A DNA stretch of 36,536 nt, taken from the NCBI GenBank assembly GCA_018830645.1, contig JAHJSA010000031.1:1-36536 (forward strand), read 5' to 3'. Both the position numbers and the translations under genes were made by a program. The notes beneath the pieces are model-generated. The model was given only the letters and a program-made list of their open reading frames with translations, did not search any database and was not told the origin of the DNA. Source of the stretch: Actinomycetota bacterium (GTDB lineage Bacteria; Actinomycetota; Thermoleophilia; RBG-16-64-13). Below are positions 1 to 36,536 of this stretch, piece after piece. Numbering within the stretch: position 1 is the first letter of the stretch; every line of letters starts with the position of its first letter.

Positions 1-1871
1 AACTTGCTCCAGATGATGGCCGGGAAACTGCCCCCCGTCACCCGTATCCCGTGAACGTTCCGCATCTCGATCTGAGCTTCGGGGTGCCCCACCCAGACGG
101 CGGTCGAGAGCTGCGGGATGTAGCCGCAGTACCACGCGTCCTGGTAGTTCTGGGCGGTGCCGGTCTTACCGGCCGAGGTGCGGTCGAGTCGGGCGCGGGT
201 GCCCGTTCCGCCCCGCACGTTCGCCTCGAGTATCTTCGTGACCACGTAGGCTACTCCCGGAGTGATGGCCTGCGTCTCGCGGGTCTCGGCTTCCCAGATC
301 ACTTTGCCCTTCGAGTCGGTCACGCTCAGAATGGAGGTGGGGAGGACCCGCCGCCCCGTGTTGGCGAGAGTGCCATACGCGGAGGCCATCTCGAGAGGGG
401 ACACGCCGTAGGTGAGCCCGCCGAGGGCGATGGCCGGGTTCGGATTGAGAGTGCTGGTGATGCCCATGCGCATGGCGATGTCGACGATACGCTGCGCGGT
501 CACGTCGAGGGCGAGTTGCGCGTAGACGGTGTTGTCACTGCGCAGGGTGGCCTGCGAGACGCTGGTGCTCCCGTAGTAGCTGTTACCGAAGGTCTTGACG
601 CTCCACGGTTCGCGGCTGCCTGGGATATCGAGTTCCAGGGGCTGCGATATGTAGTAGGTGTTATAGGGGTCGATGCCCTGCTCGACGGCGGCTGCGAGGG
701 CGAAGGTCTTGAACGCCGATCCGGGCTGGCGACGCCCCTGGGCGGCCAGGTTGAACTTCGAGCTGTCGTAGTCGCTGCCGCCTACCATCGCTATGATGTG
801 GCCGGTGCGCGTCTCGATACTTACGAGCGCAGCAGAGGGGTCGCCCTCGCGATCGAGGGTGGATCCTATCGCTTCCTGTGCGAGCACCTGGTAGCGGGGT
901 TCGATGGTGGTCTGCACGGTGAGGCCGCCCTCGAACACCATCTCTTCCCCGAACATGTCGATCAGCTGCTTCCGCACGTATGCCACCACGTACGGCTCCT
1001 GCACTTTCAGGTAGGGAGAGGCCTCCGCCAAGCTCAGCCTCGACCCGGTGGAGTCGCGGTATTCGTCGTACGTGATGAAGCCGTTGCTGTACATGCGCGC
1101 CAGCACGACGTTGCGTCGCTCGACCGCAAGGTCGGGGTTGTTGCGCGGGGAGTAGTCGGTGGGGGCCTGGAGAAGCCCAGCTAGGAGGGCGGCCTCGGGC
1201 AGAGTGAGTGCTCCCGGGTCTTTGTCGAAGTACGTGCGCGTGGCGGCCTGGATGCCGTACGCGTTCGAGCCGAAGTAGACCGTGTTCAGATACTGGTCGA
1301 GGATCTCGTCCTTCGACATCTTGGTCTCGAGTTGCCACGCGAGTGTCATCTCGCGGAACTTGCGGGTGAGGCTGACTTCCCTCCGGTCCAAGTACAGGTT
1401 GCCAACCAGTTGCATGGTGATGGTCGAGAAGCCCTCCTCTACTCTGCCCGCTTGGAGGTTGACCAGGCTCGATCGGAGGACGCCCTGCAGATCGACCCCG
1501 TTGTGCTGGTAGTAGCGTTCGTCCTCGATAGCCACGAGGGCGTCCTTCATCACCTTGGGGATGCGCTCGTGGCCGATGATGGTGCGGTTCTCCACACCGT
1601 GGAGATACGCGAGCAGGGTGCCGTCAGCTGCGTAGATACGTGAAGTCTCCGCCAGGACCACCCCCTTCTGGTCTTCCAAGCGGGGAACGTCTCGGCCTAC
1701 CGCCGCCGCGGTCTGGAGTCCCACGGTGATCGCGCCGAGTCCAAGGATCATCACGAGGAAGGGGGTCATCACGAGCGCGACTATCAAGGCCTGGCTCGCG
1801 CCACGGCGTTGCGTTCGGCGCCGGCGGCGGGCCAGGCGGGCTCGACGGTTGGTGCTGCGGTTGGTCAACAT
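1..1871 (-). CDS. Class A penicillin-binding protein (PBP1A family), C-terminus beyond window
   Basis: Bifunctional peptidoglycan glycosyltransferase/transpeptidase that polymerises lipid II and cross-links stem peptides at the outer face of the membrane. I translated the minus strand from ATG at 1871. A basic cytoplasmic tail (residues 1-25, many Arg) is followed by one membrane anchor (about 28-56). The GT51 domain shows AIEDERYYQHNGVD with catalytic Glu116, then STITMQLVGNLYLDRR. The transpeptidase domain has SxxK as S385-AF-K388, SxN as S445-D-N447, and KTGT starting at K569. All catalytic motifs are intact. The frame is still open at base 1, so any C-terminal tail is missing. The gene is divergent from dnaK. 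There is no clear ribosome-binding site, but a TACAAT box lies 9 nt before the start, which suggests a near-leaderless mRNA. Family assignment is very secure; the paralogue name is not. Confidence 0.95.
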   Translation of the reverse strand, partial: MLTNRSTNRRARLARRRRRTQRRGASQALIVALVMTPFLVMILGLGAITVGLQTAAAVGRDVPRLEDQKGVVLAETSRIYAADGTLLAYLHGVENRTIIGHERIPKVMKDALVAIEDERYYQHNGVDLQGVLRSSLVNLQAGRVEEGFSTITMQLVGNLYLDRREVSLTRKFREMTLAWQLETKMSKDEILDQYLNTVYFGSNAYGIQAATRTYFDKDPGALTLPEAALLAGLLQAPTDYSPRNNPDLAVERRNVVLARMYSNGFITYDEYRDSTGSRLSLAEASPYLKVQEPYVVAYVRKQLIDMFGEEMVFEGGLTVQTTIEPRYQVLAQEAIGSTLDREGDPSAALVSIETRTGHIIAMVGGSDYDSSKFNLAAQGRRQPGSAFKTFALAAAVEQGIDPYNTYYISQPLELDIPGSREPWSVKTFGNSYYGSTSVSQATLRSDNTVYAQLALDVTAQRIVDIAMRMGITSTLNPNPAIALGGLTYGVSPLEMASAYGTLANTGRRVLPTSILSVTDSKGKVIWEAETRETQAITPGVAYVVTKILEANVRGGTGTRARLDRTSAGKTGTAQNYQDAWYCGYIPQLSTAVWVGHPEAQIEMRNVHGIRVTGGSFPAIIWSK

Positions 1872-1880
1872 GGTGTCGTT

Positions 1881-1886
1881 ATTGTA
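1881..1886 (-). promoter_or_regulatory. -10 box for the penicillin-binding protein gene
   Basis: On the minus strand TACAAT (5 of 6 to TATAAT) lies 9 nt upstream of the ATG at 1871. Transcription would then start only about 2-3 nt before the start codon. The base run between box and ATG contains no Shine-Dalgarno sequence. No good -35 hexamer is seen at 17 bp, so this call rests on the -10 and its position. Confidence 0.45.
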
Positions 1887-2002
1887 TCCGACGGTGCGAG
1901 GGGGCGCGAGTTTGAAGCGTCGTCAGAAGCGCCGCCGCCGCCCGACATGGGGGCGCACTCGCGGGCGATCGGCTGTGAACAGGTTGCAGTCGGGCGCGCA
2001 GA

Positions 2003-2023
2003 CTTGACATAAGCGCACTCAGA
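2003..2023 (+). promoter_or_regulatory. HAIR-like operator (HspR binding site)
   Basis: The half-sites are CTTGACA (2003-2009) and ACTCAGA (2017-2023), separated by 7 bp. The HspR-associated inverted repeat is CTTGAGT-N7-ACTCAAG; 10 of the 14 half-site bases match and the spacing is exact. The site overlaps the -35 hexamer and the spacer of the dnaK promoter, where bound HspR would block RNA polymerase. The hspR gene is the fifth gene of the same cluster, which fits the known autoregulatory loop in which DnaK acts as co-repressor. Confidence 0.75.
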
Positions 2024-2032
2024 TTTTATAAT
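2004..2032 (+). promoter_or_regulatory. Full-consensus sigma70-type promoter of the dnaK operon
   Basis: TTGACA at 2004-2009 and TATAAT at 2027-2032 are separated by exactly 17 bp, so both hexamers match consensus completely. The expected start is near 2039, giving a leader of about 50 nt before dnaK with GGAGGG at 2078-2083. Such a strong promoter is normally kept in check by a repressor, and a HAIR-like operator covers its -35 and spacer. Confidence 0.9.
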
Positions 2033-2088
2033 GCCCGTATACTCTATACGCGCCCATTCCGGCGCGACGACGATTTCGGAGGGATTCG

Positions 2089-3999
2089 ATGGGCAAGATC
2101 ATCGGTATCGACCTTGGCACGACCAACTCTGCCATGGCCGTGCTCGAAGGCGGGGAACCGACTATCATCCCGAACGCCGAAGGGGGCCGTACGACTCCCT
2201 CGGTGGTCGCGTTCGCCAAGAGCGGCGAGCGGCTGGCGGGTACCGTAGCCAAGCGGCAGGCGGTCACCAACCCCGAGAACACCATCTTCTCGATCAAGCG
2301 CTTCATGGGGCGCAAGTTCAAGGACGTCTCTGAAGAGATGAAGATCGTCCCCTACGCCGTGGTCGAAGGCCCCAGCAGCGACGTACGCGTGAACGTGAAG
2401 GGCGACCAGTACAGTCCGCCGGAGATCTCGGCCATGATCCTGCAGAAGCTGAAGCGCGACGCCGAGGCGTTCTTGGGCATCGAGGTCACCGAAGCGGTGA
2501 TCACCGTGCCCGCCTACTTCGACGACGCCCAGCGGCAGGCCACCAAGGACGCCGGCAAGATCGCCGGATTGACCGTGCGGCGCATCATCAACGAACCCAC
2601 GGCGGCTTCGCTCGCCTACGGTCTCGACAAGGAGCAGGACCAGACGATCCTCGTATTCGACCTTGGCGGCGGCACGTTCGACGTATCCGTGCTCGAGTTG
2701 GGCGAGGGCGTGTTCGAGGTGAAGAGCACCAACGGCGACACCCACTTGGGCGGCGACAACTTCGACAAGGCGATCGTCGACTGGATCATTTCTGAGTTCA
2801 AGCGCGAGAAGGGCGTGGACCTCTCCAAGGACCGCTCCGCGCTCCAGCGCCTGTACGAGGCCGCCGAGAAGGCCAAGGTGGAGCTCTCCTCCATGGTCGA
2901 GACCACGATCAACCAACCGTTCATCACGATGGACGAAAGCGGGCCTCTGCATTTGGAGCTCGCAATGAGTCGGGCCAAACTCGACGAACTCACCAGCGCG
3001 TTGCTCGACCGAGTGGTGGCTCCCACGAAGCAGGCCATGAAGGACGCCGGCCTCACCATGGGCGACATCGATCAGGTCGTGATGGTGGGCGGTATGACCC
3101 GCATGCCCGCGGTCATGGAGAAAGTGCGCGAACTCACCGGGAAGGAGCCCCACAAGGGCATCAACCCCGATGAGGTGGTCGCGCTTGGAGCGGCTATCCA
3201 GGGCGGCGTCCTGGCCGGCGACGTGAAAGACGTTCTCTTGCTCGACGTGACCCCGCTCTCCCTCGGCATCGAGACCAAGGGCGGTGTCTTCACGCGGTTG
3301 ATCGAACGTAACACCACGATCCCCTCACGGAAGAGCGAGATCTTCTCGACCGCCGACGACAACCAGACATCGGTCGAGATACACGTGCTCCAGGGCGAGC
3401 GCGACCTGGCGATGTATAACAAGACCCTCGGCAAGTTCCAACTGATGGGCCTCCCGCCGGCGCCTCGCGGCATCCCGCAGATCGAGGTGGCGTTCGACAT
3501 CGACGCCAACGGCATCGTGCACGTGTCGGCCAAGGACATGGCCACGGGCAACGAGCAGAAGATCGAGATCAAGAGCTCCAGCGGCCTCTCCGAGGACGAG
3601 ATCCAGAAGATGGTGAAGGACGCCGAGTCCCACGCCGACGAAGACCGCACCAAGAAGCAGGCCGTGGAGACCAAGAACCAGGCCGAGAACCTGGTCTACT
3701 CCACCCGCAAGTCGCTCAAGGAGATCGGCGACAAGGTCGATGGCGCTACACGCAAGACGATCGAGGACGCCGCCACCGATCTCGAAGAGGCGATCAAGGG
3801 CGATGACGTCGAGGCCATCCAGACCAAGATGAACACCTTGCAGGAAGCGGCCTACAAGCTGTCCGAAGCGGCCTACCAGGCGGCTCAGGCGCAGCAGCCG
3901 GGCGACGGCGGTCCCGCCGGTGACGGCGCAGGCCCCGCCGACGACGAGGTCGTGGAAGAAGCCGAATTCGAAGTGATAGACGAAGAGGATTCTAAGTGA
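2089..3999 (+). CDS. dnaK: Molecular chaperone DnaK (Hsp70)
   Basis: Cytoplasmic ATP-dependent chaperone that binds exposed hydrophobic segments and cycles with DnaJ and GrpE. The 636 residues have the usual Hsp70 layout. The N-terminal ATPase begins [18 protein letters not shown] and contains [14 protein letters not shown] and [12 protein letters not shown]. The hydrophobic linker [16 protein letters not shown] follows, then the substrate-binding domain, the helical lid and an acidic C-terminus ending [14 protein letters not shown]. The ATG at 2089 has GGAGGG at 2078-2083. The gene is first in a dnaK-hsp20-grpE-dnaJ-hspR cluster and sits behind a consensus promoter with a HAIR operator. In the HspR paradigm DnaK itself is the co-repressor, so free DnaK reports the folding load. 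Confidence 0.99.
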
Positions 4000-4086
4000 T
4001 GGACGAAGACTAAGCGGCATACGGTGCGGTCGGGTCGCACAACCGGTGTGGCCCGCCAGGCAAACAACCAAGGAGAGGAGGACACA

Positions 4087-4572
4087 ATGGCGATCGTAAG
4101 ATGGGATCCATTCCGAGAACTGACGGCTCTCCAGAGCGAGGTCAACCGGCTGTTCTCCCGCGTGGGCGGGGGCGACGTAGCCGAGAGGCAGTCCTGGACT
4201 CCGTCCGTGGATCTGGTCGAAAGCAAGGACGCCATAACGCTGAAGGCCGACCTGGCGGGCATGGACCCGAGCGACATCTCTGTCGAGGTGGAGGACAACG
4301 TTCTCACCCTGGCCGGCGAGCGCCGGTTCCAAGAAGAGGTGCAGGAGGACAGGTATTACCGCATCGAGCGACGCTATGGGTCGTTCAGCCGCAGCATCGC
4401 TCTGCCGCAAGGGGCCGACCCCGAGAATGTCAGCGCGGATTACGAGAACGGTGTGCTCGTGGTGACGGTTCCCAAGGTGGATGCCGTGAAGCCGCGCCGT
4501 ATCGCTGTCGGCGTGAAGGGATCCGCCCACGCGACGGTCGAAAGCACGGGCACCGAGAAGATCGAGGAGTGA
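4087..4572 (+). CDS. Small heat-shock protein (Hsp20/alpha-crystallin family)
   Basis: ATP-independent holdase expected to form oligomers that bind unfolding proteins and pass them to DnaK. The 161 residues start MAIVRWDPFRELTAL, typical of the bacterial Hsp20 N-terminus. The alpha-crystallin domain spans about residues 40-135, and RRIAV near the C-terminus resembles the I-x-I/V anchor. ATG 4087 is chosen because GGAGAGGAGG lies just upstream; the frame is open 21 codons further but without a better start. It sits between dnaK and grpE, 87 bp after dnaK. Insertion of hsp20 inside the dnaK-grpE-dnaJ-hspR array is less common than the four-gene array, and implies that HspR also controls the holdase. 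Confidence 0.95.
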   Translation: MAIVRWDPFRELTALQSEVNRLFSRVGGGDVAERQSWTPSVDLVESKDAITLKADLAGMDPSDISVEVEDNVLTLAGERRFQEEVQEDRYYRIERRYGSFSRSIALPQGADPENVSADYENGVLVVTVPKVDAVKPRRIAVGVKGSAHATVESTGTEKIEE

Positions 4573-4647
4573 GTGCGCCCGCCGACCGCGCCGTAGAGCC
4601 GGCTGCCGATGCCTGTGCGGCCCGGCTGCACAGGCGCCTGAAGAACG

Positions 4648-4672
4648 CGGGCGGCGCGTCACGCGCCGCCCG
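4648..4672 (+). other. Strong intercistronic hairpin between hsp20 and grpE
   Basis: A perfect inverted repeat: GGGCGGCGCG (4649-4658), loop TCA, CGCGCCGCCC (4662-4671), extended by a C-G pair to 4648/4672. There is no T-tract after it, so it does not look like a complete intrinsic terminator. In an operon it could protect the 3' end of the upstream dnaK-hsp20 message or partially attenuate transcription into grpE. The loop and stem lie just upstream of the chosen grpE start. Confidence 0.6.
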
Positions 4673-4705
4673 ATGCGTGTCCGCCCGCGTGAGGATTGCC
4701 CCAAG

Positions 4706-5377
4706 ATGACGAACGACAAGAAACGCATCCACGTCAATGATCGTGGGTTCGGCAAGGCCGGCCCCGACGTGATCACCCCGGACGAGGCGTCGCCGATCGC
4801 TCCTGGCGTCGCGGCAGTGCGGCACGATGACGCGTCCGGGCCTTCGGCCGATGGCGCCGATCCATCCGTGCAGCCGGCCGCCGAGGACGGAGCGCTCACT
4901 CCGGAGCAGATGCTCGCCGAGGTGGCTGCCGAACGGGACAGCTACCTCGACTCGCTGATGCGCCTGCAGGCCGAGTTCGACAACTATCGCCGCCGCTCAC
5001 AGCGCGAATTGAGCGAAGCTCGCGGGCGCTCCAGAGCGTCCCTCATCGGCGAGTTCTTGCCGGTGTTCGATAATCTCAGTCGGGCTCTCGACGCCGCCGA
5101 ACACCATGAGGAGGGCAAGGTGCTCTCGGGAGTGCGACTCACGCACAACGTCTTCGCCGACCTGCTGCGCAAAGAAGGGGTCGCCCAGGTCGATCCAATC
5201 GGAGCGCCATTCGACCCGCTTCTACACGAAGCGGTTGCGTCCCTTCCCTCCGACGAGGAGGAGGGCCTGGTGATCCAGGTGATCGAGCCCGGGTACACGG
5301 TGGGCGAGACCGTCCTGCGGCCCGCGAGGGTGGCGGTCTCGGCCGGCCCGGCCGTCGCACCCGAAGCTGAGGAGTAA
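4706..5377 (+). CDS. grpE: Nucleotide exchange factor GrpE
   Basis: Dimeric cytoplasmic exchange factor that releases ADP from DnaK. The protein has 223 residues. Residues 1-70 are a variable, acidic and low-complexity extension. The long alpha-helix follows ([18 protein letters not shown] through the RRRS/ELSEAR stretch), then the beta domain containing HEAVASLPS and [19 protein letters not shown], the usual GrpE C-terminal signature. ATG 4706 is preferred over an upstream in-frame ATG at 4673 because 4673 lies against the strong intercistronic hairpin; GAGG at 4691-4694 is the only candidate ribosome-binding site and is rather distant. The gene lies 5 bp before dnaJ, so the two are almost certainly co-translated. 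Confidence 0.96.
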
Positions 5378-5382
5378 CCAGC

Positions 5383-6480
5383 ATGACCGGTACCCCTCGC
5401 GACTACTACGAGACTCTGGGCGTCAACAAGACCGCCACTCCAGACGAGATGCGCAAGGCGTACCGAAAGCTGGCGCGCAAGTATCACCCTGACGCCAATC
5501 CGAACGATCCCGCCGCGGAAGAACGGTTCAAGGAGATCTCGACCGCCTACGAGGTCCTCTCCGACCCCGAGAAGCGCGCGCAGTACGACCAGGGCCCCTC
5601 GGCGTTCTTCGGTCAGGGCGGACGGGGATTCGACCCCCGTGGCTTCCAGGGTTCTCAGGGGTTCGGCGACTTCGCCGACATCTTCGGGAACCTCTTCGGC
5701 GGTGGATCCGGGCGGCAGCGGCAGGCGCAACCGCAGCGGGGGCGTGACATCTCGGTGGCCGTGAACCTCTCCTTCGAGGCGGCGCTCAAAGGGGTGACCA
5801 CGAAGATCAGCGTACCGAAGTCGGTGCGTTGCGAGAGCTGCGGCGGCTCCGGCGCGGCCGCCGGCACCAAGCCCGTTCAGTGCCCGGAGTGCCAGGGGCG
5901 GGGCGTGACCAGCCAGAACCAGGGGTTCTTCGCCCTCTCTCAGCCCTGCGCTCGATGCGGCGGCGATGGCAAGGTGGTCGAGACTCCGTGCCCCACCTGC
6001 ACGGGTCGAGGAGTGACCGAGGCGCTCAAGAAGTACACGGTCCCGTTGCCGCCGGGCGTCAAGGACGGCACCAAGATCCGATTGAAGGGAAAAGGGGAGG
6101 TGGGCGTGCGCGGCGGGCCCCCGGGCGATCTCTATGTGGTCACCCGCGTGGCCGAGAGCGTGCTCTTCCAGCGCCGGGGCGCCGACCTCGTCATGGACGT
6201 GCCCATCACCATCGCGGAAGCCGCGCTCGGGGCGACGGTGCGGGTGCCGACCCCCGATGGTAGAGTTGCCCTCAAGGTGCCCGCCGGCGTCCGCGACGGC
6301 ACGTTGCTGCGCATCACGGGCAAGGGTTCGCCCCGGCTCGGCCGGGAGGGGAGCGGCGATCTTCTCGCCCGCGTCTCCGTGCTGACGCCCACGGAGCTCA
6401 CCGACGAGGAGCGCGTGCTGCTCGAGGAGTACGCCGCCCTCCGAGACGAAGACCCGAGGGCCGGCCTGCCTGGCTGGTGA
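5383..6480 (+). CDS. dnaJ: Chaperone DnaJ (Hsp40, type I)
   Basis: Co-chaperone that delivers substrates to DnaK and stimulates its ATPase. The 365 residues follow type I order. The J domain begins [17 protein letters not shown] and contains the HPD triad in YHPDANP. A Gly/Phe-rich region follows (about 65-105). Four CxxCxGxG-type zinc repeats are present: [24 protein letters not shown] and CPTCTGRG. The C-terminal substrate domain begins near [17 protein letters not shown]. The ATG at 5383 follows grpE by 5 bp with GAGGAG inside the grpE end. The next gene, hspR, begins around the dnaJ stop. Confidence 0.98.
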
Positions 6481-6503
6481 ACGCGGGGGAGAGGGGGAGG
6501 ATC

Positions 6504-6926
6504 ATGGTCTCCGACGATAGGAAGCGTCCGCTCTTCATGATCTCCGTGGCGGCGGAGCTTGCCGAGATGCATCCCCAGACCCTGCGCATGTACGAGCGAA
6601 AGGGGCTGATCAAGCCCAGTCGGTCGTCCAGGAGCACGCGTCTCTACTCCATGGAGGACGTCGAGCGACTACAGCATATCCAGCGCCTGACCTCGGTCGC
6701 GGGCCTCAATCTGGCGGGGGTGGAGCGCGTGCTCGACCTCGAATACCGCATGACGGAGTTGCTCCAGCGTATCGAAGCGCTCGAAGTGGAGTTGGCCGAT
6801 GCGGTGGACGCCGCGCAGCGAGAGCTCGACGAGGCACACCGGAGCTACCGCAAGGAGCTTGTCGCTCTGCCGGGTCGTGAGATCGTACTCCGCGCCGGCT
6901 ACCGTAGGGAGACCCGTTCGAGATGA
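6504..6926 (+). CDS. hspR: Heat-shock repressor HspR (MerR family)
   Basis: Autoregulatory repressor of the dnaK operon that binds HAIR sites, with DnaK as co-repressor. From ATG 6504 it is 140 residues. A MerR-type winged helix begins PLFMISVAAELAEMHPQTL and continues through YERKGLIKPSRSSRSTRLYS, the HspR form of the domain. It is followed by RLTSVAGLNLAGVERVL and a helical, partly coiled C-terminus. GAGGGGGAGG at 6491-6500 supports ATG 6504. A GTG at 6477 overlapping the dnaJ stop would add nine residues and cannot be excluded. The matching operator is seen at 2003-2023. Its basic C-terminal tail (GYRRETRSR) resembles known HspR tails. Confidence 0.95.
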   Translation: MVSDDRKRPLFMISVAAELAEMHPQTLRMYERKGLIKPSRSSRSTRLYSMEDVERLQHIQRLTSVAGLNLAGVERVLDLEYRMTELLQRIEALEVELADAVDAAQRELDEAHRSYRKELVALPGREIVLRAGYRRETRSR

Positions 6927-6966
6927 GTCCACGCTGACGGCCCCTGACTCAGAACGCGCCGAGCTC

Positions 6967-7488
6967 GTGGAACTCAGATGCGCGAATCACCCCAGCCGAG
7001 AGACCCTGGTGCGGTGCAGCTCCTGCGCCAAGCCCATCTGCACCGACTGCATGGTGTACTCCGCGGTAGGCATCAAGTGCCGCGAGTGCGCCAAGCTGCC
7101 TCGTTCGGCGCGGCTCGCCTTCGGTCCCGATCGGGCCGTCCGGACCGTGGCGGCGGCTCTGCTGGGTGGCACCATCGTCGGGTTCGTGTACTACCTGTTG
7201 CTCTTCGCCGTGGGCTTCTTCTTCCTGGCGTTCTTCATCGGGGCCGGCATAGGCTACGTCATTGGGGAGCTCGTGCTGCGAGCGGGCAAGTACTACCGGG
7301 GGTGGGAGTCCGCTGCCATCGCGGTGGGCGGAACGGTTTGGGCGTTCCTGTTCCCACCCTTCCTGACGGCCGTACTCCGCTTCGGGCTGAGCTTCGACGT
7401 GGTGGTCTTCGGGTTGTCGGGACAGTCGGTGATCCATTGGTTGGTGATGGCGATCGCGGGGTATGTGGCCTGGCAACGCAATCGGTGA
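6967..7488 (+). CDS. B-box-like zinc-finger membrane protein
   Basis: About 173 residues. The first 45 or so carry a Cys/His cluster: CANHPSRETLVRCSSCAKPI, then CTDCMVYSAVGIKCREC. This resembles the B-box-type zinc finger found at the N-terminus of some bacterial rhomboid-like and other membrane proteins. Three hydrophobic segments follow (about 60-105 and 115-170), including a Phe/Gly-rich stretch. I cannot assign an enzymatic function; no rhomboid Ser/His motif is visible. It starts about 40 bp after hspR and is probably in the same transcript, which hints at a role in membrane or envelope stress. The start is uncertain: GTG 6967 is the best in-frame codon before the zinc motif, but no strong ribosome-binding site is seen. 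Confidence 0.75.
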   Translation: MELRCANHPSRETLVRCSSCAKPICTDCMVYSAVGIKCRECAKLPRSARLAFGPDRAVRTVAAALLGGTIVGFVYYLLLFAVGFFFLAFFIGAGIGYVIGELVLRAGKYYRGWESAAIAVGGTVWAFLFPPFLTAVLRFGLSFDVVVFGLSGQSVIHWLVMAIAGYVAWQRNR

Positions 7489-7557
7489 TGCAGCTGGTGA
7501 CCCGCCGGTCGATCTAACGTGCGGCCCAGCCGCCAGTGAGGGAGTACGGCGCAGGAG

Positions 7558-7734
7558 ATGGAGTGGGGCAGGATCAGGAGCTTTCTGTGGGGGGGCGTGC
7601 TGGGCGGGCTGCTGGGGCTGATCCTGGCGCCGCGCCGGCGCGGACGAGGGCGCAATCCTTCGTTCACGCGTCCGGAGGGATCGCATCTCTTCGCTGGGGC
7701 TCCCTGCTATCGTGAGGACGACCAGTTCACGTAA
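7558..7734 (+). CDS. 58-residue YtxH-like small membrane protein
   Basis: A short frame: ATG 7558, stop TAA 7732-7734. The N-terminus reads MEWGRIRSFLWGGVLGG followed by LLGLILAPRRRGRGR, a glycine-rich membrane helix followed directly by APRR and a basic stretch. That pattern (hydrophobic Gly-rich helix, then AP plus basic residues) is typical of YtxH-domain proteins. The C-terminal 25 residues are polar. GCAGGAG touches the ATG and GAGGGAG lies further upstream, so the ribosome-binding site is imperfect. The gene sits 69 bp after the zinc-finger membrane protein and 16 bp before the hydrolase, in the same direction. Function unknown; some YtxH proteins are general-stress proteins. Confidence 0.6.
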   Translation: MEWGRIRSFLWGGVLGGLLGLILAPRRRGRGRNPSFTRPEGSHLFAGAPCYREDDQFT

Positions 7735-7750
7735 CAGCGGGGTGAGGGGC

Positions 7751-8470
7751 ATGGAGGAGAACGGTCTGTATCGGTGGGATATCGTCGTTCCCGCGCAGCG
7801 GTACGTGTTCGCGATCGACGATGCTGAGGTCACCGAATTCAACCTACCTGGAGAGCTCCCGCACGAGCGGTTCCAGCGTTACCAGGAGATGAAGAAGGAC
7901 CACCCGGTGCATGGCATGATCGCCTGGCCGAACACGGTCCTCCTTCGGGGGCCGCTCACCGTGATCATCGATCCAGGGATCATCATGCAGGGGCCGCCTC
8001 TCCTCCTCGGTCTTCAGCGGCTCGGAGTGGAGCCCGAGGACATCGACCTGGTCATCAACACGCATCACCACGTCGATCACACCCACGCCAACGCCTACTT
8101 CCCTACGATCACGTGCGTGATGCATAAGTGGGAGTACAACCGGTATCTTTCCGAGTTCCGCCTTGGCTTCGAACCCCTCAACATGCGGCTGCTGGAAGGT
8201 GAGTCGGGGCCGATCGGGCGGAATCTCGATTTCATCCTGACACCGGGGCACACTGCCGGTTCGATCTCGGTGATCGCCGACACGGCCGACGGGGTACTTG
8301 TCGTGGCTGGCGACACGGTCGGACCGCTCCCCTCGTACTTCGAGGAGATGAAGTTGCCCGCCGATTTCCCTGATCGTGACGACCTTCTGCGCAGCTGGCG
8401 CGCCATCCGTGACGTCGCTCCCGACGTAGTGATACCGGGGCACAATCCGCCCATGTACGCTGCCGATTGA
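7751..8470 (+). CDS. Metallo-beta-lactamase-fold hydrolase
   Basis: 239 residues from ATG 7751, with GGGGTGAGGGG before it. Metal-ligand motifs are complete: NTHHHVDHTHAN (HxHxDH), PGHTAGS (His), AGDTVG (Asp) and a C-terminal PGHNPPMY (His). This arrangement fits a dinuclear zinc hydrolase of the glyoxalase II/lactonase/MBL-fold group. Substrate cannot be read from sequence; N-acyl homoserine lactone-type lactonases and glyoxalase II are the nearest familiar alternatives. No signal peptide is seen, so it should act in the cytoplasm. It lies 16 bp after the YtxH-like gene and may be the last gene of the heat-shock transcript. The CIRCE element begins 9 bp after its stop. Confidence 0.9.
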   Translation: MEENGLYRWDIVVPAQRYVFAIDDAEVTEFNLPGELPHERFQRYQEMKKDHPVHGMIAWPNTVLLRGPLTVIIDPGIIMQGPPLLLGLQRLGVEPEDIDLVINTHHHVDHTHANAYFPTITCVMHKWEYNRYLSEFRLGFEPLNMRLLEGESGPIGRNLDFILTPGHTAGSISVIADTADGVLVVAGDTVGPLPSYFEEMKLPADFPDRDDLLRSWRAIRDVAPDVVIPGHNPPMYAAD

Positions 8471-8478
8471 GTGGTCCG

Positions 8479-8505
8479 TTGGCACTCTCCACCCAAGAGT
8501 GCCAA
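8479..8505 (+). promoter_or_regulatory. CIRCE element (HrcA operator)
   Basis: A perfect inverted repeat with arms TTGGCACTC (8479-8487) and GAGTGCCAA (8497-8505) and a 9-bp spacer. The CIRCE consensus is TTAGCACTC-N9-GAGTGCTAA; 16 of 18 arm bases match, and the two deviations are compensatory, so the dyad stays perfect. No T-tract follows, which argues against a terminator for the upstream hydrolase. It lies about 20 bp upstream of the -35 of the fmdB-type gene. HrcA itself is not in this window. In many bacteria CIRCE marks groESL, so its position here is unusual. Confidence 0.88.
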
Positions 8506-8524
8506 CTCCCACGGCCCACCACGC

Positions 8525-8553
8525 TGCACAAACTGTCCCCACTCGGGTATACT
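8525..8553 (+). promoter_or_regulatory. Promoter of the fmdB-type gene
   Basis: TGCACA (8525-8530, 4 of 6 to TTGACA) and TATACT (8548-8553, 5 of 6) are 17 bp apart. The predicted start near 8560 leaves a leader of about 30 nt containing the AGAAGGAGG ribosome-binding site at 8571-8579. The start would lie inside the left arm of the hairpin at 8554-8577. Confidence 0.6.
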
Positions 8554-8577
8554 TCCTTCTGGCTACGGCCAGAAGGA
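8554..8577 (+). promoter_or_regulatory. Shine-Dalgarno-sequestering hairpin before fmdB
   Basis: A perfect 10-bp stem: TCCTTCTGGC (8554-8563), loop TACG, GCCAGAAGGA (8568-8577). The right arm contains most of the Shine-Dalgarno sequence AGAAGGAGG of the next gene. In RNA that starts upstream of 8554 the ribosome site would be paired. In RNA from the local promoter (start near 8560) most of the left arm is absent and the site should be free. A thermosensor-like role is an alternative. Confidence 0.65.
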
Positions 8578-8589
8578 GGTGGACCAGTC

Positions 8590-8955
8590 TTGCCTACCTA
8601 TGAGTACAGGTGCCGAGAGTGCGAGCACCAGTTCGAGCGCTTTCAGAAGATGTCCGACGAGCCTGTGTCGGAATGCGAGATATGCAGCGGAGAGGTGCGG
8701 AAGCTCCTCTTCCCTGTCGCGATACACTTCAAAGGGAGTGGTTTCTACACCACTGATTACGCGAAGAAGAAGACCCTTGCCGCCTCGAACGGGAACGGTT
8801 CGAACGGGAACGGTTCGGCGTCGTGCGATTCCTCCTCTGAGGCTTCCCAGGCGTCGGAAAAGAGCGTTTCTTCGAAGAATGGGGATAGTTCGAAGGTGAC
8901 ATCGGCCGCCGGCACGAAGGAGAACACATCTTCGTCGGCTGCCAAGAGCAACTGA
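8590..8955 (+). CDS. FmdB-type zinc-ribbon protein
   Basis: 121 residues from TTG 8590, with AGAAGGAGG ending 10 nt upstream. The start MPTYEYRCREC is characteristic of the FmdB family of small zinc ribbons. Two CxxC pairs (CREC and CEIC) should hold one zinc, and IHFKGSGFYTTDY is the conserved end of the domain near residue 60. The remaining half is a polar tail rich in Ser, Asn and Gly, with a duplicated NGNGS unit; this is longer than the core family. FmdB was named from a methylotroph amidase cluster where it was proposed as regulatory; its biochemical role is poorly known. Here it has a CIRCE element and a masked ribosome-binding site, so it looks stress-controlled. Family call is firm, function is not. 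Confidence 0.9.
   Translation: MPTYEYRCRECEHQFERFQKMSDEPVSECEICSGEVRKLLFPVAIHFKGSGFYTTDYAKKKTLAASNGNGSNGNGSASCDSSSEASQASEKSVSSKNGDSSKVTSAAGTKENTSSSAAKSN
8785..8814 (+). repeat. Two 15-bp tandem repeats inside fmdB
   Basis: The unit TCGAACGGGAACGGT occurs at 8785-8799 and again at 8800-8814, encoding the duplicated Ser-Asn-Gly-Asn-Gly unit in the tail of the zinc-ribbon protein. The length is a multiple of three, so copy-number change would lengthen or shorten the tail without a frameshift. Confidence 0.85.
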
Positions 8956-8979
8956 GCTGACCTCGTAACGGAGGCGCCC

Positions 8980-10353
8980 GTGGCAGACCAGCCTCCCCAA
9001 ACCGACGCCCGCAACGGCTCCGACGCCTCTCTGCCGGATTCGGGTGCTTCACCGTGGGCGTCACCGCTCGGGCGCTGGCTGCGCGGTCTCATCGACGACT
9101 CGACCACGGTACTTCCCAGCCTCTCGTCCGTCATAGAGACGGCCCGGCGTGAGCTGGAGCGTTCCTCTGCTCTCGGGGTCCTGTTCGTACGCTTCGAGCA
9201 GTGGGGTCTGGCCGTCGAGATGTTCGGGTGGAGAGACCTGCAGAAGGTGTACGAGTTGGGGTCCGGCATCGCCATGGACATGGTCGGCGACGGCCTTCGC
9301 CAGGTGGATCTGCCGGCCGACCTCGGCCTTCGCGGAGAGGGCTTCGCCATCGTCCTCTCCGGACCCCGGCAGGCGGCCCGCCTGGAAGTCGACGTCGTCG
9401 ATATGGTCGCCGAGCGGGTGGCCTCGCTCGTGCGGGAGCGTCTGGCCGGCAACTTGGCACCCGAACTCCTGGAGCGCATCTCTGTGGAGGTGGGTGCCGG
9501 TATGGTGTTTCGCCCGGGCACCGACGAGACACTGGAAGACGCCTTGGTGGCCGGGCTGGTGACGGCCGATTCGGAAGCTCGGCGCAAGCAGGACGAGCAC
9601 CTTCTCGAGTTGGGAGACCGGCTCGAAGAGGTTATCGAAGAGGGGAGGATCGTCCCTCTGTTCCAGCCGGTCGCCGATGTCGAGTCACAGAGGATCGTGG
9701 CGTTCGACGCCCAGATCCAGGGCCCGTTCTATCTGAACCTGCGCCTCGGCGACGTCCTGCTCGACGTGGCCGCTCGTACCGGGCTGCGCCATCGGGTGCT
9801 CGACCTCTACCACCACAGGGCCCTCGAGTCCGCCGAAGACGGTGTGGGCGGAGTGGAACTGCTGATACTGCGGGCCGCGTCCAGCGATCTGTTAGAGAGT
9901 GCCGTGCGGGTATTGTCGCTCCTGTACCGCCGGGGCGCCGCGCGCATGACGCCGGCGAACGTCCTGTTCATGGTAGACGCGGCGGAACTCGCCGACCGCT
10001 TCCCCACAGGGCTCGCGGTGTGGCACTCGGTGGCCGATATGGGGTTCCGCCTGGGCGTGGACCTCGCACCCAACCGACCCCTGCCCCTCGACTATATCCG
10101 CGAGCTGAGACCCTACTTGATCCGCGTGAGCGGCCGGAACGTCCGCGCTCTGCATCGCCACCAAGACGAGTTCGAGTTCCTGCTCATGCTCTGCCGATTC
10201 GCGGCGCGTGGCGACATGCACGTCCTCGCCGCCGACTGCACCGATCGGCGCGAGTTCGTGGCGCTGCGCCGTGCCGGGGTTTCCTACCTGCAAGGTGAGT
10301 TCGTGGCCCCCTGCTTCACGTCGCCGGTCCGGCCCGAGTTGACTCTGCCCTGA
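8980..10353 (+). CDS. Degenerate GGDEF-EAL domain protein
   Basis: 457 residues from GTG 8980 with GGAGG 5 nt before it. Residues 55-200 follow a GGDEF-domain pattern (LGVLFVRFEQWGLAVEMFGW, later LRGEGFAIVLSGPR), but the signature is RGEGF at 118-122 instead of GGDEF. Residues 210-450 follow an EAL pattern (IVPLFQPVADVESQRIVAFD), but EAL is replaced by DAQ at 243-245. The DDFG region reads VDLAP. Key catalytic and metal residues are therefore missing from both halves. It probably neither makes nor degrades cyclic di-GMP; binding of a nucleotide or a protein partner is more likely (inference). No membrane segment or sensor domain is evident beyond a 50-residue polar N-terminus. It lies 24 bp after fmdB and may share its regulation. 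Confidence 0.75.
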   Translation: MADQPPQTDARNGSDASLPDSGASPWASPLGRWLRGLIDDSTTVLPSLSSVIETARRELERSSALGVLFVRFEQWGLAVEMFGWRDLQKVYELGSGIAMDMVGDGLRQVDLPADLGLRGEGFAIVLSGPRQAARLEVDVVDMVAERVASLVRERLAGNLAPELLERISVEVGAGMVFRPGTDETLEDALVAGLVTADSEARRKQDEHLLELGDRLEEVIEEGRIVPLFQPVADVESQRIVAFDAQIQGPFYLNLRLGDVLLDVAARTGLRHRVLDLYHHRALESAEDGVGGVELLILRAASSDLLESAVRVLSLLYRRGAARMTPANVLFMVDAAELADRFPTGLAVWHSVADMGFRLGVDLAPNRPLPLDYIRELRPYLIRVSGRNVRALHRHQDEFEFLLMLCRFAARGDMHVLAADCTDRREFVALRRAGVSYLQGEFVAPCFTSPVRPELTLP

Positions 10354-10385
10354 CGGCGTCCACCTTCTCCTCGAGACCCGACAAG

Positions 10386-14161
<3,776 letters not shown>

Positions 14162-14190
14162 CCGGACCGACGCCGGTCGCGCAGTACTTG

Positions 14191-15240
14191 TCAGTCGTAC
14201 ACGGTGATCGTGATGTACTTGATCCCCCAGTCCCGGGCCTGCTTCTCGGTGGGTACCCATACGTCGATGGTGTTGCCTTTGATGTCTCCACCGGTGTCGG
14301 CGGCCAGGCCCTCACCGTACCCGGGGATGTAGAGCCGGGTGCCCAGCTTGATCACCCTGGGGTCGACCGCCACGATGCCGATGCCCACGGAGAGCCCGGA
14401 AGCGGTGCGGCCCGGCAGCGCGTACGCGTAGGCCTTCACTTTCAACTGACGGCCGCCGCTCGGTGCGGAGTCGTCTTTGGCGCCCGCCGTGGTCGGGGTT
14501 CTCGTGGTCGTGGGCGTCGCGGTCGGGCTCGACTGAGGTGAGGCGGTGGCGTCGCTACTCGCGACGGCCGCGGCCGCTCGCGCGTTCTCTTCGGCCATCC
14601 GCTCCTGCGACGCCCGGGCGGCGGCCCGCACGTCATCGAGTCGCTCGCCGAGGGTCGCGACGAGTCGCTCCTGCTCTCGCTGGGCGGCAGAAAGCTCGTC
14701 GCTTCGCTCCTGCACGCTACGGACCTTGGCTTCCTGCTCGGCCCGGGTCTGATCCAGATCGGCGACTGCCGTGGCCGCGTCGCTGCCTGCCGCCTCCACC
14801 TGTTCGATCAGCAACGCTTCCTCTGCGAGTATCCGGCTCACGAACTCGGAGCGGTTCACGAACTCGGAGAAGTCGCCGCTTGTGAGTAGCAGTTCCAGCC
14901 AACCCAAGCCACGGGTGCGGTAGCTCTCGGCGAGGCGGGCGGAGAAGCGGCCCTGCACGGCTTCGTGGTCGGCGACGGCCTTCGCGGCGGTGTCGGATGC
15001 CCTGGTGAGCGCCTCTTGCGTCGCGCTCAGCTCCAGTTCGGCCTCGGCTAGGTCGCGCTCGGCGTCGGCGGCCCGTCGCTCGAGGATGAGGAGACGGATG
15101 ACGGCGTCGTCGTGCGCTTCCTGCGCCGCGGCCACCTCTCCCACGGCACCCGCCGCCGGCAGTGTCATCGGGGGGAGGGGAGCTGTGATAGCCGTCGTAA
15201 CGAGGAGAACGGCGATCATGATGAGGAGCGCGCGTCTCAT
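14191..15240 (-). CDS. Secreted coiled-coil protein with C-terminal 3D domain
   Basis: 349 residues with an N-terminal signal sequence (MRRALLIMIAVLLVTTAITA). Residues about 30-210 form a long coiled coil. Inside it SYRTRGLGWLELLLTSGD and FSEFVNRSEFVSRI resemble the PcsB-type coiled-coil hairpin found in FtsX-linked cell-wall proteins. A Ser/Thr/Pro linker (215-245) follows. The C-terminal 100 residues are a 3D domain, with the three aspartates in VAVDPRVIKLG, AADTGGDIKG and NTIDVW; this double-psi barrel is found in Rpf/YabE and MltA-like lytic transglycosylases. It probably acts on peptidoglycan outside the cell. The gene converges with ligA and has its own minus-strand promoter a few bases before the ATG. 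Confidence 0.88.
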   Translation of the reverse strand: MRRALLIMIAVLLVTTAITAPLPPMTLPAAGAVGEVAAAQEAHDDAVIRLLILERRAADAERDLAEAELELSATQEALTRASDTAAKAVADHEAVQGRFSARLAESYRTRGLGWLELLLTSGDFSEFVNRSEFVSRILAEEALLIEQVEAAGSDAATAVADLDQTRAEQEAKVRSVQERSDELSAAQREQERLVATLGERLDDVRAAARASQERMAEENARAAAAVASSDATASPQSSPTATPTTTRTPTTAGAKDDSAPSGGRQLKVKAYAYALPGRTASGLSVGIGIVAVDPRVIKLGTRLYIPGYGEGLAADTGGDIKGNTIDVWVPTEKQARDWGIKYITITVYD

Positions 15241-15249
15241 GGGGAGCGT

Positions 15250-15278
15250 ATCCTAGCAGTCTGCGCGCCGGTGGACAA
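15250..15278 (-). promoter_or_regulatory. Promoter of the 3D-domain gene
   Basis: On the minus strand TTGTCC (15278-15273) and TAGGAT (15255-15250) are 17 bp apart, and TGC directly before TAGGAT makes an extended -10. Only 9 nt separate the -10 from the ATG at 15240, so transcription should start 1-4 nt before the start codon. No Shine-Dalgarno sequence is present, consistent with near-leaderless expression. Confidence 0.6.
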
Positions 15279-15305
15279 CGCAGGGCCCCTGGGAGCTCGC
15301 GTGGT

Positions 15306-16145
15306 TCAGGATTGACGCTTCTCGTTCAGCACCGGGCGCATTGTCGATTCTTCGACCGAGACCTCGTGGATGTGGCTCACCCGTGGGCGTCCACCCGCAT
15401 CTCGGTCGAGATGCACCACGATGGGAGAGAGCCTTCGAAGGTGCAGCGCGGCCTCGGCGTTGGTGGCGATCCAGTCGGTCATGGCGAGTTCTGGATCGGG
15501 CGCCTCGAGAGTGGCGAGCCCCGCTGAGCCCTGGGTCAGCGCGCGCAGGAACGGGGGCCCGTCACCCTTACCGAGTTCGCCTGCCAGCAGCCAGGTGGGC
15601 TTCATGTTCAGGGCCTTCTCGAGCGATTGCGCGAAGCCGGGGGTGCCGGCCCTGGCCGGCATGTGCACGGTGAACGAACGATCGCGGAGCGCCGGCAGAG
15701 GGTCTTTATCCTCGATTGCTACGATCCGCTGATCGACCGAGATCAGCTGCACCATGGAGTTCAAGAGCGTGGAGCGGCCGCTGCCCTGCACTCCGGTGAC
15801 GAGGACGGTGCGCTTCATCCCGAGTATCCCGTTGAGGAAGCGGGCCTGCCACGAGGTGAGTGTCCCGTAGTCCACCAGGCTCCGCAGAGGCACGTTGAGA
15901 ATGCCCCCTTCGGTATCTGGGCCGTGTTCCGCGGCTGCGTACATCACCGAGGTGCTCGCATCGAGTGTCTCTGACCGGATCGCGGCGTGGACGCTGTACG
16001 TGCTGAGGATCGCCTGCAGCAGGCTGGTGAGGAGGTCGAGTTCGCGTTTGCCCGCGGCGTCGGGCTCGAACGCGGCCGCCAGTTCGTCGTGCAGCGACCT
16101 GATGCCGACCTCGTATGCCCTCTGGATGCGTTCGAACTCGGTCAA
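15306..16145 (-). CDS. VirB11/CpaF-like P-loop NTPase with altered Walker A
   Basis: 279 residues from TTG 16145, which has GAGAGGTGGAG just before it; the frame is open about 340 bp further upstream but without a better signal. Residues 1-100 are helical. The P-loop reads GVQGSGRST at 118-126, with arginine at the usual lysine position (124). The region IVAIEDKDPLP matches the Asp-box stretch, and WLLAGELGKGDGPPFLRAL matches the Walker B/His-box region, of secretion ATPases of the VirB11/CpaF/GspE group. The usual histidine and dense Arg residues are not obvious. No pilus, secretion or Tad genes are near. It may be an inactive or divergent ATPase. It lies 65 bp upstream of the 3D gene in the same direction. 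Confidence 0.7.
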   Translation of the reverse strand: MTEFERIQRAYEVGIRSLHDELAAAFEPDAAGKRELDLLTSLLQAILSTYSVHAAIRSETLDASTSVMYAAAEHGPDTEGGILNVPLRSLVDYGTLTSWQARFLNGILGMKRTVLVTGVQGSGRSTLLNSMVQLISVDQRIVAIEDKDPLPALRDRSFTVHMPARAGTPGFAQSLEKALNMKPTWLLAGELGKGDGPPFLRALTQGSAGLATLEAPDPELAMTDWIATNAEAALHLRRLSPIVVHLDRDAGGRPRVSHIHEVSVEESTMRPVLNEKRQS

Positions 16146-16236
16146 ACTCCACCTCTCACCGGTCTGGTGACGCCGCCCCGCCGTCGGTCTCACCCGCTCG
16201 CACAGGTGGCCTCTTCGGCTTGCGACATCCGTGGTG

Positions 16237-16265
16237 ATTCTATACGTGCTCGACACCACCGGCAA
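16237..16265 (-). promoter_or_regulatory. Promoter of the P-loop NTPase gene
   Basis: On the minus strand TTGCCG (16265-16260, 4 of 6) and TAGAAT (16242-16237, 5 of 6) are separated by 17 bp. The expected leader is about 85 nt. Position and strand fit the TTG start at 16145. Confidence 0.5.
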
Positions 16266-16342
16266 ACGAGGAGCGTTCGAGGCCGCTCCTGCTTCCCCCG
16301 GGTTGTCTGTGCCCCTTGCGGCTGGGGCGTGCCCTGAGCATC

Positions 16343-16387
16343 GACCGGGACCCCGGGAGGTCATTGACCGGGACCCGGGAGGTGATG
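16343..16387. repeat. Imperfect tandem direct repeat in divergent intergenic region
   Basis: Two adjacent copies of about 22-23 bp. The first (16343-16365) begins GACCGGGACCCCGGGAGGTC and the second (16366-16387) begins GACCGGGACCCGGGAGGTG. They differ mainly by one base deletion and one late substitution. Each copy also has internal dyad symmetry around CCCGGG. They lie between the divergent NTPase and nitroreductase genes, upstream of the candidate TAGTAT box at 16432, where an operator would be expected. No known regulator motif is recognised. The rest of this gap (16146-16489) shows only the NTPase promoter. Confidence 0.75.
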
Positions 16388-16489
16388 ATATCCTTCTGAC
16401 TAGCGCGGCCCCGTCGGGGGTAGGACGGCCATAGTATGGTACGTCTGCGTGACTCGGGCCCGGTGGAGAAAGTAGGGGTGTCATCACCG

Positions 16490-17065
16490 ATGGACTTCTT
16501 CGATGCAGTGGCGGGGCGCCGGTCGATCCGGAGCTACTCTCCGGTCCCTCCGCCTCCAGAGTCCCTTGCCCGCGCGCTCGAAGCCGCTTCGAGCGCGCCG
16601 TCTCAGTTGAATGAGCAGCCGTGGCGCTTCATCATCGTGGAGGGGGAGGCCCGAGACCGGCTGTGCTCCTTGGTCGCCGCATCCACCCGGATGCTGCGCG
16701 ATATGTTCCCACTCTTCGATGCCGACTCCTTGGCCTTCGCCGCTCGTTTCCTGAGCGACCTCGGCGGAGCGCCAACAGCGATCGTGGTGACCTATCCCGT
16801 GGCCGAGACGGACCACCAGCACAAGGTCAACCTACTCGCGGCGGGAGGGGCCATCCTCCTGCTCCAGGTCGCGCTCCGGGCCGAGGGGCTCGGGTCGGTG
16901 TGCATCACGTGTGCCGAGTGGGTGGAAGACGCCATCCGCAGTGACCTCGGCTACGAGACCGAGCGGCTGGCCGCCATCATACCGGTGGGGTTCCCCGATG
17001 GTGATCCCGGTGAACAGCCGCCCCGTGAAGACAAGACGGTCCGTCTGCGCGAATGGCCCAGCTAG
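16490..17065 (+). CDS. Nitroreductase-family flavoprotein
   Basis: 191 residues, starting MDFFDAVAGRRSIRSYSP, the typical opening of FMN-dependent nitroreductases in which the RRSIR segment contacts FMN phosphate. ASSAPSQLNEQPWRFIIVEG matches the second conserved segment, and GLGSVCITCAEWVEDAIR with AIIPVGFPDGDP matches the C-terminal part. Members are FMN homodimers that reduce nitro compounds, quinones or other acceptors with NAD(P)H; the natural substrate is not readable here. ATG 16490 is used; an in-frame GTG at 16478 preceded by GGAGA is an alternative. A TAGTAT box at 16432-16437 is a weak promoter candidate. It precedes the tungsten cluster, without evidence of co-transcription. Confidence 0.9.
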   Translation: MDFFDAVAGRRSIRSYSPVPPPPESLARALEAASSAPSQLNEQPWRFIIVEGEARDRLCSLVAASTRMLRDMFPLFDADSLAFAARFLSDLGGAPTAIVVTYPVAETDHQHKVNLLAAGGAILLLQVALRAEGLGSVCITCAEWVEDAIRSDLGYETERLAAIIPVGFPDGDPGEQPPREDKTVRLREWPS

Positions 17066-17124
17066 GTCGCTTCTCGCTCGGCGCGCACCTCGCCGGCGTG
17101 CTCCCCATCACGGCCCCCCGGTTT

Positions 17125-17133
17125 TGATATCAT
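17125..17133 (+). promoter_or_regulatory. Extended -10 element before the 57-residue gene
   Basis: TGA followed by TATCAT (17128-17133) forms an extended -10. Only 7 nt separate it from ATG 17141, so the mRNA should start at or within a base of the start codon. No ribosome-binding sequence is present. The remaining bases after the nitroreductase stop show no other signal. Confidence 0.5.
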
Positions 17134-17140
17134 CGGCCGC

Positions 17141-17314
17141 ATGGATGAGCAGAAGATCAAGACAGAGGTCGAGCAGGCGGCGCAGGACGGCCGGATGGAC
17201 TGCCATGACGCACGCGCCCTCGCTGAGAAGCTGGGAGTCGATTACGTCGAAGTGGGGAAGGCGTGCAACGATCTTGGCGTGAAGATCCACTCATGTGAGC
17301 TAGGCTGCTTCTAG
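17141..17314 (+). CDS. 57-residue HTH-like protein with C-terminal CELGCF
   Basis: Reads MDEQKIKTEVEQAAQDGR, then MDCHDARALAEKLGVDYVEV, then a helix ending GVKIHSCELGCF and TAG 17312-17314. The alternation of helices around ALAEKLGVDYVEVGKACNDLGV resembles a helix-turn-helix. The invariant-looking end holds two cysteines spaced CxxxC, and another Cys lies at position 20. I believe similar small proteins occur beside molybdenum/tungsten cofactor genes in anaerobes, but I cannot name a family. The gene stands immediately upstream of the probable Moco/Tuco riboswitch and tupA. A metal- or cofactor-responsive regulator or a small cysteine-bearing carrier are guesses. It is probably leaderless. 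Confidence 0.7.
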   Translation: MDEQKIKTEVEQAAQDGRMDCHDARALAEKLGVDYVEVGKACNDLGVKIHSCELGCF

Positions 17315-17345
17315 ACGGTCCGCTTCGTTCGATCTTGACGACATA

Positions 17346-17363
17346 GGTGCGCGGCAGCGCACC
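17346..17363 (+). other. Hairpin between the small gene and the riboswitch
   Basis: A perfect 7-bp stem: GGTGCGC (17346-17352), loop GGCA, GCGCACC (17357-17363). It has no T-tract. It may be a weak 3' end for the small gene or a separate leader element. A TTGACG hexamer at 17335-17340 just before it has no convincing -10, so I cannot place a promoter for the riboswitch RNA. Confidence 0.45.
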
Positions 17364-17373
17364 GCACTAGTGA

Positions 17374-17481
17374 GTCTCCGAGCCCAGATTGCCTAAGGTC
17401 GCCGTCTCGTTGGCGGCTACGGCGCTCGGGCCGGCAGGGTACAGCTGGAAACGGCCGTGTCTCCCACAGCGGAAAGGAGAC
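17374..17481 (+). ncRNA. Probable Moco/Tuco-family riboswitch
   Basis: The closing stem pairs GTCTCC (17374-17379) with GGAGAC (17476-17481). Inside are several short helices: GCCG/CGGC near 17400-17416; CCGGC with GCTGG (one G-U pair) around AGGGTACA; and a GTG/CAC plus CCG/CGG stem near the 3' side. Two GGAAA segments occur, one directly before the closing GGAGAC. The CCGAGCC and TGCCTAAGG segments and the CTCCCAC...GGAAAGGAGAC end agree with what I recall of the Moco RNA motif. Context is decisive: it is followed by a terminator and then by tupABC and cofactor genes. Whether it senses molybdenum or tungsten cofactor cannot be told here; the gene it controls favours tungsten. Confidence 0.75.
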
Positions 17482-17498
17482 CTTCTCGGTGGTTCGAG

Positions 17499-17531
17499 AA
17501 GGCCCGTGCCTGTGGCACGGGCCTTTCATTT
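17499..17531 (+). terminator. Intrinsic terminator downstream of the riboswitch
   Basis: A 12-bp stem AAGGCCCGTGCC (17499-17510), loop TGT, GGCACGGGCCTT (17514-17525), followed by T-rich TTTCATTT. A second perfect hairpin CCTTCTCG (17481-17488) with CGAGAAGG (17495-17502) overlaps the first four bases of this stem and touches the last base of the riboswitch closing stem. The overlap suggests a chain of competing helices linking ligand binding to termination, about 110 bp before tupA. Confidence 0.88.
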
Positions 17532-17638
17532 CGAATCACCGACCTTTCCGAAGGCACGTCCCTGTCGTGCTCCGATCGCCATGGCTGGACGGCTAGGTGG
17601 TGCCGGTAGTGACGTATCAACAGGGAAGGGAGAACGGG

Positions 17639-18565
17639 ATGAGTGCGTGGGCGAAGATGGTCGTGGAGAAGGTGCTGGGAGGGCCGGCGGGGCTTCCGTC
17701 GCGAGGGGCGCGAGCGGCCCTTCGTATCGTGGCGCCGGCCGTACTTGTCGCGGCTTTCGCCGTCGTGGCCGGCTGCGGCGACACCAGCGCCACCGAGGGC
17801 TCCACTATCACTACGGCGGCAACGGTCAAGAAGAGCGACATCGTGTTGGCCTCGACCACGTCCACCCAAGACTCCGGGTTGTTCGACGTGCTCCTGCCCG
17901 CCTTCGAGGCGGCGTACCCGCAGTACACGGTCAAGGTGGTGGCGGCCGGCACCGGCGAGGCGTTGAAGCTGGGCGAGAACAAGGACGCCGACGTTCTGTT
18001 GGTGCACGCCCCTACGTCCGAGAAGGAGTTCGTGGAGAACGGGTTCGGCACCGAGCGCTTCGAGGTGATGTACAACGACTTCGTCATAGTCGGCCCGGCC
18101 GACGATCCGGCGGGTATCCGCGGCACGACCGACGCCGCGCAGGCGCTCAAGGCGATCTCTGTTGCCGAGGTGCTGTTCGTGTCCCGCGGCGACGACTCCG
18201 GCACGCACAAGAAGGAGCTCAGTCTCTGGAAGGCCTCCGGAGTCGAGCCGTCTGGAGCATGGTACGAGTCCGCTGGGCAAGGCATGGGCGACGTCCTGGC
18301 GATCTCGTCGGAGAAGCAGGCCTACACGCTCTCCGACCGGGCCAGCTACCTCAACCTCCTCGAGGGCCTCGACTTGGAGGTGCTCGTCGAGGGCGACAAG
18401 GCTCTGTTCAACCAGTACGGCGTCATCCCGGTGACCGATGCGACGAACGCCGCCGGTGCCGCCGACTTCGCGGCCTGGATCATCTCGACGGAGGGTCAGA
18501 CGGTCATCGGCGACTACGGCGTCGAGAAGTTCGGGCAACCGCTGTTCGTGCCAAACGCCGGCTGA
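17639..18565 (+). CDS. tupA: Tungstate ABC transporter substrate-binding lipoprotein TupA
   Basis: Extracytoplasmic tungstate-binding protein of a TupABC importer. From ATG 17639 (AAGGGAG upstream) it has 308 residues. A hydrophobic segment ending VVAGC (Cys46) is a lipobox, so the mature protein is a lipoprotein. The TupA signature is clear: TTSTQDSGLFDVLLPAFE, AAGTGEALKLGENKDADVLL, then MYNDFVIVGPADDPAGI. The signal region is longer than usual at its N-terminus (about 28 residues before the hydrophobic core). TupA is highly selective for tungstate in characterised members; molybdate selectivity would need different anion-site residues. It follows the riboswitch and terminator and begins the tupABC operon, so expression is probably under cofactor control. 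Confidence 0.96.
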   Translation: MSAWAKMVVEKVLGGPAGLPSRGARAALRIVAPAVLVAAFAVVAGCGDTSATEGSTITTAATVKKSDIVLASTTSTQDSGLFDVLLPAFEAAYPQYTVKVVAAGTGEALKLGENKDADVLLVHAPTSEKEFVENGFGTERFEVMYNDFVIVGPADDPAGIRGTTDAAQALKAISVAEVLFVSRGDDSGTHKKELSLWKASGVEPSGAWYESAGQGMGDVLAISSEKQAYTLSDRASYLNLLEGLDLEVLVEGDKALFNQYGVIPVTDATNAAGAADFAAWIISTEGQTVIGDYGVEKFGQPLFVPNAG

Positions 18566-18611
18566 TCGACCTTGGCCGGCTGATCGACCTCACGGAGCGG
18601 GAGACCACGAT

Positions 18612-19334
18612 TTGGAGATCTTCACACAATCGATAGCCGAGGCGGTCCGCTTGGTGGCCTCCTTCGACCGGTACGTGTTCCAGGTCATGGGCCTCTCGCT
18701 CAAGGTCTCGGGCAGCGCCGTGCTCATCGGATTGGTGATCGGTCTGCCGCTGGGTGTCTGGCTCGGCCTCAGCCGCTTCCGCGGCCGCGCGATCTTGGTG
18801 GCTCTGGTCAACACGGGGCTCGGCCTGCCTCCTGTGGTGGTGGGTCTGTTCGTGATGATGATGATCTCCCGGAAGGGTCCCCTCGGCTTCCTCTCCCTGC
18901 TCTACACGCCGCCCGCGATGGTGATCGCCCAGGTGATCCTAGCGACGCCCTACATCACGGCGATCACCATGTCGGCTGTGGGGTCCATCCCCCGCGAGGT
19001 GCGACTGCAGGCGTTGGGCCTGGGAGCCTCACGCATCCAGGCTCTCATGGTGGTGGTGAAGGAGGCCAGGTTGTCGATCATGACGGCCGTGATCGCCGGC
19101 TTCGGCGCGGTCATCAGCGAGGTGGGCGCCGTGATGATGGTGGGCGGCAACATCTCGGCCGGTGGCGAGAACAAGACCCGCGTGATGACCACGGCCATCG
19201 TGCAGGAGGCCCGCATGGGCAACTTCGAGACGGCGATGGCCTTCGGGTTGATCCTCCTCGCGATGGCGTTCGCCGCCGTCTTCCTGATGACGCGACTGCA
19301 GGGGGGTCCTAGGAGCGGGTGGGTGAAGTCGTGA
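18612..19334 (+). CDS. tupB: Tungstate ABC transporter permease TupB
   Basis: Membrane permease of the tungstate importer, 240 residues from TTG 18612; GGGAG lies about 8 nt upstream, and the open frame further upstream overlaps tupA and is not coding. Five hydrophobic segments are visible. The permease EAA-like loop reads RLQALGLGASRIQALMVV, the coupling segment to the ATPase. The stretch GFGAVISEVGAVMMVGGN is typical of the TupB/ModB-like family. It lies 46 bp after tupA and overlaps tupC by 4 bp. Confidence 0.94.
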   Translation: MEIFTQSIAEAVRLVASFDRYVFQVMGLSLKVSGSAVLIGLVIGLPLGVWLGLSRFRGRAILVALVNTGLGLPPVVVGLFVMMMISRKGPLGFLSLLYTPPAMVIAQVILATPYITAITMSAVGSIPREVRLQALGLGASRIQALMVVVKEARLSIMTAVIAGFGAVISEVGAVMMVGGNISAGGENKTRVMTTAIVQEARMGNFETAMAFGLILLAMAFAAVFLMTRLQGGPRSGWVKS

Positions 19335-20503
19335 CGCCGGTCGAGCCGATGATCGACGCCCACACGACGTCGGCGCCCGAAGCTACAGGGCGGCCGGTGG
19401 CGCCGGCGCTGGAGGCCACGGGACTGGTGCGGTCCTACGGGGACGTCCGTGTGGTCGACATCGACCACCTGAAGGTCGAGGCCGGAGAGATGCTCGCCGT
19501 CCTCGGTCCGAACGGCGCCGGCAAGAGCACGCTCTTCCGTCTCCTCGCCCTGCTCGAGTCCCCCGATTCGGGGCGCATCTCCCATTTCGGAATGCCCGTC
19601 TCGCACCGCGACCTCGCCGCGAGACGTCGCACGGGCACCGTCTTCCAGCGTCCATTCCTGTTCCAGGGGAAGGTGCACTCCAACGTGTCGTACGGCCTCC
19701 GGCTGCGGCGGTTGCCGCGCGCTGAGATCCGCGAGCGAGTCGCCCGTGCCCTCGAACTTGCCGGCGTCGCCGGCCTGGCTAAGGCCGATGTCCGAAGACT
19801 GAGCGGGGGGGAAGCCCAGCGCGTCGCGTTGGCGCGCGCCCTTGTGCTCGAGCCCGACATCCTTTTTCTCGACGAGCCTTCGAGCAACCTCGACCCCGGC
19901 CTGCGGCGGCGGTTCCGCGACGACCTTCGGCGCATCGTCGAGCAGTCGGGCACCACCGCCGTCCTGATCACGCACGACAGGACCGAGGCCATGTCGCTCG
20001 CCCACCGCATCGTCTTGATGAAGGAGGGTCGGGTTGTGCAGCAGGGGCCGGCCGAGGAGGTGTACTCGCGACCCCGCGACGCGTTCGTCGCCGACTACAT
20101 GGGCGTGGAGACCATCTGGCGTGGCTTCGTCGAGCACGAGGTCGACGGTCTCTGTTCGGTACGTGTGTCCGGGTCGCACGTGGTGGAAGCGCTCGCCGAA
20201 GCGGAGGTGGGCGAAGAGGTGGGCGTGGCGGTGCGGCCCGAAGATGTGGTGATCGCGCGCGCCACACAGGGCGAGCCTCCCGCGACGAGCGCGCGGAACC
20301 GATGGTCCGGCGCGGTGGTCTCGGTGCGTGTGAGCGGCCCCCTGGCCGACATCTGGATCGATCTGGACGGCGTGCTCCTGCACGCGGTGGTCACCCGGCC
20401 GTCGGTGCTGGAACTGGGTATCGAGCCTGGGGCGCGGGTGCTCGCGAGCGTGAAGGCCACCGCCGTGCATCTGCTGACCGATCGGGAGGAGGGGTATCAT
20501 TGA
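19331..20503 (+). CDS. tupC: Tungstate ABC transporter ATPase TupC
   Basis: ATP-binding subunit of the importer. GTG 19331 overlaps the tupB stop as GTGA; an in-frame GTG at 19319 close to AGGAG is the alternative. The nucleotide-binding domain has Walker A GPNGAGKST, Q-loop FQRPFLF, signature LSGGEAQRVALARAL, Walker B ILFLDEPSSNLD and switch His in LITHDRTEA. From about residue 255 there is a C-terminal TOBE-like region (IWRGFVEHEV, VAVRPEDVVIA, later ARVLASVKATAVHLL), which in molybdate-type ATPases binds oxyanions and may give feedback control. 390 residues. Confidence 0.94.
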   Translation: MTPVEPMIDAHTTSAPEATGRPVAPALEATGLVRSYGDVRVVDIDHLKVEAGEMLAVLGPNGAGKSTLFRLLALLESPDSGRISHFGMPVSHRDLAARRRTGTVFQRPFLFQGKVHSNVSYGLRLRRLPRAEIRERVARALELAGVAGLAKADVRRLSGGEAQRVALARALVLEPDILFLDEPSSNLDPGLRRRFRDDLRRIVEQSGTTAVLITHDRTEAMSLAHRIVLMKEGRVVQQGPAEEVYSRPRDAFVADYMGVETIWRGFVEHEVDGLCSVRVSGSHVVEALAEAEVGEEVGVAVRPEDVVIARATQGEPPATSARNRWSGAVVSVRVSGPLADIWIDLDGVLLHAVVTRPSVLELGIEPGARVLASVKATAVHLLTDREEGYH

Positions 20504-20543
20504 CCCCCTTTGCCGGCGGGGCGAAGAGAGGAGGGGCTACCTG

Positions 20544-21752
20544 GTGTACTCGCGCATCCACGACGTAGCGCTCGCTATCCAGTGTGGAGGGGAATCGCGG
20601 CGCATGCAGGGAGACAAGGCGCTCCTCCCCTTCCTCGACGTCACCCTGCTCGAGTGGGTGCGCGACTTGGTGCTCCCTGTCTTCGAGCACGTGTTCGTCG
20701 TGGCCCGCGACGCCGAGACGTTCGGCCGTTTCGGGCTGCCGGTGGTCACCGACGCTCTGTCCAGCCGCGGCGCATCCGTGGGCGTGTACACGGCGATCAC
20801 TGCCTCTCCGGCCGAACGTGTACTCTGCCTGGCGTGCGACATGCCGTTCGTGACTCCGGCGGTGCTCCGTGCCCTCGCGGCGGGTTCCCGGCGGCACGAG
20901 GTGTACGTCCCCAAGCACGGGCCCTACATGCAGCCGCTGTGCGCGGTCTACGCTCGATCGGCCGGACCGGCCTACCGGCGCTTCATCGACCACGGGGGGT
21001 TCCGCGTCGACGAGATGTACAAGTCGCTCGATACCGGCCTTCTTGACATGGACGACGGGCGCTTCGGCGATCCGGACGACATCTTCATGAACGTGAACAC
21101 CCCCGCCGACCTGGAGAGCGCCCGAGAGAGGGCGCTCGCCGAACTACTCTTGCAGCCGACCGGCGGGCCGGGGGCCGGCGTGAGGCCCACGGCTCCGCGA
21201 GTGGTCGAGTTCATGGAACGCACACCGGTGCCCACCGTCTCGTTCGTCGGCAAGAAGAAGTCGGGCAAGACCACCGTTCTCGCTGGGGTCATAGGTGAAC
21301 TCGCCCGCCGGGGGCGTCGCATCGCCGTCTTCAAGCACGATGTGCACGGATTCGACGTGGACATCCCGGGAACCGACTCCTATCGGTTGCGTGAAGCCGG
21401 GGCGGTGGTGGCGGGCATCTCCTCGCCGCAGATGTACGTGCTGGTGCACAAGCCCGACGCCGAACCCGGTCTCGAAGAGTTGATCGCGCGCGTGGGCGTG
21501 CCGGTGGACCTCGTTATCACCGAGGGCTTCAAACGCGAAGCAGCGCCCAAGATCGAGATCTCACGGCGCGAACGGAGCGCTACCCGCATCTGCGAAGAAG
21601 ACGAACTCGTCGGCATGGCGACCGATCAGCCCTTCGCCGACCTCTCCGTGCCGCAGTTGGCTCTCGACGACTTCGCCGGTCTCGCGGACCTCGTGGAGGA
21701 GCGCATCATCACCGCGTGGCCGGGCGCCTACCCCGCGGAGGAGACGCTGTGA
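20544..21752 (+). CDS. MobA-MobB fusion, pterin-guanine dinucleotide synthesis
   Basis: A 402-residue two-domain protein from GTG 20544, preceded by GAGAGGAGGGG. Residues 1-200 are MobA (molybdenum cofactor guanylyltransferase): IQCGGESRRMQGDKALLPF is the GTP-binding loop, with Cys in place of the usual Ala, followed by CLACDMPFVTPAVL and NVNTPADLESA. Residues 228-402 are MobB: the P-loop GKKKSGKTTVLAGVI and later LVITEGFKREAAPKIE. MobA attaches GMP to the pterin cofactor; MobB is a GTP-binding helper. The fused order is MobA then MobB. The gene lies 40 bp after tupC and overlaps moaA by 4 bp, so transport and cofactor assembly are one unit. Confidence 0.95.
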   Translation: MYSRIHDVALAIQCGGESRRMQGDKALLPFLDVTLLEWVRDLVLPVFEHVFVVARDAETFGRFGLPVVTDALSSRGASVGVYTAITASPAERVLCLACDMPFVTPAVLRALAAGSRRHEVYVPKHGPYMQPLCAVYARSAGPAYRRFIDHGGFRVDEMYKSLDTGLLDMDDGRFGDPDDIFMNVNTPADLESARERALAELLLQPTGGPGAGVRPTAPRVVEFMERTPVPTVSFVGKKKSGKTTVLAGVIGELARRGRRIAVFKHDVHGFDVDIPGTDSYRLREAGAVVAGISSPQMYVLVHKPDAEPGLEELIARVGVPVDLVITEGFKREAAPKIEISRRERSATRICEEDELVGMATDQPFADLSVPQLALDDFAGLADLVEERIITAWPGAYPAEETL

Positions 21753-22750
21753 CCGGCGCGGGCGGGACCGGCGCGGGCGGAACCGGCGCTTCCTCGGCGG
21801 GCCGGACCGTCGACTACCTGCGGCTTTCGGTCACAGACCGATGCAACTTCCGGTGCTCGTACTGCATGCCGCCCGAGGGCGTCGAGTTCAAGTCGCACGA
21901 GGAGATCCTCACCTACGAGGACATGATCTTCTTCGTGCGGGTGGCGGCGCAGGTGGGCATCTCGAAGATCAGACTAACGGGCGGGGAGCCGCTGGTGCGG
22001 AAGGACTTGTCCGACCTCGTGAAGCAGCTCTCCGCCATCGAAGGAGTAACCGACATCTCCCTCACCACCAACGGGGTGCTGCTGCCGCGGTTCGCCGGGG
22101 CCCTGCGCGACGCCGGTCTCCGCCGAGTGAACATCAGCATCGACTCGCTGGACCCGGAGAGGTTCCGCGCGCTCACCAGGGGAGGCTCCCTCGCCGACGC
22201 GCTGGCCGGCGTCGACGCCGCTTTCGAGCAGGGGTTGCTCCCGGTCAAGGTGAATGCTGTGATGCTCCCCGAGCTTCTGGAGGAGGTGCACGCTTTCGCC
22301 GAGTTCACCCGAGCCCGCCCCGTGCACGTGCGTTTCATCGAGTGGATGCCCGTGGGCGGCTGCGGCCCCAGCGATTCAGTGAGTACGCTCTCGAAGGACC
22401 GCTTGATGGAGGCGTTCGCCGCGATCGAATCGATGGACCCGGTTACGTCGCCCGGAGGTTGGGGCCCCGCCCGCTACTTCAGGCTACCCGGCCATGAGGG
22501 CACCGTGGGTTTCATCAGCTCCATGTCCGATCATTTCTGCGGCGACTGCAACAGGCTTCGGCTCACCGCCGACGGGCGGCTGAAGAGCTGCCTCTTCTCC
22601 GGAGACGAGGTAGAGGTGATCAAGCTGCTCCGTCAGCGTGACGAGGCGGGCACACTCGAGGCGGTGCGCCGCTCGCTTGATGGCAAGACGTTCGACAAGA
22701 ACCGTGTTCGGGAGATGAACTCCCGGGGCATGTCGCAGATCGGGGGCTGA
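21749..22750 (+). CDS. moaA: GTP 3',8-cyclase MoaA
   Basis: Radical SAM enzyme that converts GTP to 3',8-cyclo-GTP, the first step of molybdopterin synthesis. From GTG 21749 (GTGA overlap, GGAGGAG upstream) it has 333 residues. The first cluster motif is CNFRCSYC with Cys32, Cys36 and Cys39. LTGGEPLVRKDL follows; TTNGVLLPRFA and the arginine-rich C-terminal part come next. The second cluster is in FCGDCNRLRLTADGR with a later Cys in LKSC. The protein ends SQIGG, the double-Gly tail needed for activity. Residues 2-14 are a duplicated Gly/Thr stretch (GAGGT repeats) absent from the core enzyme. The companion moaC is the next gene. Confidence 0.97.
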   Translation: MTGAGGTGAGGTGASSAGRTVDYLRLSVTDRCNFRCSYCMPPEGVEFKSHEEILTYEDMIFFVRVAAQVGISKIRLTGGEPLVRKDLSDLVKQLSAIEGVTDISLTTNGVLLPRFAGALRDAGLRRVNISIDSLDPERFRALTRGGSLADALAGVDAAFEQGLLPVKVNAVMLPELLEEVHAFAEFTRARPVHVRFIEWMPVGGCGPSDSVSTLSKDRLMEAFAAIESMDPVTSPGGWGPARYFRLPGHEGTVGFISSMSDHFCGDCNRLRLTADGRLKSCLFSGDEVEVIKLLRQRDEAGTLEAVRRSLDGKTFDKNRVREMNSRGMSQIGG

Positions 22751-22751
22751 G

Positions 22752-23876
22752 ATGAGCGAGAGTCACGAGCGAGGTGCCGGCGGCGAGGAGGTGGGCGCTC
22801 CGCGTCTCACTCACGTCGACGCCGCCGGAGCGGCGCGGATGGTAGATGTGGGCGACAAGCTTCCCACCGTGCGGGTGGCGAGGGCCGGCGCCCGGGTGTG
22901 GATGGCGCCGGAGACCATGGCCCTTCTTCAGCGGCAGGCGCTACCGAAGGGAGACGTGCTCGCGGTGGCCCGTATCGCCGGGATCATGGCGTGCAAGCGC
23001 ACGGCGGAACTCGTCCCTCTGTGCCATCCGCTGTCGCTCGATCACGCCGATGTCGAGTTGACCGTACGGCCGGAACAGTCGTGCGTGGACATCGTGTGCT
23101 CCACCCGCACCGAGGGCAGGACGGGCGTGGAGATGGAGGCGATCACCGGCGCGAGCGTGGCCGCCATCACCATCTACGACATGTGCAAGGCGGTAGATCG
23201 GGCGATGACCATCGGCGATATCCGGTTGCTCGAGAAGACCGGTGGCAAGGAGGACTACATGCGCACGGGAGAGACTGCCGGCGAAGGAGCGACCACCGAA
23301 AGAGCGGCGGACGCCACGCCGGCGGCCAGTGTGCTGTCGGTGAACGTGAGCCCCGGCAAGGGCGAGAGGAAGAAGCCCAGATCGTCGGTGACATTGGTGC
23401 CCGAACACGGCATCGAGGGCGACGGTCACGCCGGCCCCTGGCATCGGCAGGTGAGCCTGCTCGCGCAGGAGTCCATCGACACCATGGTGGCGAAGGGTCT
23501 CGACGTGGGTGCCGGCGACTTCGCCGAGAACATCACCACTCGGGGCATCGATCTCTGCGGTCTGCCCGTCGGCACCCGTATCCGGCTCGGCCCGGCCCTG
23601 GTCGAGCTGACGCAGATCGGCAAGGTGTGTCACGAACGGTGTGCCATCTATTATCAGGCCGGTGACTGTGTCATGCCGCGAGAGGGCATCTTCGTGCGCG
23701 TGCTTGAAGGCGGTGAACTCCGGCCGGGCGACCCGGTGTCCCTCACGGGCGCAGTGGCGCCCCCGGCTGCCGACGGCGCGCGGGCGGCAGCCGACGTGGA
23801 GGCGCCTGTCGCCGAAGTGAGGGCGCCCGTCGACGCAGCGGGGGCGCCGGCCGTCGAAGCGGAGGCGCCCGAGTGA
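22752..23876 (+). CDS. moaC: MoaC fused to a MOSC domain
   Basis: 374 residues. Residues 15-180 are MoaC, cyclic pyranopterin monophosphate synthase, which completes the MoaA reaction: PLCHPLSLDHADVEL, MEAITGASVAAITIYDMCKA and LEKTGGKEDYMRTG carry the conserved His, Glu and Lys positions. A short Ala/Thr linker leads to a MOSC domain (about 193-335): GIEGDGHAGPWHRQVSLLAQ, DFAENITTRGIDLCGLPVG, and the cysteine-rich GKVCHERCAIYYQAGDCVMP. MOSC domains bind pterin-Mo/W cofactors or deliver sulfur. The last 40 residues are Ala/Pro/Glu repeats. Fusion puts an early biosynthetic enzyme with a late cofactor-handling module. It starts 1 bp after moaA and overlaps mogA by 4 bp. Confidence 0.93.
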   Translation: MSESHERGAGGEEVGAPRLTHVDAAGAARMVDVGDKLPTVRVARAGARVWMAPETMALLQRQALPKGDVLAVARIAGIMACKRTAELVPLCHPLSLDHADVELTVRPEQSCVDIVCSTRTEGRTGVEMEAITGASVAAITIYDMCKAVDRAMTIGDIRLLEKTGGKEDYMRTGETAGEGATTERAADATPAASVLSVNVSPGKGERKKPRSSVTLVPEHGIEGDGHAGPWHRQVSLLAQESIDTMVAKGLDVGAGDFAENITTRGIDLCGLPVGTRIRLGPALVELTQIGKVCHERCAIYYQAGDCVMPREGIFVRVLEGGELRPGDPVSLTGAVAPPAADGARAAADVEAPVAEVRAPVDAAGAPAVEAEAPE

Positions 23877-24403
23877 GCGGGCACGAGGCGCAAGACATAG
23901 TGATCCGCGCGGCCGTGGTCACGGTGAGCGACAAGGGGCACGCGGGAACCCGGGAGGATGCCTCCGGCCCCACGCTGCGCGACCTGTTGCTGGCGTTGGG
24001 CGCCGAGGTGAGCGAACCGGTGATCGTGCCTGACGAGCAGTCGGTGATCGAAGAGACACTGCGCGCCCTGGCGGACAGCGGCGATATCGATCTGGTGCTC
24101 ACCACCGGCGGCACGGGGCTCGCGCCGCGCGATCGGACCCCGGAGGCGACGGCCGCCGTCATCGATCGCGCCGCTCCTGGTTTCGGGGAGGCCATGCGGG
24201 CCGCCTCCCTTGCCGTGACGCCTCACGCCATCCTGAGCCGGGCGATCGCCGGGGTGCGGGGGCGAACGCTCATCATCAACATGCCGGGGAGCCCCAAGGC
24301 GTGCCGCGAGCACTTCGCTGTGGTGGCCCCCGGGCTGGCGCACGCCGTGCAGACGCTCACCGGCCGGGCTCACGAGTGCGCGTCGCCGCCGGCCGGCGGA
24401 TAG
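23873..24403 (+). CDS. mogA: MogA/MoaB-type molybdopterin adenylyltransferase
   Basis: 176 residues from GTG 23873, overlapping the MoaC-MOSC stop as GTGA. It contains VVTVSDKGHAGTREDASGP, the TTGGTGLAPRDRTPEAT motif and NMPGSPKACREHF, all characteristic of the MogA/MoaB/CinA-N fold that adenylylates molybdopterin before metal insertion. MoaB in several anaerobes is linked to tungsten cofactor formation; sequence alone does not separate the two names. The metal-inserting partner MoeA and the MoaD/MoaE synthase are not in this window. It is the last gene of the tungsten/molybdenum block; a new promoter follows. Confidence 0.92.
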   Translation: MSGHEAQDIVIRAAVVTVSDKGHAGTREDASGPTLRDLLLALGAEVSEPVIVPDEQSVIEETLRALADSGDIDLVLTTGGTGLAPRDRTPEATAAVIDRAAPGFGEAMRAASLAVTPHAILSRAIAGVRGRTLIINMPGSPKACREHFAVVAPGLAHAVQTLTGRAHECASPPAGG

Positions 24404-24436
24404 CGGCCTACTGCTCGGTCTGACCGGGGGCCGTGC

Positions 24437-24445
24437 TGGTATAAT
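24437..24445 (+). promoter_or_regulatory. Extended -10 promoter of the tetrapyrrole operon
   Basis: TGG followed by a full TATAAT (24440-24445). The -35 region is weak (GGTCTG at 17 bp), but an extended -10 with consensus hexamer can act without it. Start near 24452 gives a leader of about 70 nt before the ccsA-like TTG 24525. No riboswitch or terminator is seen in the leader. It should drive the gene string to at least 30096 and probably to 32350. Confidence 0.65.
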
Positions 24446-24524
24446 GCGGCCGCATCCGCCCGAGCGGCCGGCCCGCCGGCAGGCGCACGTTTACGGGTGA
24501 GGCCTCCGATCGCCGGGAGACTGG

Positions 24525-25571
24525 TTGCAGGGACTCGAACAGCTCCTTCTTGGGGTCGCGCTGGCCGCCTACCTGGCGGCCGCCGTCCTCTATACGTTCG
24601 GACTCGCCTTCAAGCGGCGGGAGGCGGGGGGTCTCGCCTTCGTCGTGTTGGGAGTGGGTTTCCTCGGCCAGACGGCGTCCATCATCGCTCGATGGGTGGA
24701 AGGGGGGCAGCTACCCCTCACCAGCCTCTTCGAGACCCTGGTGTTCCTCTCGTGGTGCGTGGTGCTCCTCTCGATCATCGCCGACCGCCGGTACACGGCG
24801 CAGGCGGCCGGCATCATCCTCGTGCCCACGGCCTTCTTCCTTACGGCCGCCGCCGTGCTCATGTACGAGGGGCCGCGCGAGTTGCGGGAGGAGCTGCAGA
24901 CCCATTGGCTGCTGATCCACGCCGGTCTCAGCGTCTTCGGATACGCCGCATTCACCGTGGCGTTCGCCACCGGCTTCTTCTACGTGGTGCAGGAAGACCT
25001 GCTCAAGAAGAAGTACCAACAGGTGCGCACGCTCATCCACTCGCTCGTGGTGGCGTTCGGCACCTCCCTGGGCCTCTACGTGGGCTACGTGATCGCCGAC
25101 CCCACTCTGTTCGAGGATGCTCTCGGGAATCGGGTCTACGGCTACTCCAGCTCCGATTGGACCATCATCGGTGTGGGCGCCGCCGTGGGGCTCGCGGCCT
25201 CGCTGGTGATCGGGTGGGTCGCCGCCAGGGGAGCGTCCCGTCCGAGTTTCGCGAACCGGCTTCCGGCTCTGCACCTTCTCGATCGCTTGAGCTTTCACAG
25301 CGTGCTGTTCGGCTTGGTCCTACTGGCGTTCGGTATCGTCTCGGGCGCGATGTGGGCGAAGGTCGCCTGGGGGAGCTGGTGGGAGTGGGACCCCAAGGAG
25401 ACGTGGGCCCTTATCTCGTGGGTCTTCTACGCCGGTTATGTGGGGATGCGCGGGCTGGCCAACTGGCGGGGTCGAAACGCGGCTCTGATCGCTATCGTCG
25501 GGATGTTCTTGATCGTGTTCACGTTCCTGGGCATCAACCTCTTCGTACCGGGACGTCATGACTTCAACTGA
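24525..25571 (+). CDS. CcsA/ResC-like haem-handling membrane protein
   Basis: 348 residues, about eight membrane helices, from TTG 24525 with CCGGGAG upstream. The tryptophan-rich WWD motif WGSWWEWDPKETWALISW (near residues 281-300) binds haem in system II cytochrome c maturation and in related proteins. Conserved histidines are seen in HWLLIHAG (near 127-131) and LSFHSVLFG (near 258). In Bacillus hem operons a related protein, HemX, adjusts HemA level instead; the complete WWD motif favours haem transport or ligation here. The ResB/CcsB partner is not in this window. It is first in the tetrapyrrole operon and overlaps the next gene by 14 bp, so haem synthesis and haem delivery are coupled. 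Confidence 0.9.
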   Translation: MQGLEQLLLGVALAAYLAAAVLYTFGLAFKRREAGGLAFVVLGVGFLGQTASIIARWVEGGQLPLTSLFETLVFLSWCVVLLSIIADRRYTAQAAGIILVPTAFFLTAAAVLMYEGPRELREELQTHWLLIHAGLSVFGYAAFTVAFATGFFYVVQEDLLKKKYQQVRTLIHSLVVAFGTSLGLYVGYVIADPTLFEDALGNRVYGYSSSDWTIIGVGAAVGLAASLVIGWVAARGASRPSFANRLPALHLLDRLSFHSVLFGLVLLAFGIVSGAMWAKVAWGSWWEWDPKETWALISWVFYAGYVGMRGLANWRGRNAALIAIVGMFLIVFTFLGINLFVPGRHDFN

Positions 25572-26298
25572 TGGTCCGAGCCACCACTCCGTCCGCGTTG
25601 CAGCGGACGAAGCCGCCGAAGCCGCCACGCTGCCGTTGTACCCGATCTCTCTGAAGGTGGCGGGTAAGGCGTGCCTCGTCGTGGGCGGCGGGAACGTGGC
25701 CGCGCGGAAGGTGGCTGCGCTTGTCGAGGCCGGGGCTCGAGTCACCGTGGTGGCGCCCGAGTTGGGCGAGGTCCTCGCGGAGGCGGCCGTCACCTGGCGG
25801 ACGAGTGAGGAACACCCCTCCTGGTCGTGGCAGGCGCGGGAGTTCCATGACGACGACGTGGCGGGGTGCGCCTTGGTGGTGGCGGCGACCGGCGACCGCG
25901 CGGTGAACGACTCCGTGGCAGTGGCGGCCCGGCGGGCCGGCGTGCTCGTGAACGTGGTCGACGATCCTGAGAGGTGCGACTTCTTCGTGCCCGCCGTGGT
26001 GACCAGAGGGTCGCTTCAGATCGCGGTGGGCACCGGAGGGTTCGCCCCCGGCCTCGCGGCGCGGCTACGCGCGCGCCTCGAACAGGAGTTCCCGCCCGCC
26101 TGGGGCCCCGCGGTGGCGGCGGTCGGCGCGGCGCGGCGCGCCGTCCTGTCGGTCGACGGGCTCGACGAACATGCCAGGCGGCAGGCGCTGCACGACTTGG
26201 GTTCCCTCGACCTCGACGCCTTGCTCGCGGAAGGCGGGCAGGCGCGCGTTGACACTGCGGTAGGCGAGGTGGTCGCCAGATGTACCTCGCGGCGATAG
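25558..26298 (+). CDS. Precorrin-2 dehydrogenase (SirC/CysG N-terminal type)
   Basis: 246 residues. LYPISLKVAGKACLVVGGGN followed by VAARKVAALVEAGARVTVVA is the NAD-binding Rossmann motif of precorrin-2 dehydrogenases. NVVDDPERCDFFVPAVVTRGSLQIAVGTGG contains the conserved catalytic-region segment. The enzyme oxidises precorrin-2 to sirohydrochlorin; some members also insert iron to make sirohaem. The methyltransferase half of CysG is absent, but a CobA domain lies downstream in a fusion with HemD. N-terminal 22 residues are variable. It overlaps ccsA by 14 bp and hemA by 19 bp. Confidence 0.93.
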   Translation: MTSTDGPSHHSVRVAADEAAEAATLPLYPISLKVAGKACLVVGGGNVAARKVAALVEAGARVTVVAPELGEVLAEAAVTWRTSEEHPSWSWQAREFHDDDVAGCALVVAATGDRAVNDSVAVAARRAGVLVNVVDDPERCDFFVPAVVTRGSLQIAVGTGGFAPGLAARLRARLEQEFPPAWGPAVAAVGAARRAVLSVDGLDEHARRQALHDLGSLDLDALLAEGGQARVDTAVGEVVARCTSRR

Positions 26299-27584
26299 GG
26301 GTCAATCACAGGACCGCCTGCCTCGACGTGCGGGAGAAGGTGGCCCTGGACGAGGAGGTCACACGCGCTCTTCTCGAGCATCTCGTGTCGCGCCCCGAGG
26401 TGACCGAGGCGGTCGCCGTGAGCACCTGCAACCGCACCGAGGTGTACGTGGTGGGTCCGTCGCTCCCCCTGCGGGACCTCGCGCTCGGCGGGCTGTGCCA
26501 CGTCACGGGCGTCTGCCGCGACGACTTCGACGAAAGCGTGTACTACCTCGAGGGCGAGGCGGCGGTGGAGCACCTGTTCGTGGTGGCGAGTTCACTCGAC
26601 TCCATGGTGCTCGGCGAGGCTCAGATCCTTCATCAGCTCAAGGAGTCGTATCAGACGGCGACGGCCGCGGGCACCACGGGCACCATGCTGAACAAGCTCT
26701 TCCGGCGCTCGTTTGAGGTGGGCAAGCGCGTTCGTACGGAGACCCGCATCGGCGAGAGTTCCGTCTCCATCGCCTCGGTGTCGGTGGACCTGGCGCGGAA
26801 CGTGTTCGGCGACCTCGCCTTGCGTTCGGTGCTGGTGGTTGGAGCGGGTGAGATGGCCGAACTCGTGCTCACTCATCTGCGGGGGCACGGCGTGACCCGG
26901 GTGCGGGTGACCAACCGCACGTTCGAGCGGGCTATCGAACTCGCCGAGCGCTTCGCCGGCGACGCGGTACGGTACGAATCACTCACAGAGCATCTGGCCG
27001 GCGTGGATATCGTGATCACCTCCACCGGGTCTGCGCAGCCGATCATCCGCCGTGCCGATATGGAGCGGGTGATGAAGTCCCGCAAGAACCGGCCGGTGTT
27101 CCTGATCGACATAGCCGTGCCGCGCGACGTGGAAGCGGCGGTGAACGACGTCTACAATGCGTATCTGTACGATATCGACGATCTTCAGGACGTCGTGGCG
27201 TCGAACCTGGGAGAGCGCAGGCAGGAGGCGACCGCCGCCCGCGAGATCGTCACGGACGAGGTCGCGGCGTTCCGAGCGTGGACGCGGAGCCTGCAGGTCG
27301 TGCCCACCATGGTGGCGCTGCGCCGCTGGGCGACGGCCGTCAAAGAGGAGGAGCTCGAGAGGCACCTCGCCAAGATGCCCGACCTCACGCCCGACGAGCG
27401 GGAGAGGGTGGCGGCGCTGGCCCACTCTCTCATGAACAAGTTCCTACACCCGCCCACCGTGCGGGTGAAAGAGACGTCGGGCGAAGAAGAAGGGCAGCAG
27501 TACGCCGAATCGTTGAGTCGGCTGTTCGGGCTCGAGGGTCTCGAGACCTCCGAGGCCCACACCGATGAGAGGAGCGCACCATAG
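26280..27584 (+). CDS. hemA: Glutamyl-tRNA reductase
   Basis: Reduces glutamyl-tRNA to glutamate-1-semialdehyde with NADPH, the first committed step of tetrapyrrole synthesis by the C5 route. 434 residues. The catalytic segment AVSTCNRTEVYVVG holds the nucleophilic Cys. VVASSLDSMVLGEAQILHQLK is the second hallmark; VLVVGAGEMAELVLTHLRG is the NADPH-binding loop. A helical dimerisation domain follows. The last 30 residues are acidic. GSA aminotransferase (hemL), the next enzyme, is not in the window. Overlap at both ends with its neighbours supports a tightly coupled operon. Confidence 0.97.
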   Translation: MYLAAIGVNHRTACLDVREKVALDEEVTRALLEHLVSRPEVTEAVAVSTCNRTEVYVVGPSLPLRDLALGGLCHVTGVCRDDFDESVYYLEGEAAVEHLFVVASSLDSMVLGEAQILHQLKESYQTATAAGTTGTMLNKLFRRSFEVGKRVRTETRIGESSVSIASVSVDLARNVFGDLALRSVLVVGAGEMAELVLTHLRGHGVTRVRVTNRTFERAIELAERFAGDAVRYESLTEHLAGVDIVITSTGSAQPIIRRADMERVMKSRKNRPVFLIDIAVPRDVEAAVNDVYNAYLYDIDDLQDVVASNLGERRQEATAAREIVTDEVAAFRAWTRSLQVVPTMVALRRWATAVKEEELERHLAKMPDLTPDERERVAALAHSLMNKFLHPPTVRVKETSGEEEGQQYAESLSRLFGLEGLETSEAHTDERSAP

Positions 27585-27598
27585 AGACCGAACGCATC

Positions 27599-28513
27599 GT
27601 GATCGCGTCCCGCCGAAGCACCTTGGCCATGACCCAGAGCCGGTACGTGCAGGCCCTGCTCGAAGACATAGCGCCCGGGCTCGAGGTGAGCATCCTCGAG
27701 ATCGTCACCAGCGGCGACAAGATCCTGGATTCGCCGCTCTCGCAGATCGGCGATCGCGGCCTCTTCGTCAAAGAGATCGAGGAGGCGCTCCTCGCCGGTG
27801 ACGCAGACCTGGCCGTGCACAGTGCCAAGGATGTGCCCACCGCGCTCCCCGACGGCTTGGCGCTGCTGGCCTATCCCGAGCGTGAAGACCCGGCCGATGT
27901 GTTCGTGGGCCCGCTGGCCTCGGCCGCGGAGCTCGGCCCAGGCAGGGTGATCGGGACGAGTAGCCTGCGCCGCCGCTCGCAACTGCTCGCGGCGTATCCG
28001 GGCCTCGAGGTGGTCGATATTCGCGGGAACGTGGAGACGCGCATACGCAAGATCTCGGAGGAGGGGCTCGACGGCACCATCCTGGCGGCGGCGGGCCTGA
28101 AGAGGCTTGGTCGCTTCGCCGAGGCATCCTTCGTCTTCACCGACGAGGTGATGCTGAGCGCGGTCGGTCAGGGGTCCCTGGCTATCGAGGCCCGCGCCGA
28201 CGACGCCCGAATCGCCCGTCTGTTGACCCGCCTCGACCACGCCGAGACCCGGGCTGAAGTGCTTGCGGAACGCGCGCTCATGCGGTCGCTCGAGGGCGGG
28301 TGCCAAGTGCCGATAGGGGCCCGCGCCCGCCTCACCGAGGGCGGCTTCGTGCTGACCGCCTACGTCGGCGACGTCGATGGGCGCCGGAGCATCCGCATGG
28401 AGCGGGTGGGCTCGAGCGACGATCCCGAGGCCCTGGGCAGGGCGCTGGCCGCCGATATGATCGCCGGGGGTGCCGATGCGATACTCGCCGACGTGCGGGG
28501 CTGTGCATCGTGA
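27599..28513 (+). CDS. hemC: Hydroxymethylbilane synthase (porphobilinogen deaminase)
   Basis: Joins four porphobilinogens into hydroxymethylbilane. Motifs: IASRRSTLAMTQS, DKILDSPLSQIGDRGLFVKE, DLAVHSAKDVPTALPDG, GTSSLRRRSQLLA, DIRGNVETRIRK, and LEGGCQVPIGA with the Cys that carries the dipyrromethane cofactor. The conventional start is GTG 27599 (304 residues), but this leaves only Met before the first beta strand and puts GAGAGGAG (27567-27574) 24 nt away. An in-frame ATA at 27581 lies 6 nt after that ribosome site, overlaps the hemA stop as ATAG, and restores the six residues before the strand as in other HemC proteins. See the finding on this start. 4-bp overlap with the next gene. Confidence 0.95.
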   Translation: MIASRRSTLAMTQSRYVQALLEDIAPGLEVSILEIVTSGDKILDSPLSQIGDRGLFVKEIEEALLAGDADLAVHSAKDVPTALPDGLALLAYPEREDPADVFVGPLASAAELGPGRVIGTSSLRRRSQLLAAYPGLEVVDIRGNVETRIRKISEEGLDGTILAAAGLKRLGRFAEASFVFTDEVMLSAVGQGSLAIEARADDARIARLLTRLDHAETRAEVLAERALMRSLEGGCQVPIGARARLTEGGFVLTAYVGDVDGRRSIRMERVGSSDDPEALGRALAADMIAGGADAILADVRGCAS

Positions 28514-30096
28514 GCGGCGAGCAGCTCTCCGGGGGTTCGGCGCCGGGCGAGCGCCCGGAGGCGCCCCCCGTCCCGCCTCGGCCGCGCGTGTTCCTCGTGG
28601 GCGCGGGTCCGGGCGACCCCGGCCTGGCGACTCTTCGCGCCGTGCGCTGTCTCGAGCAGGCCGACGTCGTGCTCTACGACCGCTTGGTCGATCCGGCACT
28701 CCTTGAACACGCCCCGCCCGGGGCGGAGCTCGTGTACGTGGGGAAGCGCTCAGCCGATCATACGGTGCCCCAACCGGGCATCAACGAGCTCCTCGTCGAG
28801 CATGCCCGACGAGGGCTGTTCGTGGTGCGATTGAAGGGCGGCGATCCATTCATATTCGGACGGGGGGGAGAGGAAGCCCTCGCCCTGCACGAGGCCGGCA
28901 TTCCGTTCGAGGTGGTGCCGGGGGTGTCCAGCGGCTATGGTGTGCCCGCCTATGCGGGCATCCCGGTCACCCACCGAGGTCTCACCTCCCACGTGACCTT
29001 CGTCACCGGGCACGAGGATCCCGACAAGAAGGCCGCTGAGATCGACTGGGACAGGTTGGCGTCCGACGTGGGCACGCTCGTGGTCTTCATGGGCGTGAAG
29101 AACCTGCCCACCGTCGTAGAGGAGCTGAAGAAGCGTGGCCGGTCGGGCGACACGCCCATCGCGCTCATCCGCTACGGCACCATGCCCGCGCAGCGCACCG
29201 TGGTGGGCGTGCTCGATGACATCGTGGAGAAGGTGGCCGCCGCGAAGCTGCGGCCGCCCGCGATCACCGTCATCGGCGACGTCGTGACCCTGCGCGAGCA
29301 GCTCTCCTGGTACGAGCATCGCCCCCTCTTCGGGAAGCGGGTGGTGGTCACGCGGCCGCGCTCGCAGGCCGGCGCGCAGCTCGAGGCGCTCCGCGACCTC
29401 GGGGCCCATGCGATCGCCTTTCCCACCATCCGCATCGAGCCGGTCGCGGCATCGCCCGAGATCGACGCCATGGTCGCCGCCGTCCACACGTACGACCTGG
29501 TCGTGCTCACCAGCGTGAACGGGGTGCACTGCTTCTTCGACAGACTGCGCGAGGGGGGCCGGGACGCCCGGAGCCTTCATCGGGCGATGGTCGTGGCGAT
29601 CGGTCCCAAGACGGCCGCGGCCTGCCGTGCCCGGGGCGTGCAGCCGGACGTGGTGCCCGGGGACTTCGTGGCGGAGGGCGTGCTGGAGGCCCTCGCGGGA
29701 CGCGATCTGGCGGGCGCCCACATCCTCATCCCACGGGCCCGTCAAGCGCGAGAGCTGCTACCCGAGACGTTCACCGCGGCGGGCGCCTCGGTCGACGTGG
29801 TGCCTGTGTACGACACGCTCCCCGAGGATCACCGCCCCGAGGAGATCGACCGCGTGCTCGGCGCCGATTACGTCACCTTCACCTCAGGCTCCACGGTCAC
29901 CAGCTTCGCCGAGGCCCTCCGTAGTAGCGGCCACGGCGACTCTCTCCCTCAAGTGAAGGCGGCCTCGATCGGACCCGTGACCTCGGCTGCGGTGCGCGAA
30001 GCGGGGCTCCAGCTTGTGCTTGAGGCGGAGGAGTCCACGGTAGAGGGTCTGATGGAGGCGCTCTGCGCGCATGCGCTATACTTCCCGGGCTCGTAG
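28510..30096 (+). CDS. CobA-HemD fusion: uroporphyrinogen-III methyltransferase and synthase
   Basis: 528 residues from GTG 28510, overlapping the hemC stop as GTGA. Residues 25-270 are the SAM-dependent CobA/SUMT: VFLVGAGPGDPGLATLRA, VLYDRLVD, VRLKGGDPFIFGRGGEE and VPGVSSGYGVPAYAGIPVTHRG. They methylate uroporphyrinogen III to precorrin-2. Residues 275-525 are HemD (uroporphyrinogen-III synthase), with KRVVVTRPRSQAGAQLEAL, later VVLTSVNGVHCFFDRL, FTSGSTVTSF and ASIGPVTSAAV. The two consecutive activities act around the branch point to sirohaem, and fusion of this kind is known in several Gram-positive lineages. About 25 Pro/Gly-rich residues precede CobA. Confidence 0.97.
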   Translation: MSGEQLSGGSAPGERPEAPPVPPRPRVFLVGAGPGDPGLATLRAVRCLEQADVVLYDRLVDPALLEHAPPGAELVYVGKRSADHTVPQPGINELLVEHARRGLFVVRLKGGDPFIFGRGGEEALALHEAGIPFEVVPGVSSGYGVPAYAGIPVTHRGLTSHVTFVTGHEDPDKKAAEIDWDRLASDVGTLVVFMGVKNLPTVVEELKKRGRSGDTPIALIRYGTMPAQRTVVGVLDDIVEKVAAAKLRPPAITVIGDVVTLREQLSWYEHRPLFGKRVVVTRPRSQAGAQLEALRDLGAHAIAFPTIRIEPVAASPEIDAMVAAVHTYDLVVLTSVNGVHCFFDRLREGGRDARSLHRAMVVAIGPKTAAACRARGVQPDVVPGDFVAEGVLEALAGRDLAGAHILIPRARQARELLPETFTAAGASVDVVPVYDTLPEDHRPEEIDRVLGADYVTFTSGSTVTSFAEALRSSGHGDSLPQVKAASIGPVTSAAVREAGLQLVLEAEESTVEGLMEALCAHALYFPGS

Positions 30097-30194
30097 AAGA
30101 AATGGACACGCGAGCGGTCATTCACCGAGGTGAGACTCGCGCCGCGCCGGCGTCCCGCTCCCGCCCCTCGGTCAGTCGGAGGTCCAGCTAGGCC

Positions 30195-31205
30195 ATGTAC
30201 TTCCCTCACTATCGCCCCCGGCGGATGCGGCAGACCGACAGTCTGCGCTCGATGATCCGCGAGACTCACCTGCATCCCCACATCTTCACCTACCCGCTCT
30301 TCGTCACTCACGGGGAAGATGTGAAGAACCCCGTGAGTTCGATGCCGGGCGTCTATCAGCTCTCCATCAACAACTTGATCGAGGAAGCGCGCGAGGTGGC
30401 GTCGCTCGGGATCAGGAGCGTCCTCATCTTTGGTCTGCCCGAGCACAAGGACGATGTGGGCTCCTCCGCATACGATCCTGAGGGCATCGCCCAGATGGCC
30501 ATTCGAGCCCTGAAGGAGGCAGTGCCTCAGCTCACCGTGATCGCGGACGTGTGTCTGTGTGAGTACACGAGCCACGGCCACTGCGGAGTGGTTCGAGCCG
30601 ACGGCAAGGTCGACAACGACCTGTCCCTGGAGCTGCTGGCCAAGACGGCCCTCAGTTTCGCCGAAGCCGGGGTCGACGTGGTCGCCCCCTCCGACATGAT
30701 GGACGGCCGCATCGGGGCCATCCGCTCGGCACTCGACCAGGATGGCCACCAGGACGTGCCTATCTTCTCGTACTCCACCAAGTACGCGTCGAGCTTTTAT
30801 GGGCCGTTCCGCGAGGCTGCCGACTGCGCGCCACAGTTCGGCGACCGCAAGTCGTATCAGATGGATCCGGCCAACTCGGACGAGGGCGTACGTGAGGCGA
30901 TGATCGATATCGAGGAGGGAGCCGACATGGTCATGGTCAAGCCGGCTCTGCCGTACCTCGACCTGATCTACCGACTCAAGCATGAGACCCGTTTTCCGGT
31001 CGCCGCATACAACGTCAGCGGGGAATACGCCATGGTGAAGGCCGCGGCGGAACGAGGTTGGATCGACGAACAGGCCGTCGTCATGGAGACGCTGCTCTCC
31101 ATCCGCCGCGCCGGCGCGGACCTCATCATCACCTACCACGCAAAAGACGCGGCCCGTTGGCTCCAGGAGCGCATGGCGGAGCCCTCTCGGGGTCGCGACC
31201 GATGA
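30195..31205 (+). CDS. hemB: Delta-aminolevulinic acid dehydratase (porphobilinogen synthase)
   Basis: Condenses two 5-aminolevulinate molecules to porphobilinogen. 336 residues. The metal site [12 protein letters not shown] has three cysteines, so the enzyme is the zinc-dependent form. The two active-site lysines are in [17 protein letters not shown] and [29 protein letters not shown] is a conserved loop. It begins 98 bp after the CobA-HemD gene, with GGAGG at 30178-30182 some 12 nt upstream. The gap contains a weak TATACT box at 30077-30082 and no reliable gene. It overlaps ahbD by 4 bp. Confidence 0.97.
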
Positions 31206-32350
31206 GCGGAGAAGGCGGCCGCCGACCCGACGCCGACGCACCCGTGTACCTGCCCAAGCTCGTCGCCTGGGAGGTCACGCGGTCGTGCAACCTGTCCTGT
31301 GTGCACTGCCGGGCCTCGGCTGAGAAAGGGCCCTATCCCGGTGAACTCGACCTCGACCAGTGCCGGGCCCTCATCGACGACATCGCTTCGTTCAGCAACC
31401 CGGTACTGATACTCACCGGCGGCGACCCGCTCATGCGTGAGGACATCTGGGAGATCGCCGAACACGCGATCGCCTCAGGCCTGCGCACCGTCATGTCGCC
31501 GAACGGCACGCTGGTGACTCCTGAAGTCGCCCAGCGCATGAAGGCCATAGGCATCCCGAGGATCTCGATCAGCATCGACTTCCCCACCGCTGAGTTGCAC
31601 GACCGGTTCCGAGGCGTGCAGGGGGCATTCGAAGGAGCCGTGCGCGGCGTGAAGACGGCCATCGCGGCTGGAGTCCAGGTGCAGATCAACTCCACGATCA
31701 CCCGACTGAACGTCGGCTACCTCGACGATCTGCTCGACCTCGCCGACGAATTGGGCGCCGTCGCCTTCCATCCGTTCCTGCTGGTGCCCACCGGCCGCGG
31801 CAAGGAACTCGGTCCCGAGGAGCTTCCGCCGGAGGACTACGAACGCACCCTCAACTGGGTCTACGATCGTCAGAAGACTTCGAAGATCTTCTTCAAGCCC
31901 ACAGACGCGCCGCACTACCACCGCATCATGCGTCAGCGGGCCAAGGAGGACGGCACCGACCTGAGCGAGCTGAAGATGCACCCGCACTCTCACGCCGCGA
32001 TGTCTGGGAAGGTGGGCAAGGCGGGGCATCCCGGCGATCTGGACTCCCACTCGCGCGGTTGTCTCGCCGGTACGGGGTTCTGTTTCGTGAGTCACGTGGG
32101 TCAGGTACAGCCGTGCGGCTACTTCGACGTGGCCGCCGGCAACGTGAAAGAACAGCCGTTCTCGGAGATCTGGCGCACGTCGCCTCTGTTCGAGGATCTT
32201 CGCGACGTCGACAAACTCGGCGGCAAGTGCGGCATTTGCGAATACCGACGGGTGTGCGGAGGTTGCCGGGCGCGGGCCTACGAGGTGAGCGGCGACTACC
32301 TCGCGGAGGAGCCGTACTGCGTCTACGAGCCGGTGCGCCGCGGCTGCTGA
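31202..32350 (+). CDS. ahbD: Radical SAM haem b synthase, AhbD type
   Basis: 382 residues from ATG 31202, overlapping the hemB stop as ATGA. The opening [20 protein letters not shown] (Cys29, Cys33, Cys36) is the form seen in AhbD, which converts Fe-coproporphyrin III to haem b in the sirohaem-dependent route. The C-terminal part is SPASM-like with further cysteines: [14 protein letters not shown], and [13 protein letters not shown] followed by YC near the end. The related AhbC usually has a different opening (NMTRRCNL), so AhbD is preferred; a NirJ-like or other SPASM role remains possible. AhbA, AhbB and AhbC are not in the window and would have to be elsewhere. Position right after hemB supports the haem role. 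Confidence 0.85.
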
Positions 32351-32608
32351 AGGCGCGCGACCGAGCGCGCGACCAGGCGCTGCTCCCCAGGGAGGCAGGC
32401 TCATCTTTCGCGGCGGGGCTGCCGATAGAGAATGGTGGAGTCACGGTGCACCCGAGGGCCGTCGCCCGACAGGGAAGACGGATAGGTGTTCCCGGGAGTC
32501 CGCCGTGGCTGTAGAATGGCCCGACGAAGTGTGCGTCGGCGTGTGGATCAGCGCGTCGACCCGAGACGGGATGTGATGGTAGGCGGTGCGGCACAGGAGA
32601 GATCTTCC
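32351..32608. other. 258-bp intergenic region before the NlpC/P60 gene
   Basis: Directly after ahbD the sequence GCGCGCGACC occurs twice (32353-32362 and 32365-32374) with a 12-bp period. A TAGAAT box at 32512-32517 preceded by TG is the best -10; its -35 (TTCCCG) is poor. Nothing resembling a T-tract terminator is seen. I looked for a c-di-AMP-type riboswitch, often found before such cell-wall genes in actinobacteria, and did not find its conserved blocks. Confidence 0.4.
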
Positions 32609-33919
32609 ATGACGCGGGTGGCGCGTACGGTGCGCGTGCGGATCCTGTTCGCGCTTTCGGCGTTCGCCCTTCTGGTCGCCGCTCCCGCGGCGCTCGCGGC
32701 TCCTTCGAACCCGACGTCGTCCACGAGCATCGCGACGGCCTCCACCACCACGACGACGGTGCGCCCGGCCACTTCCACCACGAGGACCACGCTCATACCT
32801 GGTAGTCAGCAACCGACGTTCCCGCCCACGACCGTGGCGACCACCACCACGACCCTTGCCGCCACCACCACCACGCTCGCGCCGACGACCACCACGGCTC
32901 CCGCCGGTCCGTCGCTCGAGACGTTGCAGCGCCTTCGAGAGCTCGAGGAGTTGTCGACTCGGATCTCGGCTCTGCAGTATCAGGTCTACCTGGCGTCCAT
33001 CGAGCTCGACGAGATCGACAAGGTGCTCGCCGGCACGGTGGAAGAGTACAACTTTCGGGTGCTCGAACTTCAGGAGGAGAAGCAGCGGGCCGAGGCGCTG
33101 CAAGGCGAGCTCGAGCTTGTGCGTACCGAACTCGAAGCCGCCACGGAGCTGCTCACGGAGCGCATGATCGGCGCCTACAAGAACGACGATTCCGCGCTCG
33201 ACTTCTTGCTGAACACTTCCGACATGAGCGACTTCATCCGTCGCCTTACGCTGCTCATCTCGATCGTGCGGAGCGATAAGGCCCGGGTCGACGAGGTGAG
33301 CTCGCTCAGAGTGCGGGCGGATCGCCTGCTTGATGAGGCGTCTCGCCAGATCTACGAGGTGACCACCGCCTCTCACAAGCTCGAGGAGCAGAAGGCCGCC
33401 ATCGAGGTGAAGTTGACGGAGCGCCAGGCCTACATCGATCGGCTGAGCGAGGAGGTGCGAGGCCTCGTCGATCAGCAGCGGCGCATCGCGGCCGACGTGG
33501 CTCCCGCCGGCTTCGACATCGGCTCCTACTTGGTGGGCGACGGCAGCGCGATCGTGAAGACGGCGCTGCGCTATCTCGGCGTCCCGTACGTTTGGGGCGG
33601 CGAGACACCCAACGGCTTCGACTGCTCCGGTCTCTTGGTGTACGTATACAGGCAGCACGGACTGAGTATTCCGCATTACTCGCGCTACCAGGCGAAGTTG
33701 GGTTTCGAGGTGCCGCTCGGCGCCATCCAGCCGGGTGACTTCGTCGCGTTCGGCAACCCGGTGTACCACATCGGCATGTATATCGGAGACGGCTTGTTCA
33801 TCCACGCCCCACGCACCGGTGACGTGGTGAAGATCAGCGTGTTGGCACAGCGCTCCGACCTCTCGGCGATCAGGCGTGTTGCCGTCCTGGCGCCGATCGA
33901 AGGCCTCATCATCCCCTGA
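32609..33919 (+). CDS. Secreted NlpC/P60 peptidoglycan endopeptidase with PcsB-like coiled coil
   Basis: 436 residues from ATG 32609 with AGGAGA upstream. A signal peptide ends near ALAAPSN (about residue 30). A Thr-rich, low-complexity linker (35-105) follows, then a coiled coil (110-295). The coil contains MIGAYKNDDSALDFLLNTSD and MSDFIRRLTLLISI, the hairpin tip typical of PcsB/FtsX-linked hydrolases. The C-terminal NlpC/P60 domain shows FDCSGLLVYVY with the nucleophilic Cys, and NPVYHIGMYIGDGLFIHAP with the catalytic His and its partner. It should cut stem peptides in peptidoglycan, controlled through the coil. The gene is monocistronic or leads into the PIN-TPR gene 69 bp on. Confidence 0.94.
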   Translation: MTRVARTVRVRILFALSAFALLVAAPAALAAPSNPTSSTSIATASTTTTTVRPATSTTRTTLIPGSQQPTFPPTTVATTTTTLAATTTTLAPTTTTAPAGPSLETLQRLRELEELSTRISALQYQVYLASIELDEIDKVLAGTVEEYNFRVLELQEEKQRAEALQGELELVRTELEAATELLTERMIGAYKNDDSALDFLLNTSDMSDFIRRLTLLISIVRSDKARVDEVSSLRVRADRLLDEASRQIYEVTTASHKLEEQKAAIEVKLTERQAYIDRLSEEVRGLVDQQRRIAADVAPAGFDIGSYLVGDGSAIVKTALRYLGVPYVWGGETPNGFDCSGLLVYVYRQHGLSIPHYSRYQAKLGFEVPLGAIQPGDFVAFGNPVYHIGMYIGDGLFIHAPRTGDVVKISVLAQRSDLSAIRRVAVLAPIEGLIIP

Positions 33920-33938
33920 TCATCCCCTGATCTTCACG

Positions 33939-33955
33939 CGGGCGCAGAGCGCCCG
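33939..33955 (+). other. Short GC hairpin after the NlpC/P60 gene
   Basis: A perfect 7-bp stem CGGGCGC (33939-33945), loop AGA, GCGCCCG (33949-33955). No T-tract. It lies between the NlpC/P60 stop and the promoter of the next gene, and overlaps where that promoter's -35 would be. The end of the upstream gene carries two copies of ATCATCCCCTG. Confidence 0.4.
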
Positions 33956-33972
33956 GGTGCCCTGTGACCCTG

Positions 33973-33981
33973 TGCTAGACT
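33973..33981 (+). promoter_or_regulatory. Extended -10 promoter of the PIN-TPR gene
   Basis: TGC followed by TAGACT (33976-33981) is an extended -10. The ATG at 33988 is 6 nt after the box, so the first transcribed base should be the A of ATG or very close. No ribosome-binding sequence precedes the ATG. Leaderless translation is therefore predicted. Confidence 0.6.
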
Positions 33982-33987
33982 CCGTTC

Positions 33988-35070
33988 ATGGCCACCATCT
34001 CCAGGTCCTCACGGGTCTACGTTCTCGATACGAGCGCGCTTCTCAACGACCCTGAGGTCATCTACTCGTTCTCCGGCGCTGAGGTCGTGGTCCCGGTGGG
34101 TGTGATAACGGAGCTCGACAAGATCAAGCGCCAGCGTTCCGACCGTCGCGTGCGCTTTCACGGGCGCAAGGCGACCCGCATGCTCTTCGACCTTTCTCAG
34201 CAAGGCAGGCTGGCGGATGGGGTCACGCTCTCGAACGGGTCGGTCTTCCGCGTTGACGAAGCCACCGAATTCGGCGACGTTCCGGAAGGGCTCGATCTGC
34301 GCAGGACAGACGATCAGATCCTCGCCCTCGCCTACGCCCTCGATACAGGGCCCGCCGTGCGAGCAACCGTGGTCTCGAACGATCTCAACCTGCTGCTTCG
34401 GGCCGAGGTCCTCGGCCTGGGCACCTATCGTTTCGAGGGGAAGCTCGAGAGTCTGCTGAATCACCGCCTCACCCCCATAGAGTGGTTCCGGGAACACGGC
34501 GCCATGCTCATCCTGGGTGTGCTGACCGTGGTGTTCGCCACGTCGACCGCGTACCTTCTCTACTTCGTTCCGACTCCTCGCCACGTCATGGATCTGCCGG
34601 TTTCCGACGACGCCATCCTCCTGAGGAGCCTCGGCGTGAGCCCTCAGGTGCTCGAAGACCACTACCGCAGTCTCCTGGCGGACGATCCGACCGACCTCGA
34701 CGCTCTGGTCAACCTGGGCAACCTCTTCTTCGACCAGGGGCTGTACCTGGAGGCCGCGGAGTTCTATCGCGAATCCCTGGCCATCGACACGGCCAACCCC
34801 AGCGTGCGCACCGACCTGGGCATCGCCCTCCTCCGCCTTGGCCACACGATCGAGGCGATCCAAGCCTTCGAACAGGCTATTCGCGATGCTCCCGATCACG
34901 CACTCGCCCACTACAACCTCGGGGTGACGCTCGCGCAGAGCGGCGATCCCGCGGGCGCCATAGCGGAGCTCGAAGAGGCGCTGCGTCTCTCGCAGGAGAG
35001 CGGTATCGTGCCCGAGCAGGCGGCCCTATCGCTGATCGAGGAGCTGCGGGCGCAGAATCCCGGAGGCTGA
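33988..35070 (+). CDS. PIN nuclease domain - membrane helix - TPR protein
   Basis: 360 residues. Residues 9-150 are a PIN domain closest in pattern to that at the N-terminus of PhoH-like (PhoH2/YlaK) proteins: VYVLDTSALLNDPEVIYSF, VVVPVGVITELDKIK, RRTDDQILALA and VSNDLNLLLRAE. The acidic site residues Asp14, Glu42, Asp108/109 and Asp132 are all present, so RNase activity is plausible. In place of the PhoH ATPase there is one membrane helix (about 172-194) followed by three to four TPR repeats (about 225-350), such as ALVNLGNLFFDQGLYLEAAE and ALAHYNLGVTLAQSGDPAGA. Arg/His residues before the helix place PIN in the cytoplasm and TPR outside. It is not a toxin-antitoxin pair; no partner gene is present. 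Confidence 0.88.
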   Translation: MATISRSSRVYVLDTSALLNDPEVIYSFSGAEVVVPVGVITELDKIKRQRSDRRVRFHGRKATRMLFDLSQQGRLADGVTLSNGSVFRVDEATEFGDVPEGLDLRRTDDQILALAYALDTGPAVRATVVSNDLNLLLRAEVLGLGTYRFEGKLESLLNHRLTPIEWFREHGAMLILGVLTVVFATSTAYLLYFVPTPRHVMDLPVSDDAILLRSLGVSPQVLEDHYRSLLADDPTDLDALVNLGNLFFDQGLYLEAAEFYRESLAIDTANPSVRTDLGIALLRLGHTIEAIQAFEQAIRDAPDHALAHYNLGVTLAQSGDPAGAIAELEEALRLSQESGIVPEQAALSLIEELRAQNPGG

Positions 35071-35132
35071 ACCGCGCCGTCTTCCTGAAGGACGCTGACG
35101 GCTTGGCGGTTGGTGGGAGGTCCGGTCTCCCC

Positions 35133-35162
35133 TCGACGCGTGACGCTCGGCGGTGGTAGCAT
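35133..35162 (+). promoter_or_regulatory. Promoter of the heptahaem cytochrome gene
   Basis: TCGACG (35133-35138, 4 of 6 to TTGACA) and TAGCAT (35157-35162) are 18 bp apart, and TGG just before TAGCAT makes an extended -10. Expected start near 35169 gives a leader of about 29 nt that contains GGGGGGAAGG before GTG 35198. Confidence 0.5.
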
Positions 35163-35197
35163 ACGTGCACTCGTGAACGGCTCCTTGGGGGGAAGGC

Positions 35198-36490
35198 GTG
35201 CGTAGACGCATCGCTTGGATCGCACTATCCGGCTTGGCACTCTTGCTTCTCGTGACCCTGCTCGGATTCAGCGAGACGTCGAAGCCCCGCTTCTGTTCCA
35301 GCTGTCACCTCATCGAGCCGTACAAAGCCTCGTGGGATTCCTCTTCGCACGCCGCGGTGGATGTGACCTGCGTCGAGTGTCACTTCGAACCCGGCGTCAT
35401 CGGATACATCAAGGGGAAGACGTACTCCATCATCAAGCTCACGCAGTTCGCCGCGGGGGCCACCGAGATCAAGCCCGAGGCGCACAAGCTGGTCGTGGGT
35501 TCCGGATGCGTCCATTGTCACGAGTACGTTCGCGAGGCCGATGACCCACGGTACCCGTCGGGCATCGTGGTGGAAGGCATCCAGTTCCCTCACGACTTCC
35601 ACGTCAACTCCGCCAACCTCCAGTGTGCCGACTGTCACAGCGGCGTGGTGCACGGCTCAGAACTGGTGGGCGAGGAGAAGCCGCAGGCCGCCGCCGATCC
35701 GGTGTTCTGTCGGAGCTGCCACACCGGTGAGTTCGCACCTATCCTCTTCGCGGCTATCGAGCCGGTAGGCCGGGAGCATCCCGGCGCGCCCAAGGTAGAC
35801 GTGAACGTGTGGCGCAACGTGCATTGGCGCGCGGCCGAAGGTCCGGCCGTCTTCGAGGGCGTGTCGTACGACAAGATCGAGCCCGAGACCTGCCTGGCCT
35901 GCCACGACGAGCCCGCTGTTGCGAAGGGCTGCAAGAGCTGTCACTCTGCCCGCGTGCCGGAGTTCTCAGCCTCACCCGCCGCCGCGAGGGCCGGTATCCT
36001 TCCGGTGAGCCTGTTCGCCTTCCTGTTCGCCCTCTTCATGGTGGCGGTCTTCCTCAGGCACGGCGAGAAGGCACGTTTCTTCTCGTCCTTCTGGCTGAGA
36101 GGTGTCGGGGTGCTCGTCCTGCTGTCAGACGTGTTCGTGGTCTACCTCATCGTGAGCGACGTGATCACCGAGCAGACGGGGCGCCACGAGGTGGGGCCCA
36201 CCACGGTCTGGGTGAGCTATCTGTTCTTGAGCGTGGCCCTCATCGGGTTCCTTCTCTTCGAGGCCGGCCTGTTGCCGAGCCCCCTGAAGACCGTGAAGCT
36301 CCCCCGCGAGGACGAGGAGGAGTTCCTGGTGCCGAAGCCGGTCCGTCGCCTGACGGCGAAGACACCGCCTGGATCGGCGTCGTCAGAGGACACCGTCACT
36401 GAAGCGGTGTCCGAATCCGCCGGCGGCGCGGCGGGGCCCTCCCCCGATGCACCCGAGAGCCCCCTCCCCTCCCCCAAGGACCGCCCATGA
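35198..36490 (+). CDS. Seven-haem NapC/NirT-like membrane cytochrome c
   Basis: 430 residues from GTG 35198 with GGGGGGAAGG upstream. An N-terminal anchor (about 5-24) is followed by the NapC/NirT-type FCSSCHLIEPYKASW. Seven CxxCH haem sites are present at Cys33, 58, 104, 143, 171, 232 and 245. After them come three more membrane helices (about 264-285, 301-322 and 335-357) and a cytoplasmic or external Pro/Ser/Glu-rich tail. NapC-type proteins have four haems and no C-terminal membrane domain, so this is an enlarged form. It probably takes electrons from quinol and passes them to a periplasmic or extracellular acceptor. The haem and CcsA genes just upstream would serve it. It overlaps the next gene by 4 bp. 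Confidence 0.92.
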   Translation: MRRRIAWIALSGLALLLLVTLLGFSETSKPRFCSSCHLIEPYKASWDSSSHAAVDVTCVECHFEPGVIGYIKGKTYSIIKLTQFAAGATEIKPEAHKLVVGSGCVHCHEYVREADDPRYPSGIVVEGIQFPHDFHVNSANLQCADCHSGVVHGSELVGEEKPQAAADPVFCRSCHTGEFAPILFAAIEPVGREHPGAPKVDVNVWRNVHWRAAEGPAVFEGVSYDKIEPETCLACHDEPAVAKGCKSCHSARVPEFSASPAAARAGILPVSLFAFLFALFMVAVFLRHGEKARFFSSFWLRGVGVLVLLSDVFVVYLIVSDVITEQTGRHEVGPTTVWVSYLFLSVALIGFLLFEAGLLPSPLKTVKLPREDEEEFLVPKPVRRLTAKTPPGSASSEDTVTEAVSESAGGAAGPSPDAPESPLPSPKDRP

Positions 36491-36536
36491 GCGAGCCCGT
36501 CTCCGCCCCGCTCTCCGAGGCCACCGCCGAGGCCAC
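36487..36536 (+). CDS. Start of the next gene, partial
   Basis: ATG 36487 overlaps the cytochrome stop as ATGA and stays open to the window edge, encoding MSEPVSAPLSEATAEA. These 16 residues are low-complexity and give no family. The coupling suggests a partner of the cytochrome, perhaps another redox or assembly component. Confidence 0.6.
   Translation, partial: MSEPVSAPLSEATAEA

Follow-up and report, generated by a model that had tools for sequence, protein, structure and literature searches.

Organization of the locus

The stretch of DNA analysed here (referred to as the window, 36,536 nt) carries a dnaK-hsp20-grpE-dnaJ-hspR cluster and, just downstream, ruc, a gene encoding a small zinc-ribbon protein and preceded by a CIRCE element, the operator of the heat-shock repressor HrcA. 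The features relevant to this study are the following:

2003-2023, + strand: HAIR-like box CTTGACA-N7-ACTCAGA, 10/14 matches to the consensus, overlapping the dnaK -35
6477-6926, + strand: hspR, last gene of the dnaK-hsp20-grpE-dnaJ-hspR cluster, order conserved
8479-8505, + strand: CIRCE, arms TTGGCACTC-N9-GAGTGCCAA, kept in relatives
8525-8530, + strand: TGCACA, a weak -35-like hexamer separated from the -10 by 17 bp and lacking conservation in the family
8543-8553, + strand: inferred -10 region TCGGGTATACT, family consensus T-Y-C-G-S-TATAMT
8571-8579, + strand: ribosome-binding site of ruc, AGAAGGAGG, read from the sequence
8590-8955, + strand: ruc, FmdB-type zinc-ribbon protein of 121 aa, TTG start, identified by Pfam/NCBIfam models and by comparison with Ruc
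8980-10353, + strand: degenerate EAL-domain protein gene, 24 bp after ruc, identified by profile match

CIRCE begins 8 bp past the stop codon (8470) of a metallo-beta-lactamase-fold (MBL) gene and ends 84 bp before the TTG start of ruc (8590); its arms TTGGCACTC and GAGTGCCAA enclose the loop TCCACCCAA. The sequence-only reading of this locus had counted 16 matches among the 18 arm bases, with compensatory changes, and this count is exact: the dyad at 8479-8505 follows the consensus TTAGCACTC-N9-GAGTGCTAA except at position 3 of each arm, where A to G and T to C changes preserve the pairing. It had also described a perfect 9-9-9 repeat; the CIRCE dyad is present, but perfect pairing actually extends over 11+7+11 positions (8478-8506). 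No other CIRCE match exists in the window at up to three mismatches, and the chance expectation derived from 100 dinucleotide shuffles of the window is 0.

Across the family to which this genome belongs, the genes are ordered dnaK-hsp20-grpE-dnaJ-hspR-orf-(MBL)-ruc-(EAL)-surE-ligA, the MBL and EAL genes being variably present and ruc constant. The assignment of hspR is supported by the HspR model NF047375 (score 118.7 for a cut-off of 105), and the position of ruc just downstream of the cluster is as previously noted. Upstream of dnaK lies a promoter of the form TTGACA-N17-TATAAT, whose -35 is overlapped by the HAIR-like box. Nine family genomes retain this box with minor changes; it has four mismatches, and no HAIR box was found in the window at three or fewer. 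This conserved box and the conserved gene order agree with the earlier suggestion that two heat-shock circuits meet here, an HspR-type circuit and an HrcA circuit being predicted side by side at the locus. Both repressors are likewise present in Campylobacter jejuni, where they co-regulate; there HspR binds upstream and HrcA on the start site, whereas here the upstream position would be that of HrcA, and the ruc promoter shows no conserved HAIR box (PMC7464140).

The gene following ruc had been read as a degenerate GGDEF-EAL gene. Its EAL domain is indeed degenerate (signature DAQIQG), but GGDEF gave no match in the product of 8980-10353. Not all family members have the EAL gene next to ruc: it adjoins ruc in the clade in which CIRCE and the -10 are 41-42 bp apart, and is therefore no constant component of the circuit.

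The downstream gene and the Ruc family

The ruc product matches PF09723 (E 2.4e-15) and TIGR02605, 'FmdB family zinc ribbon' (E 2.4e-18). Its N-terminus reads MPTYEYRC8REC11 and is followed by C29EIC32 and an FKGSGFY motif, forming a CxxC-N17-CxxC zinc ribbon with cysteines 8/11/29/32; the remaining tail of ~60 residues, as read from the sequence, is of low complexity and rich in Ser, Asn, Gly and Lys. Because Ruc carries its cysteines at exactly these positions, gene 8590-8955 can be assigned by sequence comparison to the Ruc family as the counterpart of Mycobacterium tuberculosis Rv0991c.

In M. tuberculosis, the primers used to study Ruc correspond to M-P-T-Y-S-Y-E-C8-T-Q-C11 and C29-E-R-C32; the protein binds one zinc via its cysteines, becomes a chaperone once oxidised and aids DnaKJE, and its gene is directly repressed by HrcA, along with three chaperonin genes, and induced by SigH (PMC7448276). 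In other phyla, ruc is found near dnaK, grpE, clpB and hrcA, and the C-terminal tails of Ruc proteins are known to vary (PMC7448276). The window protein and M. tuberculosis Ruc share the four cysteine positions, the 17 residues between the CxxC pairs and a disordered hydrophilic tail, and their genes share an upstream HrcA operator and a functional tie to DnaKJE and GroESL. They differ in the sequence of the tail, which is not conserved between them, and in the setting of the window gene, embedded in a dnaK-hspR neighbourhood. Of the earlier description, an FmdB-type zinc ribbon of unknown role, the zinc ribbon stands (PF09723, TIGR02605) and the unknown role is outdated, so that the novelty is lower than then supposed; the suggested chaperone-related role was right and had already been published for M. 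tuberculosis Ruc (PMC7448276).

A metagenome-assembled Deinococci genome (locus L152, JASBRS010000030.1) encodes a CIRCE-linked Ruc homologue devoid of all four zinc cysteines (MPTYVYKNLTTGDTFEIKQSMSDPALTEHPETGDPVKR...) that keeps FKGSGFY. Such a protein offers a way of asking whether Ruc can do without redox control.

HrcA and CIRCE sites across the genome

The assembly amounts to 3.87 Mb in 112 contigs and is 99.8% complete. An hrcA gene, whose absence the sequence-only reading had regarded as an argument against its proposal, is present in a single copy (C89:216288-216944; PF01628 E 3.5e-43, above the Pfam cut-off), with hemW and a second dnaJ as neighbours, and has no CIRCE of its own. At up to two mismatches, CIRCE occurs three times genome-wide, against 0 for a reversed control pattern. 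The two best sites precede ruc and groES-groEL, the latter being the only close-consensus CIRCE besides that of ruc. The third CIRCE-like site (C89:55160, arms TTGGCGCTC) is separated from the next gene by over 500 bp and was given low trust.

Two further arrangements were encountered in relatives. A sister species carries a one-mismatch CIRCE (G001:C29:80773-80799; L195 2774-2800) shortly upstream of an aminotransferase-like gene, which is possibly a further HrcA target. In a related family, two tandem copies of CIRCE precede groES (L047, G018:C23:71290-71345).

Conservation of the CIRCE-ruc link

Genes matching PF09723 are present in all 41 genomes searched, that is, the genome of the window and 40 relatives. 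The family of the window comprises 18 genomes, one of which was left out as the relevant stretch reads N; in the 17 readable ones, without exception, CIRCE (up to three mismatches) lies upstream of the Ruc-type gene, the outcome that the sequence-only reading had named as support for its proposal. No CIRCE was found upstream of 17 paralogous FmdB-type genes of the same family, where the best candidates have 6-9 mismatches. Elsewhere in the class, the site recurs in some families (f2, f7 and f8), and in others none was detected close to the gene copies inspected.

A pattern combining CIRCE, a gap and PTYxY, applied to genome contigs, returned at least 120 matches; among the 120 listed, 119 are in-frame Ruc/FmdB genes and the remaining one (L088) is a chance match. 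The matches listed span several phyla and include Gordonia, Williamsia, Cellulomonas, Arthrobacter, Nocardioides, Pseudonocardia, Acidimicrobiales (Acidimicrobiia), Chloroflexota, Armatimonadota and one Deinococci bin. Two strict CIRCE-ruc patterns identified 8 and 11 genomes, among them all seven sampled members of the large-genome family f26, while reversed controls yielded 0. Since these are only 19 of the 246 genomes sampled in the phylum, the link is patchy outside certain families. We found no earlier description of CIRCE with FmdB in the open-access literature, subscription journals being outside the scope of the search.

These comparisons bear on what the dyad and its neighbouring gene are. 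A location so close behind a stop codon would suit a palindrome arisen by chance, or a terminator for the MBL gene. The shuffles predict no such dyad, its arms match CIRCE base for base, it has no T-run and drew no terminator call, and across 17 relatives the arms are kept while the loop varies; the probability of this explanation is practically negligible, and we discarded it on the conservation, the shuffles and the missing T-run. It is more conceivable, and still quite improbable, that the ruc product is a generic FmdB-type regulator or metal-binding protein and not a Ruc-type chaperone. Automatic models do label it as FmdB family, and experimental tests cover only a minority of FmdB-type proteins. 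Against this, the Ruc cysteine positions, FKGSGFY, the Ser-rich tail, the HrcA operator and the DnaK neighbourhood are all present, and the other FmdB-type genes of the family, which mostly begin MASYDL and lack FKGSGFY, are without CIRCE.

Promoter geometry at ruc

In the classical groESL arrangement (Bacillus subtilis type), a consensus promoter precedes CIRCE, which lies across the transcription start. This genome's own groESL conforms to it, the family groESL genes placing CIRCE 9-10 bp after a TTGACA-N17-TATCAT-type promoter, and in C. jejuni footprints HrcA lies over the transcription start, its usual position (PMC7464140). The ruc gene has the same operator and presumably the same repressor, but here CIRCE lies upstream of the promoter, 42 bp before the sole -10 conserved at this gene (TATACT in the window), so that simple roadblock repression is not obvious. 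This -10 is of the extended type, a G preceding TATAMT by two bases in 17/17 family ruc loci, and the -35 is weak in all of them and not conserved.

Nine genomes have 41-42 bp (SD 0.5) from CIRCE to the -10 and eight have 28-31 bp (SD 1.1), these genomes being related and the two classes following two clades (approximately those with and without the EAL gene), so that few independent events underlie the spacing. The spacer itself has a median pairwise identity of 0.35 and 0.31 in the two classes vs 0.27 and 0.25 after shuffling. At groES of the same family, by contrast, CIRCE and the start codon are a variable distance apart (SD 11.9). The constrained spacing suggests that HrcA bound to CIRCE acts on the TATACT promoter. 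We tentatively propose, as a possibility that we would not call probable, that HrcA controls ruc in this family from a site upstream of the promoter, centred at about -54 to -68 from the inferred start and phase-locked to an extended -10 lacking a good -35. If true, this mode of action would differ from the start-site roadblock at groESL in the same cell and might involve direct contact with RNA polymerase. Only this operator position looks new, the CIRCE-ruc link itself having already been shown in M. tuberculosis; the open-access literature yielded no earlier description of HrcA acting upstream of promoters, subscription journals again being outside the scope.

A strong hairpin at 8546-8585 (18-nt inverted repeat, 83% complementary, TACG loop) pairs with the ruc ribosome-binding site. 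As an RNA thermometer it was rejected for the family: it occurs only in the two genomes of the genus, the changes in its left arm are uncompensated in the second, and most of this arm would precede the inferred start. Within the genus of the window, represented by these two genomes, the hairpin might act as a thermometer.

Ruc promoters in other lineages

A TANNNT box stands next to the start of CIRCE in 67 of 113 distinct ruc loci taken from named genomes (8.4 expected from shuffles), and in 54 of these 67 the last T of the box is the first T of CIRCE. A box abutting CIRCE in this manner occurs in one of the 17 family loci vs 67 of the 113 elsewhere.

A second layout appears in 21 of the 113 loci, where the CIRCE loop begins with GGAA. 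GTT follows exactly 23 bp after GGAA in 14 of these 21 loci vs 2 of the other 92, and the combination can be read as a SigH/SigR-type promoter interleaved with CIRCE. The predicted SigH/SigR-type loci are those of Gordonia L079, L091, L095, L117, L128, L143, L169, L178, L185 and L188, together with L072, L083, L109 and L150. In M. tuberculosis, the SigH promoter of ruc overlaps the HrcA site (PMC7448276), and the layout with GGAA in the loop extends this overlap to other genera. M. tuberculosis differs in this respect from the window, which has an extended -10-type conserved promoter 42 bp downstream of CIRCE; no SigH-type GGAA -35 was found in the 17 family CIRCE loops, including TCCACCCAA of the window. 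In addition, TTGAC occurs within the CIRCE loop at four loci, mostly of Chloroflexota or Dehalococcoidia.

Two accounts of the unusual geometry at ruc have to be weighed. HrcA may work from its upstream site by helical phasing, through contact with RNA polymerase or DNA bending at an extended -10 with a poor -35, thereby repressing or, under some condition, even activating; this would refine the mechanism within the HrcA-CIRCE-ruc circuit and not replace it. The fixed spacing across a near-random spacer, set against the variable distance at groES, speaks for it, as do three Armatimonadota/Zipacnadia loci with the same upstream layout (38-39 bp, good TTGACA or TTGACT -35). Given the few independent events behind two clades of related genomes, and that HrcA is otherwise known to repress from a position over the start site, we consider this mechanism a serious candidate that falls somewhat short of even odds. 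Alternatively, TATACT would be a housekeeping promoter outside HrcA control, CIRCE governing a second, unseen promoter that overlaps it like the SigH promoter of M. tuberculosis. Overlapping SigH and HrcA sites are documented in that species (PMC7448276), and in Gordonia and relatives the -35 GGAA coincides with the first four bases of the loop. However, the family loops share neither GGAA nor any other motif, a -10-like hexamer abuts CIRCE in just one of the 17 loci, and the fixed spacing to TATACT is left unexplained; a second promoter is thus unlikely.

Proposed circuit and its significance

What was observed directly is the CIRCE dyad with its conservation and its restriction to the Ruc-type paralogue, as well as the hrcA gene, the cysteine pattern and the gene order. 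The reading that we favour, with a probability of about 85%, is that the dyad would be a functional CIRCE bound by the single HrcA of this genome, placing ruc in the HrcA regulon together with groESL, and that Ruc would be an oxidation-activated chaperone handing clients to DnaK-DnaJ-GrpE. In unstressed cells, HrcA on CIRCE would hold ruc low. Upon heat or proteotoxic stress, HrcA would be released, in the classical model by titration of GroEL, and ruc would then be transcribed from the TATACT promoter just downstream of CIRCE. Oxidation of the four cysteines would release zinc and free the disordered tail, which would hold unfolded proteins and pass them to the DnaK-DnaJ-GrpE system encoded a few genes upstream under HspR. 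That the zinc-ribbon gene may belong to the HrcA regulon had been anticipated from the sequence alone, and CIRCE in 17/17 family genomes together with hrcA argues for it; what we infer is that HrcA binds, in which direction it controls ruc, that Ruc is redox-activated in this species, and how HrcA would work from the upstream site.

These results lend sequence support, far beyond mycobacteria, to the published view of Ruc as part of the core heat-shock machinery, and in many cases proteins annotated as 'FmdB family' could be sorted according to whether or not they are CIRCE-linked Ruc proteins. With its fixed, non-classical distance from CIRCE to the promoter, ruc offers a directly testable case of HrcA acting from upstream. 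When the lineages are compared, with a -10 fused to CIRCE, a SigH-type -35 inside CIRCE or CIRCE upstream of the promoter, promoters are seen to turn over around a constant repressor site.
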